The position numbers were made by a program, and so were the translations under genes. From Tritonibacter horizontis (GTDB taxonomy: Bacteria; Pseudomonadota; Alphaproteobacteria; Rhodobacterales; Rhodobacteraceae): a stretch of DNA of 64,000 nucleotides. Location of the stretch: positions 1 to 64,000 of the forward strand of contig NZ_LPUY01000017.1 in NCBI RefSeq assembly GCF_001518015.1, given 5' to 3'. Under the pieces are notes generated by a model. It had not been told where the DNA came from. It saw only the letters and a list, made by a program, of their open reading frames with translations, and did no database searches. Positions 1 to 64,000 of the stretch are shown here, piece by piece; position 1 is the stretch's first letter; the number at the start of each line of letters is the position of its first letter.

Positions 1-1349
1 GCCTCGGAATAGGTCGGATGCGCGTGGCAGGTCAGGGCGATGTCCTCGGCGGAGGCGCCGAATTCCATCGCCACGCAGATCTCGTGGATCAGATCGCCGG
101 CGCCGGGGCCGATGATGGCTGCGCCCAGCACCCGGTCGGTCTCGGCATCGGTGATCAGCTTGACGAAACCACCCTCGGCCTGATGCACCGCCTTGGCGCG
201 GGCGTTGCCCATGAAGTTGAACTTGCCGACCTTGACCTTGCGGCCCTCGGCCTTCAGCGCGTCTTCGGTCTGGCCGACGGTGGCCACCTCGGGCGTGGTG
301 TAGACGACGCCAGGAATGACGCCGTAGTTCACGTGGCCATGTTTGCCCGCGATCACCTCGGCGACGGCCATGCCTTCGTCTTCGGCCTTATGGGCCAGCA
401 TCGGCCCCTCGATGACGTCGCCGATGGCGTAGATGCCCTGGACGTTGGTGGCCCAGTGGCCGTCGGTGGCGATCTGGCCGCGTTCGGTCATCTTGACCCC
501 CAGCGCATCAAGGCCGAGGCCCTCCGCATAGGGTTTGCGCCCGGTGGCAACCAGCACCACATCGGCGTCGAGGGTTTCTTCGTCGCCGCCCTTCTTGAGC
601 TGGTATTTGACCTTGCCCTTGGTTTTGGTGGTCTCGACGCCCTGGACGGCGGCCCCCATGATAAAGGTGAGGCCCTGCTTTTCCAGGATCCGCTTGAAGC
701 CACGCTGGACGTCCTTGTCCATGCCGGGGCAGACTGCGTCCATATATTCGACCACGGTGACCTCGGTGCCGAGGCGGGCATAGACCGAGCCAAGCTCAAG
801 CCCGATAACGCCGGCGCCGATCACCACCATTTTCTTGGGCACCTTCGGCAGCGCCAGTGCGCCGGTGCTGTCCACCACGATGCCGCTGTCGTTGTCGACC
901 TCAACACCCGGCAGGGCGGAGGGCACGGAGCCGGAGGCGATGACGATATTCTTGGCCTCATGGGTGTCGTCGCCGACCTTGACCTTGCCCGCCTCGGGGA
1001 TCGAGGCCCAGCCCTTGAGCCAGTCGATCTTGTTCTTCTTCATGAGGAATTCAACGCCGCCGGTGTTCTGGCCGATGACCTCATCCTTGTAGGATTTCAT
1101 CTGGTTCCAGTCGACCGAAGGAGATTTCCCCTTGAGGCCCATGGCGCCAAAATTGTGTTCTGCTTCGTGCAGCATATGGGTCGCGTGCAACAGCGCCTTG
1201 GAGGGGATGCAGCCGACGTTGAGACAGGTGCCGCCAAGGGTCTCGCGGCCTTCGACGATGGCGGTCTTGAGGCCCAGCTGGGCGCAGCGGATGGCGCTGA
1301 CATAGCCGCCGGGGCCTGCGCCGATGATGATGACGTCATAGGATGCCAT
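1..1349 (-). CDS. lpd: Dihydrolipoyl dehydrogenase (E3), 3' end cut by window edge
   Basis: This is the FAD flavoprotein that reoxidises dihydrolipoyl groups of 2-oxo acid dehydrogenase complexes with NAD+. The N-terminus reads [19 protein letters not shown], a classic FAD Rossmann motif. It is followed by the redox-active disulfide [16 protein letters not shown] and a second nucleotide-binding motif, [13 protein letters not shown]. The last visible residues, [10 protein letters not shown], contain the C-terminal His-x-His-Pro catalytic region, so only about 15 residues lie outside the window. The ATG at 1347-1349 has an upstream GGAG-like site. It is the last gene of the sucC-to-lpd block, so it probably serves 2-oxoglutarate dehydrogenase. 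Confidence 0.97.
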
Positions 1350-1452
1350 GGGTCATGTGCTCCTTAATGTTGGGTTGGTGGAGAGGCTGACAGAGGGGCG
1401 CTGCCCCCGGCCCTGCGGGCCTCCCCCGAGGTATTTGAGAAAAGATGAAGGG

Positions 1453-1863
1453 TCATAGCAGTGCCGCGATCAGCATCAGGGCGGTGGCGAGGTAGCCGAC
1501 GGCCCAGATGAAGCTGCGCCAGGGCACCCAGCCAAAGGCGTAGGCGGGGATATAGGCCAGCCGCGCGGCGAGGTAGGCATAGGCGCAGGCGGTGGTAAAG
1601 GGCGCGCTGCTGTCGGTCAGGGTGACAGTGACGCAGGCGACGGTGAAGAGGATGAGACCTTCGAAGTGGTTGTTCATCGCCCGGTAGAGCCGCGCGGTGC
1701 GTCTGGAGACCTGATCCTGCAGATCGCCGCCTAGCCGGTCGCGGTCGCGCGGGCTGAGGGTCTTGCCCTGGCCGAGTTCCAGGTTGGCCGGCACCGCCAT
1801 CAGGGCGATCTGGAAAACCTGCAGGAGCGCGGCGAGGGTGAGGGCGGTGAGTTCAGGGGTCAT
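1453..1863 (-). CDS. MAPEG-family membrane protein
   Basis: This is a small integral membrane protein of about 136 residues with four hydrophobic segments and the MAPEG-like pattern RxxRAxxNHxEGLxLF (here RLYRAMNNHFEGLILF), followed by YLAARLAYIPAYAFG. The family includes membrane-bound glutathione- and eicosanoid-handling enzymes, but bacterial members are mostly uncharacterised. I take the ATG at 1861-1863, four bases after the upstream gene's stop; a TTG at 1878 is also in frame. Its position between sucB and lpd is shared by many Rhodobacteraceae as far as I recall, and suggests co-transcription rather than a role in the TCA cycle. Confidence 0.85.
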   Translation of the reverse strand: MTPELTALTLAALLQVFQIALMAVPANLELGQGKTLSPRDRDRLGGDLQDQVSRRTARLYRAMNNHFEGLILFTVACVTVTLTDSSAPFTTACAYAYLAARLAYIPAYAFGWVPWRSFIWAVGYLATALMLIAALL

Positions 1864-1867
1864 TTTT

Positions 1868-2560
1868 TCAGTCAACACTTGGCGGTGGGAGGCGCTTTTG
1901 AGGAGGTGGCGGAAGCTTTGGCACTGCGGGCTCGCTAGGAAGGGCTAATATTTGCAGCTTTTCCTGGTGAGCTTCTTCTTGCAAGCCGATGAGTTGCGCT
2001 ATGGTTGCAATTGCGTGCGGCGCATCCGCAAGGAACGAAGTCGTCCCGACGAGCGCCGCTGCACATAAAGAGATTGCTTTAAGTGTATTGTTGTAGTCGA
2101 GTTTTTCCGCTTCGACTTCTGAACGTAGTCTTTTCAGAAGAGAAAAGACTTTCTCTTTGCGATGATCGGCTAACTCAGACTGGCGAACGATGTCGGTTAA
2201 GCGATCTACTTCAGAAATAAGCCGACCTCGCACCGCAGATGAAACTGGAAGCACATCGGCCTGCCCAGACTTACGAGGCTGAAATGATAGTTGCGCTGCC
2301 AACGCCGCCGCTTTCGCTCGGAACTCATCGAACTCGTCTAGAGCGTTGCCTACGGAAATAGCAGAGAGCGTTTCCGGCCGGATGGCTTGGGCCGTTACGC
2401 TCAGGACGTGGGAATATTCCAGCATTGCCCAAACTGGCAGCCCGCTTTCGTAGTCTTGAGAGTCTAATAGGCGCCTTTCCAATAGATCACGTAATTGCAG
2501 CCAACGAGCAATTGGCTCATTGGGTAGATCCTCATAGTCGTTGGCTGCAATTAATGCCAA
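1868..2560 (-). CDS. Hypothetical protein inserted between sucB and the MAPEG gene
   Basis: I do not recognise this 230-residue protein. Its middle (about residues 105-160) is charged and heptad-like (RLTDIVRQSELADHRKEKVFS) and probably forms a coiled coil. A hydrophobic stretch at about 163-195 could be a membrane segment, and the tail is proline-rich (PKLPPPPQKRLPPPS). The only suitable start is a TTG two bases after the sucB stop, with no clear ribosome site, so translation may be coupled to sucB. Base composition is visibly more AT-rich than in the flanking suc genes, which points to a later arrival in the operon. Confidence 0.7.
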   Translation of the reverse strand: MALIAANDYEDLPNEPIARWLQLRDLLERRLLDSQDYESGLPVWAMLEYSHVLSVTAQAIRPETLSAISVGNALDEFDEFRAKAAALAAQLSFQPRKSGQADVLPVSSAVRGRLISEVDRLTDIVRQSELADHRKEKVFSLLKRLRSEVEAEKLDYNNTLKAISLCAAALVGTTSFLADAPHAIATIAQLIGLQEEAHQEKLQILALPSEPAVPKLPPPPQKRLPPPSVD

Positions 2561-2562
2561 GC

Positions 2563-4074
2563 TTACAGATCCATCAGCAACCGGCGGGGATCTTCCAGCG
2601 CTTCTTTGACGCGCACGAGGAAGGTCACAGCGCCTTTGCCGTCGACGATCCGGTGGTCATAGGACAGCGCCAGATACATCATCGGGCGGATTTCCACCTT
2701 GCCGTTGATCGCCATCGGACGGTCCTGGATCTTGTGCATGCCCAGGATACCGGACTGCGGCGGGTTCAGGATCGGTGAGGACATCAGCGAGCCATAGACA
2801 CCCCCGTTGGAGATGGTGAAGGTGCCGCCTTGCATTTCCGCCATCGACAGCTTGCCGTCACGGGCGCGCGCGCCTTTCTCGGCAATTGCTTTTTCGATGT
2901 CGGCAAAGGACATCGCATCGGCGTCGCGGATGACCGGAACCACCAGGCCCGTGGGCGTGCCCGCGGCGATGCCCATGTGGACGAAGTTCTTGTAGACGAT
3001 GTCGGTGCCGTCGATTTCGGCGTTGACCTCGGGGACCTCGCGCAGCGCGTGGCAGCATGCCTTGGTGAAGAAGGACATGAAGCCCAGTTTGACGCCATGC
3101 TTCTTCAGGAACAGGTCCTTGTACTCGTTGCGCAGGGCCATCACCTCGGTCATGTCGACCTCGTTGTAGGTGGTCAGCATTGCGGCGGTGTTCTGGCTGT
3201 CCTTCAGACGCCGGGCGATGGTCTGACGCAGACGGGTCATCTTCACCCGTTCCTCGCGGGCAGCGTCATCTGCGGCCACGGGCGCGCGTGGCGCGGCGGG
3301 GGCCGAGGCGGCGGCAGGTGCTGATTTCGCAGCCGCGATTGCGCTTGCGACGTCTTCTTTCATGATGCGCCCGTCGCGGCCTGTGCCTTTGACGTTGGCG
3401 GCGTCCAGCCCGGCTTCGGCCATCGCCTTTTCCGCCGATGGCGCATTGGCGACGTCCTTGGACGCGGCGGCCGGAGCCGCAGCTGCGGCTGGCGCTGTGG
3501 CCGGGGCCGCCGCTGCCGACGCCTCACCGCCAGAGATCACGCCGAGTTTGGCGCTGGCATCCACGGTTGCGCCCTCTGGGGCGGTGATCTCGGCCAGAAC
3601 GCCGGCGGCGGGGCTTGGCACTTCGACCGAAACCTTGTCGGTTTCCAGCTCACAGAGCATTTCGTCCTGCGCGACCGTGTCGCCGACCTTCTTGAACCAG
3701 GTGGAAACGGTCGCCTCGGTGACGCTTTCGCCCAGGGTGGGCACCATCACATCGACAGAGGCGGCGGCGCTGTCGCCCTTGGCGGGGGCGTCTTCTGCGC
3801 TGGTCTTCGGCTCGGGCGTCTCGGGGCCTGCTTCGCCGGCTTCGGCGATATTGGCCAGCAGCGCATCGACGCCGACGGTGTCGCCTTCGTTCGCGACAAT
3901 CTCGGCCAGGGTGCCAGAGGCCGGGGCGGGGACCTCGACGGTCACCTTGTCGGTTTCCAGCTCACAGAGCATCTCGTCCTGGGCCACGGGATCGCCGGCC
4001 TTCTTGAACCAGGTGGCAACCGTTGCTTCGGTGACAGATTCGCCCAGGGTGGGCACGCGCACTTCGGTGGTCAT
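2563..4074 (-). CDS. sucB: 2-oxoglutarate dehydrogenase E2 (dihydrolipoyl succinyltransferase)
   Basis: SucB transfers the succinyl group from E1 through lipoyl arms to CoA. At 503 residues it has two lipoyl domains rather than one: both carry [13 protein letters not shown] and ETDKV, with lipoyl lysines at K43 and K147, and they are nearly identical. A short E3-binding domain follows (about 210-250, [20 protein letters not shown]). The catalytic domain ends with [13 protein letters not shown], giving catalytic H474 and D478. The ATG at 4072-4074 has a GAGGAAG ribosome site and lies 14 bases after sucA. Confidence 0.97.
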
Positions 4075-4088
4075 GATCTCAATCTTCC

Positions 4089-7040
4089 TCAGATGCTCAG
4101 CGCTTCGTCGACGAGCGCCGCTTGTTGGGCTTTATGTTCACTGGCCAGACCCGTCGCGGGCGAGGCCGATGTGGCGCGACCGACATAGGTCGGACGGGTG
4201 TGCTTGGCTTTGATCCGGGTCAGGACCCATTCGATATTGGGTTCGATAAAGGTCCAGGGGCCCTGGTTCTTGGGTTCTTCCTGGCACCAGACCATGTCGG
4301 CATCCTTGAACCGCTCAAGCTCCTTCACCAGGCTGATCGCCGGGAAGGGGTAATATTGCTCGATCCGCATGATGTAGACATCGTCGATGCCGCGGGCGTC
4401 GCGTTCTTCCAGCAGGTCGTAGTAGACCTTGCCCGAACACAGCACGACGCGCTTGATCTTCTTGTCGGCGACCAGTTTGGTGTCCGACGCGCCGGTTTCC
4501 GCATCATCCCACAGCACCCGGTGAAAGGACGACCCGGTGGTGAACTCATGCGCCTTGGAGACCGCCAGCTTGTGACGCAGCAGCGATTTCGGCGTCATCA
4601 GCACCAGAGGTTTGCGGAAGGTGCGGTGGATCTGGCGACGCAGGATGTGGAAATAGTTCGCCGGCGTGGTGCAGTTGGCGACGATCCAGTTGTCCTGGCC
4701 GCACATCTGCAGGAACCTCTCCAGACGGGCGGAGGAGTGCTCCGGCCCCTGGCCCTCAAACCCATGCGGCAGCAGGCAGACAAGGCCCGACATCCGCAGC
4801 CATTTGCTCTCGCCCGAGGAAATGAACTGGTCGAACATGATCTGCGCGCCATTGGCAAAGTCGCCAAACTGCGCTTCCCACAGGGTCAGCGCGTTGGGTT
4901 CCGCCAGCGAGTAGCCATATTCAAACCCGAGAACCGCATATTCCGACAGGGCGGAATCGATGACTTCGTATTGCGCCTGTCCCTTGCGGATGTTGTTGAG
5001 CGGATAGTAGCGCTCTTCGGTTTCCTGGTTCACGATGCCGGAGTGGCGCTGCGAGAAGGTGCCCCGCGTGCTGTCCTGCCCGGACAGGCGAACCGGATAG
5101 CCCTCGGTCAGCAGGGAGCCAAAGGCCAGCGCCTCGCCGGTGGCCCAGTCAAACCCTTCGCCGGTCTCAAACATCTTTTTGCGCGCATCCAGGAAACGCC
5201 CGATGGTCTTGTGCACCGGATAGCCCTCGGGCAGCGTTGTCAGGCCGCGCCCGACGCTGTCCATGGTTTTGGGCTTGATGGCGGTTTCGCCGCGCTGATA
5301 GTCCTCTTTTTGCTTATCGAGGTGCGACCAGCGCCCGTCCAGCCAGTCGGCCTTGTTGGGCTTAAAGCTTTTGCCCGCTTCGAATTCCTCGTTGAGCCGG
5401 GCCTGGAAGGCCGCCTTCATGTCCTCGATCTCGCCCTCGGGGATCAGCCCGTCCTTGACCAGACGTTCGGTATAGAGCGACAGCGTCGTCTTGTGGCCCT
5501 TGATCTTCTTGTACATCAACGGGTTGGTGAACATCGGCTCGTCGCCTTCGTTGTGACCAAACCGGCGGTAGCAGAAGATGTCCAGCACCACATCCTTGTG
5601 GAATTTCTGGCGGAATTCGGTGGCCACCTTGGCGGCATGCACCACCGCCTCCGGGTCGTCGCCGTTGACGTGGAAAATCGGTGCCTCGACCACCAGCGCG
5701 TTGTCGGTGGGATAGGGCGAAGAGCGCGAGAAATGCGGCGCCGTGGTAAAGCCGATCTGGTTGTTCACGACGATATGCATGGTGCCCCCGGCCCGGTGGC
5801 CGCGCAGACCTGACAGCGCGAAACATTCCGCTACCACGCCCTGGCCGGCAAAGGCCGCGTCGCCATGCAGCAGGATCGGCAGAACCGTGGTCCGGTCGGA
5901 ATCGTTCATCTGGTCCTGCTTGGCGCGGACCTTGCCGAGCACAACCGGGTTCACCGCCTCCAGGTGAGAGGGGTTGGCGGTCAGGCTGAGGTGCACCTTG
6001 TTGCCGTCAAACTCCCGGTCCGACGACGCCCCGAGGTGGTATTTCACATCGCCGGACCCATCGACGTCCTCGGGTTTGAAGCTGCCGCCCTGGAATTCGT
6101 TGAAGATCGCCTTGTAGGGCTTTTGCATCACATTCGCCAGGACCGACAGACGGCCCCGGTGGGGCATGCCGATGACGATATCCTTGATGCCGAGGTTGCC
6201 GCCCCGCTTGATGATCTGCTCCATCGCAGGGATCAGGCTTTCGCCGCCGTCCAGGCCAAACCGCTTGGTGCCCATGTATTTGACATGCAGGAACTTTTCA
6301 AAGCCCTCGGCCTCGACCATCTTGTTCAGGATCGCCTTGCGCCCCTCGCGGGTAAAGCGGATTTCCTTGTCGTAGCCTTCGATCCGTTCCTTCAGCCAGG
6401 CGGATTGCTCGGGGTCGGAAATATGCATGTATTGCAGCGCGAAAGTGCCGCAATAGGTGCGTTTGACAATGTCCACGATCTGGCGCATCGACGCCACCTG
6501 CAGCCCCAGAACGTTGTCGATGAAGATCGGGCGATCCATGTCGCTGTCGTTGAAGCCATAGCTCTTTGGGTCCAGCTCCGGGTGCGACGCGGCAGAGCGC
6601 ATGCCCAGCGGGTCCAGATCCGCCGCCAGGTGGCCGCGAATACGGTAGGCGCGGATCAGCATGATCGCACGGATCGAGTCCAGAACCGCGCGCTGGATCT
6701 GGTCGTTGGAAACCGCAACGCCCTTCTCAGCGGCCTTTTCCTTGATCTTCTTGCCGGCCGCCTTGGTTTCCACCGGGGCGGGCCATTCGCCCGTCAACGC
6801 ACAGGTCAGATCATCCTCGGGGGCGGGCGGCCAGTCGGCGCGCGCCCAGGACGGCCCGGCGGCCTCGTTCTTCACATCCTGATCGGCATCGCCCATGGCG
6901 CGGAAAAATTCCGCCCAGGCGGCATCGACCGCATTGGGATCATTGGCATACTGGGCGTAAAGCTGCTCCAGGTATTCCGCGTTATGCCCCTGCATGAAGG
7001 AGGACGCATGAAAAGTGTCGTTGGGGCTTTGGTCGGTCAT
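4089..7040 (-). CDS. sucA: 2-oxoglutarate dehydrogenase E1 component
   Basis: This is the thiamine-diphosphate enzyme that decarboxylates 2-oxoglutarate. The 983-residue length is normal. The N-terminus contains [15 protein letters not shown]-type E2-anchoring sequence, followed by [29 protein letters not shown] and [13 protein letters not shown], the thiamine-binding and substrate core. The C-terminal half has [14 protein letters not shown] and [23 protein letters not shown], typical of OdhA/SucA. I use the ATG at 7038-7040 (MTDQSPND), which has AAGAGG ten bases upstream; a longer in-frame start at 7076 has no support. It is followed closely by sucB. Confidence 0.97.
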
Positions 7041-7270
7041 GGGGGGGTGCCTCTTGTGCGTTTGGACCGTAAGCAATCAGCCCCGTCGCCTAGGACTGAA
7101 AGCCCGAAAAGGGCGAAATGTTTCGTTTCAATACAGTGGCGGATCCTGCGGCGAAGGCGGCCATTCGGCCGCATCGGCAACAGCATCCATAGGGTGTCCG
7201 GGGGCGGGCGCAAAACGCCCACCCCGCAAGGTTCTGACCGACCCGAGCGTTGTCTTGGGTCGCTGTGGCA
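7041..7270. other. sucD-sucA intergenic spacer
   Basis: About 230 bases separate the sucD stop from the sucA start. I see no convincing gene or terminator with a T-tract here. The spacing is larger than at other joints of this block, so an internal promoter for sucAB is possible but not shown. Confidence 0.4.
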
Positions 7271-8158
7271 TCAGCCCTTCGCGATGGCGGCCTGAACCGC
7301 TTCGCCGAGGGTGGCCGGGCTGTCGGCAACGACGATGCCTGCGGCTTTCATCGCTTCGATCTTGTCCTCGGCACCGCCTTTGCCACCGGCGACAATCGCG
7401 CCCGCGTGACCCATGCGGCGGCCCGGAGGCGCCGTGCGGCCGGCGATGAAACCAGCGATTGGCTTCCAGCGGCCTTTTTTCTTCTGCTCGGCGATGAATT
7501 CCGCCGCTTCTTCCTCGGCAGAGCCGCCGATCTCGCCGATCATGATGATCGACTGGGTTTCCGGATCGTCGAGGAACATGTCCAGCACGTCGATATGCTC
7601 GGTGCCCTTGATCGGGTCGCCGCCGATCCCGACAGCGGTGGACTGGCCAAGACCGATGTCGGAGGTCTGCTTCACCGCCTCATAGGTCAGGGTGCCGGAC
7701 CGGGACACAACACCGACCGAGCCACGCTTGTGGATGTGGCCGGGCATGATGCCGATCTTGCAGGCATCGGGGGTGATCACGCCGGGGCAGTTGGGGCCGA
7801 TCAGGCGCGATTTGGAGCCTTCCAGCGCCCGCTTGACCTTCATCATGTCCAGCACCGGAATGCCTTCGGTGATGCAGACGATCAGTTCCATCTCGGCGTC
7901 GATCGCCTCCAGGATGGAATCGGCGGCAAAGGGCGGCGGCACGTAGATGACCGACGCATTGGCTTCGGTCACATGCTTGGCTTCATGCACGGAGTTGAAG
8001 ACCGGCAGGTCCAGGTGGGTTTGCCCACCCTTGCCGGGGGTCACGCCGCCAACCATCTTGGTGCCATAGGCGATGGCCTGTTCTGAGTGGAAGGTGCCCT
8101 GCGAGCCGGTGAGGCCCTGACAGATGACTTTGGTGTTTTCGTCGATGAGGACTGCCAT
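7271..8158 (-). CDS. sucD: Succinate-CoA ligase, ADP-forming, alpha subunit
   Basis: SucD forms the CoA-binding half of succinyl-CoA synthetase and carries the phosphohistidine. The protein is 295 residues, the family's usual size. It starts [24 protein letters not shown], the CoA-binding Rossmann segment. [26 protein letters not shown] and [11 protein letters not shown] follow, and the active-site region [27 protein letters not shown] contains the phosphorylated histidine. Unusually, it does not directly follow sucC: a small exported protein lies between them. Confidence 0.97.
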
Positions 8159-8177
8159 TTTATTGGTTCCTTCTGTG

Positions 8178-8603
8178 CTATCTGGATCGTACGACGGCTA
8201 CGTCGAATGTATTCGAATTCAGACGAGCACTTTTGATTTCGGGGTTCCCCGGCTTGGCGCCGGGTTTGATCATCTCTGCTGTCGATTCCGCAAATTCCGC
8301 GCCAGGCAATTCGTCGCGCCCCTTACGGGCCACGAAGCGCGCACTGCAGACCTTGGAATTGATGCGCAGATGGATCGCGAATTTGGGGTGCTCGTGAAGG
8401 CCAGTCGCTTGGTCGAGTACGAAGCTGTTGGCTTCGGCCGTTGCGATTGCAGCCTTCACGTTAGGGTAGGCGTTTTGGCAAATACTTCCGTAGAGTTGCC
8501 CCGCCATCTTCAGGGTCACCTTCTGCCCTCCCGGAGCATCCGCATGCGCGGGAAGAGCAGCGCCCAAGGCGACAGCAACACATGAAAGTTTAAGCCAACG
8601 CAT
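8178..8603 (-). CDS. Small exported hypothetical protein between sucC and sucD
   Basis: This 141-residue protein begins [23 protein letters not shown], a good Sec signal peptide with cleavage after AHA. The mature part is about 120 residues with two cysteines (SICQNAY and KVCSARF) that could form a disulfide in the periplasm. I do not recognise the family. Its stop is 19 bases before sucD and its start 5 bases after the sucC stop, so it is embedded in the operon. Its base composition looks lower in GC than sucC and sucD. No functional link to succinyl-CoA synthetase is apparent. Confidence 0.75.
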
Positions 8604-8608
8604 CCCGC

Positions 8609-9802
8609 TTAGCCCTTGACCGCTTTCACGATCTTCTGGGCACCGTCGGACAGGTCATCCGCCGCGATCACGTTCAGGCCGGAATTCGCGATGATCTCCT
8701 TGCCCTTCTCGACGTTGGTGCCCTCAAGGCGCACAACCAGCGGAACCTTCAGGCCGACTTCCTTCACCGCGGCGATCACGCCCTCGGCGATGACGTCGCA
8801 GCGCATGATGCCGCCGAAGATGTTCACCAGGATGCCTTTGACGTTGGGGTCAGAGGTGATGATCTTGAAGGCCTCGGTCACTTTCTCCTTGGTGGCGCCG
8901 CCACCCACGTCGAGGAAGTTTGCAGGCTCCGCGCCGTAGAGTTTGATGATGTCCATGGTGGCCATCGCCAGACCCGCACCGTTCACCATACAGCCGATCT
9001 CACCATCAAGCGTGATGTAGTTCAGGTCGTATTTGGAGGCTTCCAGTTCCTTGGGGTCCTCTTCCGAGGTGTCGCGCAGTTCGGCGATATCGGCGTGGCG
9101 GTAGATCGCGTTGCCGTCAAACCCGACCTTGGCGTCCAGCACCTTGAGGTTGCCGTCGTCCGCGACGATCAGCGGGTTGATCTCCAGCATCTCCATGTCC
9201 TTCTCGGTGAAGGCTTGGTAAAGCTGACCCATCAGTTTGACGCATTGTTTGATCTGCGCGCCCTCGAGGCCGAGCGAGAACGCAACGCGGCGGCCGTGGT
9301 AGGGCTGATAGCCGGTGGCCGGATCAACAGAGAAGGACAGGATCTTCTCCGGGGTCTCTGCTGCGACCTCTTCGATGTCCATGCCGCCCTCGGTGGAGCA
9401 GACAAACGACACGCGCGAAGTGACGCGATCGACCAGCAGCGCCAGGTACAGCTCTGTCTGGATGCCGGACCCGGCTTCGATATAGATCCGGTTGACCTGT
9501 TTGCCCGCCGGGCCGGTCTGATGCGTGACCAGGGTGCGGCCGAGCATCTTCTTGGCTTCCTGGGCGGCCTCTTCGACCGATTTGGTCAGGCGCACACCAC
9601 CTTTTTCACCGGCATCGGCTTCGGTAAAGGACCCTTTGCCGCGGCCCCCTGCGTGGATTTGGGCCTTTACAACCCAGAGCGGGCCGTCAAGCTCCCCTGC
9701 GGCGGTTTTGGCCTCGTCTGCTTTCAGCACAACCCGCCCGTCGGAAACCGGCGCACCATAGCTGCGAAGGAGGGCCTTGGCCTGATATTCGTGGATGTTC
9801 AT
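8609..9802 (-). CDS. sucC: Succinate-CoA ligase, ADP-forming, beta subunit
   Basis: SucC is the ATP-grasp subunit of succinyl-CoA synthetase. It starts [22 protein letters not shown], has [12 protein letters not shown] in the nucleotide-binding region, MEINPLIV as part of the Mg-binding ATP-grasp site, and [21 protein letters not shown] with [16 protein letters not shown] in the ligase domain. The length of 397 residues is standard. It is the first gene of the sucC-to-lpd run. A pair of TGTGATCAC(A/G) boxes lies 112 bases upstream of its ATG, matching an arrangement upstream of sdhC. Confidence 0.97.
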
Positions 9803-9914
9803 GAGAAACTGTCCCGTCTGGCTACATTTGTCCCTTTCTAATACGCCTTGATCAAACAGGAGGTTAAAGGGTTTTCTGCCGCGTGAGCGCTAAATGATGG
9901 AGTTTTTGTGCATT

Positions 9915-9945
9915 TGTGATCACGGGTTTGTGGCGTGTGATCACA
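9915..9945. promoter_or_regulatory. Twin palindromic boxes upstream of sucC
   Basis: Two copies of the palindrome TGTGATCAC(A/G) lie at 9915-9924 and 9936-9945, exactly 21 bp (two helical turns) apart. The same pair with the same spacing occurs at 16969-16999 before sdhC. The inner edge is 112 bases from the sucC start. This looks like a site for cooperative binding by a dimeric regulator of TCA genes; the regulator is not identifiable here. Confidence 0.7.
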
Positions 9946-10081
9946 TATTGAAAACGACTAAAATGCTGCGATTCGCGCTGTCCGTTGTCAGCGAATTCCC
10001 GTTTGGCAAGCATTGGGTTTACAGCACATGAGGCGGAGTGCGGGCGCCCCGATGGGCCTGCTGGGGCGCCCGTCGGCGGCG

Positions 10082-10324
10082 TTATTCGGCCGGTGGTTTG
10101 ACCTCGGTTTCCGGTTTGTGCGGCCGTTTGCCGAGCGGCATCAGGCGCCGCAGGCCATACCAGGAAATGCGCACGCGGACCTCTTTCTGGGTCGACCGTC
10201 GGGCCTGCGCGCGCGTCACATTGATGGCACCGCCGCCCATCAATACGATCAGTACTGCGACAGCCGTTCCCACCATGATCAGGGTCTTTGCCCACAGGGG
10301 GGCAGACGACAAAATGTCGGTCAT
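10082..10324 (-). CDS. Small single-pass membrane protein
   Basis: This 80-residue protein has one clear transmembrane helix (about residues 9-34, LWAKTLIMVGTAVAVLIVLMGGGAINV) followed by a basic cytoplasmic tail rich in Arg and Lys (RAQARRSTQKEVRVR; GKRPHKPE). The ATG at 10322-10324 has a strong AGGAGG site, which supports it as a real gene despite its size. It lies between mdh and sucC on the same strand but is separated from each by more than 270 bases. The function is unknown. Confidence 0.75.
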   Translation of the reverse strand: MTDILSSAPLWAKTLIMVGTAVAVLIVLMGGGAINVTRAQARRSTQKEVRVRISWYGLRRLMPLGKRPHKPETEVKPPAE

Positions 10325-10447
10325 AGGATCCTCCTACCGGATTGAAGATGAACAGGAATTTTGGCTGCGGTAGACCCGCGCTTCGTAGCAAGAGGATGCA
10401 ATACCGTCCGCTGTCCTCTCTAGAAAGGCGCTGTTGGCCCCCTTCGC

Positions 10448-10466
10448 ATCACAAAGGTTATGTGAT
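10448..10466. promoter_or_regulatory. ATCACA-N7-TGTGAT inverted repeat
   Basis: An inverted repeat with arms ATCACA (10448-10453) and TGTGAT (10461-10466) lies upstream of the small membrane protein gene. It resembles half of the twin-box motif seen before sucC and sdhC, but split by seven bases. It may be an operator. Confidence 0.3.
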
Positions 10467-10560
10467 TCCACGCCGCCTTTTGTGACGAATGTGAAACAGT
10501 TTTATGACATGGATTTGCGCCCTGTTTGCGCTGGGGGGCCAGATCTGGCGAGGCGGACAC

Positions 10561-10589
10561 AAAAAAGGCGCTCCAACAGGAGCGCCTTT
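10561..10589 (-). terminator. Rho-independent terminator after mdh
   Basis: Reading the minus strand, an 11-bp perfect stem (AAAGGCGCTCC at 10579-10589 paired with 10564-10574) with a four-base loop is followed by a run of T. It lies about 27 bases beyond the mdh stop and ends that transcript before the small membrane protein gene. Confidence 0.9.
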
Positions 10590-10615
10590 CGAGATCACAG
10601 AATGTCAGCTTGGGC

Positions 10616-11794
<1,179 letters not shown>

Positions 11795-11818
11795 TCATTT
11801 TCATGGGCCCTTGAATAT

Positions 11819-11883
11819 GACCGGAAGCAGACGGGACCAGACCGGAAGCAGACGGGCCCCAGACCGGAAGCGGTCGGGCCCCA
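11819..11883. repeat. Three 21-22 bp tandem repeats
   Basis: Three adjacent copies begin GACCGGAAGC at 11819, 11840 and 11862. They differ by a few substitutions and one inserted base. They lie in non-coding DNA between mdh and the upstream secreted-protein gene. Confidence 0.85.
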
Positions 11884-11944
11884 GACCGCACCCAGAGCCG
11901 AGCCTGACCGGGGATCGACCAGAGCTTGGCTCCGGGCGGTCCCT

Positions 11945-12094
11945 ATTCTGGACCTGCGAGGCTTGGACCAGCGCATGTTGGACCAGCGCGTGTTGGGCAG
12001 GCGGGTCCGGGGCAGGCAAGTCCGGGATCAACCAAATCTGAGCCTGCCAAACCTGAGCCTGCCAGACCTGGATTTGCCAGAAGTGAACCTGCGT
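11945..12094. repeat. Ten degenerate 15-bp units
   Basis: A 150-base tract has 15-base periodicity. In the plus frame from 11945 it reads as ten pentads: ILDLR, GLDQR, MLDQR, VLGRR, VRGRQ, VRDQP, NLSLP, NLSLP, DLDLP and EVNLR. Adjacent copies at 12035 and 12050 are identical over most of the unit. The periodicity resembles pentapeptide repeats but the A(D/N)LxX consensus is absent, and no gene around it is credible. Confidence 0.75.
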
Positions 12095-12121
12095 GGCCAG
12101 CGGTGTTCCGGCCCGCGGTGG

Positions 12122-12433
12122 TCAGGCGTCGGTGTCCAGTGTCGGCAGCGCCTCGGCGAGAATCTCATAGGATTGCCCGGACGCCACCAGGCAGGTCATG
12201 CCATTGGGGGTGGTCACCGTGATGGTCCAGGAGCCGGACTCGCCCGAGGCGAAGGTCTCCATCACCATGCCCTGCTGGCCCATGCCGATGCTTTGGCGGC
12301 TTTCGCCGTATTTCTCGGCCAGCCGTTTGACAACAAGGTCACGGGGCGCGCAGTTCTGACCCTGCGCGGCGGCGGATTGTGCGGAAACTGCCAGAGCAAG
12401 GCCCGCTAACAGTGAAAAAAGCGTCTTCTTCAT
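12122..12433 (-). CDS. Small secreted protein of unknown function
   Basis: The 103-residue product begins MKKTLFSLLAGLALAVSAQSAAAQ, a strong Sec signal peptide. The mature part is about 80 residues and has two cysteines (QNCAPRD and MTCLVAS) likely to be disulfide bonded in the periplasm. I recall similar short exported proteins with a CAPRD...LAEKYGE pattern in other Rhodobacteraceae, but not a function. The chosen ATG at 12431-12433 has AAAGGGG upstream; a longer frame from 12607 lacks a site and would bury the signal peptide. Confidence 0.8.
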   Translation of the reverse strand: MKKTLFSLLAGLALAVSAQSAAAQGQNCAPRDLVVKRLAEKYGESRQSIGMGQQGMVMETFASGESGSWTITVTTPNGMTCLVASGQSYEILAEALPTLDTDA

Positions 12434-12776
12434 TGGTTTTACCCCTTTCGGAACGGCTCCCTCAGCGGGGCCCGAAAGAGCGCCCCGGGTTCCGAGGGGG
12501 GACCGGTTTTCTGGTGACGTAATCATGACTGCGGGCCTAAGGCCCACCGGGCGCCAGGAGGGAACAAGTCCAACGGAGGAGAGCGCCAGTACAGATAAGA
12601 TTGGCACAGAGGTCCAAATAAGTGGTTAACATAGCGTTCATATTTAATTTCAAGAGCTTAGGCTCATATTTTTTGGGGAATACACGCTTCTTTCTGCATT
12701 GCGGCGCGATTTCTCTTGAAAATATTTGGTCCAGATTGTAGCGATCTGGGTAACTTTATGACCTGGAGGATGCCTC
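12434..12776. other. AT-rich divergent promoter region
   Basis: These 343 bases separate the minus-strand secreted protein from the plus-strand malyl-CoA thioesterase operon. The half nearest the operon (about 12600-12750) is distinctly AT-rich and must hold its promoter. It contains the CTGCATTGCGG box at 12694-12704. I see no gene in it. Confidence 0.5.
12694..12704 (+). promoter_or_regulatory. EMC-type box upstream of malyl-CoA thioesterase operon
   Basis: CTGCATTGCGG matches the core CYGCATTGCRG found before mdh, ecm and ccr. It lies 72 bases before the ATG, almost the same distance as at mdh (71). Confidence 0.6.
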
Positions 12777-13631
12777 ATGGACCCGCGCTCCCGTCCCTAC
12801 CGTTCGGTTCTTTATATTCCCGGCTCCAAGCCGCGGGCGCTCGACAAGGCCCGCAGCCTGCCGGTTGATGCGATCATTTTCGACCTCGAAGACGCCGTCG
12901 CGGCCGAGGAAAAGGACAGCGCCCGCGCCACCCTGGCCGATGCGCTGCAGCAGGGCGGCTATGGCGCGCGGGTGCGGATCGTGCGCATCAACGGGCTCGA
13001 CACGGCCTGGGGGCGCCAGGATGCCGAGGCTGCCGCGAAAATGGACTGTGACGCCATCCTCGCGCCGAAGGTGTCTTCGCCTGCTGATCTGGAGGCGCTG
13101 GCAGAGATCACCGCCGACCGGCCGCTCTGGGCGATGATGGAGACGCCGCGCGCGATGCTGAATGCCGCCGCCATCGCGGCGCATCCGGCGCTGCAGGGCA
13201 TGGTGATGGGCACCAATGACCTGGCCAAGGACATGCAGACCCGGTTTCGAGCCGACCGCCTGCCGTTGCTCAGCGGCCTCGGTCTGTGTCTGCTCGCGGC
13301 CAAGGCCGAGGGCAAGGTGATCGTCGACGGGGTCTATAATGCCTTCAAGGACGACGCCGGGCTGGAGGTGGAATGCCGTCAGGGGCGCGACATGGGGTTC
13401 GATGGCAAGACGCTGATCCACCCGGCGCAGGTGGATATCGCCAATGCCGCCTTTGCCCCCTCCGAAGATGAAATCGACCTGGCCCGCCGTCAGATCGCCG
13501 CCTTTGAGGCCGCAGAGGCAGCAGGGCAGGGGGTGGCCGTGGTCGATGGCAGGATCGTCGAGAACCTGCATGTGGTGACCGCGCGCGAAATCCTCGCAAA
13601 AGCGGATGCAATCGCCGGGATCTCGGGCTAG
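12777..13631 (+). CDS. mcl2: (3S)-malyl-CoA thioesterase / CitE-like protein
   Basis: This is a HpcH/HpaI-CitE family TIM-barrel protein of 284 residues. Motifs include RSVLYIPGSKPRALDKA at the N-terminus, IIFDLEDAV (Mg-binding acidic residues), RINGLDT, MMETPRA and MGTNDLAKD. In Rhodobacter sphaeroides the similar Mcl2 hydrolyses (3S)-malyl-CoA to malate and CoA in the EMC pathway. I prefer that assignment over citrate lyase because the operon ends in mesaconyl-CoA hydratase and no citrate lyase partner is present. The ATG follows a GGAGG site. Confidence 0.88.
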   Translation: MDPRSRPYRSVLYIPGSKPRALDKARSLPVDAIIFDLEDAVAAEEKDSARATLADALQQGGYGARVRIVRINGLDTAWGRQDAEAAAKMDCDAILAPKVSSPADLEALAEITADRPLWAMMETPRAMLNAAAIAAHPALQGMVMGTNDLAKDMQTRFRADRLPLLSGLGLCLLAAKAEGKVIVDGVYNAFKDDAGLEVECRQGRDMGFDGKTLIHPAQVDIANAAFAPSEDEIDLARRQIAAFEAAEAAGQGVAVVDGRIVENLHVVTAREILAKADAIAGISG

Positions 13632-13670
13632 TCCTTAACGCAGGCACCCGTCTCGCGTTGGAGTTTAGAC

Positions 13671-14219
13671 ATGGCACTTTTGATTCTCGGCATCGTTCTG
13701 TGGTGGGCCGCCCACCTGTTCAAACGCCTCGCCCCGGCGCAGCGCGCCGCCCTCGGCCACAAGGGCAAGGGGCTGATGGCGCTGGTTCTGCTGGGCGCGG
13801 TGGCGCTGATGATCGTCGGCTTTCGCGGCGCGGAGTTCATCCACGTCTGGGCGCCGCCACCGACCTTTGTGCATGTCAACAATGCGCTGATGGTGCTGGC
13901 GCTGTTCTTCACCAGCCCCGGCCCGCGCAAGGGCACGCTGTTTTACAAGATGCGCCACCCGCAGCTCTTTGGCTTCTCGCTCTGGGCGGTGGCGCATCTG
14001 CTGGTCAATGGCGATCTGGCCGCGATGCTGCTGTTTGGCTCGATGCTGGCCTGGGCCGGGGCCGAGGTCGTCCTGATCAACCGGGCCGAACCGAACTGGA
14101 CACCGGGGCCGCGCGGCAGCGTCGCCAAGGGGCTGATGTTCCTCGTCATTTCCATCCTGCTGGTCGGTGTGATCGGCTATATCCACGGGCTGATCGGGCC
14201 CTCACCATTTCCGGGGTAA
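13671..14219 (+). CDS. NnrU family membrane protein
   Basis: This 182-residue protein has about five hydrophobic segments and the NnrU-like features MRHPQLFGFSLWAVAHLLVNGD and NRAEPNWTPG. NnrU was named from a denitrification locus, but here it sits between two EMC enzymes, so a general role is more likely. It lies 39 bases after the thioesterase gene and three bases before the DUF1737 gene, so the four genes form one operon. Confidence 0.88.
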   Translation: MALLILGIVLWWAAHLFKRLAPAQRAALGHKGKGLMALVLLGAVALMIVGFRGAEFIHVWAPPPTFVHVNNALMVLALFFTSPGPRKGTLFYKMRHPQLFGFSLWAVAHLLVNGDLAAMLLFGSMLAWAGAEVVLINRAEPNWTPGPRGSVAKGLMFLVISILLVGVIGYIHGLIGPSPFPG

Positions 14220-14222
14220 GAC

Positions 14223-14426
14223 ATGAAACTCTATCGATTCCTGAGCGAGGATGACACCTCTGCCTTTTGCCACAAGGTGACAGAGGCGCTGAACAAGGGC
14301 TGGGAGCTTTACGGCAGCCCCACCCAGACCTTTGACCCGGTCAAGGGCATCATGCGCTGCGGCCAGTCGGTGGTGAAGGAGGTCGACGGCACCTATACCC
14401 CCGACACCAAGCTCGGGGCGCACTGA
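14223..14426 (+). CDS. DUF1737 small protein
   Basis: The 67-residue product MKLYRFLSEDDTSAFCHKVTEALNKGW... ends in GTYTPDTKLGAH. It matches the short DUF1737 type: an N-terminal strand, an amphipathic helix with NKGWELYG, and a conserved glycine-containing sheet. The function is unknown. It is tightly packed between nnrU and mesaconyl-CoA hydratase (3 and 2 bases), so it is co-translated with the EMC genes. Confidence 0.85.
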   Translation: MKLYRFLSEDDTSAFCHKVTEALNKGWELYGSPTQTFDPVKGIMRCGQSVVKEVDGTYTPDTKLGAH

Positions 14427-14428
14427 TC

Positions 14429-15460
14429 ATGACCAAGACCAACCGGGGGCGGTTTTTCGAGGATTATCGCATCGGCGAGGTGATCCACCACGCGGTGCCG
14501 CGCACTGTGTCGGGCGGCGAACGGGCGCTCTATCATGCGCTCTACCCCGCGCGCCATGCGCTGCATTCCTCGGATGAATTTGCCCGCTCGGCGGGGCTGG
14601 CCCAGGCGCCGCTTGACGATTGGGCGGCGTTTCACCTGGTTTTTGGCAAGACGGTGCCGGATGTCTCGCTCAATGCGGTGGCCAATCTCGGCTATGCCGA
14701 GGGGCGCTGGCATCTGCCGGTCTATCCCGGCGATACCCTGCGCGCCACCAGCGAGGTGATCGGGCTCAAGCAGAACTCCAACGGCAAGACGGGGGTTGTC
14801 TGGGTGCGCACCCGCGGGCTCAACCAGCGCGACGCCTGTGTGCTGGACTACGTGCGCTGGGTGATGGTGCGCAAGGGCAACCCCGACGCCGATGCACCGG
14901 AGACCCGGGTGCCGGACCTCAAGCCGGTTTTGGCAGCGGAGGATCTGGCGCTGCCTGCGGGGCTTGATTTCACGGGGTATGATTTCACCCTCGCGGGCGA
15001 ACCGCATCGCTGGGGCGATTACGCCATCGGCGAGCAGATCGACCACGTTGATGGCGCGACCGTCGAAGAGGCCGAGCATATGCTCGCCACCCGTCTCTGG
15101 CAGAACACCGCCAAGGTGCATTTCGACACCTCCGCGCGCCCCGATGGTCGCCGCCTGATCTATGGCGGGCATGTGATCTCGATGGCGCGGGCGCTGTCCT
15201 TCAACGGTCTGGCCAACGCACAGATGGTGGTCGGGTTGAACGGCGGTGCCCATGCCAACCCCTGTCTGGCGGGCACCACCCTCCGCGCCTGGTCCGAGGT
15301 GCTGGACAAGGCCGAAACCGCCGCGCCGGGTGTGGGCGCGATCCGCCTGCGGCTGGTGGCAACCTCCGGCGGCGCACCGTTCCAGCTGAAGGGGGCGGAT
15401 GGCAAATACCTGCCCGAGGTGCTGCTGGATCTCGACTACTGGGCGCTGATGCCGCGCTGA
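14429..15460 (+). CDS. mch: Mesaconyl-CoA hydratase (beta-methylmalyl-CoA dehydratase)
   Basis: This MaoC-like double hotdog enzyme interconverts mesaconyl-C1-CoA and beta-methylmalyl-CoA in the EMC pathway. Its 343 residues match the known Rhodobacter Mch length. It has GRFFEDYRIGEVIHHAVPRTVSGGE in the first hotdog domain and the repeat-related DYAIGEQIDHVDGATVEEAEHMLATRLWQNTAKVHFD in the second, followed by YGGHVISMARALSFNGLANA. It lies two bases after the DUF1737 gene. With ecm and ccr also in this window, the organism clearly uses the EMC route for acetyl-CoA assimilation. Confidence 0.93.
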   Translation: MTKTNRGRFFEDYRIGEVIHHAVPRTVSGGERALYHALYPARHALHSSDEFARSAGLAQAPLDDWAAFHLVFGKTVPDVSLNAVANLGYAEGRWHLPVYPGDTLRATSEVIGLKQNSNGKTGVVWVRTRGLNQRDACVLDYVRWVMVRKGNPDADAPETRVPDLKPVLAAEDLALPAGLDFTGYDFTLAGEPHRWGDYAIGEQIDHVDGATVEEAEHMLATRLWQNTAKVHFDTSARPDGRRLIYGGHVISMARALSFNGLANAQMVVGLNGGAHANPCLAGTTLRAWSEVLDKAETAAPGVGAIRLRLVATSGGAPFQLKGADGKYLPEVLLDLDYWALMPR

Positions 15461-15524
15461 GCCTGCGCACCCTGCGGGTGTGGCAGGATCCGCACCGCTT
15501 CGCTCTGTTTCAGGAGATTTCATC

Positions 15525-16103
15525 ATGGCCCGTGCGATTTACCTGACCCACCCGGAGGTGGTTATCGACCCTGATGTGGCGGTGCCCGACTGGGGTCTGA
15601 ACGCCGCAGGCGCTGCGCGGGTGGCGGCCCTGGTGGCACGCGGCGTGGCGCGCACGCTCTATGTGGTCTCCAGTGCCGAACGCAAGGCGCTGGAAACGGC
15701 CTGGCCCCTCAGCGCTGCCACCGGCCATGCGCTGGAGGTGCGTCCGATGATGCATGAAAACGACCGCTCCGCGACCGGGTTTCTCAAGGGGCCGGCGTTT
15801 GAGGACATGGCGAACGCCTTCTTTGCGGCGCCCGACACGTCGGTCAAAGGGTGGGAGCCGGCCCGTGCGGCGCAGGCGCGCATCCTGGCAGAGGTCAAAC
15901 GGGTGCTGGCGGCCCAGCCTGATCGGGATGTGCTGTTTTGCGGTCATGGCGGGGTCGGAACGCTGCTCTATTGCGCATTGGCAGGCGAAGAGATTTCGCG
16001 CCGTTGGGATCAGCGCGGGGGCGGCCATTGGTTTGCCTTTGACACCACGCATCTGCGTCCCGCCGGACATTGGGCGCCGATGGAAACCCTCGCCCTGGCC
16101 TGA
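15525..16103 (+). CDS. Histidine phosphatase-superfamily protein lacking the RHG motif
   Basis: The 192-residue protein follows the phosphoglycerate-mutase fold: SSAERKALETAWPL (second arginine), MHENDRSATGFL (acidic residue) and DVLFCGHGGVGTLLYCAL (second catalytic histidine). However, the N-terminal RHGE signature is replaced by YLTHPEV, so one arginine is missing and only a histidine remains. This makes classical phosphatase activity uncertain. The ATG at 15525 follows AGGAG and lies 64 bases after mch. Confidence 0.8.
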   Translation: MARAIYLTHPEVVIDPDVAVPDWGLNAAGAARVAALVARGVARTLYVVSSAERKALETAWPLSAATGHALEVRPMMHENDRSATGFLKGPAFEDMANAFFAAPDTSVKGWEPARAAQARILAEVKRVLAAQPDRDVLFCGHGGVGTLLYCALAGEEISRRWDQRGGGHWFAFDTTHLRPAGHWAPMETLALA

Positions 16104-16212
16104 TCTCTCTCCGGCACGTGTGGTCGCGCGCCGCGCTGACAAATGCGCGAGGCTGCAGGTGCGGCGTGGGTTTGACCTTGCCCGGACACGGAGCGCGCCG
16201 CACTGTTGTGAT

Positions 16213-16950
16213 ATGCGCCAGATGCCCCGCCTTCCGCCCGCCCTCGTGCGGATCCTGTGTGCTGGCCTGCTGGCCGCGATGCTGCCGGCAGGCCATGCGC
16301 GGGGCTGCGATCTGGCGCTGGTGCTGGCGGTCGATGTCTCCGGCTCGGTCGATCCACAGGAATACCGGCTGCAGATGGACGGTCTTGCCGCCGCCCTCTC
16401 GGACCCGCTGATCAGCGAGGCATTGGTGCAGGCCGAGGCGCAGCTGGCCCTGGTCCAGTGGAGCGGCAAATCGCGACAGGCCCTGTCGCTGCCCTGGACC
16501 GGGATCACCGATTTCGCGGCCCTTGCCGCCTTTGCCCAGCGGGTGGGGGCGGCAGAGCGGCACTGGCGCAACTACTCCACCTCGATCGGCGAGGTGCTGC
16601 GCTTTGTGCTGCCGCTGTTTGACCAGGTCCCGGCCTGCCGTCGCCGGGTCATCGACCTGTCCGGTGATGGCCCCTCGAACGAAGGCGCGGCGCCGGAGGC
16701 GGTGAAATCCGCGCTCGCCACCGCCGGCGTGACGGTCAATGCCATCGCCATCGAGGCCAGCGAAGACGGTCTTGCCGCCTATTTCTTTGACCATGTGATC
16801 CACGGTCCCGGCGCCTTTGTGGTCTCTGCCCGAAGCTTTGCCGACTATCCCGACCAGATCCACAAGAAGCTGCTGCGCGAGGTCGTTAAACAGACAGCAA
16901 CCCATATGTCCGAGCCTGAGGCGAAGAGTCCGGTCGTTGATTCTGACTGA
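16213..16950 (+). CDS. Secreted VWA-domain protein (DUF1194)
   Basis: This 245-residue protein has an N-terminal signal peptide (MRQMPRLPPALVRILCAGLLAAMLPAGHARG) and a von Willebrand A fold. The metal-binding MIDAS motif is visible as LAVDVSGSVD (DxSxS), with later RVIDLSGDGPSNEG. The C-terminal part contains FFDHVIHGPGAFVVSARSF, typical of DUF1194. Such proteins probably bind ligands or partners in the periplasm; no specific role is known. I chose the first ATG before the signal peptide (16213), where the only weak point is the absence of a strong ribosome site. Confidence 0.85.
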   Translation: MRQMPRLPPALVRILCAGLLAAMLPAGHARGCDLALVLAVDVSGSVDPQEYRLQMDGLAAALSDPLISEALVQAEAQLALVQWSGKSRQALSLPWTGITDFAALAAFAQRVGAAERHWRNYSTSIGEVLRFVLPLFDQVPACRRRVIDLSGDGPSNEGAAPEAVKSALATAGVTVNAIAIEASEDGLAAYFFDHVIHGPGAFVVSARSFADYPDQIHKKLLREVVKQTATHMSEPEAKSPVVDSD

Positions 16951-16968
16951 TCTGCTAGGGATTTCATT

Positions 16969-16999
16969 TGTGATCACACCATTCCGGGATGTGATCACA
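16969..16999. promoter_or_regulatory. Twin palindromic boxes upstream of sdhC
   Basis: Two perfect TGTGATCACA palindromes at 16969-16978 and 16990-16999 are 21 bp apart, exactly as upstream of sucC. The inner edge is 114 bases before the sdhC ATG, against 112 at sucC. This shared geometry indicates common control of the two TCA operons. Confidence 0.75.
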
Positions 17000-17113
17000 T
17001 AGGCCAAAAATTAGATCAAACGTCAGCGATAACAGGCAATTTTTACCACTCGTTTGCGTGACAGCGCCTTAAAATAGGGTAGAACACGCTCAGCAACCGG
17101 AAAAGGAGCCAAC

Positions 17114-17503
17114 ATGGCCGATGTCAATCGGGGAAACCGCCCGCTTTCGCCCTTTATGATTGGGCCGTACTACCGGCCTCAGCTTACCTCCATCTCCTCC
17201 ATCATGGTCCGGATTACCGGCATCGCTGCACTGGGTGCGGCGCTTCTGGTGGTGTGGTGGTTGCTGGCGGCGGCCACCTCTGCAAATTCTTTCGCCCTGA
17301 TCGACGGGCTGCTGCGCAGCATTCTGGGCGATCTGGTCCTGCTGGCCGCGACCTGGGCGATCTTCTACCACATGCTGGGCCGTCTGCGTCACGTGATCTG
17401 GGATTTCGGCTATTGCCTTGAGGTCGCCGTATCCGAGACCATGGCCAAGGGCATGTTCATCGGGGCCACCGTCCTGACCGTCCTCGCGGCGATCTTGGTA
17501 TAA
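17114..17503 (+). CDS. sdhC: Succinate dehydrogenase cytochrome b556 subunit
   Basis: SdhC is one of two membrane anchors that hold heme b and the quinone site of complex II. The 129-residue protein starts MADVNRGNRPLSPFMIGPYYRPQLTSISSIMVRITGIA, the family's N-terminal signature with conserved S-x-x-x-R. Three transmembrane helices follow, with HMLGRLRHVIWDFG near the heme-ligand region. It has an AAGGAG site and begins the sdh operon. Confidence 0.95.
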   Translation: MADVNRGNRPLSPFMIGPYYRPQLTSISSIMVRITGIAALGAALLVVWWLLAAATSANSFALIDGLLRSILGDLVLLAATWAIFYHMLGRLRHVIWDFGYCLEVAVSETMAKGMFIGATVLTVLAAILV

Positions 17504-17514
17504 GGAGCAGGGAC

Positions 17515-17886
17515 ATGAGATTTCTGACCGACCGTAAACGCGCCGAAGGTCTGGGCGCAGGGGGCACCGGCACCCATCACCACTGGCAGATGATGGTCAC
17601 CTCCATCCTGCTGGTTGTTCTTGTTCCCGCCTTCGTGATCACCTTTGGCCTCGGGCTGGGCGGCACCTACGAAGAGGTGCTGGCCTATTACAGCCGCCCG
17701 CTTCCCGCGATCATCACCGGGCTGACGCTGGTGGTGGTGGTGATCCACCTGATGCGCGAAACCCAGGTCGCGGTCGAGGACTATGTGCACGGGATCGCAG
17801 GCAAGCTGACGCTGATCGCGGTGCAGGCCTTTTCCTACACTCTGATTGCTGCGGGCCTGTTTGCGCTCGTCAAGCTCGCCCTCTGA
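17515..17886 (+). CDS. sdhD: Succinate dehydrogenase hydrophobic membrane anchor subunit
   Basis: SdhD is the second membrane anchor of complex II. The 123-residue protein has three hydrophobic helices. It starts MRFLTDRKRAEGLGAGGTGTHHHWQMMVTSILL, as in other alphaproteobacterial SdhD, and ends the last periplasmic loop with VIHLMRETQVAVEDYVHG, where D-Y of the quinone region is expected. It lies 11 bases after sdhC with AAGGAG upstream. Confidence 0.93.
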   Translation: MRFLTDRKRAEGLGAGGTGTHHHWQMMVTSILLVVLVPAFVITFGLGLGGTYEEVLAYYSRPLPAIITGLTLVVVVIHLMRETQVAVEDYVHGIAGKLTLIAVQAFSYTLIAAGLFALVKLAL

Positions 17887-17909
17887 CCCGCCGCTAAGGA
17901 ATTCAAACG

Positions 17910-19718
17910 ATGACAGCAGCATATGAATATGAAACCCACGACTATGACGTGGTGGTTGTCGGTGCCGGCGGCGCGGGTCTGCGCGCCACTCTCGGCATGG
18001 CGGAACAGGGTCTGCGCACCGCCTGCGTGACCAAGGTGTTTCCAACCCGGTCGCATACCGTGGCCGCCCAGGGCGGCATTGCCGCCTCGCTGGGCAACAT
18101 GGGGCCGGACAGCTGGCAGTGGCATATGTATGACACCGTCAAGGGCTCCGACTGGCTGGGCGATACGGATGCGATGGAATACCTCGCCCGCGAAGCGCCC
18201 AAGGCGGTTTACGAGCTGGAGCATTACGGCGTGCCGTTCAGCCGCACCGAAGAGGGCAAGATCTACCAGCGTCCCTTTGGCGGTCACACCACCGAATTTG
18301 GCGAAGGCCCGCCGGTGCAGCGCACCTGTGCCGCCGCCGACCGGACTGGCCACGCGATCCTGCACACGCTCTATGGTCAGAGCCTGAAGAACAACGCCGA
18401 ATTCTACGTTGAGTACTTCGCCATCGACCTGATCATGTCCGACGACGGGCAATGTCAGGGCGTGGTCTGCTGGAAGCTGGATGACGGCACCATGCATGTC
18501 TTCAACGCCAAGATGGTGGTGTTGGCGACAGGCGGCTATGGCCGGGCCTATTTCTCCGCGACCTCGGCCCATACCTGCACCGGCGACGGTGGCGGCATGG
18601 TGGCACGCGCAGGCCTGCCGCTGCAGGACATGGAATTCGTGCAGTTCCACCCGACCGGCATCTACGGCTCCGGCTGTCTGATCACCGAGGGTGCGCGCGG
18701 CGAGGGCGGGTATCTGACCAACTCCGAAGGCGAGCGGTTCATGGAGCGCTATGCGCCCAACTACAAGGACCTCGCGCCGCGGGACTATGTCAGCCGTTCG
18801 ATGACGATGGAGATCCGCGAAGGGCGCGGTGTGGGCGAACATGGCGACCACATCCACCTGAACCTCTCCCACCTGCCGTCCGAGGCGCTGGCCGAACGTC
18901 TGCCGGGGATTTCCGAATCCGCGAAGATTTTCGCGGGCGTGGATGTCACCAAGGAGCCGATCCCGGTGCTGCCCACCGTGCACTATAACATGGGCGGTAT
19001 CCCCACCAACTATTGGGGCGAGGTGCTGAACCCGACCGCCGAGAACCCGACCGGCATCGTTCCGGGCCTGATGGCCGTGGGCGAGGCGGGCTGTGCCTCG
19101 GTGCATGGTGCCAACCGTCTGGGGTCGAATTCGCTGATCGACCTCGTGGTCTTTGGCCGGGCCGCCGCGATCCGCGCGGGCAAGGTGGTCGACCCCGAAG
19201 CCGCCAATCCGGTGCTCAACCAGGCCTCTGTCGACAAGGCGTTTGACCGCTTCGACGGGCTGCGCAACGCCAAGGGTGGCACGCCGACGGCGGAGCTGCG
19301 TCTGGAAATGCAGCGCACCATGCAGGCGGATGCGGCGGTGTTCCGCACCGACAAGACCCTGAAGGAAGGCGTCGGGAAAATGGAGGCGATTGCCGCCAAG
19401 CTCGACGATCTGCACGTCACCGATACCTCGCTGGTGTGGAATTCCGACCTGATGGAGACGCTGGAGCTGACCAACCTGATGCCGAACGCATTGGCGACCA
19501 TCGTCGGGGCCGAGGCGCGCAAGGAAAGCCGGGGCGCCCATGCCCACGAGGACTACGCGACGCGGGATGACGAAAACTGGCGGGTGCACACCGTGGCGCG
19601 GGTGGAGGGCAACAAGACCAGCCTGAGCTTCCGTCCGGTGATCACCGAGCCGCTGTCGACCGAGGCAGAGGGCGGTATTTCGCTGGCCAAGATCGCACCC
19701 AAGGCCCGCACCTTCTGA
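17910..19718 (+). CDS. sdhA: Succinate dehydrogenase flavoprotein subunit
   Basis: SdhA oxidises succinate to fumarate using covalently bound FAD. The 602-residue protein has [19 protein letters not shown] (FAD-binding), [16 protein letters not shown] with the flavinylated histidine H49, and [26 protein letters not shown] with active-site residues. The C-terminus reads [23 protein letters not shown]. The stop codon overlaps the next start by one base (TGATG), so the sulfotransferase-like gene that follows is translationally coupled. Confidence 0.97.
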
Positions 19719-20536
19719 TGAGCTCTGCGCCGCCCCGGATCCTGTGCATCGGCACGCATCACAAGACGGGTACCGTCTGGATGCGGCGTGTCTGGCGCCT
19801 GATCGGGGCGGCGCTCGATATTCCGTTTGTGCCGGTGCACAATCCGGCCAAATGGACCAAGATCCCGCCCACGGGCCGGGTGATCGTGGTCAATTGGGCG
19901 GCCGCCTTTGCGCCGGAGCTGTTTGACCAGCCCGACGCGCGCTTTGTGCATATCATCCGCGACCCGCGCGATGTCCTGCTGTCGGGCGCGCGCTATCACG
20001 AGACCAGCCCCGGCCGTCAGGAGCGGTTCCTGCACGGCGCCCGCGACGACCTCGCCGGCAAGAGCTATCAGGAGCACCTGCAGGCGCTGGACAGTGCCGA
20101 GGCAAAGCTGGCCTTCGAGATGCAGAACATGCATCAGAAAACCCTGACCGAAATGCTGGCCTGGCCCTATGGTCATCCCCGTGCGCTGGACCTGCGGTAC
20201 GAGGATCTGATCGCCGATACGGACTGCAACCAATTCGTCGCGGCGCTGCAGTTCTTCGGTTTCGATCAGGCCGAGATCGCGACCGCCCGCCAGATCTATC
20301 ACGACAATTCGCTGTTTGGCGGTTTGCGCACCGACAGCGGCACCGGGCGCACGGCGACCCATGTGAATTCCGGCGCCGCGCGACAATGGCCCGAGGCCCT
20401 GCCGGCGGCGACCGCGGCGCTCTATCTGGAGCGGCACGGCGCGGATCTGATCACGCTTGGCTATGAGACGGACAAGAAATGGCTGAGCCGGGTGGCGCCG
20501 GTCCCTTTGGCCCTGGCGGCAGGGGGGATGGCATGA
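19718..20536 (+). CDS. Sulfotransferase-like protein 1, inside the sdh operon
   Basis: The 272-residue protein has the two PAPS-binding hallmarks of sulfotransferases: ILCIGTHHKTGTVWMRR near the N-terminus (5'-phosphosulfate loop) and FVHIIRDPRDVLLSGARYH at about residues 80-95 (3'-phosphate region). LRYEDLIAD also fits the family. The acceptor is unknown; candidates would be a carbohydrate, lipid or small metabolite. It starts at the sdhA stop (TGATG) and overlaps the next gene by ATGA, an arrangement that forces co-translation. It is not known to me as a complex II factor. Confidence 0.85.
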   Translation: MSSAPPRILCIGTHHKTGTVWMRRVWRLIGAALDIPFVPVHNPAKWTKIPPTGRVIVVNWAAAFAPELFDQPDARFVHIIRDPRDVLLSGARYHETSPGRQERFLHGARDDLAGKSYQEHLQALDSAEAKLAFEMQNMHQKTLTEMLAWPYGHPRALDLRYEDLIADTDCNQFVAALQFFGFDQAEIATARQIYHDNSLFGGLRTDSGTGRTATHVNSGAARQWPEALPAATAALYLERHGADLITLGYETDKKWLSRVAPVPLALAAGGMA

Positions 20537-21468
20537 CCTCTGTCGCAATGCTGCCATCTGAGGCCGATGCGCCCCACCACGCCGAGACGGTCGCGCAGAC
20601 CGATGCCGCGGGTCCAGATGCAGGCGCGCAATGGCGCGACCTTGGCCTGATCCCGGCGCGCGTGTTGCGTCTGGTGGGGATGCGCCGGTCGGGCAATCAC
20701 GCGATCTGCAACTGGCTGCAACGCAACGCGCCGCAGGGGCGGGCGCTGTTTCTCAACAATTGCCGGCCCGGTGCCAATCCGCTGCGCAGCCACAACGGAA
20801 TCGAAGTGTCGGGCCAGCCGCAGGGCAGCAGCGATCTGCAGGCGGCGGCACGTCTGGCCGGCGATGGCGCGCTGGTGCTGGTCTCTTACGAGGATACGCT
20901 GCATGGCCGCTACAACGCGGCGCGGCCGATGTCGCCACCCCATGGCGATGCCGCCTTTGATTGCGATCTGCTGATCTATCGCAGTTTTTGGAACTGGAGC
21001 GCCTCGCTGCTGAAGAAACTGCAGGCCAATCCGGACTATCGTTCTGGCGACCGGATGGCCGTGGCCGCGCGCGCCCTGGCGACCTATGGCGATCTGCTGG
21101 CCGAGGTGCAGGCCGCAGCGGAAACCGGTCGTGTGGCGATCTGCTATGACCGCTGGTGCCGGGACGAGCTGTATCGTGCCCGGCTGCTGGCGGATCTGGG
21201 CCTGCCGATGACGGACAATGCGCTGGGCCCGGTTCAGGCCTATGGCGGCGGGTCGAGTTTCCAGAAAGACGCGGACCGGGCCGAGGATCTGGCCTCGCAG
21301 GACCGCTGGCGGCAGATGCTGGGCGACAGCGAATATCAGGCGCTGTTGCGGCTGGCCGCGCTGGATCCTGTGCTGCGGGCCCGGATCGGCGCGCAGTTCC
21401 CCGAAGATGCCGCACGGCTGGCCCGCATCGCCGCCTTGCCCGGTTTTGACGCGGAGGATCTGACGTGA
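20533..21468 (+). CDS. Sulfotransferase-like protein 2 (P-loop), inside the sdh operon
   Basis: The 311-residue protein has LRLVGMRRSGNHAICNWLQ at about residues 50-68, the altered P-loop seen in sulfotransferase-fold proteins, and DLLIYRSFWNWSASLLKKL in the place of the 3'-phosphate motif. The match to known sulfotransferases is weaker than in the preceding gene. I choose the ATG at 20533, which overlaps the previous stop (ATGA); a start at 20479 would overlap by 58 bases. It is followed by 116 bases and then sdhB. Confidence 0.75.
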   Translation: MTSVAMLPSEADAPHHAETVAQTDAAGPDAGAQWRDLGLIPARVLRLVGMRRSGNHAICNWLQRNAPQGRALFLNNCRPGANPLRSHNGIEVSGQPQGSSDLQAAARLAGDGALVLVSYEDTLHGRYNAARPMSPPHGDAAFDCDLLIYRSFWNWSASLLKKLQANPDYRSGDRMAVAARALATYGDLLAEVQAAAETGRVAICYDRWCRDELYRARLLADLGLPMTDNALGPVQAYGGGSSFQKDADRAEDLASQDRWRQMLGDSEYQALLRLAALDPVLRARIGAQFPEDAARLARIAALPGFDAEDLT

Positions 21469-21584
21469 TCCGCCGCCCCCGTTTCACGCGCGCCTGTCGC
21501 GCCCCGAATGATGTCCGGAGGTTTCCGGGCCCAGCCCTCTTCCCGCGCCGACTGGCGTCGGGCAGCTAAGCAAGGAGACAGATC

Positions 21585-22364
21585 ATGGTCGAATTCGCAC
21601 TTCCGAAGAACTCCCGGATTACCACGGGTAAGACCTGGCCCAAGCCTGAAGGCGCGACCAATGTCCGCAAATTCCAGATCTATCGCTGGAACCCGGACGA
21701 TGGCAAAAACCCGCAGGTGGATACGTATTTCCTCGATATGGACAAATGCGGTCCGATGGTGCTGGACGCGCTGATCAAGATCAAGACAGAGGTCGACCCG
21801 ACCCTGACCTTCCGCCGGTCCTGTCGCGAGGGGATCTGCGGCTCTTGTGCGATGAACATCGGCGGCATCAACACGCTGGCCTGTATCTACGGGCTGGACG
21901 AGGTCAAGGGCGACGTGAAGATCTATCCGCTGCCGCATATGCCGGTGGTCAAGGACCTGATCCCCGACCTGACGCATTTCTATGCGCAGCATGCGTCGAT
22001 CATGCCCTGGCTGGAGACCAAGACCAACCGCCCCGCCAAGGAATGGAAACAGTCCATCGAGGACCGCAAGAAGCTGGACGGGCTTTATGAATGCGTGATG
22101 TGCGCGTCCTGCTCCACCGCCTGCCCGAGCTACTGGTGGAACGGCGACCGCTACCTCGGCCCCGCCGCCTTGTTGCATGCCTATCGCTGGATCATCGACA
22201 GCCGGGACGAGGCCACGGGTGAGCGTCTGGACGAGCTGGAAGATCCGTTCAAGCTCTACCGCTGCCACACCATCATGAACTGCGCCAAGACCTGCCCGAA
22301 GGGTCTGAACCCAGCCAAGGCGATTTCGCATATCAAACAGATGATGGTCGAACGGACCGTTTGA
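21585..22364 (+). CDS. sdhB: Succinate dehydrogenase iron-sulfur subunit
   Basis: SdhB relays electrons from FAD to quinone. The 259-residue protein has a [2Fe-2S] domain with [19 protein letters not shown] and C-terminal clusters with [16 protein letters not shown] and [21 protein letters not shown]. The N-terminus contains [22 protein letters not shown]. It has an AAGGAG site and its own terminator. Two sulfotransferase-like genes separate it from sdhA. Confidence 0.97.
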
Positions 22365-22738
22365 TCCGCCCGCCACATGCGTTTTGGAGACCCCGCACCG
22401 GATGGTTGCGGGGTTTTCTGTTTGCGGTCTTTGCCGGTCGGCGCCTGATCTGGGCAGGGGGCGTCTGCGCGGGCAGGAATAACAATAGGCGGCCGCCCAT
22501 CGGGCGGAGGGTCGGAAGGGGTGGAAAGCCCCCTGTCCGGGTCAAGATCTCGGTTCGGACCCTGCCTGCACCCAATGAGGGGGTGGTCTCGGGCGGGCCG
22601 TATCTCCTGGTTGTCATGTCGCGACGCCGCCAGTCTGCCAGACGCTGGTGAAATCTCCGCCAATGGCGCGTACGCCGGGGGCGCAACAGCTGGCAGCGCC
22701 CCCTTGCGGTGGGGCAAGGCACTGGCTAGATGCGGAGC
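22365..22738. other. Spacer after sdhB
   Basis: This 374-base spacer contains the sdhB terminator at about 22389-22418, a small hairpin with arms CCGCCC and GGGCGG at 22493-22507, and no credible gene. I see no clear promoter. Confidence 0.5.
22389..22418 (+). terminator. Rho-independent terminator after sdhB
   Basis: The stem CCCCGCACC pairs with GGTTGCGGGG (one bulged base) around a GGAT loop and is followed by TTTTCT. It lies 25 bases after the sdhB stop. Confidence 0.85.
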
Positions 22739-22936
22739 ATGCCGGTCCTATTGATCCTTTTGCTGCTGGGCACGCTGGCCTATCTGTACTGGCGTCGCAA
22801 GACGACGACGCTGACGCGCGCCTGCCGGTGGCGCCAGGATCGCCCTGCGGGCGGCTGGCGCTGTGCTTTTTGCGGCGCAGTCGAGACGGGGCAGGCGCAG
22901 CCCAAGCGGTGCAAGCGCGCAGGGCAGGGCGGCTAG
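22739..22936 (+). CDS. Small membrane protein with a CxxC motif
   Basis: The 65-residue protein has an N-terminal transmembrane helix (MPVLLILLLLGTLAYLYW), a basic stretch (RRKTTTLTRACRWRQDR) and a C-terminal WRCAFCGAVETGQAQPKRC that looks like a small zinc-binding or redox knuckle. I recall similar short proteins downstream of sdhB in Rhodobacteraceae. The function is unknown. A start nine bases earlier is also possible. Confidence 0.65.
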   Translation: MPVLLILLLLGTLAYLYWRRKTTTLTRACRWRQDRPAGGWRCAFCGAVETGQAQPKRCKRAGQGG

Positions 22937-22959
22937 GTTCTGAATTTTTCATTTAGAAT

Positions 22960-23204
22960 CAATGCTATGTTCACCGTCACGCCGCCTGGAAATCCAACCG
23001 GCGGCCAGCCCGCCAGCCATGCAGAAAAGAAATATCTCCCCTGCGAAAAAAGAGGCTTGATCGACTCGGGGTTTTGCCTGATATGCCGCGATAAGACGCC
23101 AACGCACGCGCCTCTGTCGAAAGGGTTAAGGTCCCTAGGGTTACGTAGCGACGGTAACGTCTCTGATGGAACTGAGCGGTCATATATGGCCGAGTCTTTT
23201 GGAG
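22960..23204 (+). promoter_or_regulatory. Structured leader upstream of ornithine decarboxylase (possible speF-type element)
   Basis: About 250 bases precede the decarboxylase start. They include short hairpins: GTTAC paired with GTAAC near 23140-23158, and GGTCAT paired with ATGGCC at about 23179-23192, directly before the ribosome site. A conserved cis-regulatory RNA (speF motif) is known upstream of alphaproteobacterial ornithine decarboxylase genes. Position fits, but I could not match the consensus by eye. Confidence 0.4.
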
Positions 23205-23210
23205 ATGACG

Positions 23211-24383
23211 ATGAACGCCAACGTAACCGGGCCCTCGGCCCGCCAAGACGTGACTTTTGTCCCGCGCCACCTGCAATACATTGCACACACCCGTTTTGAC
23301 CGGCCGACGCTTGTCATCGACAGCGAAGCCGTTGCCCGCCAGTACATGGGTCTGGCCCGCGGCCTGGGTCGTGCGCGCATCCACTATGCCGTGAAGGCCA
23401 ACCCGGCCCCGGAAATCCTGCGCCGTCTGGTTGCGCTGGGCTCCAATTTCGATGCCGCCAGCCGGGTCGAGATCGAAATGTGCCGCGCCGCCGGCGCCAG
23501 CGCCGATCGCATCACCTTTGGCAACACGATCAAGAAAACCACCGATATTGCCTATGCTCATGCCATTGGCATCACCCATTTCGCCGCCGATGCGGTGGAA
23601 GAGCTGGAAAAGCTGGCCGAGCACGCGCCGGGCGCCCATGTCTGCATCCGCATTCTGGTTGACGCCTCCAGCGCCGACTGGCCGCTGAGCCGCAAATTCG
23701 GCTGCACCCCGGACATGGCGCTGTCGCTGATGGACCGGTGTGTCGCGCTGGGGCTGATCCCGCATGGCCTGTCCTTCCACGTCGGCTCGCAAACCCGCGA
23801 ACCGCAGATGTGGGCGCCGATCCTCGATCAGGTGGCGGATGTCTGGACCCGGGCCCGTGCCGCCGGTCATGACCTCAAGCTGCTGAACATCGGCGGCGGG
23901 TTCCCGGCCGGTTATCGCAATGCCGTCATGGCGCCCGAAGCCTATGCGGCCGAGGTCATGGCGCAGGTCGATGCCCGTTTCGCCGATGTGGATCACATCA
24001 TGGCAGAGCCGGGTCGCGGTCTGGTGGCGGAATCCGGGGCCATTGCCGCCGAGGTGATGCTGGTGTCGCGCAAGGACGACAACGATCTGCACCGCTGGGT
24101 GTATCTGGACATCGGGAAATTCTCCGGTCTGGCCGAAACCATGGACGAGGCGATCCGCTACCGGATCACCACCGACCGCGATCTTGAGCCGATGGGCACC
24201 TGCGTTCTGGCCGGTCCCTCCTGCGACAGCGCCGATGTGCTGTATGAAAAGCAACCGGTGCAACTGCCGTTGGGCCTGAAATCCGGTGACCGCGTGGTGA
24301 TCCACTCCTGTGGCGCCTACACGACCACCTATGCCTCTATCGGGTTCAATGGCTTCCCGCCGCTGGATGTTGTGGTGCTCTGA
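23211..24383 (+). CDS. Ornithine/lysine decarboxylase, PLP fold-III type
   Basis: This enzyme decarboxylates ornithine (or lysine) to putrescine (or cadaverine). The 390-residue protein has IHYAVKANPAPEIL with PLP-lysine K62, HVGSQ, the phosphate-binding LLNIGGGFPAG, AEPGRGLVAESG, and GPSCDSADVLYE with the conserved catalytic cysteine C338, typical of eukaryote-like ODC. The start at 23211 is set by GGAG six bases upstream; the ATG at 23205 is too close to it. A terminator follows. A structured leader upstream suggests control by polyamines. Confidence 0.92.
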   Translation: MNANVTGPSARQDVTFVPRHLQYIAHTRFDRPTLVIDSEAVARQYMGLARGLGRARIHYAVKANPAPEILRRLVALGSNFDAASRVEIEMCRAAGASADRITFGNTIKKTTDIAYAHAIGITHFAADAVEELEKLAEHAPGAHVCIRILVDASSADWPLSRKFGCTPDMALSLMDRCVALGLIPHGLSFHVGSQTREPQMWAPILDQVADVWTRARAAGHDLKLLNIGGGFPAGYRNAVMAPEAYAAEVMAQVDARFADVDHIMAEPGRGLVAESGAIAAEVMLVSRKDDNDLHRWVYLDIGKFSGLAETMDEAIRYRITTDRDLEPMGTCVLAGPSCDSADVLYEKQPVQLPLGLKSGDRVVIHSCGAYTTTYASIGFNGFPPLDVVVL

Positions 24384-24407
24384 CAGGATCGATCTGATCG
24401 GTTTGCC

Positions 24408-24440
24408 AAAGGCGCTCGGGACTTGTGCCCGGGCGCTTTT
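24408..24440 (+). terminator. Terminator after ornithine decarboxylase
   Basis: The arms at 24408-24420 and 24428-24440 form a 13-bp stem with two G-T wobbles and end in a short T run. The hairpin lies 25 bases after the stop. Confidence 0.8.
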
Positions 24441-24480
24441 GCGCGTTTGACTGGCGGCCTATGCCACAGCGGAGCGCGCC

Positions 24481-25338
24481 ATGACCGAGAAGACCCCTGC
24501 CATCCCAGACGACGCCGACGCCCGCCGCGCGGTGGCTCCGGTGATCTGCTATCCGACCGAAACCCTGCCGCGCCCGGATCTGGATCTGTACCAGCGCGCG
24601 CGCGCCGGGGCGGAAAAGATCGCCGAGGTGATCGTGCCCGCGCGCGAGGCGGCCACGTTCGAGGTGGCGGCGGGGCAGGTGTTTCGCATCACCTCGATTG
24701 AGGGGCCGCAGGTCGGTGACCTCAACCTGTGGAACGCTGCGGATCTGGACGAGCGGTTTTTTTCGGGCAAGACGCGGGCGCTGCATGGCACCCATGTCAG
24801 CACCGGCGCGCGGCTGTGGAGCAGCCTGCCGCATCTGCGCCCGATGGCGACGATCATCGCCGATACGCTGGGCTGGTACGGCATCGACGGGTTCGGCGGC
24901 TCGGTGCATGACGTGATCGGCACGCGCTGTGATCCCTATACCGGCAACCTGCTGTCGGGCGCGCCCTATCATCACTGCTGTCATTCCAACCTGACCCGCG
25001 CGCTGGCGGATCATCTGGACCTGCCCCTGAGCGCGGCGGAGCGCCATGTGCATGATGTGCTGAACGTGTTCATGTGCACCGGGTTTACCCGCGACACGGG
25101 CCAATACTTTATGAAGGCCAGCCCGGTGCGGCCCGGTGACTATCTGGAGTTCTTTGCCGAGATCGACCTGCTGGGGGCGCTCAGCGCCTGTCCGGGGGGC
25201 GATTGTTCGACGGTGCATTCCAGCGATGCGGCGGCCTGCTACCCGATGCGGGTCGAGGTTTTTGCGCCGCAACCGGGGGCGCTGGGGGATTGGACGCCGC
25301 CGCCGCGCAACGGCTATGACGGCAGCCACGGGCGCTGA
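24481..25338 (+). CDS. DUF1989 (urea carboxylase-associated) family protein
   Basis: The 285-residue protein has GPQVGDLNLWNAADLDERF, TRALHGTHVSTGARLWS, DVIGTRCDPY and YHHCCHSNLTRAL, the histidine- and cysteine-rich core of DUF1989, which likely binds a metal ion. Family members accompany urea carboxylase and guanidine-degrading enzymes, and some have amidinohydrolase-like roles. No urea carboxylase is present here, so the substrate cannot be named. Its closeness to ornithine decarboxylase may point to amine or guanidine metabolism. It has its own terminator. Confidence 0.85.
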   Translation: MTEKTPAIPDDADARRAVAPVICYPTETLPRPDLDLYQRARAGAEKIAEVIVPAREAATFEVAAGQVFRITSIEGPQVGDLNLWNAADLDERFFSGKTRALHGTHVSTGARLWSSLPHLRPMATIIADTLGWYGIDGFGGSVHDVIGTRCDPYTGNLLSGAPYHHCCHSNLTRALADHLDLPLSAAERHVHDVLNVFMCTGFTRDTGQYFMKASPVRPGDYLEFFAEIDLLGALSACPGGDCSTVHSSDAAACYPMRVEVFAPQPGALGDWTPPPRNGYDGSHGR

Positions 25339-25372
25339 AAGGGCCGCACCACTCGGATCATCGACAAGGACA

Positions 25373-25403
25373 CGGGCCGCCCCAGAGGAGCGGCCCGTTT
25401 TGT
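25373..25403 (+). terminator. Terminator after the DUF1989 gene
   Basis: A perfect 8-bp GC stem (CGGGCCGC paired with GCGGCCCG) with a nine-base loop is followed by TTTTGTG. Confidence 0.88.
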
Positions 25404-25499
25404 GTGTTATGGTTCCCGGATCACAGTTCGGGTCTGACGCGGCGGGGTCTGGGCGCGGCTGGTTGGTGAGCGTGCCGCGCCGATCAATCCCGCCCCTGG

Positions 25500-26204
25500 T
25501 CAGGCGAAGGCGGCGGCGAGGGCGATTTCCACCATCTCGCCAAAGCTGCGTTCGCGATCCTCGGAGGGCAGAGCCTCGCCGGTCTGCAAGTGGTCAGAGA
25601 CGGTCAGAACCGCCAGCGCGCGCCGGTTGAAGCGGGCGGCGACGGTATAAAGCTCTGCCGCCTCCATCTCGACCCCCAGAACGCCGTGTCGGACCATCTG
25701 TTCGTTCAGGTCCGGGCGTTCGTCGTAGAAGGTGTCGGAGGAATAGATGCCACCGACATGCGGTGTGATCCCCTGCGCCTCTGCGGCGGCAACGGCGTTG
25801 CGCAGCAGGGTCCAGTCGGCGGTGGGGGCAAAGTTCACATCCCGAAAGATGGTGCTGGAGGGCGTGGTGACGCTGGTCGCAGTCATTGCAATGATGACGT
25901 CACGCACCTTTACACTGGGCTGCATGCCACCACAGGAGCCGATACGGATCAGGGTCTGGGCATCGAAATCCCGGATCAATTCGTTGGCGTAGATCGACAA
26001 GGACGGCATCCCCATGCCGCTGCCCTGGATCGAGACCCGGTGCCCGTTCCACGTTCCGGTAAAACCAAGCATTCCGCGCACCTCATTTACAAGACGCACA
26101 TCGCTTAGAAAAGTTTCGGCGGCCCATTTCGCACGATAAGGGTCGCCGGGCATCAGGACGGTTTCAGCGAAATCGCCTTTTTTTGCTCCGATATGAACTG
26201 TCAC
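25500..26204 (-). CDS. deoD: Purine-nucleoside phosphorylase, DeoD type
   Basis: This cytosolic enzyme splits purine nucleosides with phosphate. The 234-residue protein starts [27 protein letters not shown], the DeoD signature. It has [16 protein letters not shown] (phosphate binding), [22 protein letters not shown] (ribose and base contacts) and a C-terminal [11 protein letters not shown] with the catalytic aspartate. I use the GTG at 26202-26204 with GGAG seven bases upstream; a TTG one codon earlier is less likely. It is 14 bases downstream of the H-NS-like gene. Confidence 0.95.
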
Positions 26205-26218
26205 CAATGCGCTCCGGT

Positions 26219-26539
26219 TCAGATTTCGAGATCAGAGATATCGGCGCCATTGCTCAGCGCGGCATGGACCCAATGCGGTTTTCGGCCACGGCCGGTCCAT
26301 GTTTCATCCGGGTTTGCCGGGTTGCGATATTTCGGTGCCGCTTTTGTCTTGCGGGCGCCGACCTTGGAGGGAGAGGTCAGAACTTCGTCCAGGGAGAAGC
26401 CGTATTCCGCGGCCGCTTTTTCGGCGGCTTTCAGCGCTTCGGTGCGTTCGCGTTGTTCCGCGTCTTTCAACGCTTTTTCGACGTCGGTCTGAAGCTGTAG
26501 CAGCTCTTTGCGCGACATTTCTGTCAAGTCGAGTGACAT
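26219..26539 (-). CDS. H-NS family nucleoid-associated protein
   Basis: The 106-residue protein has an N-terminal coiled-coil dimerisation region ([37 protein letters not shown]) and a C-terminal DNA-binding segment with [22 protein letters not shown], the TWTGRGRxPxW signature of H-NS/HvrA proteins. Such proteins bind AT-rich DNA and silence or tune transcription, and the Rhodobacter homologue HvrA acts on photosynthesis and nitrogen genes. It has GGAG seven bases upstream of its ATG and probably shares a transcript with deoD. Confidence 0.92.
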
Positions 26540-26670
26540 TTTATTACTCCATTGAATTCAGCCGGTGGATCGTTTCCTCGGGCTATTTCGTTTATTGCCC
26601 GAATGCCAGATGCTCTTCAGCAACTAATTTGTGTTTGACCCATTTTTAGCGGAATTCAGCAAATCGTGAA

Positions 26671-28674
26671 TTAGGGCGGAGTGTTTGTTTTTGCCAGCTC
26701 GACGATGTCCTTCATGATTGAATTCAGTTCAAAGTTTTTCGGCGTATAGACTCGCGCGACACCAAGGTCGCGCAATTTTTTTGCGTCCTCTTCGGGAATA
26801 ATTCCCCCGACAACCACCGGGATATTTCCAAGCCCTGCGTCGCGCAATCGCGTCAATGTGTCTTCAACCAGCGGCAGATGGCTTCCGGACAGAATCGAAA
26901 GACCTACAACATGCGCCTCGTCCTGACGCGCAGTGGCGACAACTTCTGCGGGAGTGAGGCGAATACCGTCATAGGTGATGTCCATGCCGCAGTCGCGGGC
27001 GCGAAAGGCGATTTGCTCGGCGCCGTTGGAATGGCCGTCCAGACCGGGCTTGCCGACCACGAATTTCAGCCGCCGCCCCAGCTGATCGGAGACCGCGTTG
27101 ACCGCCTCGCGCAGTTCGTCCAGCCCGTCGGTGCGGTTCGACATTGACGCAGAGACACCGGTGGGGCCGCGATAGGTTCCGTGGACTTTGCGCATCTCTT
27201 CGGCCCATTCGCCGGTGGTGACCCCTGCGGCGGCGGCGCGAATCGATGTGGGCATGATGTTGGCACCGCTTCGGGCGGCGGCGCGCAGGGCGGCCAGCGC
27301 CTCGGCCACGGCGGTTGCATCCCGGTTCTGGCGCCATTGCTCCAGGCGCTGGATCTGCTCGGCCTCGGTCGCCGGGTCCACCACCATGATGCCGCCATCT
27401 GCGGTCTGCAGCGGCGAGGGCTCTCCCTCGATCCATTTATTGACGCCGACCACCACGGTTTCGCCGGCCTCGATGCGGTTCAGCCGGTCGGCGTTGGACT
27501 CGACCAGGCGGGATTTCATGTATTCGATCGAGGCGACGGCGCCGCCCATGCCATCGAGGTTGGCCAGTTCGGCGCGGGCGCCGGCTTTCAGCGCCTCAAC
27601 CTTGGCATCGACCACCGGGCTGCCATCAAAGAGGTCGCCATATTCCAGCAGGTCGGTCTCATAAGCCAGGATCTGCTGCATCCGCATCGACCATTGCTGA
27701 TCCCAGGGCCGGGGCAGGCCGAGTGCCTCGTTCCAGGCGGGGAGCTGCACGGCGCGGGCGCGGGCATTCTTGGACAGGGTCACCGCGAGCATTTCGATCA
27801 GGATGCGGTAGACGTTGTTTTCCGGCTGCTGTTCGGTCAGCCCGAGCGAGTTCACCTGCACACCATAGCGGAAGCGGCGGAACTTGGGGTCGGTCACGCC
27901 ATAGCGGTCGCGGCAGATCTCGTCCCAGAGATCGACAAAGGCGCGCATCTTGCACATTTCGGTGATAAAGCGGATGCCGGCATTCACAAAGAAGGAGATG
28001 CGCCCCACCATGGCCGGGAAATCCGCCGCCGGAACACGGGGGCGCAGCTCGTCCAGCACCGCCTGGGCAGTGGCGAGGGCAAAGGCCAGTTCCTGCTCCG
28101 GCGTCGCCCCGGCCTCTTGCAGGTGATAGGAACAGACGTTCATAGGGTTCCATTTCGGCACGTTCTCGTAGCAATATTCGGCCACATCCGCGATCATCTT
28201 CAGGCTGGGCGCGGGCGGGCAGATATAGGTGCCCCGGCTGAGGTATTCCTTGATCAGGTCGTTCTGCACCGTGCCTTGCAAGCCGGAGATATCGGCGCCC
28301 TGTTCCTCGGCCACCGCAATATAGAGCGCCAGCAGCCAGGGGGCGGTGGCGTTGATCGTCATCGAGGTGTTCATCTGGTCCAGCGGGATCTGGTCGAACA
28401 GGCTGCGCATGTCGCCGAGGTGGCAGACCGGCACGCCGACCTTGCCCACCTCGCCGCGCGCCAGCACGTGATCGCTGTCATAGCCGGTCTGGGTCGGCAG
28501 GTCGAAGGCCACCGACAGGCCGGTCTGCCCCTTGGCGAGGTTGTCGCGATAAAGCGCATTGGAGGCAGAGGCGGTCGAATGCCCGGCATAGGTGCGGATC
28601 AGCCAGGGGCGATCCCTGACCGGTGTTTCGGCCGGAGCGGGAGCCGTGGGGCGATCATTCTGCGCAAGCGACAT
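26671..28674 (-). CDS. ecm: Ethylmalonyl-CoA mutase
   Basis: This adenosylcobalamin enzyme converts (2R)-ethylmalonyl-CoA to methylsuccinyl-CoA in the EMC pathway. At 667 residues it has the mutase TIM barrel (RTYAGHSTASASNALYRDNLAKGQTGLSVAFDLPTQTGYDSDH) and a C-terminal B12 domain with KPGLDGHSNGAEQIA (DxHxxG cobalt-binding motif). The GTxxNDxxKEY-like QGTVQNDLIKEYLSRGTYI fits the subgroup. It is divergent from the acyltransferase and ccr. An EMC-type palindrome lies 81 bases before its start. Confidence 0.95.
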   Translation of the reverse strand: MSLAQNDRPTAPAPAETPVRDRPWLIRTYAGHSTASASNALYRDNLAKGQTGLSVAFDLPTQTGYDSDHVLARGEVGKVGVPVCHLGDMRSLFDQIPLDQMNTSMTINATAPWLLALYIAVAEEQGADISGLQGTVQNDLIKEYLSRGTYICPPAPSLKMIADVAEYCYENVPKWNPMNVCSYHLQEAGATPEQELAFALATAQAVLDELRPRVPAADFPAMVGRISFFVNAGIRFITEMCKMRAFVDLWDEICRDRYGVTDPKFRRFRYGVQVNSLGLTEQQPENNVYRILIEMLAVTLSKNARARAVQLPAWNEALGLPRPWDQQWSMRMQQILAYETDLLEYGDLFDGSPVVDAKVEALKAGARAELANLDGMGGAVASIEYMKSRLVESNADRLNRIEAGETVVVGVNKWIEGEPSPLQTADGGIMVVDPATEAEQIQRLEQWRQNRDATAVAEALAALRAAARSGANIMPTSIRAAAAGVTTGEWAEEMRKVHGTYRGPTGVSASMSNRTDGLDELREAVNAVSDQLGRRLKFVVGKPGLDGHSNGAEQIAFRARDCGMDITYDGIRLTPAEVVATARQDEAHVVGLSILSGSHLPLVEDTLTRLRDAGLGNIPVVVGGIIPEEDAKKLRDLGVARVYTPKNFELNSIMKDIVELAKTNTPP

Positions 28675-28748
28675 GGCGAACCTCGTGAATCACGTTTCGG
28701 TAATTTTATTTCGTCATGGCGATATAAACTGGAATTTTGGAACCTTGT

Positions 28749-28772
28749 CAATTCGCCGCATTGCGGCAATTG
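28749..28772. promoter_or_regulatory. EMC-type box in the ecm promoter
   Basis: A near-perfect palindrome of 24 bases carries the core CCGCATTGCGG (28756-28766), matching CYGCATTGCRG at mdh, mcl2 and ccr. The outer arms CAATT and AATTG extend the symmetry, broken by one extra base. It lies between the divergent ecm and acyltransferase genes. Confidence 0.65.
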
Positions 28773-28850
28773 ACCGGCTGAGGGCCTGTGCCTGCTTCTG
28801 TGGCATCGCGCTGGCTTGTCTTGGTCGGGGGGCTCGGCCAATGTGCGGGC

Positions 28851-30305
28851 ATGACGCAGACCGTGGAACTCCCCCTTTGGGCCTTTGTGCTGATTCTGCT
28901 GTTCGCGGCGGTCACCTTTGCCTCGCATTTCCTGTTTCCCTCCGTGCGCTGGTTCTTTCGGCGGCGGCTGGAGCGTGCGGTGGAGCGGCTGAACCGGCGG
29001 TTGGAGCGGCCGATCGAACCCTTCCGGCTGGCGCGACGCTATGACATGATCCAGCGGCTGATCTATGATCCGCAGGTGGCGCAGGCGGTGTCGGATCACG
29101 CGATGGCGCGGGGCATCCCGGAAAACGTCGCTTTTGAGGACGCCCGCCGTTATGCGCGCGAAATCGTGCCGTCGTTTTCCGCCTTTACCTACTTCAGCTT
29201 TGCGATCCGGGCGGCGCGGTTCCTGTCGAATTCGATCTATCGGGTGCAGCTGGGCAGCTATGACGAAGGGCTTTTGAAGGTCATCGACCGGGATGCCACC
29301 GTGGTCTTTGTGATGAACCACCGGTCGAACATGGACTATATCCTGGTCACCTATCTGGCGGCGCAGCGCTCTGCATTGTCGTATGCGGTGGGCGAATGGG
29401 CGCGGGTCTGGCCGCTGAGCAGTCTGTTTCGCGCCATGGGGGCCTATTTCATCCGCCGCAAATCGCAGACCGAGCTTTATCGCAAGGTGCTGTCGACCTA
29501 TGTGCGGCTGGCGACGCGGGGCGGGGTGACGCAGGCGATGTTCCCCGAGGGCGGGCTGAGCATGACGGGGGCGCTGTCGCCGCCGAAACACGGGCTGCTC
29601 AAATACATCGTCGAAGGGACCGAGGCGGCCGGCAAGGATGTGGTCTTTGTCCCGGTGGCGCTGAACTATGACCGGGTGCTGGAGGACAAGATCCTGACCC
29701 GCGCTGCCCGCGCCGGAGAGCGGCGGTTCCGTGCCCGGATCGGCGTGGTGCTGTTGCGGGGGCTGCGGCAGCTCTGGCTGTGGATGACCGGGCGCTATCG
29801 CCGGTTCGGCACCGCCGCCGTGACCTTTGGCCGGCCGCTGAGCCTGAGCGAAGTGCCGGCCGAGACGGGGCGCGATCAGTCGCGTGACCTGGCCTCGGAG
29901 CTGATGCGGCGCATCGGCGAGGTGGTGCCGGTGCTGCCGGTGCCGATGGTGTGCTACCTGCTGTGCACCCGCGGCACCATGAGCGAGGCGGCGCTGGTGC
30001 ATGCGCTGACGGAGACCACCGCCCGGATGCCGCTGGCGCGGATCCATATGCCGGCCCATGGCCATGACATCGCGGTCCAGGGCGCGGTGCAGCATCTGCG
30101 CCGCCGGGGATTGGTCCGGCTGACGGCGGGGCTGGTGACGCCAGAGCCCGGCGCCCGCGATCTGTTGCAGTTCTACGCCAATTCGCTGGCGCATCTGGTG
30201 CCTGCGGCACTGGCCCCACCGCGCGCCGACACCCCCGGCACCGCACCGGAAACGCCGGGGAATGCCGCAGCAGCAAAAGGAAATTCTGCGTCCGCTGGGT
30301 CATAA
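28851..30305 (+). CDS. PlsC/PlsB-type acyltransferase between ecm and ccr
   Basis: This membrane-associated acyltransferase (484 residues) has one N-terminal helix (WAFVLILLFAAVTFASHFLF) and the acyltransferase motifs FVMNHRSNMDYILV (HX4D), RAMGAYFIRR, MFPEGGLSMTG and FVPVALNYD. It probably acylates glycerol phosphate or lysophosphatidate, but the acceptor is not shown. The ATG at 28851 is the likely start; an earlier GTG at 28788 would add a hydrophobic leader. It lies between the divergent ecm and downstream ccr, and may be co-regulated with them. Confidence 0.85.
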   Translation: MTQTVELPLWAFVLILLFAAVTFASHFLFPSVRWFFRRRLERAVERLNRRLERPIEPFRLARRYDMIQRLIYDPQVAQAVSDHAMARGIPENVAFEDARRYAREIVPSFSAFTYFSFAIRAARFLSNSIYRVQLGSYDEGLLKVIDRDATVVFVMNHRSNMDYILVTYLAAQRSALSYAVGEWARVWPLSSLFRAMGAYFIRRKSQTELYRKVLSTYVRLATRGGVTQAMFPEGGLSMTGALSPPKHGLLKYIVEGTEAAGKDVVFVPVALNYDRVLEDKILTRAARAGERRFRARIGVVLLRGLRQLWLWMTGRYRRFGTAAVTFGRPLSLSEVPAETGRDQSRDLASELMRRIGEVVPVLPVPMVCYLLCTRGTMSEAALVHALTETTARMPLARIHMPAHGHDIAVQGAVQHLRRRGLVRLTAGLVTPEPGARDLLQFYANSLAHLVPAALAPPRADTPGTAPETPGNAAAAKGNSASAGS

Positions 30306-30376
30306 AATTTCAAACATGTGACGATTATGGTTGCAATATTACCTCGCCGTTTCTAATCCTAGGGTCAGACAGCGCG

Positions 30377-30393
30377 ATTCTGCATTGCAGAAT
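30377..30393. promoter_or_regulatory. EMC-type palindrome before ccr
   Basis: The palindrome ATTCTGCATTGCAGAAT, symmetric about its central base, contains CTGCATTGCAG. It ends 35 bases before the ccr ATG and so may overlap the promoter or leader. Confidence 0.65.
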
Positions 30394-30428
30394 GCTGCGC
30401 GCATTGGATGATACCAGGGGAGGCCACC

Positions 30429-31709
30429 ATGGCTTTGGACACGCAGGACGGCATCATGAGCTACGACGCACCGCAGAAAGACCTCTATGAAATGGGGGAA
30501 ATCCCGCCCATGGGCTATGTGCCCAAACAGATGTACGCCTGGGCGATCCGCAAGGAACGCCACGGCGAGCCGGATACTGCGATGCAGCAGGAAGTGGTGG
30601 ATGTGCCCAGCATCGACAGCAACGAGGTGCTGGTTTTGGTGATGGCGGCCGGCGTGAACTACAATGGCGTCTGGGCGGCGCTGGGCCAGCCGATCAGCCC
30701 GTTTGATGGCCACAAGGCCCCCTATCACATCGCCGGGTCCGATGCGGCCGGGATCGTCTGGGCCGTCGGCGACAAGGTGAAGCGCTGGAAGGTCGGCGAT
30801 GAGGTGGTGATCCACTGCAATCAGGACGACGGCGACGACGAGGAATGCAACGGCGGCGATCCGATGTATTCCTCCAGCCAGCGGATCTGGGGCTACGAGA
30901 CGCCGGACGGGTCGTTTGCCCAGTTCACCAATGTGCAGGCCCAGCAGCTGATGCCGCGCCCCAAGCACCTGACCTGGGAAGAAAGCGCCTGCTACACGCT
31001 GACGCTGGCTACCGCTTACCGGATGCTGTTCGGCCATGAGCCGCATGACCTGAAGCCGGGCCAGAACGTGCTGGTCTGGGGCGCTTCGGGCGGTCTGGGC
31101 TCCTATGCGATCCAGTTGATCAACACGGCCGGCGCCAATGCCATCGGGGTGATCTCGGACGAGAGCAAGCGCGATTTCGTGATGTCGCTCGGCGCCAAAG
31201 GGGTGCTGAACCGGCGCGATTTCAAATGCTGGGGCCAGCTGCCAACGGTGAACACGCCGGAATATGACACCTGGTTTGCCGAGGCGCGCAAGTTCGGCAA
31301 GGCGATCTGGGACATCACCGGCAAGGGCAACAACGTCGATATGGTGTTTGAACACCCCGGCGAGGCGACGTTCCCGGTGTCCACCTTTGTGGTGAAAAAA
31401 GGCGGTATGGTGGTGATCTGCGCCGGCACCTCCGGGTTCAACTGCACCTTTGACGTGCGCTATATGTGGATGCATCAGAAGCGCCTGCAGGGCAGCCACT
31501 TTGCCCATCTGAAGCAGGCCTCGGCCGCCAACAAGCTGATGATCGAACGCCGTCTGGATCCCTGCATGTCAGAGGTCTTTGCCTGGGCGGATCTGCCCTC
31601 GGCCCATATGAAGATGCTGCGCAACGAGCATAAGCCGGGCAATATGTCGGTTCTGGTGCAGGCCCCGACAACCGGGCTGAGAACACTGGAAGAAGTCGTG
31701 CAGAGCTGA
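30429..31709 (+). CDS. ccr: Crotonyl-CoA carboxylase/reductase
   Basis: Ccr reductively carboxylates crotonyl-CoA to ethylmalonyl-CoA, the key step of the EMC pathway. The 426-residue MDR protein has SYDAPQKDLYEMGEIPPMGYVPKQMYAWAIRKERHG, VIHCNQDDGDDEECNGGDPMYSSSQRIWGYETPDGSFAQF and the NADPH motif VLVWGASGGLGSYAIQL, all characteristic of Ccr. The ATG at 30429 follows GGGGAGG; a start at 30408 is not needed. Its length agrees with the roughly 430 residues of Rhodobacter Ccr. Confidence 0.97.
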   Translation: MALDTQDGIMSYDAPQKDLYEMGEIPPMGYVPKQMYAWAIRKERHGEPDTAMQQEVVDVPSIDSNEVLVLVMAAGVNYNGVWAALGQPISPFDGHKAPYHIAGSDAAGIVWAVGDKVKRWKVGDEVVIHCNQDDGDDEECNGGDPMYSSSQRIWGYETPDGSFAQFTNVQAQQLMPRPKHLTWEESACYTLTLATAYRMLFGHEPHDLKPGQNVLVWGASGGLGSYAIQLINTAGANAIGVISDESKRDFVMSLGAKGVLNRRDFKCWGQLPTVNTPEYDTWFAEARKFGKAIWDITGKGNNVDMVFEHPGEATFPVSTFVVKKGGMVVICAGTSGFNCTFDVRYMWMHQKRLQGSHFAHLKQASAANKLMIERRLDPCMSEVFAWADLPSAHMKMLRNEHKPGNMSVLVQAPTTGLRTLEEVVQS

Positions 31710-31739
31710 TCCAGCGCGCCGCTCTGACGTTGGATCTGG

Positions 31740-31778
31740 CAACAGGCATCTGACCTCTGTCTGGTCGGGTGCCTGTTG
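31740..31778 (+). terminator. Hairpin downstream of ccr
   Basis: A 16-bp stem with two G-T wobbles (31740-31755 with 31763-31778) and a seven-base loop lies 30 bases after the ccr stop. There is no strong T run, so it may stabilise the 3' end rather than terminate. Confidence 0.5.
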
Positions 31779-31970
31779 GTGCGCGTAAAACCGCGCGGCG
31801 GCGCGCGGCTGTCTGCCGACCCAAGGGCGGGTCCGCTTGACATCCCGCGTGTTCAGCGAAAAACTGCCCCTCGCACTGAACAGAATGTTTGTGGATCACG
31901 CGCGTAAATGGCCGATTGTCCTCCCTTGTGGGGGGGGGTGGCTCTGTCCCGGAACACTGTCCCTGACCAA

Positions 31971-32030
31971 GGTCTGGACCACCGCAATCTGGAGGGGCCA
32001 TCTGGACGGGACTGCAATCTGGATGGGGAC
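31971..32030. repeat. Four degenerate 15-bp units
   Basis: Four 15-base units (31971-31985, 31986-32000, 32001-32015, 32016-32030) read as GLDHR, NLEGP, SGRDC and NLDGD in one frame. They resemble the 15-bp tract upstream of mdh (GLDQR, NLSLP), suggesting a related dispersed element. Confidence 0.55.
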
Positions 32031-32210
32031 GACGGTCCGGCCGGTCGGGCCGGGTACCAACCCCCCGTCGAACGCGTTCAATTCCAAAGAAACACGCGCC
32101 GCCCCCGCGCCGTCCGGTTTGAACCGGCAAGCGGCGGACCCGGGGCCGGATCGCCAAACGGGATGCGCTGTCGGATGCAGCGTCAGAACCGAAAGGACGC
32201 AGAGGACTGG

Positions 32211-32930
32211 ATGTCGAGACCGCAAAAACTGAACGCTCTTCTCCAACAGATCGAAAAGGCCCAAAGCCTGGGCGAAATCGGCGCGGTCCTGGCGCAGTTT
32301 CAGACCCTGATTGAGGTCGCCCATGTGAACTACAGCTGGCTGGACCATTCCGACGGAATTATCGGCTGTTCGACCCTGCCCGAAGCCTGGCTGGCGCGCT
32401 ATGCGGCGCAGCGCTATCACCGGATCGATCCGGTTGTGCTGGGCTGCTACACTGCGTTTTACCCGGTGGACTGGCGTGATTTGGACTGGTCGTCCCGCGT
32501 CGCCTCGGCGTTTCGCAAGGATGCGCTGGCGCATGGGGTCGGCCCGCAGGGGTTCAGCATCCCGGTGCGGGGGCCAAGCGGCCAATACGCGGTGTTCAGT
32601 GTCTACAGCGCCTGTGACGATGCGGAATGGAGCCGGTTCACCCGCAAGATGAGCCGGGATCTGATTCTTGTGGCGCATTATGTGAACCGCCGGGCGCTGG
32701 CGCTGGAGACCTCCTTTGAGCCGCTGCCGGAGCAGCCGCTGTCGGCGCGCGAAGCGCAGGCGCTGAGCCTGCTGGCAGAGGGGCACAGCCGCGCCCATGT
32801 GGCGCAGATGCTGGACATCTCGGAACACACATTGCGGGTCTATATCGAAGGCGCGCGCGACAAGCTGCAGGCGCAGAACACCACCCATGCGGTGGCCCGG
32901 GCCATCGCGATCGGGCTGATTGCCGTCTGA
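32211..32930 (+). CDS. LuxR-family quorum-sensing regulator (no luxI nearby)
   Basis: This 239-residue transcription factor has an N-terminal autoinducer-binding domain (residues about 20-160, NYSWLDHSDGIIGCSTLPEAWLARYAAQRYHRIDPVV) with the W, Y and D positions expected for acyl-homoserine lactone contact. A C-terminal GerE helix-turn-helix follows (LSAREAQALSLLAEGHSRAHVAQMLDISEHTLRVYIEGARDKL). No luxI synthase is in the window, so this is a LuxR solo that could sense signals from elsewhere. The ATG follows GAGG. Confidence 0.9.
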   Translation: MSRPQKLNALLQQIEKAQSLGEIGAVLAQFQTLIEVAHVNYSWLDHSDGIIGCSTLPEAWLARYAAQRYHRIDPVVLGCYTAFYPVDWRDLDWSSRVASAFRKDALAHGVGPQGFSIPVRGPSGQYAVFSVYSACDDAEWSRFTRKMSRDLILVAHYVNRRALALETSFEPLPEQPLSAREAQALSLLAEGHSRAHVAQMLDISEHTLRVYIEGARDKLQAQNTTHAVARAIAIGLIAV

Positions 32931-32989
32931 CGCCTGGCCCCTGCGCGATCCTGCTGGTGCCCTGCGCGCGGCGGATGTAGGGTCGCGCC

Positions 32990-34549
32990 ATGACAGAGAC
33001 CCCGCTCCCGGCGCCCGCGCTTCAATTCTCCGACGATCAGGCGCAAGCCTATGACAGCCTGACCGAACAGCTGCGCCAGGCGGGTGTCGATCTGGGCGAA
33101 GACCTGCTGCATCCACCGCGCGGCGACACCGGGGTCACCGCTGTGATCGGCAAGGCCGGGTCGGGCAAGACGCTGCTGCTGGCGGAGTTCTACAAGGCGC
33201 TGGCTGCGGCGGGGGTCGATGTGGTTTCCGGCGACTATGAAAGCCGCAAGAAAAACGAGGACAAGCGCACCCTTGCGATTCTGGCGCCGACCAACAAGGC
33301 CGCCAGCGTGCTGCGTCTGCGCGGCGTGCCGGCCACCACCATTCACCGGATTCTGTATACGCCGGTCTATGATCCGGAATACGAACGCATCGCCGAATGG
33401 CTGACAGGCGAGGGCGAGCGCCCCGAAATCGAAGGCATCACCGAAGAGGCCCTGAGCCGCGCGGCGGCGTTCTTCCAGAAGAATAAATCCATCCCCGGCG
33501 CGCTGGCCTCTGCCGGGCTGCGGGGGTCGGATTTCATCACCGGCTGGAAACGGCGCGAGGAACCGCTGGACATCGGTTTTGTCGATGAGGCCTCGATGCT
33601 GGACAATCGCCAGTTCGAGGACCTCAAGGAGATCTTTCCGACGCTGGTTCTGTTTGGCGACCCGGCGCAGCTGGCGCCGGTGAACCAGTCCGGCTCGATG
33701 GTGTTCGAGGGGCTGCCCAAGGAGCGCCAGCTGATCCTGAACCGCATACACCGGCAGGAGGCGGACAACCCGATCCTGGATCTGGCCCATGCGCTGGCCG
33801 ATCCGCAGCTGGGGTTCGAGGATTTTGAACGCATGGTCGAGGACAAGGCCCGTCAGGATGACCGTGTGGTCTGGGGCCAGCGGGTCGAGGTCGATCTGAT
33901 GGCGCGCTCGCCGGTGCTGGTCTGGCGCAACAACACCCGCATCCGGCTGATCAACGCGTTCCGTGCGGTCTATGGCGCGCCCGAGGATGCGCTGTTGCCG
34001 GGCGAGCCGCTGATCTGCGACGGGTTGGAGCTGCCGTTGAAACACCGCAAGAAGCGGCTCGACCTGGAGGCGCGCGGGCTGATCAAGGGGGCGCAGGTGA
34101 TTTACCTTGGCCCCGGTCGCAAGCCCGGATTTTCGCGGCTGCACGTGATGGGGGCCGAAGATCCGCAGGTCTCGGCCGCCTCGATCGTGAAGATCGAGAA
34201 ACCCGACGAGGAAGAGCCGTTCATTCCCTTTGCCGCGCGCATGGGCGCGACCTTTCTGCATGGCGCGGCGGTGACGATCCACAAGGCGCAAGGCTCGCAA
34301 TGGGACACCACGCAGGTGTTTGCGCCCGACATCTATGCTGCTGCCCGCATGGGCCGGGTGGAGGCGGGGCAACCGCTGTGGAAACGCCTGGCCTATGTGG
34401 CGATCACCCGCGCTCAGGAGCGGCTGATCTGGGTGGTGCGCAACCGGTTGGCGAAACCCAGCGGCGTGCTGCCGATTGACGATTTGCGGGCGGCCCCGGC
34501 TGCTGCATTGACCTTGGAACTTCAGGAGGAGGAGGAGGCCCCCGTATGA
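32990..34549 (+). CDS. RecD-like superfamily I helicase / AAA ATPase
   Basis: The 519-residue protein has VTAVIGKAGSGKTLLL (Walker A, residues 54-61), LAILAPTNKAASVLRLRG, IGFVDEASML (Walker B DEA), LVLFGDPAQLAPV and a C-terminal UvrD-like VTIHKAQGSQWDTTQVF with YVAITRAQERLIWVV. These are motifs of RecD/Dda-type DNA helicases. It lacks the long N-terminal extension of RecD2 and no RecB or RecC is present, so it acts alone or with unknown partners. The start codon lies 59 bases after luxR. Its stop overlaps the SDR start (ATGA). Confidence 0.88.
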   Translation: MTETPLPAPALQFSDDQAQAYDSLTEQLRQAGVDLGEDLLHPPRGDTGVTAVIGKAGSGKTLLLAEFYKALAAAGVDVVSGDYESRKKNEDKRTLAILAPTNKAASVLRLRGVPATTIHRILYTPVYDPEYERIAEWLTGEGERPEIEGITEEALSRAAAFFQKNKSIPGALASAGLRGSDFITGWKRREEPLDIGFVDEASMLDNRQFEDLKEIFPTLVLFGDPAQLAPVNQSGSMVFEGLPKERQLILNRIHRQEADNPILDLAHALADPQLGFEDFERMVEDKARQDDRVVWGQRVEVDLMARSPVLVWRNNTRIRLINAFRAVYGAPEDALLPGEPLICDGLELPLKHRKKRLDLEARGLIKGAQVIYLGPGRKPGFSRLHVMGAEDPQVSAASIVKIEKPDEEEPFIPFAARMGATFLHGAAVTIHKAQGSQWDTTQVFAPDIYAAARMGRVEAGQPLWKRLAYVAITRAQERLIWVVRNRLAKPSGVLPIDDLRAAPAAALTLELQEEEEAPV

Positions 34550-35286
34550 CAACCCGCACAATTCTGGTGACCGGTGCCAGTTCCGGCATTGGCCGCGCGG
34601 TGGCAGAGCGGTTCCTGGCCGAAGGCTGGACCGTCGGCCTGTTGGCACGGCGCGCGCCCCTGTTGGCAGAAATCGCCGAGGGTCATCGCCGTGCCGTGGT
34701 GCTGCCCTGCGATGTGACCGACCCGGAGGCGGTGACAGCGGCCTTCGCGCAATTCAGTTCCGAGGCCAGGCGGCTGGATGTGTTGTTCAACAATGCCGGG
34801 ATCTTCACGCCGCCGGGCACCATCGATGAAATCGCGCTCGAGGATTGGTTCACGGCCGTGAATGTGAATCTCAACGGTATGTTCCTTTGTGCGCGGGCGG
34901 CCTTTGCCCAGATGCGGGCGCAGGCGCCGCAGGGCGGGCGGATCATCAACAATGGCTCCATCGCCGCCCATGTGCCACGGCCGCAGAGCGCGCCCTATGC
35001 GGCGACCAAGGCGGCGGTGACCGGGCTGACCAAATCCCTGTCGCTGGATGGCCGCGCCTTTGACATTGCTTGCGGCCAGATCGACATCGGCAATGCCCGC
35101 ACGTCGATGGTGGCGGATCTGGCGCAGCGGCAGGCAGAGGCCGACCCGGATGGACCGGCGCTGGACAGTTTTGATGTCGCGGATGCGGCGGCCTCGGTGC
35201 TGCATATGGCGCAGTTGCCGCCAGAGGCCAATGTGCAGTTCATGACCTTGATGGCGACCAAAATGCCCTATATCGGACGCGGATAG
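34546..35286 (+). CDS. Short-chain dehydrogenase/reductase
   Basis: The 246-residue classical SDR has TILVTGASSGIGRAVAERF (cofactor-binding TGxxxGIG), NNAGIFTPPG, the catalytic region NGSIAAHVPRPQSAPYAATKAAV (S, Y and K present) and a C-terminal CGQIDIGNARTSM. LLARR after beta-2 suggests NADP(H) preference. The substrate is unknown. Its first codon overlaps the helicase stop, an odd pairing that may simply reflect operon packing. Confidence 0.9.
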   Translation: MTTRTILVTGASSGIGRAVAERFLAEGWTVGLLARRAPLLAEIAEGHRRAVVLPCDVTDPEAVTAAFAQFSSEARRLDVLFNNAGIFTPPGTIDEIALEDWFTAVNVNLNGMFLCARAAFAQMRAQAPQGGRIINNGSIAAHVPRPQSAPYAATKAAVTGLTKSLSLDGRAFDIACGQIDIGNARTSMVADLAQRQAEADPDGPALDSFDVADAAASVLHMAQLPPEANVQFMTLMATKMPYIGRG

Positions 35287-35328
35287 CAGCGCCTAGATCG
35301 CTGGGGGGGGGCTCCCGCCCGGACCCAG

Positions 35329-35368
35329 TCCAATGTGACCCTGCCCAGTTGGGCTGGGTCATATTGGA
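35329..35368. terminator. Long inverted repeat between convergent genes
   Basis: Two 19-base arms (35329-35347, 35350-35368) pair with one mismatch and one G-T, around a two-base loop. It lies between the SDR stop and the TIGR02186 stop on the opposite strand and may act for both. Confidence 0.6.
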
Positions 35369-35386
35369 CCTTGTCCGGTTGGGCGT

Positions 35387-35410
35387 GGCGCCGCGCTGGT
35401 GCGCGGCGCC
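35387..35410. terminator. Perfect 10-bp GC hairpin
   Basis: GGCGCCGCGC and its complement flank the loop TGGT. It is close to the end of the TIGR02186 gene (minus) and lacks a T run. It may be a bidirectional terminator together with the adjacent long repeat. Confidence 0.5.
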
Positions 35411-35424
35411 GGGCGCGTCCGGGA

Positions 35425-36231
35425 TCAGCTGTTGCGCAGCATCTGGAAGAGCGCCGCCGCCCCCCAGCCTGACAGCGCCGCAATCACCAGGGCCAGCAGG
35501 CCATAGAGCGGCGGCTGGTCCTGTGACAGGTTGTAGAGAAACCGCTCCAGCCCGACCTTGTTCACCTGGATCACGGTCTCGTATCGCGAGACCACCCGGC
35601 CAGCGCGGGTGAGGAAAATCCGCGTCTCATATTCACCCTCGATCAGATCCGCCGGCATTTGCAGGGCGGTGCGGAACAGGGTCTGTTCATCAAGCGTGAC
35701 CGCGTTTTCCTGCAGGGAATAAAAGCCCTTTTCCTCGCGAATGCGCATCAGCGCGTTGGAGAAATCCTGCGCGCCCTGCAGCGTTGAGCCCACTGAACGG
35801 ATCGCGCGGCGGATGGAGATCTTGTGGCGCAGATCCTCGGTATCGCGCAGTACGGCGCCGAAGGGCGCACTGGTGGCCACCGCGTAAAAGCTCGGCGCCG
35901 AATCCACCGACACACTTGCCGTATTGACCCAGATCCCCATGCTGCGGTCCTTGCGGCGCACGATGACCGGCTCCTTGGGGCCGGAGACGGTGACGATCAC
36001 CTCCAGCGGGGCCGTGGTCGGGATCGGGGTTTCGCGTTTGACCGCGCCGAAGATCAGGATCTCGGAGCCATCGAAATTGGCGGTGATGGCGACGCGGTCG
36101 TGGCTGAGGCCCAGCACGACCTCCTCGGCCTGGGCGGGTGAGGTGACTGAGGCGAATGGGGCGACCAAGACCAGGACACAGGCCGCACAGAGGGAGGCCA
36201 GCAGGGCGTGCAGGGACCGCAGGATCCTCAT
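35425..36231 (-). CDS. TIGR02186 family exported protein
   Basis: The 268-residue protein has a signal peptide (MRILRSLHALLASLCAACVLVLVAPFASVTSPAQAEE), a periplasmic body containing LGLSHDRVAITANFDGSEILIFGAVKRE, and a C-terminal membrane helix (YGLLALVIAALSGWGAAALFQML). This matches TIGR02186, commonly encoded next to TauE/SafE exporters. Its start overlaps the exporter stop by four bases (ATGA), so the pair is one translational unit. It may help in sulfite or sulfonate handling in the periplasm. Confidence 0.88.
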   Translation of the reverse strand: MRILRSLHALLASLCAACVLVLVAPFASVTSPAQAEEVVLGLSHDRVAITANFDGSEILIFGAVKRETPIPTTAPLEVIVTVSGPKEPVIVRRKDRSMGIWVNTASVSVDSAPSFYAVATSAPFGAVLRDTEDLRHKISIRRAIRSVGSTLQGAQDFSNALMRIREEKGFYSLQENAVTLDEQTLFRTALQMPADLIEGEYETRIFLTRAGRVVSRYETVIQVNKVGLERFLYNLSQDQPPLYGLLALVIAALSGWGAAALFQMLRNS

Positions 36232-37145
36232 TTCGTCACCCGGACCGGGCTGAGCGAGTAGATCTCGCTGGGTTCCAACAAGAGGTCGAGCGCCAGTTTG
36301 GCGCAGACCAGCAGCACCAGCAGCGCCAGGAGGATCCGCAGTTGCTCTGCCTTCAGGCGCATGCCGATGCGGGTGCCGAACTGGGCCCCGACCACACCGC
36401 CCACCAGCAGCAGCACCGCAAGCACGATATCGACTGTCTGGTTGGTGATCGCATGCATCATGGTGGTGGCGGCGGTGACGGTGATGATCTGAAACAACGA
36501 GGTGCCGACCACCACCTTGGTGGGCATGCCGAGGAGATAGATCATTGCGGGCACCATGATAAAGCCGCCGCCGACGCCCATGATCGCGGTGAGCATACCA
36601 ACAAAGAGGCCAACCGCCACGGGAGGCAGGATCGAGATATAGAGCCCGGAGGTGCGAAACCGCATCTTGAACGGCAGGCTATGGACCCAGCCGCGTTGCT
36701 TGCGCTTGGGCGGGGTGCCGCGTCTGGATTTGCGCAGGGCGTTGACGCTTTCGATGAACATCAGCCCGCCGACGATGCCAAGGAAAACCACATAGCACAG
36801 GGTGACGAACAGATCGACCTGACCCAGCGATTTCAGGTAGTTGAAGATCGCAATGCCAAGGACCGCGCCGATCATGCCGCCGACCTGCAGCACCACCCCC
36901 ATCTTGAGATCCACCGAGCGGCGGCGCAGGTGGGCCAGCACGCCAGAGACCGAAGAGGCGACGATCTGATTGGCCCCGGTGGCAACCGCGACGGCGGGCG
37001 GGATGCCGATAAAGAACAAAAGCGGCGTCAGAAGAAACCCGCCGCCGACGCCAAACATCCCCGACAGCACCCCCACCATGCCGCCAAGTCCCAGAACGAG
37101 GAACGCGTTCACGGAGACTTCGGCGATGGGAAGATAGATGTTCAT
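36228..37145 (-). CDS. Sulfite exporter TauE/SafE family protein
   Basis: The 305-residue membrane protein has two related halves, each with a glycine-rich helix: GMVGVLSGMFGVGGGFLLTPLLFFIGIP and GMLTAIMGVGGGFIMVPAMIYLLGMP. This duplication is typical of TauE/SafE anion exporters. It probably exports sulfite, sulfoacetate or related anions. I use the ATG at 37143-37145 (MNIYLPIAEVSVNAFL). A longer frame reaching 37814 is antisense-type sequence overlapping the ABC permease and is rejected. Confidence 0.9.
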   Translation of the reverse strand: MNIYLPIAEVSVNAFLVLGLGGMVGVLSGMFGVGGGFLLTPLLFFIGIPPAVAVATGANQIVASSVSGVLAHLRRRSVDLKMGVVLQVGGMIGAVLGIAIFNYLKSLGQVDLFVTLCYVVFLGIVGGLMFIESVNALRKSRRGTPPKRKQRGWVHSLPFKMRFRTSGLYISILPPVAVGLFVGMLTAIMGVGGGFIMVPAMIYLLGMPTKVVVGTSLFQIITVTAATTMMHAITNQTVDIVLAVLLLVGGVVGAQFGTRIGMRLKAEQLRILLALLVLLVCAKLALDLLLEPSEIYSLSPVRVTK

Positions 37146-37264
37146 ATCCGTGACGGGTCTTTTATTGTGCGTTCGGTCAATAAAATACCGCGCGGCAGAG
37201 GATGCGGCGCTGGTTTGGACCAACTGTAGTGCAGGGAAATTTCGAAAGCGACTGCCAGTCTTGG

Positions 37265-37300
37265 AAAAACGCCCCCGCGCTCGGAACTGAGGCGGGGGCG
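37265..37300 (-). terminator. Terminator of the BMP-type ABC operon
   Basis: On the minus strand a 9-bp GC stem (37292-37300 with 37270-37278) is followed by TTTTT. It ends the importer operon 60 bases after the last permease gene. Confidence 0.88.
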
Positions 37301-37360
37301 CTACAGGCGCGGGCGGATGCCCGCTGATGGGATGGCCTGTTGGCCGGGGCTGGCGTGGCC

Positions 37361-38368
37361 CTAGCGTTCCTTCACATAGGGTTGGCCGCCGGCACGGGGC
37401 GGGATCGCCTTGCCGACAAAACCGGCGAGGATCACCACGGTCAGGATATAGGGCAGGGCGTCCATCACCTGCACCGGGATGGTAAAGCCGCCGAACTGGA
37501 TGCTCTGGAATCGCAGGGCGATGGCCTGCAGCAGACCAAAGAGCAGACAGGCCCCCAGCGCATGCCAGGGCCGCCATTTGGCAAAGATCAGTGCCGCCAG
37601 CGCGATATAGCCGCGCCCGGAGGTCATCTCGCGCACGAAGCCGGCCTGCAGGCCAGTCGCCAGATAGGCGCCGGCAATGCCGCAGAGCAGGCCGCAAATG
37701 CCCACTGCCGCAAACCGAAGCCCCTGCACGGAAACACCTGCGGTATCCACCGCCGCCGGGTTTTCCCCCACCGCCCGCAGCCGCAGGCCAAAGCGGGTGC
37801 GAAACAGCACCCACCAGGTCAGCGGCACAAACAACAGCGCCACATAGACCAGGATGGAATGGCCGGAGATCAGCTCGGAGTAGAGCTGCTGGATCGGGCC
37901 TGCTTCCTTGATCAGCTCGTTCAGGGGACGGTCGGCGGCCGCCGCATCGGCGGGGCCGATGGCAAAGGGCAGCTCGATCCCGTTGAACCGCCCGTCGGTG
38001 AGCAGGGACGGCGTGCGCCCGCCCTGCCGGAACCAGCTTTCGGCGATCAGCACCGTCAGACCAGAGGCCAGGAAATTGAGCGCCACGCCGGAAATCAGCT
38101 GATTGCCGCGAAAGGTGATGGAGGCAAGCCCATGCAGGCCCGAGAGCACCAGCGAAGAGGCGACACCGGACAGCAGGCCGAGCCAGACATTGCCGGTGGC
38201 CGCCGCAACCGCAGCGGAGAAGAACGCCGCCATCAGCATCTTGCCCTCAAGGCCGATGTCAAAGATGCCCGCGCGTTCCGAGAACAGACCGGCCAGGCAG
38301 GCCAGCAGCAGCGGGGTTGCCATGCGCATGGTGCTGTCGAGCACCTGAATCAGGGTGAGGAAATCCAT
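37361..38368 (-). CDS. ABC importer permease 2 (BMP/nucleoside type)
   Basis: The 335-residue permease has about nine hydrophobic helices and the conserved FSERAGIFDIGLEGKMLMAAFFSA segment shared with RbsC/NupQ-like proteins, followed by NxxAVDTAGV (GENPAAVDTAG), the EAA-like loop contacting the ATPase. It pairs with the neighbouring permease, overlapping it by one base, to form the membrane channel of a purine-nucleoside or related importer. Confidence 0.92.
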   Translation of the reverse strand: MDFLTLIQVLDSTMRMATPLLLACLAGLFSERAGIFDIGLEGKMLMAAFFSAAVAAATGNVWLGLLSGVASSLVLSGLHGLASITFRGNQLISGVALNFLASGLTVLIAESWFRQGGRTPSLLTDGRFNGIELPFAIGPADAAAADRPLNELIKEAGPIQQLYSELISGHSILVYVALLFVPLTWWVLFRTRFGLRLRAVGENPAAVDTAGVSVQGLRFAAVGICGLLCGIAGAYLATGLQAGFVREMTSGRGYIALAALIFAKWRPWHALGACLLFGLLQAIALRFQSIQFGGFTIPVQVMDALPYILTVVILAGFVGKAIPPRAGGQPYVKER

Positions 38369-39462
38369 CAGGCGTTCTCCTTCCTGAGGGCGAGGAATAT
38401 CTTTTCAATCGGCATCCGCACCATATTGTCGAGCGCGCCGGTGAACAGGATCACCAGGGCCTGGATGACCACGATCAGTTCCGACGGGATATTGGTCCAG
38501 AGCGCCAGTTCCGCGCCGCCCTGATAGAGAAAGCCGAACAGGATTGCCGCGAGGAAGACGCCGAAGGGGTGGTTGCGCCCCATCAGGGCCACCGCGATGC
38601 CGATAAACCCGGCTCCCTCTGTCGCGTTCAGCACCAGCCGTTCGGCCTCGCCCATGACGTTGTTGGTGGCCATCAGGCCGCAGAGCGCGCCGGAGATCAG
38701 CATGGTGATCATCACGGTCCGTACCGGTGAAATCCCGGCATAGACCGCGCCGCGTTCGGATTTGCCAAGCGCGCGGATCTCGTGTCCGAGCGGCGTGTGC
38801 CAGATCAGGCCCCAGACCACAACGCAGGCGGCAATGCCGACAAACAGCGTCACATTGGCGGGCGAGGATTTGGAAAACTCGATGCCGATGGGGGCGAGGA
38901 TGTCATGCAGCGACGGCAATTGTGCGCTTTCGGGGAAGCGGCCGGTTGCGGGTTCCATCGACCCTTTGGGTTTCAGGGTGTTCACTAGCATATAGTTCAG
39001 CACCGCGGCGGCGATGAAGTTGAACATGATGGTGGTGATCACGATATGGCTGCCGCGTTTGGCCTGCAGATAGGCGGGGATCGCCGCCCAGGCCGCCCCG
39101 AAGAGCCCGGCCCCCAGGCCCGCAACGAGCAGGGCAATCGACCAATGGGGGAAGGGAATATAAAGGCAGACAATCGCCAGCCCCAGCCCGCCGAGCATCG
39201 CCTGACCTTCGCCGCCGATGTTGAACAGCCCGGCATGGGCCGCGACCGCCACCGCAAGTCCGGTGAACAGGAAATTGGTGGCATAATAGAGCGTATAGCC
39301 CCAGCCATTGGTGGAGCCCAGTGCGCCTTCGACCATCAGGTCCAGCGCCTCGATCGGGCTTTCGCCGATCAGCAGGATCACAATTGCGGAGATCAGGGCG
39401 GCCAGCAGCAGGCTGATCACCGGGATCAGAACCACATCGGCCCATTTTGGCATTTTTTCCAT
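38368..39462 (-). CDS. ABC importer permease 1 (BMP/nucleoside type)
   Basis: The 364-residue permease contains LFNIGGEGQAMLGGLGLA, the family signature matching FDIGLEGKM in the other permease, and GKSERGAVYAGISP in the cytoplasmic coupling loop. A second VNTLKPKGSMEPATGRFPES loop lies in the periplasmic part. It is translated after the ATPase gene with no gap and overlaps permease 2. Confidence 0.92.
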   Translation of the reverse strand: MEKMPKWADVVLIPVISLLLAALISAIVILLIGESPIEALDLMVEGALGSTNGWGYTLYYATNFLFTGLAVAVAAHAGLFNIGGEGQAMLGGLGLAIVCLYIPFPHWSIALLVAGLGAGLFGAAWAAIPAYLQAKRGSHIVITTIMFNFIAAAVLNYMLVNTLKPKGSMEPATGRFPESAQLPSLHDILAPIGIEFSKSSPANVTLFVGIAACVVVWGLIWHTPLGHEIRALGKSERGAVYAGISPVRTVMITMLISGALCGLMATNNVMGEAERLVLNATEGAGFIGIAVALMGRNHPFGVFLAAILFGFLYQGGAELALWTNIPSELIVVIQALVILFTGALDNMVRMPIEKIFLALRKENA

Positions 39463-40992
39463 TTACGCGGCCTCCCCCGCGACGCCGGCCATCATCAGGC
39501 CGAGTTCTTTTTCATCGGTTTGATCTGCGGGGCGTTCGCCCATGATCTTGCCGTCAAACATCACCGCAACCCGATCGCTGAGCGACAGGATCTCTTCCAG
39601 TTCCACCGAGACCAGCAGGATCGCCTTGCCCTGGTCGCGCAGGGCGACGATCTGCTGGTGGATGAATTCAATCGCCCCGATGTCGACGCCGCGGGTGGGC
39701 TGGCCGATCAGCAGCAGGTCGGGGTTGCGTTCGATTTCGCGTGCCACAACGAGTTTTTGCTGGTTGCCACCGGAAAAGCTTTTGGCGGCAAGCCAGGGGT
39801 TGGGGGGGCGGACGTCGAACTTTGCCATCTTGGCCTCGGTGTCGGCGCGCAGGGCGGCGTTGTTCAACAGGACGCCCTTGCGATAGATTTCCTCGCGGTG
39901 GTAGCCAAAGCCGATGTTTTCCCAGGCGTGGAAATCCATGATCAGGCCTTCGCGCTGGCGGTCTTCGGGGACATGGGCGATGCCTGCGTGCCGGCGCGAC
40001 CGGGCGTCCGATCCGCTGCCCGAGAGGGGCAGGGGGGCGCCGTTGACGCGAATGGTGCCGGTGCCGACACGCATGCCGCCCAGCACTTCGAGGAGTTCCG
40101 ACTGGCCATTGCCGGCCACCCCAGCCAGACCGAGGATTTCGCCGGCGCGCACGGTCAGGTCGATGCCCTTGACCCGCTCTACCCCGGCGCTGTCGACGAC
40201 AGAGAGGTTTTCGATTTCCAGAACCGGTTTGCCGGGACGCGCGGGCACTTTGTCCACCCGCAGCAGAACCTTGCGGCCCACCATCAGCTCGGCCAGCTGC
40301 TCGGGGCTGCTTTCCGAGGTTTTCACGGTGGCGTTCATCTCGCCCCGGCGCATCACCGATACCGTGTCGGTATATTCCATGATTTCACGCAGCTTGTGGG
40401 TGATCAGGATGATCGTCTTTCCCTCGCTGCGCAGACGGTCCAGAATGCGGAACAGCTGGTCCGCTTCGGGCGGGGTCAGCACGCCGGTGGGTTCGTCCAG
40501 GATCAGGATGTCGGCCTTGCGATAAAGCGCCTTGAGGATCTCCACCCGCTGTTGCAGGCCAACGCCGATCTCGTCGATGCGCTTGTCGGGGTCGACGTAA
40601 AGTTCGTATTCTTCCTCCAGCTCCTTCAGCTCCTTGCGGGCGCGCGAAAGGGAGGGCATCAGAAGACCGCTGTCTTCGGCGCCGAGGACGATGTTTTCCA
40701 GAACGGTGAAATTCTCGACCAGTTTGAAGTGCTGGAACACCATGCCGATGCCGGCTGAAATGGCGGCCTGGCTGTCGGGGATCTCGGTCTTGGTGCCCTT
40801 GATCCAGATTTCGCCTTTGTCGGCCTTGTAGAACCCGTAGAGGATGCTCATCAGCGTGGATTTGCCGGCGCCGTTTTCGCCGATGATCCCGTGGATCGTA
40901 CCGGGCTGGACGCTGATCGAGATGTCCTTGTTCGCCTGGACCGGGCCAAAGGCCTTGGAAATGCCTTTGAGTTCGATTGCTGGTGCCGTCAT
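39463..40992 (-). CDS. ABC importer ATPase, duplicated nucleotide-binding domains
   Basis: The 509-residue protein has two ABC domains. The first has GIIGENGAGKSTLMSILYG (Walker A), VGLQQRVEILKALYRKADILILDEPTGVLTP (signature and Walker B). The second has ILGLAGVAGNGQSELLEVLGG, a degenerate Walker A, and FSGGNQQKLVVAREIERNPDLLLIGQPTRGVD. This arrangement fits the sugar/nucleoside class. I prefer the ATG at 40990-40992, which has AGGGGAG upstream. Confidence 0.93.
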   Translation of the reverse strand: MTAPAIELKGISKAFGPVQANKDISISVQPGTIHGIIGENGAGKSTLMSILYGFYKADKGEIWIKGTKTEIPDSQAAISAGIGMVFQHFKLVENFTVLENIVLGAEDSGLLMPSLSRARKELKELEEEYELYVDPDKRIDEIGVGLQQRVEILKALYRKADILILDEPTGVLTPPEADQLFRILDRLRSEGKTIILITHKLREIMEYTDTVSVMRRGEMNATVKTSESSPEQLAELMVGRKVLLRVDKVPARPGKPVLEIENLSVVDSAGVERVKGIDLTVRAGEILGLAGVAGNGQSELLEVLGGMRVGTGTIRVNGAPLPLSGSGSDARSRRHAGIAHVPEDRQREGLIMDFHAWENIGFGYHREEIYRKGVLLNNAALRADTEAKMAKFDVRPPNPWLAAKSFSGGNQQKLVVAREIERNPDLLLIGQPTRGVDIGAIEFIHQQIVALRDQGKAILLVSVELEEILSLSDRVAVMFDGKIMGERPADQTDEKELGLMMAGVAGEAA

Positions 40993-41085
40993 GCGGGCTC
41001 CCCTGTTCATCTCACCGCCGGTTGCTGCGGGGGCGGCCCCGAAGGCCGTCGTTCATGTTCTTGTCACCAAGAGGACCGGCACGGG

Positions 41086-41127
41086 AAAAACCAAACCCGG
41101 AGGGCAGCTGAAAGCGACCTCCGGGCC
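41086..41127 (-). terminator. Intercistronic terminator-like hairpin after the binding protein
   Basis: On the minus strand an 8-bp stem (41118-41125 with 41096-41103) is followed by TTTGGTTTTT. It lies between the substrate-binding-protein gene and the ATPase gene and would give more binding protein than transporter, a usual pattern for ABC operons. Confidence 0.75.
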
Positions 41128-41201
41128 AAATTGGACCGCCCCGTCCCCGGCGCGACCGCAAAAGGCGGGTCGCTGTGGGCACGGGGCGCAGATCACATGG
41201 A

Positions 41202-42197
41202 TCAGAAGCTGAGAGCCGGGCAGCTGTCGTCGCTGGTGTAGTCATGCACGACCACATCGCCGGCAACGATGGCGGCGCGGGCCGCTTCGACGGAGGCTTT
41301 CATCTCGTCGGTGACCAGAGCTTCGTTATGCTCGTCGATCGCAACGCCAACACCATCGGCCGCGAGGTCGAGGTTCTGGAAACCGGTTTCCAGATCGGCG
41401 CCGTCCTTCAGCGCGTTGTAAACGGCCACGTCCACGCGTTTCATCATGGAGGTCAGGACCTTGCCGGGATGCAGGTGGTTCTGGTTGCTGTCGACGCCGA
41501 TGGACAGAACGCCCTCATCCGCAGCGGTTTGCAGAACGCCAACACCGGTGCCACCTGCCGCGGCAAAGACAACGTCAGAGCCTTGCGAGATCTGCGCCTT
41601 GGCCAGTTCGGAGCCTTTGACCGGATCGTTCCAGGCATCCGGCGTGGTGCCGGTCATGTTGGAGACGACAGTGGCGTCCGGGTTCACCGACTTCACACCC
41701 TGGGCATAGCCACAGGCGAATTTGCGGATCAGCGGGATGTCCATGCCACCGATAAAGCTGACGGTGCCGGATTTGGAGGCTTCGGCGGCCATGACGCCCG
41801 CCAGATAGGAGCCTTCATGCTCGGCAAAGGAGATGGTCTGCACGTTCGGCAGATCGGCCCAGCCGTCGATGTTGACGAATTTGGTGTCCGGGTAGTCCGG
41901 CGCCACGTTTTCGATCGTCGAGGTCATGGCAAAGCCCATGGTGATGATCGGGTTCGCGCCGCGCTCTGCAAAGCGGCGCAGGGCCTGTTCGCGCTGGGCG
42001 TCGGATTTCAATTCGATTTCCAGGTATTCGCCACCTGTTTCTTCAACCCAACGCTGGGCGCCGTTATACGCCGCTTCGTTGAAGGATTTGTCGAACTTGC
42101 CACCAAGGTCGAAAATCAGGGCCGGGTCGGCCAGTGCGGCGCCAGCCGACAGCGCGACCGCAGCCGCCGCGCCCATGAGCGATTTCATCAGGGTCAT
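41202..42197 (-). CDS. BMP-family substrate-binding protein
   Basis: The 331-residue periplasmic protein begins with a signal peptide (MTLMKSLMGAAAAVALSAGAALA). It has the PnrA/BMP-like FDLGGKFDKSFNEAAYNGAQRW, FAEHEGSYLAGVMAAEASKSGTVSFIGGMDIPLIRKFACGY and VGVDSNQNHLHPGKVLTSMMKRVD. Relatives bind purine nucleosides. It is the first gene of the importer operon and is probably expressed most highly because of the hairpin that follows it. Confidence 0.93.
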   Translation of the reverse strand: MTLMKSLMGAAAAVALSAGAALADPALIFDLGGKFDKSFNEAAYNGAQRWVEETGGEYLEIELKSDAQREQALRRFAERGANPIITMGFAMTSTIENVAPDYPDTKFVNIDGWADLPNVQTISFAEHEGSYLAGVMAAEASKSGTVSFIGGMDIPLIRKFACGYAQGVKSVNPDATVVSNMTGTTPDAWNDPVKGSELAKAQISQGSDVVFAAAGGTGVGVLQTAADEGVLSIGVDSNQNHLHPGKVLTSMMKRVDVAVYNALKDGADLETGFQNLDLAADGVGVAIDEHNEALVTDEMKASVEAARAAIVAGDVVVHDYTSDDSCPALSF

Positions 42198-42287
42198 TCA
42201 GGTACTCCCAGTTGGTCTTTTTTTTCCCGCGGGGCGGGCGTGTCCATTCAAAAAGGTGGAGCGATTTAGCCTGCTGCGTTGGGTCGG

Positions 42288-42306
42288 GGTCAACATTTTT
42301 TTGACC
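42288..42306. promoter_or_regulatory. GGTCAA-N7-TTGACC inverted repeat before the importer operon
   Basis: Perfect six-base arms at 42288-42293 and 42301-42306 lie about 90 bases upstream of the binding-protein start. This is a candidate operator; no regulator gene lies next to it. Confidence 0.4.
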
Positions 42307-42315
42307 ACCCGGTCC

Positions 42316-42343
42316 AAAAACACCTGTTTCCCTTAGGGAAACA
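42316..42343 (-). terminator. Terminator overlapping the rimI stop codon
   Basis: On the minus strand the stem arms at 42336-42343 and 42325-42332 enclose the rimI TAA stop codon as the three-base loop, and a run of T follows a few bases later. Confidence 0.8.
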
Positions 42344-42758
42344 ACCGTTTCATGAGCAATGCGTCTGCCGCTGCTGCCTTTGGGCGCGGATAATAGGCCT
42401 TTCGAATCCCGACAAGCCCGAATCCGCAACTTGAGTATAGCGCCTGGGCAGCGCCATTGTCTGCTGCGACCTCGAGAAAAGCTGTCGTGACACCACGTTG
42501 TGCAGCCTTTCTCATCCAGTCCTGCATAATGCGGGTGCCGTGACCCTGCCGTTGATGGTCTGGATGGGTCGCGATGGTCAGCAGTTCCGCCTCGTCGGTG
42601 ATCTCGCGCACCAGCGCAAAGGCGCGGCCATCGCCGGTCAGATGGGTGAAGCGATCCGCCAGCAGATCGGCGAATTCCTGCGTGGTCCAGGGGCGCGATT
42701 GGGTGAAGGCCGCGGCATGAGTCGCGGCCAGCGCCGACGGGCTCTGGTCTTCAGTCAT
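42333..42758 (-). CDS. rimI: RimI-like GNAT N-acetyltransferase
   Basis: The 141-residue protein has ELLTIATHPDHQRQGHGTRIMQDWMRKAA, the acetyl-CoA pyrophosphate loop (QRQGHGT), and FLEVAADNGAAQALYSSCGFGLVGIRKAYY, as in RimI, which acetylates ribosomal protein N-termini. It overlaps the tsaB gene by eight bases, a typical neighbour. The ATG at 42756-42758 fits the family length; the longer frame from 42848 overlaps tsaB more and is not needed. Confidence 0.9.
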   Translation of the reverse strand: MTEDQSPSALAATHAAAFTQSRPWTTQEFADLLADRFTHLTGDGRAFALVREITDEAELLTIATHPDHQRQGHGTRIMQDWMRKAAQRGVTTAFLEVAADNGAAQALYSSCGFGLVGIRKAYYPRPKAAAADALLMKRLFP

Positions 42759-43422
42759 CCAGAAGCACGGGCGGCTGGTCGCGCGACGGGGCTGCATCTG
42801 CCGGGCGCAGATAGAGCGGCGCAGGGGGCGGCAGGTCGGTGCGGCCAATCCGGCTGGCGGCGACGCGGGCGATGGCCTCTGCCACCGGGTAGCGGGCGGC
42901 AGTCACTGTGCCGCCACATCGGGCGGCGATCTCGTCGGCGCGGTGGCCGATGCAACGTGGCGCGGCACCGGTGGTCGGCAGATCGGCGGGCAACGTGTCG
43001 AGCGTGCAATGGCAGGGCGCCGACGCGGGAGCTGCTGAACTGATCACCTGCACATAAAGCCCCTCGCGCCGCGCATCGAGGCTGGAGACCACCAGGCCGT
43101 CGGTGCCAAAAGCCTGTGCGTCCAGGCTGGAGACGCCGATGGCCGGCACCTCCAGCCCGAGCGCGAGGCCCCGCGCCGCCGAGACGGAAATGCGGATGCC
43201 GGTGAAATTGCCCGGACCAATGCCGACGGCCAGCGCCGACAGCGCGCCAAAGCTGGCGCCGCCCTCGGCCAGGATCTCTTCCAGCAGCGGGATCAGGCGT
43301 TCGGCCTGTCCCTTTGCCATGTCTTCTTGTCGCTGGGCGAGGATCTGCGGGCCGCGCAACAAAGCGGCCGCGCAATGCGCGGCCGATGTGTCAAACGCCA
43401 GGATCAGCGGATCGTCTGTCAT
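42751..43422 (-). CDS. tsaB: tRNA threonylcarbamoyladenosine biosynthesis protein TsaB
   Basis: TsaB is the ASKHA-fold partner of TsaD in making the universal t6A37 tRNA modification. The 223-residue protein has ILAFDTSAAHCAAALL, LIPLLEEILAEGG and the conserved VGIGPGNFTGIRISVSAARGLALGL. The start at 43420-43422 (MTDDPLILAFDTS) matches the family N-terminus. It forms an operon with rimI and lies 19 bases after the NifU-like gene. Confidence 0.93.
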   Translation of the reverse strand: MTDDPLILAFDTSAAHCAAALLRGPQILAQRQEDMAKGQAERLIPLLEEILAEGGASFGALSALAVGIGPGNFTGIRISVSAARGLALGLEVPAIGVSSLDAQAFGTDGLVVSSLDARREGLYVQVISSAAPASAPCHCTLDTLPADLPTTGAAPRCIGHRADEIAARCGGTVTAARYPVAEAIARVAASRIGRTDLPPPAPLYLRPADAAPSRDQPPVLLDD

Positions 43423-43441
43423 CTGCTCAGGCGGCAAAGAG

Positions 43442-44005
43442 TCAGACCGCAACCGGGCGCACTTCGGTCACCTCGGGGATGTAATGCCGCAGCAGGTTCT
43501 CGATCCCCATCTTCAGGGTCAGTGTCGAGGACGGGCAGCCGGCGCACGCGCCCTGCATGTGGAGGTAAACAACGCCGCGATCAAACCCGTGAAAGGTGAT
43601 GTCGCCACCGTCCTGTGCCACCGCCGGGCGCACGCGGCTGTCCAGCAGTTCCTTGATCTGGTTGACGATTTCGCCATCCTCACCGGTGTGTTCGGCATGG
43701 CCGGAGGCTTGCTGGCCGCCTTCGTCGATGACCGGCTGGCCGGATTGGTAATGTTCCATCACCGCGCCCAGTACGGCGGGTTTGATGTGGTCCCATTCAA
43801 CGGTGTCATCCTTGGTGACAGTGACAAAGTCATTGCCAAAGAACACGCCGGTGACGCCCCCAACCGCAAAGATGCGCTGGGCGAGCGGGGATTTTCCCGC
43901 CGCCTCGACGGTGGGGAAATCGGCCGTGCCCGCATCCAGAACAGTCTGGCCGGGCAGGAATTTCAGGGTCGCCGGGTTCGGCGTGGATTCGGTCTGGATA
44001 AACAT
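43442..44005 (-). CDS. NifU-like iron-sulfur carrier (NfuA type)
   Basis: The 187-residue protein carries an N-terminal Nfu domain (MFIQTESTPNPATLKFLPG, GVTGVFFGNDFVTVTK) and a C-terminal NifU domain with VYLHMQGACAGCPSSTLTLKMGIENLL, whose CxxC binds a [4Fe-4S] cluster for delivery to target proteins. It probably serves lipoyl synthase or aconitase-type enzymes. A GGAG site precedes the ATG. Confidence 0.93.
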   Translation of the reverse strand: MFIQTESTPNPATLKFLPGQTVLDAGTADFPTVEAAGKSPLAQRIFAVGGVTGVFFGNDFVTVTKDDTVEWDHIKPAVLGAVMEHYQSGQPVIDEGGQQASGHAEHTGEDGEIVNQIKELLDSRVRPAVAQDGGDITFHGFDRGVVYLHMQGACAGCPSSTLTLKMGIENLLRHYIPEVTEVRPVAV

Positions 44006-44112
44006 CTCGGCTCTCCGTCAGGCTGGCCCGGTCAACATGGTCTGCATATGCGACCTGCCCGGTGGCCTGTCAAGTTTTGGAATGATTCTAAATTAGGGGC
44101 TGCGGCGCGAAA

Positions 44113-44139
44113 TGCAAGGCTTTCAGCAAGCGCCTTGCA
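44113..44139 (-). terminator. Hairpin after the universal stress protein gene
   Basis: Perfect eight-base arms TGCAAGGC and GCCTTGCA with an eleven-base loop lie about 40 bases beyond the stop. A short T run follows, so termination is plausible. Confidence 0.45.
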
Positions 44140-44176
44140 AGGGCGGCGTGGCGGGCGGGTGAGCTGCACGGGGCCG

Positions 44177-44632
44177 TCAGGTGATGGCCTCGAGCCTTTC
44201 CTTGGACATATCACCGGGCACGATGGTGATCGGCAAGGGCAATGTGCCGGCGGTGCGGGTCAGTTGGGTGACGATGGGGCCGGGGCCCTTGCGGTCGCTG
44301 GCGGCGCCAAGCACCAGCACGCCGACCTCCGGGTCCTCTTCGATCTGGGCGAGGATTTCCGGCACGATGTCGCCCTCGCGGATCATCAGCTCGGGGTCCA
44401 CGCCCTGACGGTCGCGCATCCATTTGGCGAAAACTTCGAAATGGGCATGGATGCGTTCGCGGGCTTCTTCGCGCATGACCTCGCCGACGCCGATCCAATG
44501 GTTGAATTCATCCGGCGGGATCACCGAGAGGATCAGCACGCCGCCGCCGGTCTTTGCCGCGCGCATGGCCGCGAACCGCATGGCGTTCAGGCATTCGCGG
44601 CTGTCATCCAGCACCACTAGAAACTTGCGCAT
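44177..44632 (-). CDS. Universal stress protein (UspA family)
   Basis: The 151-residue protein has MRKFLVVLDDSRECLNAMRFAAMRAAKTGGGVLILSVIPP at the N-terminus and EEDPEVGVLVLGAASDRKGPGPIVTQLT at the C-terminus. The GxxG-S/T-like nucleotide-binding loop is partly altered, so ATP binding is uncertain. Such proteins help cells survive stress. It is separated by 105 bases from the aminotransferase gene upstream. Confidence 0.9.
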   Translation of the reverse strand: MRKFLVVLDDSRECLNAMRFAAMRAAKTGGGVLILSVIPPDEFNHWIGVGEVMREEARERIHAHFEVFAKWMRDRQGVDPELMIREGDIVPEILAQIEEDPEVGVLVLGAASDRKGPGPIVTQLTRTAGTLPLPITIVPGDMSKERLEAIT

Positions 44633-44737
44633 CCTACCCCCTGTCGTCCTTGCGGCATATTGGCCGAAGCAACCGGGCGACGCAATAGAACTGTGGGGGC
44701 TCCTGGGTGCGGCGCCCGGCGCGGGGCGGTGCCGGGA

Positions 44738-45598
44738 TCAGGCGGATTTGGCCCAGTCCCAGTACATTTCGCGCACCCGGCGGGTCACCGGACCGTGCTG
44801 ATAGCTGACATCGTCAAAGGCGGTGACGGGGGTCACCTTGGCCATGTTGCCAGACAGGAAGACCTCGTCCGCGGCCTCGAAATGGGCGTAGCTCAGCACC
44901 GTTTCATGCACCTGAATACCGTCGGCGCGCATGTTCTCGATATGGCGGGCACGAGTGATCCCGGCCAGGAAGGTGCCATTGGCAATCGGGGTGAAGACCT
45001 CGCCATCCTTGACCATGAACACGTTCGAGGTCGCGGTTTCGGCCACGTTGCCCATCGCGTCGCAGGTCAGCGTATTGGTGAACCCCTTGGCGCGGGCTTC
45101 GCGCAACATGCGGGCATTGTTGGGATAAAGGCAGCCGGCCTTGGCATTCACCACAGCGGATTCCAGCACCGGACGGCGAAAACTGGTGCGGGTCAGGGTG
45201 GCCGAGGCGGCCGCTTGCGCCATCGGGATTTCCTCAAGGCAGAGGGCGAATTTGGTCGCTTCGGGGGCGGGGGCGATCATGGTCTGGTCGCCTTCGGTGG
45301 CCCAGTACATCGGCCGGATATAGACCGCGCTGTCGGGCGAGAAGGCGCTGAGCCCCTCGCGCACGATCTCGACCATCTGGTCGGCCGGCACGGTCGCGGC
45401 CATCATCAGCGCCTCGGCCGAGGCATTGGCGCGGGCGCAATGTTTGTCGAGGTCGGGGCTGACCCCGTCGAACCAGCGCGCGCCGTCAAAGACGGACGAG
45501 CCAAGCCATGCGGCGTGATCGGCGGCGGACATGATGGCGACATCGCCGTCATGCCATTGGCCGTTGAAATAGGTGCGGATGTTTTTGCCGACAGCCAT
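44738..45598 (-). CDS. ilvE: Branched-chain amino acid aminotransferase-like (class IV)
   Basis: The 286-residue protein is a fold-type IV PLP enzyme: YFNGQWHDGDVAIMSAADHAAWLGSSVFDGARWF, IRPMYWATEG, VVNAKAGCLYPNNARMLREA (PLP lysine) and NTLTCDAMGNVAETATSNVFMV. Branched-chain aminotransferase (IlvE) is the best call, but D-amino-acid aminotransferase or ADC lyase relatives are possible. A GAGG site precedes the ATG. It stands alone. Confidence 0.85.
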   Translation of the reverse strand: MAVGKNIRTYFNGQWHDGDVAIMSAADHAAWLGSSVFDGARWFDGVSPDLDKHCARANASAEALMMAATVPADQMVEIVREGLSAFSPDSAVYIRPMYWATEGDQTMIAPAPEATKFALCLEEIPMAQAAASATLTRTSFRRPVLESAVVNAKAGCLYPNNARMLREARAKGFTNTLTCDAMGNVAETATSNVFMVKDGEVFTPIANGTFLAGITRARHIENMRADGIQVHETVLSYAHFEAADEVFLSGNMAKVTPVTAFDDVSYQHGPVTRRVREMYWDWAKSA

Positions 45599-45712
45599 GG
45601 GGAAACCTCGGGTCTTGGAAATCTGGATAGGGGGTGACGTTAGGCGGCGGGCCGGGCAAGGTCCAGTGCGAAAGGCCGCGGCAAACGGATGGAATTTGAC
45701 CAGCGGCCGGGG

Positions 45713-46783
45713 TCAGGCATCGTAGCTGATCACCAGCCGGTCGCTGAGCGGGTAGGACTGGCAGGACAGCACAAACCCCTTGGCGACCTCGTCATCCTCC
45801 AGCGCGTGGTTGGCGGCCATTTCGACATCGCCCTCGATCACCCGGCAGCGGCAGGTGGAGCAGACCCCGGCGCGACAGGACCAGGGCGCGTCCATCGCGT
45901 TCTCCAGCGCGGCCTCCAGCACGGTGGTGTTGCGGTCGAGCGTCACGGTGCGGGTGGCGCCGTCGAGCGTGATCGCGGCCGTTACCGGCGCGCGGGCGGC
46001 GAGCCCGGTCGCGGCGGCCTGTTGCGTCACGCGGCCGGGCTGGTTGGAGGCGAAGAGTTCAAACTTGATCTGGTCATCTGCCAGACCGGCGCTGCGCAGG
46101 GCGGCGGCAATGCCGAGCATCATCGGTTCCGGCCCGCAGATAAAGGCGGTGTCGATCGCGCCAATAGGGATCCAGCGTTCAAACAGCTGGGCGCATTTCT
46201 CTTGCGTGACGCGACCGGTGAACAGGTCCACCTCCTGCGCGTCGGTTTCCAGCACATGGATCACCGACAGACGGCCCATGTAGCGGTTCTTCAGGTCCTC
46301 GATCTCCTCGCGGAACATGATCGAGTTCACGCCCTTGTTGGCATAGACCAGCGTGAAACGTGACCGGGGTTCGGTCTGAAGCGTGGTTTTCAGGATCGAC
46401 AGCACCGGCGTGATGCCCGACCCGCCGGCAAAGCCGAGGTAGTGTTTTTCGGCGCTCGCATCGAGGGGGGTAAAGAACCGCCCCTGCGGGGGCATCGCCT
46501 CGACCGTGTCGCCGACCTTGAGCTCCGTATTGGCCCAGGTGGAAAAGGCACCGCCCTCGACCCGTTTGATGCCCACCTTCAGGAGGCCGTCGTCGCGGCC
46601 GGCACAGATCGAATAGCTGCGGCGCAGTTCGGTGCCGTCAAACGTGCGGCGGAAGGTCAGGTATTGGCCTTGGGTAAAGTCGAACGCCGCCGCAGCACCA
46701 TTGAGCGGTTTCAGCGTCACCACCACCGCGTCGCGGATGGTGTGTTTGATCTCGGTGACTTCGAGCGGGTGAAAGCGGGCCAT
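45713..46783 (-). CDS. paaE: Phenylacetyl-CoA 1,2-epoxidase reductase subunit
   Basis: PaaE feeds electrons from NADPH to the diiron epoxidase. The 356-residue protein has a ferredoxin-reductase module (LRRSYSICAG FAD-binding; GFAGGSGITPVLSILKTTL; FICGPEPMML) and a C-terminal plant-type [2Fe-2S] domain with CRAGVCSTCRCRVIEGDVEM. I mark the ATG at 46781-46783 (MARFHPL); a TTG at 46795 has a better-placed AGGAGG, so the start is uncertain by four codons. The upstream paaD stop lies at 46809. Confidence 0.93.
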   Translation of the reverse strand: MARFHPLEVTEIKHTIRDAVVVTLKPLNGAAAAFDFTQGQYLTFRRTFDGTELRRSYSICAGRDDGLLKVGIKRVEGGAFSTWANTELKVGDTVEAMPPQGRFFTPLDASAEKHYLGFAGGSGITPVLSILKTTLQTEPRSRFTLVYANKGVNSIMFREEIEDLKNRYMGRLSVIHVLETDAQEVDLFTGRVTQEKCAQLFERWIPIGAIDTAFICGPEPMMLGIAAALRSAGLADDQIKFELFASNQPGRVTQQAAATGLAARAPVTAAITLDGATRTVTLDRNTTVLEAALENAMDAPWSCRAGVCSTCRCRVIEGDVEMAANHALEDDEVAKGFVLSCQSYPLSDRLVISYDA

Positions 46784-46808
46784 CGGGCTGGTCAAGGGGC
46801 GGGCCTCC

Positions 46809-47285
46809 TCAGATACACTTGAAATAGTCGAAGGGTTCCAGACAGGCGTCGCAGCGCCAATGGGCCTTGCAGGGGGTGGAGCCGAACTGGCTGACGCGGG
46901 TCACCTTTGGGCTGGCGCAGCGCGGGCACTGGTCGGGGCCACCGGCCGGGGAGGGCGGCGCGATGCCGTAGTCGGCCAGCCGCGCGCGGCCCTTGTCCGA
47001 CAGCCAGTCGGTGGTCCAGGGCGGCGCGATCTGGGTCTTGATCGTGAGCCGGTCGATGCCGTGGGCGGCGAGTGCGGTTTTCACGTCGAGGCGAATGACC
47101 GAAGTGGCGGGGCAGCCGGAATAGGTCGGCGTCAGGGTGACGATGAGGCCGTCGTCGCTCCACTCAACATCGCGCACGATGCCGAGGTCGACGAGGGAGA
47201 TCACCGGGATTTCCGGATCGGGCACCGCGTCGAGCCAGTCCCAGATCTGCGCGAGGGAGGGCTGGTTGGATTGGGTGTCGGTCAC
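46809..47285 (-). CDS. paaD: Phenylacetyl-CoA oxygenase assembly protein PaaD
   Basis: PaaD is a DUF59/MIP18-type protein needed for Fe-S maturation in the Paa complex. The 158-residue protein has IWDWLDAVPDPEIPVISLVDLGIVRDVEW, TLTPTYSGCPATSVI and C-terminal cysteine pairs QCPRCASPK and RCDACLEPFDYFKC. I choose the GTG at 47283-47285 with GGAGG seven bases upstream. Before it lies a GC-rich structured spacer (47298-47375) separating it from paaC. Confidence 0.92.
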   Translation of the reverse strand: MTDTQSNQPSLAQIWDWLDAVPDPEIPVISLVDLGIVRDVEWSDDGLIVTLTPTYSGCPATSVIRLDVKTALAAHGIDRLTIKTQIAPPWTTDWLSDKGRARLADYGIAPPSPAGGPDQCPRCASPKVTRVSQFGSTPCKAHWRCDACLEPFDYFKCI

Positions 47286-47297
47286 AATGAACCTCCG

Positions 47298-47375
47298 GTC
47301 CGGCCGATAGGCCGGGCCACGCCCGTCCCGCCCCTCACGGGGCGGGCGCTCCACGCCCCCCCCGCCGGGCCGGAC
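47298..47375 (-). other. Structured paaC-paaD intercistronic region
   Basis: GTCCGGCC (47298-47305) pairs with GGCCGGAC (47368-47375), enclosing a perfect eight-base hairpin (47327-47334 with 47339-47346, loop TCAC). It may tune paaDE expression or mRNA decay within the operon. Confidence 0.6.
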
Positions 47376-47412
47376 GCGGCCCTCAGGGCAATAGGACAGG
47401 GCAAAGCAAACA

Positions 47413-48174
47413 TCACCACGTCGCTCCCGGATAGGCGCGCTGCATCCACTGCATGGTGGTCAGCAGATGGCCGAGATGCTCGGTGTGCATCTTGCCATCG
47501 CGGCCACCGCCACGGGCACGCCGGGCCGCCGGTAGGGTCAGCGTCGCCTCGCCCAGCACGCGGGCGAGGGTGGCGTCAAACTCCGCCCGCAGGGAGGCCG
47601 GATCGGGGGCGATGCCGGCCTCGACCAGCGCGGCATCCACCGCGTCGCTGAGGAACATCTCGCCCACGTAAGGATAGAGGTAATACAGTGCCGCCTGCAT
47701 GCGCGCGTGGCTTTCCTCGGTGCCGTCGCCAAGGCCGATCACCGTCTCGGCGGAGCGGTCCAGATGGTAGGTCGCTTCCTTCACCGCCTTGGCGGCGATG
47801 GCGGCGACACGCGCGTCAGAGGAGGAGGTCAAGGCCCGCAGTTGCAGGACGTGCCAGGCATCAAACAGGAATTGTCGCATCAGGGTCTGGCCAAAATCGC
47901 CATTCGGCATCTCGACCAGCAGCAGGTTGCGAAACTCCCAGGCATCGCGCAGAAACGCGAGGTCATCGGCGGTCTTGCCCTGTCCCTGCACCTCGGCGGC
48001 GAGGCCAAGCCACATCTGGGTCTGGCCGATCAGATCCAGCGCGGTATTGGCCAGCGCGATGTCTTCCTCCAGCGCCGGGCCATGGCCGCACCATTCGCTG
48101 GTGCGATGGCCGAGGATCAGCGTGTTGTCCCCCATCCGCAGGAGAAATTCAGCGAGCGCCTGATCCTGCGACAT
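47413..48174 (-). CDS. paaC: Phenylacetyl-CoA 1,2-epoxidase subunit PaaC
   Basis: PaaC is the structural partner of the PaaA diiron subunit. The 253-residue protein starts MSQDQALAEFLLRMGDNTLILGHRTSEWCGHGPALEEDIALANTALDLIGQTQMWL, the family's N-terminus, and contains YHLDRSAETVIGLGDGTEESHARMQ and MHTEHLGHLLTTMQWMQRAYPGATW. The PaaB stop overlaps the ATG at 48172-48174 by one base (TGATG); a GTG one codon earlier is also possible. Confidence 0.93.
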   Translation of the reverse strand: MSQDQALAEFLLRMGDNTLILGHRTSEWCGHGPALEEDIALANTALDLIGQTQMWLGLAAEVQGQGKTADDLAFLRDAWEFRNLLLVEMPNGDFGQTLMRQFLFDAWHVLQLRALTSSSDARVAAIAAKAVKEATYHLDRSAETVIGLGDGTEESHARMQAALYYLYPYVGEMFLSDAVDAALVEAGIAPDPASLRAEFDATLARVLGEATLTLPAARRARGGGRDGKMHTEHLGHLLTTMQWMQRAYPGATW

Positions 48175-48458
48175 CACATCGCCCCCACGTCATCGGGAAT
48201 GTCGAAAAAGGACGGGTGGCGGTAGACCTTGCTTTCGGACGGGTCGTACATCGGCCCCTTGTCCGAGGGGGAGGAGGCGGTGATCGCCTCCGCCTCGACA
48301 ACCCAGATCGACACCCCTTCATTGCGGCGGGTGTAGACGTCGCGGGCGTTCTTGATCGCCATTTCGGCGTCAGCGGCGTGCAGGCTGCCAACGTGACGGT
48401 GGCTGAGGCCATGCTGGCCGCGGATGAAGATTTCCCAGAGGGGCCATTCGGTTTTCAT
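48174..48458 (-). CDS. paaB: Phenylacetyl-CoA 1,2-epoxidase subunit PaaB
   Basis: PaaB is a small bridging subunit of the epoxidase. The 94-residue protein MKTEWPLWEIFIRGQHGLSHRHVGSLHAADAEMAIKNARDVYTRRNEGVSIWVVEA and GPMYDPSESKVYRHPSFFDIP match the family closely, at standard length. Its stop overlaps the paaC start. It lies 89 bases after paaA. Confidence 0.95.
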   Translation of the reverse strand: MKTEWPLWEIFIRGQHGLSHRHVGSLHAADAEMAIKNARDVYTRRNEGVSIWVVEAEAITASSPSDKGPMYDPSESKVYRHPSFFDIPDDVGAM

Positions 48459-48547
48459 GGTCTGTCCTTTCGGTGCTGAGACAGGCCGCGCCCCAGTGAA
48501 GAAGGCGCGCGGGGCTGCCGCAGGGCATGTCAAAACGTGACGGGCGC

Positions 48548-49540
48548 CTATTCCGCCGCCGTCTTGCGGGCGCGTTTCTTCTCGGCATGGGCCATCAGCC
48601 CGTCGCGCACCCAGGCGCCGTTGTCCCAGGCGGCGTTGCGGGCCGCCAGGCGGTCCACATTGCAGGGACCGTTGCCCTTGAGCACCTCGAAGAACTCTTC
48701 CCAATCGGGTTCGGAGAAGTCGTAGCCGCCCTTGTCCGCGTTCCATTTGAGGTTTTCATCCGGCACCCGGAGCCCGAGGTAATCCGCCTGCGGCACGGTC
48801 TGGTCGACGAATTTCTGCCGCAGCTCGTCATTGGTGTTCATCTTGATTCGCCAGGCCATCGACTGCGCCGAATGGACTGAATCCTTGTCGGAGGGGCCGA
48901 ACATCATCAGCGAGGGGAACCAGAACCGGTTCAGCGCATCCTGCGCCATCGCCTTTTGCTGGGGCGTGCCCTTTGCCATCTTCATCATGATGTCAAAGCC
49001 CTGACGCTGGTGAAAGCTCTCTTCCTTGCAGATGCGGATCATGGCGCGGGAATAGGGGCCGAAGGAGGTCCGTTGCAGCGGCACCTGGTTCATAATGGCG
49101 GCGCCATCCACCAGCCAGCCGACCGCGCCCATATCGGCCCAGGTCAGGGTCGGGTAGTTGAAGATCGACGAATATTTCATCCGCCCGTCCAGCAGCATCC
49201 GGGTCATCTCGTCGCGGGAAATACCCAGCGTTTCGGCGGCTCCATAGAGATAGAGCCCATGGCCGGCCTCGTCCTGCACCTTAGCCAGCAGGATCGCCTT
49301 GCGTTCCAGCGTCGGCGCGCGGGTGATCCAGTTGCCCTCGGGCAGCTGGCCGACGATTTCGGAATGGGCATGCTGGCCGATCTGGCGGATCAGCGTCTTG
49401 CGATACCCCTCGGGCATCCAGTCCTTCGGCTCGATCTTCTCGCCCGCGTCGATGCGATCCTGAAAGGCGGCGTCTTCGGGCGACATATCCGCCCGCGACA
49501 TCACGCCCTTGCCGGTCGATTTGACCATTTGCGCGTACAT
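48548..49540 (-). CDS. paaA: Phenylacetyl-CoA 1,2-epoxidase catalytic subunit PaaA
   Basis: PaaA holds the diiron site that epoxidises the aromatic ring of phenylacetyl-CoA. The 330-residue protein has [20 protein letters not shown] (metal-binding E and H), [18 protein letters not shown] (second E-x-x-H) and [24 protein letters not shown]. It is the first gene of paaABCDE and has GGAGG before the ATG. No PaaG, PaaZ or ligase is in the window, so the rest of the pathway must be elsewhere. Confidence 0.96.
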
Positions 49541-49876
49541 GGCTGGTTCCTCCGGTGCGGTCAGGGGAGCAGCAGCCGTGGCCCCTGAACAGGCTCAGTC
49601 CCGCGCAGTCTAGGCGCGGCTTTGATTCGGCTCAAGATGAAATGTAACAGAAATAGATGTTTTCTGAATTTTGTGTAACGTAAATTGCGATACCTCCCAC
49701 GGCCGGCGCGTCGCAACCGATAACCCACCGTAAAAATAAGAAAATTGTGACAGTCCCGAGACTCAGGCGCATAGTCTGCGGCATGATAGCTGCACTGGAA
49801 ACCGAGTCGCTGTGGCTCGGCTGACAGGTCAGACTGAAGAAACCCTGAGGATAAGAGGAAGAACAGGCTGCCCGAA
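49541..49876. other. Divergent paaA / AtuA-gene promoter region
   Basis: This 336-base region is AT-rich near paaA (49630-49700) and must hold promoters for both operons. A CAGAAA-N7-TTTCTG inverted repeat lies at 49648-49666. I see no gene; the minus-strand reading frame at 49632-49937 lacks support. Confidence 0.5.
49648..49666. promoter_or_regulatory. CAGAAA-N7-TTTCTG inverted repeat upstream of paaA
   Basis: Perfect six-base arms surround a seven-base spacer, about 108 bases upstream of the paaA start. It may be the operator of a PaaR/TetR-type regulator, which is not encoded here. Confidence 0.4.
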
Positions 49877-51685
49877 TTGAGTAACGTTCTGCGTATCGGC
49901 GGCGCCTGCGGATATTGGGGCGACGCCGCGCATTCAACCCCGCAACTTTTGGCGACGGGCCAGATCGACGTTTTGGTCTATGACTACCTGGCCGAGATCA
50001 CCATGGCGGTGCTGGCGCGGGCGCGGGCCCGCGATGCGAAGGCCGGTTTCGTGCCGGATTTCCTGCATGACGCGTTGGTGCCGAACCTGAAACGCATCTC
50101 CGATCAGGGGGTCAAGGTGATCACCAATGCCGGCGGGGTCAATCCGGCGGCGCTGGCCACCGCGACGCGGGAGGTGATCAAACGGGCCGGGCTGTCACTG
50201 CGGGTGGCGGTCATCGCGGGTGACGATCTGATCACCCAGGCGCCGGAGTTGGTCAAGCGCGCGCCCATCGACATGTTCACCAAAGCTCCCTTTCCACAGG
50301 CCGAGGCGATCGTCAGCATCCATGCGGAAATCGGCGCCAAGGCCGTCGCGGCGGCGCTGGAAGAGGGGGCCGATATCGTCATTACCGGCCGCTGCGACGA
50401 AACCGCCCTGACGCTGGGGGCCGCCATCCACCGGTTCGGCTGGCATATCCGCGATCACAACTACCTTGCCGGTGGCGCGTTGGCGGGGCATGTGCTGTCG
50501 GGGAGCGTCCAGGCCACGGGCGGCAATTTCACCGATTGGGACGCCGTCACATCCGGCATCGACACGCTGGGCTACCCGATCGCCGAGATCGCCGGCGATG
50601 GCAGCTTTGTGCTGACAAAACCCGAAGGAACCGGTGGACTGGTCAGTCGCGGCACCGTCAGCGAGCAGATTCTCTGCGAGATCGACAATCCGCAGTCCTA
50701 TGTGGTGCCCGATGTGGTCTGCGATTTCTCCGAGGTCAAGGTGGAGCAGATCGGCCCCGACCGGGTGCAGGTGCGCGGCGCCCGTGGCAATCCCTCGCCC
50801 GACCACTACCGAACCTGCGTGAGTTGGGCCGACGGGTTCAAGGTCGGCCAGTATTTCCCCTTTTACGGTCAAGGGGCGGAGCAAAAGGCCGAGCGGTTCG
50901 CCGAGGCGGCCCTGGCCAAGGCCTCGGCCATTCTGGAGTCCCGTAAAATGCAGGGCTTCAGTCACAGCAGCGTTGAATTCCATGGCAGTGAAGCCCAATT
51001 CGGCGCGCTGCGGGCCACTGACGCCGTGCGCGATGTGGTCGTCAAAATCGCCGTGCGCCATGCCGAGGCCGCCGGGGCCATGACCTTTCTCAAGGCCGTG
51101 AATGGTCTTGCAATGGCCGCGCCGCCCGGACTGTGCGGCTATGCCGGGTCGGCGCCACGCCCGACGTCGGTGCTGTCGCTGTTTTCCTTTCTGATGCCCA
51201 AATCCGAGGTGCCGCTGACGGTCCAGGTCGGAACCGATTTTGAGCGCAAGCTGACCAGCCCCAGGACCGCCCTGCCAGAAGAGCCAAAGCCGCCGAAATC
51301 ACATGTTCCGCCGCGCGCGCCGATGTCGCGGGGGGCGGTGGTGTCGGTGCCGCTGTCGCGTCTGGCCTGGGCGCGCAGTGGCGATCTGGGGGATACCGTC
51401 AATCTCGGCGTGATCGCACGCCAGCCGGAGCAGCTGCCGTGGATCTGGGCCGGGCTCAGCATCGGACATCTGGAACGTGTCTTCGGGCACCTGATGGAAG
51501 AGGGCAGCATGACCCGCCATTTCGTTCCCGGCATGGCGGCCGTAAATATTACCCTGACAAAGGCGCTGGCCGGCGGGGGCACGTCCTCCCTGCGCAGTGA
51601 CCCGCAGGGCAGAGGGTTCGCGCAGCTGCTGCTTGCTGCGCCGATATCGGTGGATTGGTCGCTGCTGGGGAGTAGCGAGCAATGA
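49877..51685 (+). CDS. AtuA-family protein (acyclic terpene utilisation, DUF1446) with fused C-terminal domain
   Basis: The 602-residue protein starts VLRIGGACGYWGDAAHSTPQLLATGQIDVLVYDYLAEITMAVLARARARD, the AtuA/DUF1446 N-terminus, with VITNAGGVNP, IVITGRCDETALTLGAAIH and GYPIAEI. Its C-terminal 110 residues (SRLAWARSGDLGDTVNLGVIAR) form the AtuA-like ferredoxin-fold domain, often a separate protein. The biochemical role is unknown; in Pseudomonas, AtuA accompanies geranyl-CoA carboxylase. The start is a TTG with a weak ribosome site, chosen because the family N-terminus begins here. A carboxyltransferase and a biotin carboxylase follow. Confidence 0.85.
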   Translation: MSNVLRIGGACGYWGDAAHSTPQLLATGQIDVLVYDYLAEITMAVLARARARDAKAGFVPDFLHDALVPNLKRISDQGVKVITNAGGVNPAALATATREVIKRAGLSLRVAVIAGDDLITQAPELVKRAPIDMFTKAPFPQAEAIVSIHAEIGAKAVAAALEEGADIVITGRCDETALTLGAAIHRFGWHIRDHNYLAGGALAGHVLSGSVQATGGNFTDWDAVTSGIDTLGYPIAEIAGDGSFVLTKPEGTGGLVSRGTVSEQILCEIDNPQSYVVPDVVCDFSEVKVEQIGPDRVQVRGARGNPSPDHYRTCVSWADGFKVGQYFPFYGQGAEQKAERFAEAALAKASAILESRKMQGFSHSSVEFHGSEAQFGALRATDAVRDVVVKIAVRHAEAAGAMTFLKAVNGLAMAAPPGLCGYAGSAPRPTSVLSLFSFLMPKSEVPLTVQVGTDFERKLTSPRTALPEEPKPPKSHVPPRAPMSRGAVVSVPLSRLAWARSGDLGDTVNLGVIARQPEQLPWIWAGLSIGHLERVFGHLMEEGSMTRHFVPGMAAVNITLTKALAGGGTSSLRSDPQGRGFAQLLLAAPISVDWSLLGSSEQ

Positions 51686-51749
51686 GGGTAACGAAGCTGT
51701 CAGCGGCAGCTCGGTGGGGGCCGAGTTTCAGATCTGAAAGGAGACTGTT

Positions 51750-53366
51750 ATGAATGCCGTCTACAGCAGGATTACCCCCACGGACACCGGCCTGTCGCAC
51801 AATCGTGCCGAGATGGAGGCGCTGATCGCCAGAATGCGCCGACTGGAGGCGCGGGCGGCGGCCAAAAGCGCAGAAAAACACCAGTTATATGAACGACGCG
51901 GCCAGCTCTCACCCCGGGACAGGCTGGCCGCGCTTCTGGATCCCGGGCTGCCGTTTCTCGAACTTTTCAACATGATTTCCTATCTGGTCGACGACCCGGA
52001 CCCGGCGACCTCGGTGCCGGGGGCGTCGATGATCGCCGGCATCGGGTTTGTCGCTGGGGTGCGGGTCATGGTCTGCGTCGATGATGCTGCCATCATGGGT
52101 GGCGCGCGAACGCGGAAAACGGCGGACAAGTTGCTGGGGCTTGTGACCATCGCAGGGCGGCAGAAACTGCCCTTTCTCTTTCTGATGGACAGCATCGGCA
52201 CGGACCCGATGCGCGACGGAGTGGAGAGCTGGGCCCGCGCCGGGGACTGTCTTGGCGCCTTTGCGCGGCTGTCGGCTGCGGGCGTTCCGGTGGTCACGGT
52301 CCTGCATGGTGTGGCAACGGCGGCAGAGGCCTGTCTGGCCGGGGGCGCGGATCATGTGATTGCCGTTCGTGGCCGGGGCCAGGCGATGCTGGCCGGGGCC
52401 GCCGCGGTTCAGGCGCTGACCGGCGAAGAGGTCGGCGGCGCGGCTCTGGGTGGTGCGCAGATGCATGCGGAGGTCACCGGGCTGGTCGATGATCTGGCCG
52501 CCAGCGATGCCGATGCGGTGGCCATCGCCCGCCGCTGGGTCGAGGGCCTGCACTGGCAGACCTGTACCGGCCCGCGTGCGCCTTATGCGGCGCCGGCCTA
52601 CCCGCCGGATGACATCCTGAATGTGGTCAGCGCGGATTACCGCAATCCGTTTGACATGACAGAGCTGGCGCTGCGGCTGGTGGATGGCGGATCCCTGCGG
52701 CGTTTCAAGCCGGAATACGGCATGGCCCTGCCGTGCTGGCAGGCGCGGATCATGGGGCATGATGTGGGCCTGCTTGGCAACAACGGACCGCTTGACCCGG
52801 AGGGGGGCCGCAAGGCCTGCCAGTTCCTGCAGGCCATGGAGCGCGCGGATACTCCGATGATTTTCCTCAACAATACAACAGGCACCGCGCTTGGCTCCCG
52901 GTCGGAGCGGGCGGGGATGATCCCGCAAGCCGCGCGTATGATACGGGCCGTGGCCACCCTGAGTGTGCCCAAAATCGCGCTTCTGGTCGGCGCCAGTTTC
53001 GGGGTGGGCAATAGTGGCATGGGGGGGCAGGGCGCGGGGGCGGATTTTCTGTTCTCCTGGCCGAATGCCCGCAGCGGCGCCCTGGCCAGCGGCCACGCGG
53101 CCCTGACCATGGAACAGGTCGCCCGCCGCACTGCCGCCCGCTGTGGCCGCGGCATTGACGAGGCGCGCCTTGGTCGCCAGCGCGACGCGGTGCTGCGCCA
53201 TTTTGACCGGCAGTCGGAGGCGTTCTTCACTTCCGGTCAGGGGTTGGACATGGGGATGATTGACCCGCGCGACAGCCGCCGGGTGATCGGGATCTGTCTG
53301 GACACCTGCCAGGAGGCGCGGGCGCGACAGCTGCGCGCTGGAGGGGACCGGAGTGTGCGGGCATGA
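51750..53366 (+). CDS. Acyl-CoA carboxylase carboxyltransferase (beta subunit) with altered N-domain loop
   Basis: The 538-residue protein has the crotonase-like double fold of carboxyltransferases such as geranyl- and methylcrotonyl-CoA carboxylase beta subunits. The C-domain is well kept (VPKIALLVGASFGVGNSGMGGQGAGADFLFSWPNARSG; IFLNNTTGTALG). In the N-domain, where relatives have DSGGA(R/N), this reads DSIGTDP (residues 147-153), so one oxyanion-loop glycine is changed. It has AAAGGAG upstream and overlaps the biotin carboxylase start by four bases (ATGA). The substrate is unknown. Confidence 0.87.
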   Translation: MNAVYSRITPTDTGLSHNRAEMEALIARMRRLEARAAAKSAEKHQLYERRGQLSPRDRLAALLDPGLPFLELFNMISYLVDDPDPATSVPGASMIAGIGFVAGVRVMVCVDDAAIMGGARTRKTADKLLGLVTIAGRQKLPFLFLMDSIGTDPMRDGVESWARAGDCLGAFARLSAAGVPVVTVLHGVATAAEACLAGGADHVIAVRGRGQAMLAGAAAVQALTGEEVGGAALGGAQMHAEVTGLVDDLAASDADAVAIARRWVEGLHWQTCTGPRAPYAAPAYPPDDILNVVSADYRNPFDMTELALRLVDGGSLRRFKPEYGMALPCWQARIMGHDVGLLGNNGPLDPEGGRKACQFLQAMERADTPMIFLNNTTGTALGSRSERAGMIPQAARMIRAVATLSVPKIALLVGASFGVGNSGMGGQGAGADFLFSWPNARSGALASGHAALTMEQVARRTAARCGRGIDEARLGRQRDAVLRHFDRQSEAFFTSGQGLDMGMIDPRDSRRVIGICLDTCQEARARQLRAGGDRSVRA

Positions 53367-55417
53367 CGAGACCGCCGAAAACCGGCCCTTTCACCCGGCT
53401 TCTGATCGCCAATCGGGGCGAGATCGCGCTGCGGATCCTCCGGTCGGCGCGGGCGATGGGGATCACATGCGTCACCGTCCATACCCGTGCCGACGCCGAT
53501 AGCCCGCATGTGCGGCTGGCGGATGACAGCCTGTGCATCGGCGAGGGGCCGCCGGCCGACAGCTACCTGTCGATTGCGGCGCTGATCGCGGCGGCCCGCA
53601 CCTGTGGGGCGCAGGCGATCCATCCCGGCTATGGTCTCCTGTCGGAGAACGCGGGCTTTGCCACCGCCTGCGACCGGGCGGAGCTGATTTTCATCGGCCC
53701 CTCTGCCGAGGCGATCGCCCGGATGGCCAACAAGTCGGGGGCCCGCCAGCATATGGCGGCGGCGGGTCTGCCCTGCGTGCCCGGCTATGACGGCGCCGAT
53801 CAGGCCCCCGGACGGCTGGCGGACGAAGCGGCCCGGATCGGCTACCCGGTGATGATCAAGGCCTCCAACGGCGGCGGTGGGCGGGGCATGCGACTGGCCG
53901 AAGGTCCCTATGCCTTTGACACCGCGCTCCGGCAGGCGCAGGCCGAGGCGGCGACGGTGTTCGGCTCCGGTCATGTCCTGCTGGAAAAGGCGCTGGACGA
54001 CCCGCGCCACGTCGAGGTGCAGATCCTCGCGGATGCCCATGGCACCCTGTTGCATCTGGGCGAGCGGGATTGCTCGGTGCAGCGCCGCCATCAAAAGGTG
54101 ATCGAGGAAGCCCCGGCGCCGGGGGTCACGCCGGCCCTGCGCGCCGAGATGGGCGCGGCCGCCATCACCGCCGCACGGTCGATCGGCTACGTCGGCGCGG
54201 GGACGGTGGAATTCCTGCTCGACAGCAGCGGCCGGTTTCATTTCATCGAGATGAACACCCGGCTGCAGGTGGAACATGCGGTGACGGAGGCGATCACCGG
54301 GGTCGATCTGGTGCAGGAACAGCTGCGCATCGCGCAGGGGTCGCCGCTGGGGCGCGCCCAGGACGACATCCGGTTTGAGGGCCACGCCATCGAGGCGCGT
54401 CTGTATGGCGAGGACCCGGCAGAGAATTTTGCGCCCCAGGCCGGTCGGTTGGCGCTATGGCAACCGGGCGAGGGGGTTCGCGTCGATGCAGGCGTCGAAA
54501 GCGGCCAGGTGCTTTCGACGCATTTCGAGCCGCTTCTGGCCAAGCTGATCGCCCATGGCCGCACCCGCGACGACGCCCGCCTGAGCCTGCGGCGTGCCCT
54601 GCAGCAGACGCTGGTCTTTGGGGTGACCTCCAACCGGGACATGCTGATCGACGCGCTGGGCCATCCGGCCTTTGCCAGTGCTGCGGTGCACACCGGATTT
54701 CTGGCAGAGCATTTCCCGCGGATCTCGGCCATGACCCTGTCTGCGGGCGAGATCGCCGTTGGCGCTGCCCTGTTCTACTGGCGCGCGGCAGAGGAGGCCG
54801 CCGCGCAGACCCCGCATGTGCCGCCTGAACTGCGGAGCTGGTCGAGCCAGGGCGCATTGAACCGGCAGCTGCGCCTGCGGGCGACCCAGGGCGTGCTGCC
54901 GCCCGGTCTGGCTGAGGCGGATGGGGCGGTGATCCTGCGGGTCGAGGATCAGGGGGACCAGCTGCAGATCCGGGTCGGGGTCCTGACCTTGACGCTGGCC
55001 CGCGACCGCGACGCAAAGGGTCAGATGCGCATCTTGCTCGATGGGGCGCCGGTGCGGCTGCGGGCGCAGGTGTTTGACGGCGCACAGCTGCATCTGGCGA
55101 CCGAACAGCGGATCTTTGCCCTGATGCTCTGTCCGAAGTCGTCGCCGGACCGGTCGCAGGTGGCGCGCGGCGAACTTCATGCCCCGCACAGCGGTCGCCT
55201 GCAGGAACTGCGCCGGGGTGTCGGCGATCTGGTGCAGGAGGGGGAGGTGCTGTTGGTGCTGCACGGGGTATCGGGGCCGCAGGACATTCGCGCGGGCCAG
55301 ACAGGGCGCATCGTGGCGCTGCCGGTGGTGGCGGGCGATCAGGTTCTTCGGGGTGATCTTCTGTGCCGGATCGTGGCCAGCGAAGGCGCGGTTGAGGCGA
55401 TCCCGGCCGCGGTGTAG
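53363..55417 (+). CDS. Biotin carboxylase with BCCP-like domain lacking the biotinyl lysine
   Basis: The 684-residue protein has an intact biotin carboxylase: LLIANRGEIALRILRSARAMG, IKASNGGGGRGMRLAEG (ATP lid), HVEVQILAD, ERDCSVQRRHQKVIEEAPAP and FIEMNTRLQVEHAVTE, with EARLYGEDP. A middle BT-type beta region follows (about 500-590). The C-terminal carrier domain (about 603-675) keeps GELHAPHSGRLQELRRGVGDLVQEGEVLLVLHG, but where the family has E-A-M-K-M it has H-G-V-S-G (634-638): serine S637 replaces the biotinyl lysine. It cannot be biotinylated there. This is the most unusual coding change seen in the window. Confidence 0.88.
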   Translation: MTRPPKTGPFTRLLIANRGEIALRILRSARAMGITCVTVHTRADADSPHVRLADDSLCIGEGPPADSYLSIAALIAAARTCGAQAIHPGYGLLSENAGFATACDRAELIFIGPSAEAIARMANKSGARQHMAAAGLPCVPGYDGADQAPGRLADEAARIGYPVMIKASNGGGGRGMRLAEGPYAFDTALRQAQAEAATVFGSGHVLLEKALDDPRHVEVQILADAHGTLLHLGERDCSVQRRHQKVIEEAPAPGVTPALRAEMGAAAITAARSIGYVGAGTVEFLLDSSGRFHFIEMNTRLQVEHAVTEAITGVDLVQEQLRIAQGSPLGRAQDDIRFEGHAIEARLYGEDPAENFAPQAGRLALWQPGEGVRVDAGVESGQVLSTHFEPLLAKLIAHGRTRDDARLSLRRALQQTLVFGVTSNRDMLIDALGHPAFASAAVHTGFLAEHFPRISAMTLSAGEIAVGAALFYWRAAEEAAAQTPHVPPELRSWSSQGALNRQLRLRATQGVLPPGLAEADGAVILRVEDQGDQLQIRVGVLTLTLARDRDAKGQMRILLDGAPVRLRAQVFDGAQLHLATEQRIFALMLCPKSSPDRSQVARGELHAPHSGRLQELRRGVGDLVQEGEVLLVLHGVSGPQDIRAGQTGRIVALPVVAGDQVLRGDLLCRIVASEGAVEAIPAAV

Positions 55418-55512
55418 CGCCACTTGCATCAGGGGTCCGGTTGGCCGACACGAGTTGCCAAGCGCAGGGCGGCTGCCGTAAGCAGGTCCGGACGCAGCAG
55501 CAGGAGACCGAA

Positions 55513-56163
55513 ATGGCCGGGCAGACCGAGACGCTGATTGCCTCGATCCTTGCGGATATCGACGCGGGCCGCCTGGCGCCGGGCCAGGAAATCGACGAGC
55601 CGACATTGGCCAGTCGCCACGGCGTGTCGCGCACACCGATCCGCGAGGCCTATATCCAGCTGGAGGCCACCGGCCTGATCCGCCGTCTGCCGCGTAAGGG
55701 GGCGGTGCTGTTCAAGCCGACGCTGGAGGAGTTCCTCGCCATTCAGGAGGTGCATGCGCAGCTGGAGGGGCAGGCGGCCGGGCTGGCCGCGCGCCGGATC
55801 TCTGCCGCGCTGCGCGCCCGACTGGAGGCCGCGACCCGGGCCTGCGAGAGCCACGCGCAGACCCATGGCGACGCGGACCCGGACGGCTACTACCAGTTGA
55901 ACCTGGTGTTTCACGAAACCGTGGCGCTGGGCGCGGCAAACCCGTTTCTGGTGGAGATGATCAAGACCAACGCGCGCAAGCTGATGGCCTATTACCGGGC
56001 GCGCTATCGCTATCCCGGTGCGATTGCGCAATCGGCGCTGGAGCATCGCGAGATTGCCGGGAAGATCTTTGCCCATGATCGCGCGGGGGCCGAGGCTGCC
56101 ATGCAGGCGCATGTGCTGTTCGATCAGGTGACGGTCATGGACCTGCTGGCGGCGCTGGCCTAG
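55513..56163 (+). CDS. GntR-family transcriptional regulator (FCD domain)
   Basis: The 216-residue protein has a GntR winged helix (PGQEIDEPTLASRHGVSRTPIREAYIQLEATGLIRRLPRKGAVLFKP) and a C-terminal helical FCD domain (HAQLEGQAAGLAARRISAALRARLEAATRACESHAQTHGD; EHREIAGKIFAHDRAGAEAAMQAHV), which typically binds a carboxylic acid ligand. The ATG at 55513 has GGAG seven bases upstream; an earlier TTG at 55441 is less likely. It lies 95 bases after the carboxylase genes in the same direction and probably controls them. Confidence 0.9.
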   Translation: MAGQTETLIASILADIDAGRLAPGQEIDEPTLASRHGVSRTPIREAYIQLEATGLIRRLPRKGAVLFKPTLEEFLAIQEVHAQLEGQAAGLAARRISAALRARLEAATRACESHAQTHGDADPDGYYQLNLVFHETVALGAANPFLVEMIKTNARKLMAYYRARYRYPGAIAQSALEHREIAGKIFAHDRAGAEAAMQAHVLFDQVTVMDLLAALA

Positions 56164-56870
56164 GCGCGCGCCGCGGCCTCGAAAAAACGCGCGATGGCCT
56201 CGGCCAGGGCGGGCTGGTCGGCGGCGGTGGACAGGCTGTCCTGCGCGCGGGCGTAGACCTCTGGCCCCATATGGCTGCGCAATTCCTCGGTCAGGGCACA
56301 GATGAAACCATGGTCCATCTCGGGGTGGTGCTGGGTGGTGGCGATATGGTCGCCAAGGGTAAACCCGGTGTTGATGCCGTCGCGTGTCATCAGCGGCACG
56401 GCGCCCTCGGGCAAATCGCGGACATATTCCACATGCGAGCCGTAGATTGCGACCTCATCCGGCAGGGCGCGGGCCCAGTCCGGCCGCGCGACAAGGTGAT
56501 TCCATGTCAGCCCATGCACCCAGCCGCCGGGCAGGTGGTCCACGGTTCCGCCCAAGGCGAGGGCAATCGCCTGATGCCCGAAACAGACCCCAAACAGCGG
56601 CAGCCGCGCGTCATGCATCTGCCGGATCAGCCCCATCAGCCGGTCGATCCAGGCCGCGCCGGAGCGGGTGGAGGCGGGGCTGCCGGTGATCATGACGCCA
56701 TCATAAGTCGTTATGTCTTCGGGAAAAATACCGCCCTTTGCCAAATACACGTCACAGGACCAGTCGGGGCGGGCCATCTGTACCAGCGTGGTGAATTTGG
56801 CGCCGTCCCTGGGATGGGCCTGGGCAAACGCGCTGTCGTCCGTGTTGGTCACGAGAATGGCAATCTGCAT
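56160..56870 (-). CDS. Class-I glutamine amidotransferase-like protein
   Basis: The 236-residue protein has the GATase-1 triad: cysteine C96 in LFGVCFGHQAIALALGG and H182 and E184 in ATTQHHPEMDHGF. Such stand-alone domains can hydrolyse glutamine or gamma-glutamyl amides. With the glutamine synthetase-like and P450 genes alongside, it may act like AtdA2/TdnT in aniline oxidation, cleaving gamma-glutamyl amide intermediates. The start MQIAILVTNTDD has GGAAG upstream. It is divergent from the P450 gene (73 bases apart) and shares its stop sequence with GntR (CTAG). Confidence 0.88.
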   Translation of the reverse strand: MQIAILVTNTDDSAFAQAHPRDGAKFTTLVQMARPDWSCDVYLAKGGIFPEDITTYDGVMITGSPASTRSGAAWIDRLMGLIRQMHDARLPLFGVCFGHQAIALALGGTVDHLPGGWVHGLTWNHLVARPDWARALPDEVAIYGSHVEYVRDLPEGAVPLMTRDGINTGFTLGDHIATTQHHPEMDHGFICALTEELRSHMGPEVYARAQDSLSTAADQPALAEAIARFFEAAARA

Positions 56871-56904
56871 CTTCGGGCTTCCCATATGCATATTTACGGT
56901 GCTT

Positions 56905-56918
56905 AATAGTATACACAC
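56905..56918. promoter_or_regulatory. Candidate GntR operator in the GATase/P450 divergent promoter
   Basis: A TAGTATACAC-type sequence with the GTATAC palindrome (56909-56914) lies midway between the two starts, which are 73 bases apart. Many FCD-type GntR proteins bind TNGTATACNA-like sites, so the neighbouring regulator may act here. Confidence 0.35.
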
Positions 56919-56943
56919 GAAGCAAGTCAAAGGAAGACCCGCG

Positions 56944-58203
56944 ATGACCATCTGGACCCCGACCGACAGCGGCCATGCGGATCTGTCCTGCCATGACACC
57001 TTTGCCGAAGGCGCGCCGCACAATACTTTTGCGCGGCTCAGACGCGAGGATCCGCTGCACTGGACCGACTATCCCGGCGGGCAGAATTTCTGGTCGGTGA
57101 CCCGCTATGACGACATCACCCGGATGAACAAGAACACCGAAGTGTTCTCCTCGGCGCAAGGCATCCGCATGGAGGATCAGACCTACGAGGAATACCTCGC
57201 GCGGCGTACCTTTCAGGAGACCGACCCGCCGGAGCATGCGCAGGTGCGGATGAAACTGCTCAAGGCGTTCTCCAAGACCACGATGGCGCAATACGAACAG
57301 GACATTCGCGATCTTTGCGCCGAGATCCTCGACCCCGTGCTGGAAAAAGGCACCTTTGACGCCACCAAGGAGATCGCCCGGCAATTGCCGATGCGGATGC
57401 TGGGTCGCGTCGTCGGCCTGCCGGATGCGGATCTGCCGTGGCTGGTGGAAAAGGGCGACGCGCTGATCGCCAATACCGACCCGGACTTCACCTCACATGT
57501 GCTCGACAAGATGGACACGGATGAATTTCGCCTGATGCCCTTCAACTCCCCAGCGGGGGCGGAATTGTACATCTATGCCAAGGAGTTGATGGAGGCGAAG
57601 GCGCGCGCAGGTGATACCTCTGGCGTGCTGAACATGATCCTGGCGCCGGCCCGCGACGGCTCCACCATCACCGAGTCGGAGTTTCGCAATTTCTTCTGCC
57701 TGCTGGTGGCGGCCGGCAATGACACCACGCGCTATTCCATCGCGGCGGGCATTCAGGCGATGTGCCATCAGCCGGAACTGCTGACGCAGATGCAGGCGGG
57801 CGGCGATATCTGGGAGACGGCAGCGGATGAGATCATCCGCTGGGCGACGCCTGCGCTTTATTTTCGGCGCACCGCGACGCGGGATGTCGAAATGCACGGC
57901 AAGCTGATCCGGGCCGGGGACAAGGTGCTCTACTGGTTCATCTCTGCCAATCGCGACGACAGCTATTTTGACGATCCGTTCCGGGTGAACCTGCGTCGCA
58001 GCCCGAACCGGCATCTGTCCTTTGGCCAGTTCGGCCCGCATGTCTGTCTTGGCATGTGGTTGGCGCGGCTGGAGGTGACGGTGTTGTTTCAGGAACTGGC
58101 CAAGCGGATTACCGCGATTGAACCGGCGGGAGAGCAGAAATTCCTGCGCTCGAACTTTGTCGGCGGCATCAAGGAATTGCCGGTGCGGGTACAGGCCGCG
58201 TAG
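56944..58203 (+). CDS. Cytochrome P450 monooxygenase
   Basis: The 419-residue soluble P450 has the I-helix AGNDTT (257-262), the ExxR motif EIIR (296-299) and the heme loop FGQFGPHVCLG with C368. The loop has one extra residue before the second glycine, as in CYP124/125/142-like enzymes (FGGTGAHYCIG). It is thus a typical class-I P450 acting on terpenoid, steroid or related substrates with external ferredoxin partners, which are not seen nearby. The ATG at 56944 has GGAAG six bases upstream. Confidence 0.92.
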   Translation: MTIWTPTDSGHADLSCHDTFAEGAPHNTFARLRREDPLHWTDYPGGQNFWSVTRYDDITRMNKNTEVFSSAQGIRMEDQTYEEYLARRTFQETDPPEHAQVRMKLLKAFSKTTMAQYEQDIRDLCAEILDPVLEKGTFDATKEIARQLPMRMLGRVVGLPDADLPWLVEKGDALIANTDPDFTSHVLDKMDTDEFRLMPFNSPAGAELYIYAKELMEAKARAGDTSGVLNMILAPARDGSTITESEFRNFFCLLVAAGNDTTRYSIAAGIQAMCHQPELLTQMQAGGDIWETAADEIIRWATPALYFRRTATRDVEMHGKLIRAGDKVLYWFISANRDDSYFDDPFRVNLRRSPNRHLSFGQFGPHVCLGMWLARLEVTVLFQELAKRITAIEPAGEQKFLRSNFVGGIKELPVRVQAA

Positions 58204-58206
58204 GCT

Positions 58207-58305
58207 CAACAGAAGACCCGTTCGGGCGGTTGCCCGGACAGCGCCCGACCTCCCGCACGGGAGGGCGCTTCGCACCCACCCGAGGTCGGCCGCTGCCCTC
58301 TGTTG
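58207..58305 (+). ncRNA. Candidate structured leader RNA (three-way junction) before the glutamine synthetase-like gene
   Basis: The 168-base gap between the P450 and glutamine synthetase-like genes can fold into three helices. P1 pairs CAACAGA (58207-58213) with TCTGTTG (58299-58305). P2 is a hairpin CGGGC-GGTT-GCCCG (58223-58236). P3 pairs CAGCG (58239-58243) and CCGACCTC (58245-58252) with GAGGTCGG (58282-58289) and CGCTG (58291-58295), with one C-C mismatch. It ends 66 bases before the ATG. It could be a riboswitch-like or attenuator element. Confidence 0.5.
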
Positions 58306-58371
58306 GGACCCAATCCGGGCCAAGACGCACGCCAAAGATGCGCAGGCCTGTCCAACAGGAAAGGAAACCAG

Positions 58372-59661
58372 ATGAAGACTCGGCTGCGCGCGCTTTTTTG
58401 CGACCACCTCAGCATCATGCGCGGAAAATACCTGCCGCACTCCAAGATCGGTGATGACGACACGCGGTTCTGCCGCTCGGTTTTTGGCACCCATTATGAC
58501 CGCGACCTGCTGGATGCGCCGGGGTCGATGGTGAAACAGGGACTGCCGGATATGGAGCTGCGCTGGCGCGGCGAGGAGATCCGCGACAGTTGGCATGCCT
58601 CGACCAAGATCGTGCTCGGGGATCTTTATGATGACGCCGGCGCGCCGCTGTCGCTCTGTCCGCGGGGGGCGCTGAAACGCGCGGTGGCCGCCTGGCAGGC
58701 CCGCGGACTCAGTCCCAAGATCGGGATCGAGCTGGAGGCCTATGCGCTGCAGCCCGACGACGACGGCCGTCTGGTGCCCTATGACACGCCGGGCGGGGTG
58801 GTCTATGGCACCGGTCCGTTTGCGGATCCGCTGCGGTTCAACGACCGGATCTGGGCAATGGCGGACGAAATGGGCTTCTCGCTCGATATGATCACAGCCG
58901 AGTTCGACACGCCGCAGTTTGAATACACGCTGACCTTTGACGATGCGGTGAAGGCGGTGGATGACATCGTGCTGTTTCGCCTGATGGCCCGCGAGATCGC
59001 GCTGGAATATGGCATCGTGCTGACCTTCATGCCGAAACCGGTGCCAGGGGGCGGTGGCTCTGGCATGCATGTGAATATGTCGTTCTCGGACGAAGGCGGC
59101 GGCAATGCGCTGTCCTCGGGGCCGCGCGGGGGGCCTGAGCACATGAACGATCTGGCGCGCGGCTGTCTGGCCGGTTTCCTGCATCATCACAAGGGTCTGG
59201 CCGGGTTGATCGCGCCCACCGCCAACAGCTACATGCGGCTGCAACCGGGCAGCCTGTCGGGCTTCTGGCAGAACTGGGGCGGCGATCATCGCAATGTCAC
59301 CACCCGGATCAGCTCTGAAGGGGGCGCCAAGGCACGGCTGGAACACCGGATGGCGGATGCGTCGTCGAACCCCTATACCACGGTGGCGGCGCTGTTGCAG
59401 GCCGCTCGGCTGGGGGTCGAGCAGGGGTATTCTCTGCCACCGATGGAGACCGGCGACGGGTTTGACCGCACCGATACCCGCGACAGCACCGCCATGACCC
59501 TGAAGGGGGCGGTTGCGGATCTGGAAAAGGACCGCGCCCTGAGCGAGGCGGTGGGTGCGGAGCTGGTCGCCAACCATGTGTTCATGAAGCAGAAAGAGGT
59601 CCGCAAGACCCGCGATCTGGAGGGCGATGCCCTGCGTGATTTCTACGTGCATTTTGTCTGA
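58372..59661 (+). CDS. Glutamine synthetase-like ligase (gamma-glutamyl-amide synthetase type)
   Basis: The 429-residue protein has the GS catalytic fold: GIELE (118-122), LDMITAEFDTPQFEYTL, GGGGSGMHVNMSFSD (GSGMHVN at 229-235, with N where canonical GS has H) and RLEHRMADASSNPYTTVAALLQ. The N-terminal GS-beta domain is short and altered. Such proteins often join glutamate to amines (PuuA, GlnA3, AtdA1) rather than to ammonia. The ATG at 58372 follows GGAAAGGAAA and a structured leader. Confidence 0.88.
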   Translation: MKTRLRALFCDHLSIMRGKYLPHSKIGDDDTRFCRSVFGTHYDRDLLDAPGSMVKQGLPDMELRWRGEEIRDSWHASTKIVLGDLYDDAGAPLSLCPRGALKRAVAAWQARGLSPKIGIELEAYALQPDDDGRLVPYDTPGGVVYGTGPFADPLRFNDRIWAMADEMGFSLDMITAEFDTPQFEYTLTFDDAVKAVDDIVLFRLMAREIALEYGIVLTFMPKPVPGGGGSGMHVNMSFSDEGGGNALSSGPRGGPEHMNDLARGCLAGFLHHHKGLAGLIAPTANSYMRLQPGSLSGFWQNWGGDHRNVTTRISSEGGAKARLEHRMADASSNPYTTVAALLQAARLGVEQGYSLPPMETGDGFDRTDTRDSTAMTLKGAVADLEKDRALSEAVGAELVANHVFMKQKEVRKTRDLEGDALRDFYVHFV

Positions 59662-59753
59662 GCGCACCCCGGGCGCGCCATCACCATGCTTGCCTTTTGT
59701 GGTGCCCCTGCGCCAAGGTGGCGGCCAGAACAACAGGCAAAATGGGCGGGACA

Positions 59754-60512
59754 ATGTCTGATCAGGCGAATGAAACGGTTGAGACACCGGTCGTGACACA
59801 GGAGGTTGCCGCCAATTGTCTTGGCGTCAAAGTGCCCCGGTCACGGTTTCTCAGCGAGAAGCGGATCGAGCGGATCAATGCCGCTCGCTATGAACGGCAC
59901 GAAATCAAGGGCGCGCTGCATGTCGTGCGCCCCGAAGATCGCGTGCTGGAGGCGGGGGCCGGATTGGGGATCGTCGGTGCGGTGATTGCCAGCAAGGCGG
60001 GGGCGCAAAAGGTGCTGTCGTTTGAGGCAAACCCGGAGTTGATCCCGGTGATCCGGGCGCTGCACGAGATGAACGACCTGGGCGACCGGATCGAGCTGCG
60101 CAATCAGGTGCTTTTTGCCGGCAAGGACAGGCCGACGACGATGACGTTTCACCTGCATAACTCCTATCTTGGCTCCTCGCTCCTGAATGACGGCAACCGT
60201 TCGGCGCGGGCGGTCGAGGTCGAGACGGTCGATGTTGCCGAGGTGATCGCAGCCTTCCAGCCGACGGTCCTGGTGATGGACATCGAAGGCGGCGAACTGG
60301 CGCTGCTGGAAGCGATGGATCTGGCCCCGTTCCGGGCAGTGGTGATCGAATTCCACCCGGATGCCTATGAGGTCGCGGGGATGCGGCGGTGCAAGACGAT
60401 CCTGCGCGAGGCGGGGTTCAAGAAGGTCGAGGAGGTGTCAAGCCGATCTGTCTGGACCTGTCTGCGCCCGGCGGAGACAGAGCCGTCAGAGCCGTCAGAG
60501 CCGTCAGCGTAA
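59754..60512 (+). CDS. FkbM-family methyltransferase
   Basis: The 252-residue protein has the SAM-binding motif VLEAGAGLGIVGAVIASKAGAQKVLSFEANPELI, LVMDIEGGELALLEAMDL and VVIEFHPDAYEV, as in FkbM-type O-methyltransferases. The target is unknown. I choose the ATG at 59754 (MSDQANE). The 3' end has three 9-bp tandem repeats that encode SEPSEPSEPS-like residues. It is 93 bases after the GS-like gene and may belong to the same transcript. Confidence 0.85.
   Translation: MSDQANETVETPVVTQEVAANCLGVKVPRSRFLSEKRIERINAARYERHEIKGALHVVRPEDRVLEAGAGLGIVGAVIASKAGAQKVLSFEANPELIPVIRALHEMNDLGDRIELRNQVLFAGKDRPTTMTFHLHNSYLGSSLLNDGNRSARAVEVETVDVAEVIAAFQPTVLVMDIEGGELALLEAMDLAPFRAVVIEFHPDAYEVAGMRRCKTILREAGFKKVEEVSSRSVWTCLRPAETEPSEPSEPSA
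60480..60506 (+). repeat. Three 9-bp tandem repeats at the FkbM 3' end
   Basis: GAGCCGTCA occurs three times in a row (60480-60506), just before the stop codon, and encodes a repeated Glu-Pro-Ser tail. Such in-frame repeats can vary in copy number between strains. Confidence 0.9.
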
Positions 60513-60653
60513 CCGTCGGCAGGGACGGTGGCAAACGGCGGTGGGCTTGTTTCACCGTCTGACCCTCCCCCGGGACGCAAGGCAAGGCCTGCGAAAAAGC
60601 CAGGCCCGTGCCACAGGCGCGACCGCGCCGCGCCAGCGGCGCCACCGACAGAT

Positions 60654-60728
60654 GCGGGCCCGAAGCCATAGGCTTCGGGCCCGCCATGGTATCTGGTGGC
60701 CTTCGGCCCCCTCGCGGGGGCCAAAGGC
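60654..60728. terminator. Two tandem hairpins between convergent genes
   Basis: A perfect 14-bp stem (60654-60667 with 60671-60684, three-base loop) is followed by a 13-bp stem with one mismatch (60699-60711 with 60716-60728). They lie between the FkbM gene (+) and the aminotransferase gene (-) and likely end both transcripts. Confidence 0.7.
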
Positions 60729-60748
60729 GGGCGCGTCAGGCCCCGAGG

Positions 60749-62104
60749 TCAGGAGACGGCGGCGAGGCCGGCATCAAGCGAAGACAGGATCTGATCGACA
60801 TCTGCTGCGGTCAGCACCAGGGGCGGTGACAGGATGATGTTGGGGCCGCTGACCCGCACCATGGTGCCGGCCTGATAGGTGACTTCCTGGATCGTCTTGA
60901 TGGTCTGCTTGTCGATGGGCGCTTTTGTGTTGCGGTCGCTCACCAGTTCCAGCGCCGACATCAGCCCATGGCCACCGCGCAGGTCACCGATCAGATCGTA
61001 GCGCGCCTGAAGCGCCTCGAGACCGGCATGAAGCTGCGTGCCGCGCGCCGCCGCATTGGTTGGCACATCGAGCCGCCGGGTCTCTGCCAGGCAGGCCAGC
61101 GCCGCCGCCGCCCCGACGGGATGGCCGGAATAGGTATAGCCATGGCCGATTGCCGCCTGGCCCGTCGTGTCCTTTTCAAACGTATCCACCAGCCGTTCCG
61201 AGATCATCACCGCACCAAAGGGGAAATAGCCGTTGGTGATGGCCTTGGCGGTGCACATCATGTCCGGCTGCACGTCCCAGTGGCGTGACCCGGTCCAGGA
61301 TCCGGTGCGACCAAAGGCGGTGATCACCTCATCGGCGATCAGCAGGATACCATGTCTGGCGCAGATCTCGGCCACGCCGGGCATGAAGCTTTCATGCGGT
61401 GGGATCACCCCGCCGGCGCCCAGGATCGGCTCCATGATGAAGGCGGCGATGGTGCTGGCCCCCTGAAAGGCAATCTCGTCCTCAAGGGCCGCCAGACAGA
61501 GCTGGGCCAGGCGCTCCGGGTCGGTTTCGTTGAAAGGATTGCGATAGGTATAGGGGGCGGGAATATGGTGACAGCCCGGCAGCAGCGGTTCGTAAGCGGT
61601 GCGAAAGTTGGCGTTGCCATTCACCGAGGCACCGCCGAAATGGGTGCCGTGGTAGCCCTTCTTGAGGCTGAGGTATTTCACCCGGCCCGGCGCGCCGCGC
61701 AGTTTGTGATACTGGCGGACCAGCCGCAGCGCCGTCTCGACCGAATCCGATCCGCCGGAGGTGAAGAACGCGCGGCTCAGCCCATCCGGGGCAAAGAAAT
61801 CCCGCAGCTCCTCGGCCAGCTGGATCACCTGGTCATTGGAGGTGCCCCGAAATGTCGAGTAATAGGGCAGGACCTCCAGCTGGGCCGCGATGGCATCCTT
61901 GACCGGCTGGCAGGAGAATCCGAGGTTGACGTTCCACAGTCCCCCGACAGCGTCGACGACCTCGTGCCCGTCCACATCGGTGATGCGCACGCCGGCAGCA
62001 CCGGTGACGATGGTGGGCGGGTTGGCCAGGCTGTCGCCCGGATGCGCCATCGGATGCCAGAGGCTGCGGGCATTGTGTTCTTTCAGGAAATTGGCGTCTT
62101 TCAT
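60749..62104 (-). CDS. Class-III aminotransferase (omega-amino acid:pyruvate type)
   Basis: The 451-residue PLP enzyme has the class-III motifs FFTSGGSDSVETALRLVRQYH, LLIADEVITAFGRTG (D258) and TAKAITNGYFPFGAV (PLP-lysine K287). It starts MKDANFLKEHNARSLWHPMAHPGD and is close to the beta-alanine/taurine and omega-amino acid transaminase subgroup. The ATG at 62102-62104 has AGGAG nine bases upstream. It follows the IclR gene on the same strand and is divergent from the TTT receptor. The substrate amine is unknown. Confidence 0.9.
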   Translation of the reverse strand: MKDANFLKEHNARSLWHPMAHPGDSLANPPTIVTGAAGVRITDVDGHEVVDAVGGLWNVNLGFSCQPVKDAIAAQLEVLPYYSTFRGTSNDQVIQLAEELRDFFAPDGLSRAFFTSGGSDSVETALRLVRQYHKLRGAPGRVKYLSLKKGYHGTHFGGASVNGNANFRTAYEPLLPGCHHIPAPYTYRNPFNETDPERLAQLCLAALEDEIAFQGASTIAAFIMEPILGAGGVIPPHESFMPGVAEICARHGILLIADEVITAFGRTGSWTGSRHWDVQPDMMCTAKAITNGYFPFGAVMISERLVDTFEKDTTGQAAIGHGYTYSGHPVGAAAALACLAETRRLDVPTNAAARGTQLHAGLEALQARYDLIGDLRGGHGLMSALELVSDRNTKAPIDKQTIKTIQEVTYQAGTMVRVSGPNIILSPPLVLTAADVDQILSSLDAGLAAVS

Positions 62105-62126
62105 CTCGGGGCTCCTGTTCGGGACG

Positions 62127-62918
62127 TCAGGGAAGGGGCATCGGCGGAAAGTCCGGCGGGCAGACGCCGCCGATCCGTTGGGTGAGGGCAAGACCCGCCG
62201 CACGCAGGGCGCGGGGTATGGCCTGTTTTTGGGTATCCGTCATGCGCGAGCTTGGCGCGGCCACCGCAAGCGCGCCCAGCACCGCGCGATCCGGACCAAA
62301 GATCGGCACCGCATGGGAATGCACCTCGGCCTCAAATCCGCCAACGGATTGGGCCATGCCGGTGCGGCGGGCGGCGTCAATCAGACGACGGATTGCGGCC
62401 GGATCGGTCTGGGTCTGTGGGGTGCGCGCTTCCAGCGGGCCGTCGAGGATCGCGGCGACAAAGCTGTCATCGGCAAATCCGAGCACAGCCAGACCAGAGG
62501 CGGTGCCGTGAAAGGTCAGCACCTCGGCATCCTCCATCATCACCTTGGTCGCATGCTGCGGCGCATAGGCATGTGACAGCGACGCCAGCTGGTCGCCCTG
62601 CAACAGCGACAAATGGGTGGTTTCGCCGGTTTCTTCCGACAGTTCCCGCAGGACGCGGCGCGAGGCCGACAGGATCGGCACGCTGGCTTCGCGCAGAGCC
62701 GCCAGACGCAAAACCTGCGGTCCAAGGCGATAGGAGCGCGCGCCATCGACCTGCTCGACGAATCCCACCGCCTGCAACTCTGTCATCAGCCGATAGACTG
62801 TCGCCTTGTTCATCCCCGACAGGCGTGTGAGGTCGCTCAGCCCGATCTCAAGCCGCCCGTGGTTGAAATAGCCAAGTAAGTTCAGTGCTTTGGACACAGT
62901 TCCCATGGGCGCGTGCAT
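62127..62918 (-). CDS. IclR-family transcriptional regulator
   Basis: The 263-residue protein has an N-terminal helix-turn-helix (SDLTRLSGMNKATVYRLMTELQAVGFVEQ) and an IclR effector domain (SEETGETTHLSLLQGDQLASLSHAYAPQ; GGFEAEVHSHAVPIFGPDRAVLGALAVAAPSSR). It probably responds to the amine or acid processed by the adjacent aminotransferase and TTT uptake system. The start is at 62918 or 62906. A probable operator lies between it and the TTT gene. Confidence 0.92.
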   Translation of the reverse strand: MHAPMGTVSKALNLLGYFNHGRLEIGLSDLTRLSGMNKATVYRLMTELQAVGFVEQVDGARSYRLGPQVLRLAALREASVPILSASRRVLRELSEETGETTHLSLLQGDQLASLSHAYAPQHATKVMMEDAEVLTFHGTASGLAVLGFADDSFVAAILDGPLEARTPQTQTDPAAIRRLIDAARRTGMAQSVGGFEAEVHSHAVPIFGPDRAVLGALAVAAPSSRMTDTQKQAIPRALRAAGLALTQRIGGVCPPDFPPMPLP

Positions 62919-62980
62919 TCCTGATCTGCCGAAATTCTCAGCGCCGTTGCGGGCATTGGATGGCGCCGTTGTAGTTTTTG

Positions 62981-63007
62981 TTGACAGATGAACCCTGTCC
63001 CTGTCAA
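62981..63007. promoter_or_regulatory. TTGACAG-N13-CTGTCAA inverted repeat
   Basis: Perfect seven-base arms at 62981-62987 and 63001-63007 lie in the IclR/TTT divergent region. It may be a second operator or part of a promoter. Confidence 0.4.
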
Positions 63008-63023
63008 TCTAAATTCAAACCAA

Positions 63024-63042
63024 TGGTTCAAATAATGAACCA
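63024..63042. promoter_or_regulatory. Probable IclR operator (TGGTTCA-N5-TGAACCA)
   Basis: Perfect seven-base arms with an AATAA spacer form a 19-bp palindrome. It lies between the IclR gene and the divergent TTT receptor gene and resembles palindromic IclR-family operators. Confidence 0.65.
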
Positions 63043-63178
63043 GATGCGGGCCAACGCGACCCGCGCAAGACAACCAAGAACGAGCAGCCAGAAACGCTGC
63101 CATGATGAACCGGGCCGCAACCGACGGGACGATCGGTGCTGGGGTCCAGAATGCGGATGGCGATCAGGGAGAGAGCCA

Positions 63179-64000
63179 ATGAGAGTGACTTCAATCTTCA
63201 AGACACCGCTTGCGACAATCGGCGCTGCGGCGGCCGGGGCTGTCCTGGCTGCGGGTGCGGCGCTGGCGGACTACCCCGAAAAACCCGTGAATTTCATCGT
63301 GCCCTGGCCTCCGGGCGATCTGGAGGATGTGCTGACCCGCATGATCGCCGAGGATTTCCAGGCCAAATACGGCGTTGCGGCAGCGGTGGTGAACAAACCG
63401 GGCGGCGGCGGCGGTCCCTTTCCCGGCGCGATCGAGGTCGCCAATGCGCCCGCCGATGGTTATACCGTTGGCTCCTTCGTGATCGGGGTGCCAGTGATGG
63501 GGCATCAGATCGACATCCCGCCGCTGACCCCGGCGAAGTTCGACCCGCTGGGCATTTTCCTGACCTATCCGTTTGTCATCGCTACCTCCGGTGATGCGCC
63601 CTACAGCTCCATGGCGGAGCTGGCGGCCTATGCGCAGGACAATGACGTGGTGCTGGGGCATTTCGGCGACGTGCTGACCCCGACCCAGGTGACCAAAGCC
63701 TATGCGAAATCCGCCGGTTTCGAATGGGGCTCTGACGCGGCCTTTGATGCACTGGATTGCAACACGCTGGCCTCTGGCGATGCCGATGTGATCAACACCA
63801 CGCTGCAGCTGATCCTGCCCTGTCTCGATCAGGTCAAGGTGCTGGTGTCGATCACCGACCAACGCATTCCGCTGGTGCCGGATGCGCCCGCGATTGCAGA
63901 GCTGGAACCGGATCTGAACATCGCGCTGTGGAATGGTCTCTTTGTCACCAAGGACACGCCGCAGGATGTGCGGGACAAGATCATCGCCGTGGCACAAGAA
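63179..64000 (+). CDS. TTT-type solute receptor (TctC/Bug family), 3' end outside window
   Basis: This periplasmic receptor delivers carboxylates to a TctAB transporter. It has a Sec signal peptide (MRVTSIFKTPLATIGAAAAGAVLAAGAALA), then the Bug N-terminal region YPEKPVNFIVPWPPGDLEDVLTRMIAEDFQ. In most Bug proteins the loop after PWPPG is GG(x)TD; here it is DLEDV. The visible 274 residues are most of the usual 310-320. The ligand is unknown and the TctA/TctB genes would be expected downstream, outside the window. Confidence 0.9.
   Translation, partial: MRVTSIFKTPLATIGAAAAGAVLAAGAALADYPEKPVNFIVPWPPGDLEDVLTRMIAEDFQAKYGVAAAVVNKPGGGGGPFPGAIEVANAPADGYTVGSFVIGVPVMGHQIDIPPLTPAKFDPLGIFLTYPFVIATSGDAPYSSMAELAAYAQDNDVVLGHFGDVLTPTQVTKAYAKSAGFEWGSDAAFDALDCNTLASGDADVINTTLQLILPCLDQVKVLVSITDQRIPLVPDAPAIAELEPDLNIALWNGLFVTKDTPQDVRDKIIAVAQE

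Follow-up and report, generated by a model that had tools for sequence, protein, structure and literature searches.

A candidate pseudo-carboxylase operon in Tritonibacter horizontis: an AtuA-linked acyl-CoA carboxylase with its biotinylation site and conserved active-site residues replaced

The 64,000-nucleotide stretch of Tritonibacter horizontis DNA analysed here (the window) carries a three-gene operon that, on balance, probably encodes a pseudo-carboxylase kept by purifying selection for a non-carboxylating role. The genes are ordered AtuA, carboxyltransferase (CT) and biotin carboxylase (BC), all on the plus strand and all with open frames:

49877..51685, plus strand: AtuA-family protein, 602 amino acids, with Pfam domains PF07287 and PF23544 and altered family motifs
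51750..53366, plus strand: carboxyltransferase (CT), beta type, GCC/MCC-like, 538 amino acids
53363..55417, plus strand: acyl-CoA carboxylase alpha subunit (BC), 684 amino acids, comprising a biotin carboxylase part, a BT-like middle region and a carrier domain

The ATG of the BC gene overlaps the stop codon of the CT gene (ATGA). Both AtuA domains score above the cut-off (420.2 bits for PF07287, 72.4 bits for PF23544), CT matches PF01039 with 261.6 bits, and BC contains the Biotin_carb_N, CPSase_L_D2 and Biotin_carb_C domains. Gene order and Pfam matches bear out the AtuA-CT-BC cluster described in an earlier, sequence-only reading of this DNA. Promoter and terminator scans of the operon gave nothing informative, nor did plasmid searches, in which the best matches fell below 60% identity.

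The window BC lacks the biotinylation motif of its carrier domain:

55163..55387, plus strand: carrier (BCCP-like) domain, with a predicted hairpin of strands 629-635 and 638-643
55262..55282, plus strand: replaced biotinylation site, residues 634-640, HGVSGPQ versus EAMKMQH in the same-genus homologue (genome G001)

EAMKM occurs in 40/40 other aligned BC proteins, including the G001 homologue at 70% identity (42 loci were examined, and L213 and L215 yielded no BC in the stretch fetched). Residues 634-638 of the window BC (55262-55276) read HGVSG, with S637 in place of the lysine, just as the sequence-only reading had it; the predicted hairpin supports its description of a BCCP-like fold devoid of the biotinyl lysine, which in biotin-dependent acyl-CoA carboxylases lies in an E-A/S-M-K motif. 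All seven amino acids of the patch differ from G001, whereas the remaining carrier domain shows 18 differences over 67 codons; by this comparison the patch exceeds chance divergence. The surroundings had been called otherwise typical, which is not fully correct: the APM of the carrier reads APH, the third column being M in 37, L in two and I in one of the 40 homologues. The Biotin_lipoyl Pfam score is 22.9 bits for the window BC versus 49.7 for the G001 homologue, and in a Biotin_lipoyl search of its own genome the window carrier domain fell short of E 0.001.

The six frames over 55200-55340 were checked and none encodes AMKM, in agreement with the earlier reading; a compensating frameshift pair was rejected by eye on the codon table. 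A templated origin of the patch, by copying or from a palindrome, is unsupported: a genome-wide search for a 24-base stretch over the patch, allowing up to three mismatches, hit this site and no other, the 17-base patch core likewise occurs only here within the 64-kb window, and the patch is not flanked by any inverted repeat that the search could find. The genome is represented by a single assembly of 139 contigs, which leaves room for a sequencing or assembly artefact, yet the chance of one is negligible. Sequencing error is unlikely because seven consecutive codons differ; the 21 bases contain 11 differences from G001 with the frame kept, the genome offers no second copy of the patch for mis-joining, two other genes show parallel changes and five other genomes show related ones. 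It had been proposed that the presence of AMKM in all close homologues would point to sequencing error or recent decay. The homologues do all carry it, but neither consequence follows: the replacement of seven consecutive codons alongside the parallel changes speaks against error, and dN/dS of about 0.1 with zero stops against plain neutral decay.

The catalytic core of the same protein is intact:

53390..54712, plus strand: ATP-grasp biotin carboxylase core, with all 12 conserved residues checked intact

K124, K166, H216, K245, E249, E296, N298, R300, Q302, V303, E304 and R346 are identical to those of 40/40 homologues, so that the BC domain retains its ATP-grasp active site, as the sequence-only reading had judged. 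The alpha subunit best matches MCC alpha (3u9s) by sequence and human MCC by fold, and its predicted core lies mostly 1.3-2.6 A from solved single-domain biotin carboxylases.

Changes in the partner genes CT and AtuA had been overlooked. The following CT positions are affected:

52200..52202, plus strand: CT residue 151, A to T (A in 40 and V in two of 42 canonical homologues)
52323..52334, plus strand: CT residues 192-195, GGAY to AEAC (G192, G193 and Y195 each in 42/42 canonical homologues)
52884..52886, plus strand: CT residue 379, Y/F to T (Y in 22 and F in 20 of 42 canonical homologues)
53004..53015, plus strand: CT residues 419-422, AGNY to VGNS (A419 and Y422 in 42/42; G420 and N421 kept)

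The window CT has lost the GG and Y of TAGGAY and the A and Y of GAGNY, retaining G418 and G420. Both motifs are kept in 42/45 CT homologues, the three exceptions being lone copies in congeners. TAGGAY is also retained in 30 CT copies from 28 loci of a class sample, among the matches listed (44/385 genomes matched and 28 of the listed loci were examined, with L265 and L280 repeating L123 and L124). Conserved active-site glycines and putative oxyanion positions of the N and C domains are altered (G192A, G193E, Y195C, A151T, Y/F379T, A419V, Y422S). Mapping in the present analysis makes residue 151 the putative counterpart of Ala148 of Xanthomonas MCC beta, put forward as an oxyanion residue by prediction (PMC5991677). 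The family CT fold is preserved according to PF01039 and the predicted model (pLDDT 89.3); GCC beta (5ikl) ranks first in the fold search (TM 0.92/0.96, rmsd 1.7) and is also the best match by sequence.

The AtuA-family protein retains both family domains with all six tested invariants altered (D175, S176, E208, C209, G210 and K504):

50390..50404, plus strand: AtuA residues 172-176 (GRCxDSA), reading RCDET (D175E, S176T; R172 kept; D and S in 24/24 canonical homologues)
50498..50506, plus strand: AtuA ECG, residues 208-210, reading SGS (E, C and G each in 24/24 canonical homologues)
51386..51388, plus strand: AtuA K504 of SGDKGD, replaced by L (K in 24/24 canonical homologues)

The GRCxDSA, ECG and SGDKGD motifs are kept in 24/26 homologues; the exceptions are congeners, G007 with changes at R172, D175 and K504, and G004 with changes at R172, D175, E208, C209 and K504. 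Motif loss in three adjacent genes, where 40/40 BC, 42/45 CT and 24/26 AtuA proteins elsewhere are canonical, argues for a pseudo-carboxylase. The losses coincide with predicted CT and BC folds that appear intact, which would fit the same interpretation.

The intact BC core would also be compatible with a carrier supplied in trans, encoded by a different operon of this genome. The genome contains 12 Biotin_lipoyl matches: seven biotinyl carriers, four domains that read as lipoyl-like (two on contig C17, one on C42 and one on C82) and C42:35804 besides. The seven comprise an AccB-type protein on C76, fused BC-BCCP proteins on C41, C59 and C60 (two on the last), a free-standing carrier on C60 and a long frame on C16. 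The free-standing carrier belongs to a second AtuA cluster but adjoins a BC and a CT of its own. The 12 matches revealed no biotinyl carrier lacking partners, C42:35804 (a 94-codon frame at a contig end) being left unassigned. The window CT has moreover lost conserved catalytic positions, so that it would not make normal use of carboxybiotin from a donor. The sequence-only reading's suggestion of a BCCP from elsewhere is therefore not a sufficient explanation, given the loss of CT residues kept in 42/45 homologues and the lack of an unpaired carrier among those matches, and it is very improbable.

The same reading had raised a distinct, biotin-free class of AtuA-linked carboxylases. EAMKM is present in BC at all 23 other loci with AtuA alongside, which speaks against such a class. 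Nine of 80 loci from the genome scan were aligned, eight with EAMKM and one (L078) without a carrier in the frame read. AtuA-linked carboxylases generally look like ordinary biotin enzymes in these alignments, and a loss common to them is ruled out by the family alignments and the class sample. Of the possibilities raised in the sequence-only reading, a pseudo-enzyme fits best.

All three genes of the operon appear to be under purifying selection. Window-branch dN/dS is 0.101 for BC, 0.109 for CT and 0.134 for AtuA, significantly below 1 in each case (LRT 20.3, 14.8 and 49.0), although large synonymous divergence makes these ratios rough; in the free-ratio fit, one omega, for a branch of zero length, ran to the boundary and carries no meaning. 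For BC and CT the values are about twice the background, a difference that is not significant (LRT 3.3 and 2.3). This slight rise counts in favour of the main rival explanation, slow decay, in which carboxylation became useless in the genus, the active sites were the first to be freed from constraint and the operon is now being lost. Departures of the window proteins at highly conserved columns (CT 34/153, AtuA 24/150, BC 11/142) point the same way; comparison of window- and G001-specific changes in conserved columns, a weak test whose reference set omitted locus L206, gave Fisher p of 0.04 for CT, 0.23 for BC and 0.16 for AtuA. Against decay, the three genes contain no stop codons or frameshifts and dN/dS stays near 0.1. 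Neutral simulation of motif loss (60 runs) produced a median of 58 and a minimum of 37 stops over the three genes, and even if the excess dN/dS reflected a fully neutral recent phase, simple arithmetic predicts about six stops where none is seen.

Evidence from congeners falls on both sides of this question. A search of 18 genus genomes found the window to hold the only complete altered operon. G001 has a canonical operon at the same locus, between paa genes and a GntR gene, the locus in G007 is reduced to AtuA, and no trace of the operon was found there in G005, G009, G010, G011 and G016. The operon is thus dispensable in the genus. Lone CT or AtuA copies in five other genomes, however, have open and constrained frames. 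CTs that have lost the catalytic motifs and are unaccompanied by this operon's BC occur in G006, G012 and G015 (the last genome just 67% complete), with dN/dS of 0.066 for the G012-G015 pair (LRT 340); altered AtuAs stand alone in G007 (dN/dS 0.137, LRT 60) and G004 (0.219, LRT 35). Slow decay is accordingly considered unlikely. Several observations count against a pseudo-carboxylase: BCCP loss is seen in a single genome, dN/dS is slightly raised, vertical descent is uncertain, the operon is dispensable and the lone copies carry other replacements than the window does.

The doubt about vertical descent arises because the operon has diverged from G001 more than most of its flanks, fourfold sites included. 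Fourfold-site figures against G001 are 0.558-0.596 for the operon and 0.675-0.735 for PaaA, PaaC, PaaE, GntR, P450 and GS, while the GATase (0.562) and FkbM (0.555) flanks resemble the operon. In the CT tree the window CT groups with the lone CTs (98% support), which would mean a single ancestral loss. A tree constrained to unite the window and G001 CTs is weakly rejected (p-AU 0.045), and the corresponding constraint for AtuA stands (p-AU 0.062). In the aceE tree, the species with lone CTs fall together with G004 apart from the window species and G001 (88%; 100% without G004). One ancestral loss is not claimed because the AU tests are weak, the branches long and the aceE tree discordant.

The altered CT could instead serve new chemistry, with BC activating bicarbonate with ATP or carboxylating the biotin of a different carrier protein, while a different, biotin-independent acyl-CoA reaction would take place in the remodelled pocket of CT (AEAC, VGNS). 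The 12 checked BC residues and the predicted CT fold are intact, and Glu and Cys have entered the motif holding AEAC, which we take to line the CT pocket in relatives. At residues 192, 193 and 195, however, the window has A, E and C, G006 has T, N and L, and G012 and G015 have A, V and L. The lone CTs share no new residues at these positions, as expected for loss, and lack the BC of this operon; new chemistry is distinctly unlikely.

Under the pseudo-carboxylase interpretation, an AtuA-linked GCC/MCC-like alpha/beta pair would have lost acyl-CoA carboxylation while its proteins still assemble; ATP would be bound through the BC domain and acyl-CoA possibly through the CT shell, and the proteins would have the role of a scaffold, a sensor or a dominant subunit. 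Retention of CT alone or AtuA alone in congeners suggests that the individual parts can be useful outside a carboxylation cycle.

AtuA, AtuC and AtuF share a gene cluster in Pseudomonas (PMC4847356). The window operon resembles geranyl-CoA carboxylase (GCC, AtuC/AtuF) and 3-methylcrotonyl-CoA carboxylase (MCC) in its alpha and beta domains, with CT nearest GCC beta and alpha nearest MCC alpha, but it lacks the biotinylation motif and has changed conserved CT positions, so that carboxylation would not be expected. Complete AtuA-CT-BC operons of the family, such as those of G335, G380 and G001, share its gene order and keep EAMKM, TAGGAY, GAGNY, GRCxDSA and SGDKGD, whereas the window operon does not. 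Plant BADC proteins are BCCP relatives without the AMKL motif that are not biotinylated and have been described as a non-catalytic assembly subunit or acetyl-CoA carboxylase inhibitor (PMC11926652). The window carrier-like domain is similar in lacking the biotin lysine. Unlike BADC, a free carrier-like subunit on an active enzyme, it is fused to its own intact BC and its partner CT is altered. A literature search of titles and abstract beginnings, mostly outside subscription journals, recognised no bacterial pseudo-carboxylase and no paper joining an AtuA family protein and a carboxyltransferase.

A wider reading, advanced tentatively and with somewhat less than even confidence, is that the genus carries a pseudo-carboxylase family (AtuA, CT, BC-carrier) derived from a GCC-like enzyme, in which catalysis was lost and parts then survived, CT alone in some species and AtuA alone in others, because selection favoured a new function, for example acyl-CoA or ATP binding in regulation, the window holding its only complete operon among the genomes searched. 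The PF01039 and ATP-grasp matches invite annotation as an acyl-CoA carboxylase despite the missing biotin site and catalytic positions, a warning for annotation. The genus offers natural steps, from the canonical operon (G001) through the complete altered operon (window) and lone parts (G004, G006, G007, G012, G015) to absence. If the interpretation is true, this would be a coordinated conversion of a metabolic complex to a non-enzyme, involving a whole operon as against one subunit in BADC.

Three consecutive plus-strand genes form the operon of the window:

49877-51685, plus strand: AtuA-family protein, AtuA (Pfam AtuA and AtuA_ferredoxin)
51750-53366, plus strand: carboxyltransferase, CT (Pfam Carboxyl_trans)
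53363-55417, plus strand: biotin carboxylase alpha subunit, BC (Pfam Biotin_carb_N, CPSase_L_D2 and Biotin_carb_C)

The CT stop is overlapped by the BC ATG, and the Biotin_lipoyl match of BC is weak (22.9 bits against a Pfam cut-off of 22.1). The sequence-only reading, in which HGVSG stands in place of the carrier motif EAMKM at BC residues 634-638 (55262-55276), was borne out by re-reading of the window sequence. The homologue in G001, a genome of the same genus with the canonical operon (locus L120, 70% identity), has EAMKM at this place; the full changed stretch covers seven consecutive codons, HGVSGPQ in the window versus EAMKMQH in G001, after which DIRAG resumes. Nine loci were aligned from the 80 of the named-genome scan, only L040 and L104 being counted in the later totals; eight have EAMKM, and L078 lacks a carrier in the frame read. 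Among the 42 operon loci examined, all 40 BCs recovered contain EAMKM (L213 and L215 have no BC within the fetched stretch), and AtuA is also present within the fetched stretch at 23 of the loci. Loss of the BC motif was seen in one genome. All 12 BC active-site residues checked, assigned after E. coli AccC, are the same as in the 40 other BCs.

The window CT also departs from its canonical motifs. In TAGGAY, G192, G193 and Y195 are changed to A, E and C; in GAGNY, A419 and Y422 are changed to V and S while G418 and G420 are retained; and A151 and Y/F379 are both replaced by T. Of the 45 further CTs in the alignment, 42 carry both motifs; the three that lack them are the lone CTs of congeners described below. 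A study of Xanthomonas 3-methylcrotonyl-CoA carboxylase (MCC) beta predicts Ala148, Gly191, Phe380 and Gly421 as possible oxyanion-hole residues (PMC5991677); by our mapping, three of these four are altered in the window CT. TAGGAY is present in all 30 CT copies from 28 loci sampled across the class (L265 and L280 duplicate L123 and L124). Elsewhere in the family, CTs of this group turn up at E <= 1e-108 in 36 of the 393 other genomes; all 36 were fetched, and the CT motifs are canonical throughout. The predicted models of BC (pLDDT 89.6, carrier hairpin in place) and CT (pLDDT 89.3, nearest fold geranyl-CoA carboxylase beta) suggest that both folds are intact. Two other genomes of the class (G531 and G634; loci L269 and L266) carry two tandem CT copies of this group, with canonical motifs in both.

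In the window AtuA, D175, S176, E208, C209, G210 and K504 are all altered, each being retained in 24 of 24 canonical homologues. The two non-canonical homologues, those of congeners G007 and G004, have R172, D175 and K504 altered, and that of G004 has E208 and C209 altered as well.

Codon models (our own scripts, GY94 type, F3x4) give pairwise dN/dS between the window and G001 of 0.099 for CT, 0.074 for BC and 0.087 for AtuA. A separate window branch has dN/dS of 0.109, 0.101 and 0.134, respectively, each below 1 (likelihood ratio test value, LRT, 14.8, 20.3 and 49.0) and not significantly higher than the background (LRT 2.3, 3.3 and 0.8); under an alternative topology the CT value is 0.146, with an LRT against 1 of 43.8. 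All of these ratios are rough because synonymous sites are heavily diverged. In 60 neutral simulation runs, with substitutions continued until 11 of the 21 motif bases had changed, AtuA, CT and BC together acquired a median of 58 stops and a minimum of 37; the real genes contain none. Counting against retention of the operon by selection, the window-branch dN/dS of BC and CT is nominally raised, and five congeners do without the operon (G005, G009, G010, G011 and G016, with flanks present and no trace of it).

Single parts of the operon occur in other congeners:

L161, 5671-7302, minus strand: lone CT-like gene without catalytic motifs
L162, 6892-8574, minus strand: lone CT-like gene without catalytic motifs
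L163, 3822-5492, minus strand: lone CT-like gene without catalytic motifs
L122, 912-2753, minus strand: lone AtuA gene with altered motifs, G004
L121, 4561-6369, plus strand: lone AtuA gene with altered motifs, G007

The lone CTs, of G006, G012 and G015, are 50, 47 and 47% identical to the window CT and have strong Carboxyl_trans matches (246, 176 and 166 bits); their motifs are lost too, with TN, AV and AV for GG, residues that are not those of the window. The G012-G015 pair has a dN/dS of 0.066 (LRT against 1, 340), and the single branches L161, L162 and L163 have 0.035, 0.091 and 0.066 (LRT 31, 5.0 and 21). None of the three genomes yielded the operon's BC, its absence from G015 being weak evidence because that genome is 67% complete; among 18 genus genomes, the window's included, its C-terminal region occurs only in the window and G001. 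In the stretches read, the lone CTs are flanked by what we take to be a ribulose-phosphate-epimerase-like gene and universal-stress-like and NifU-like genes, and no other gene of the AtuA-CT-BC cluster matched nearby. A common origin of these lone CTs and the window CT is weakly supported. In G007, AtuA lies at the paa locus, and the interval from AtuA to the GntR gene lacks precisely CT and BC; in G004, AtuA adjoins an FkbM gene. Their dN/dS values are 0.137 and 0.219 (LRT 60 and 35).

Upstream of the window operon, on the opposite strand, are paa genes; downstream are genes for a GntR regulator, a GATase, a P450, a glutamine-synthetase-like protein, an FkbM-type methyltransferase and an aminotransferase (the paa and aminotransferase names are our presumption from their sequences). 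This downstream block (55441-62203) adjoins paa genes also in operon-less congeners. Most of the flanking genes are closer to G001 than the operon is, fourfold sites included (0.675-0.735 for PaaA, PaaC, PaaE, P450, GS and GntR, against 0.558-0.596 for the operon; GATase, 0.562, and FkbM, 0.555, are exceptions), so an older split or transfer is possible and distance alone does not show acceleration. Protein divergence is faster in GATase and FkbM than in the adjacent genes. At 56713-57023, the first ~76 codons of the listed P450 ORF overlap the opposite-strand GATase gene and align worse with G001; the true start is probably near 56941. Elsewhere in the genome, contig C60 has a carboxylase-rich region at 66-103 kb (L127, L128) that holds three copies each of BC and CT, including those of a second AtuA cluster whose biotin carrier (ESMKLE) is free-standing.

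By fold the window proteins are carboxylases of the geranyl-CoA (GCC)/MCC type and an AtuA-family protein, yet the carrier and CT motifs are lacking. In such enzymes, carrier biotin picks up carboxylate at the BC site and delivers it to the CT site, a distance of ~80 A in GCC (PMC4673880). Because the carrier lysine is absent and conserved CT positions are lost, the carboxylation cycle is not expected in its ordinary form. No bacterial pseudo-carboxyltransferase was found in the literature searched; the nearest functional analogue known to us is plant BADC, which is related to BCCP but lacks the biotin motif (PMC11926652). The remaining role of the operon proteins is most likely non-catalytic: a complex, or separate proteins, would keep the fold and perhaps ligand sites, and may bind a particular ligand or act in regulation or scaffolding.
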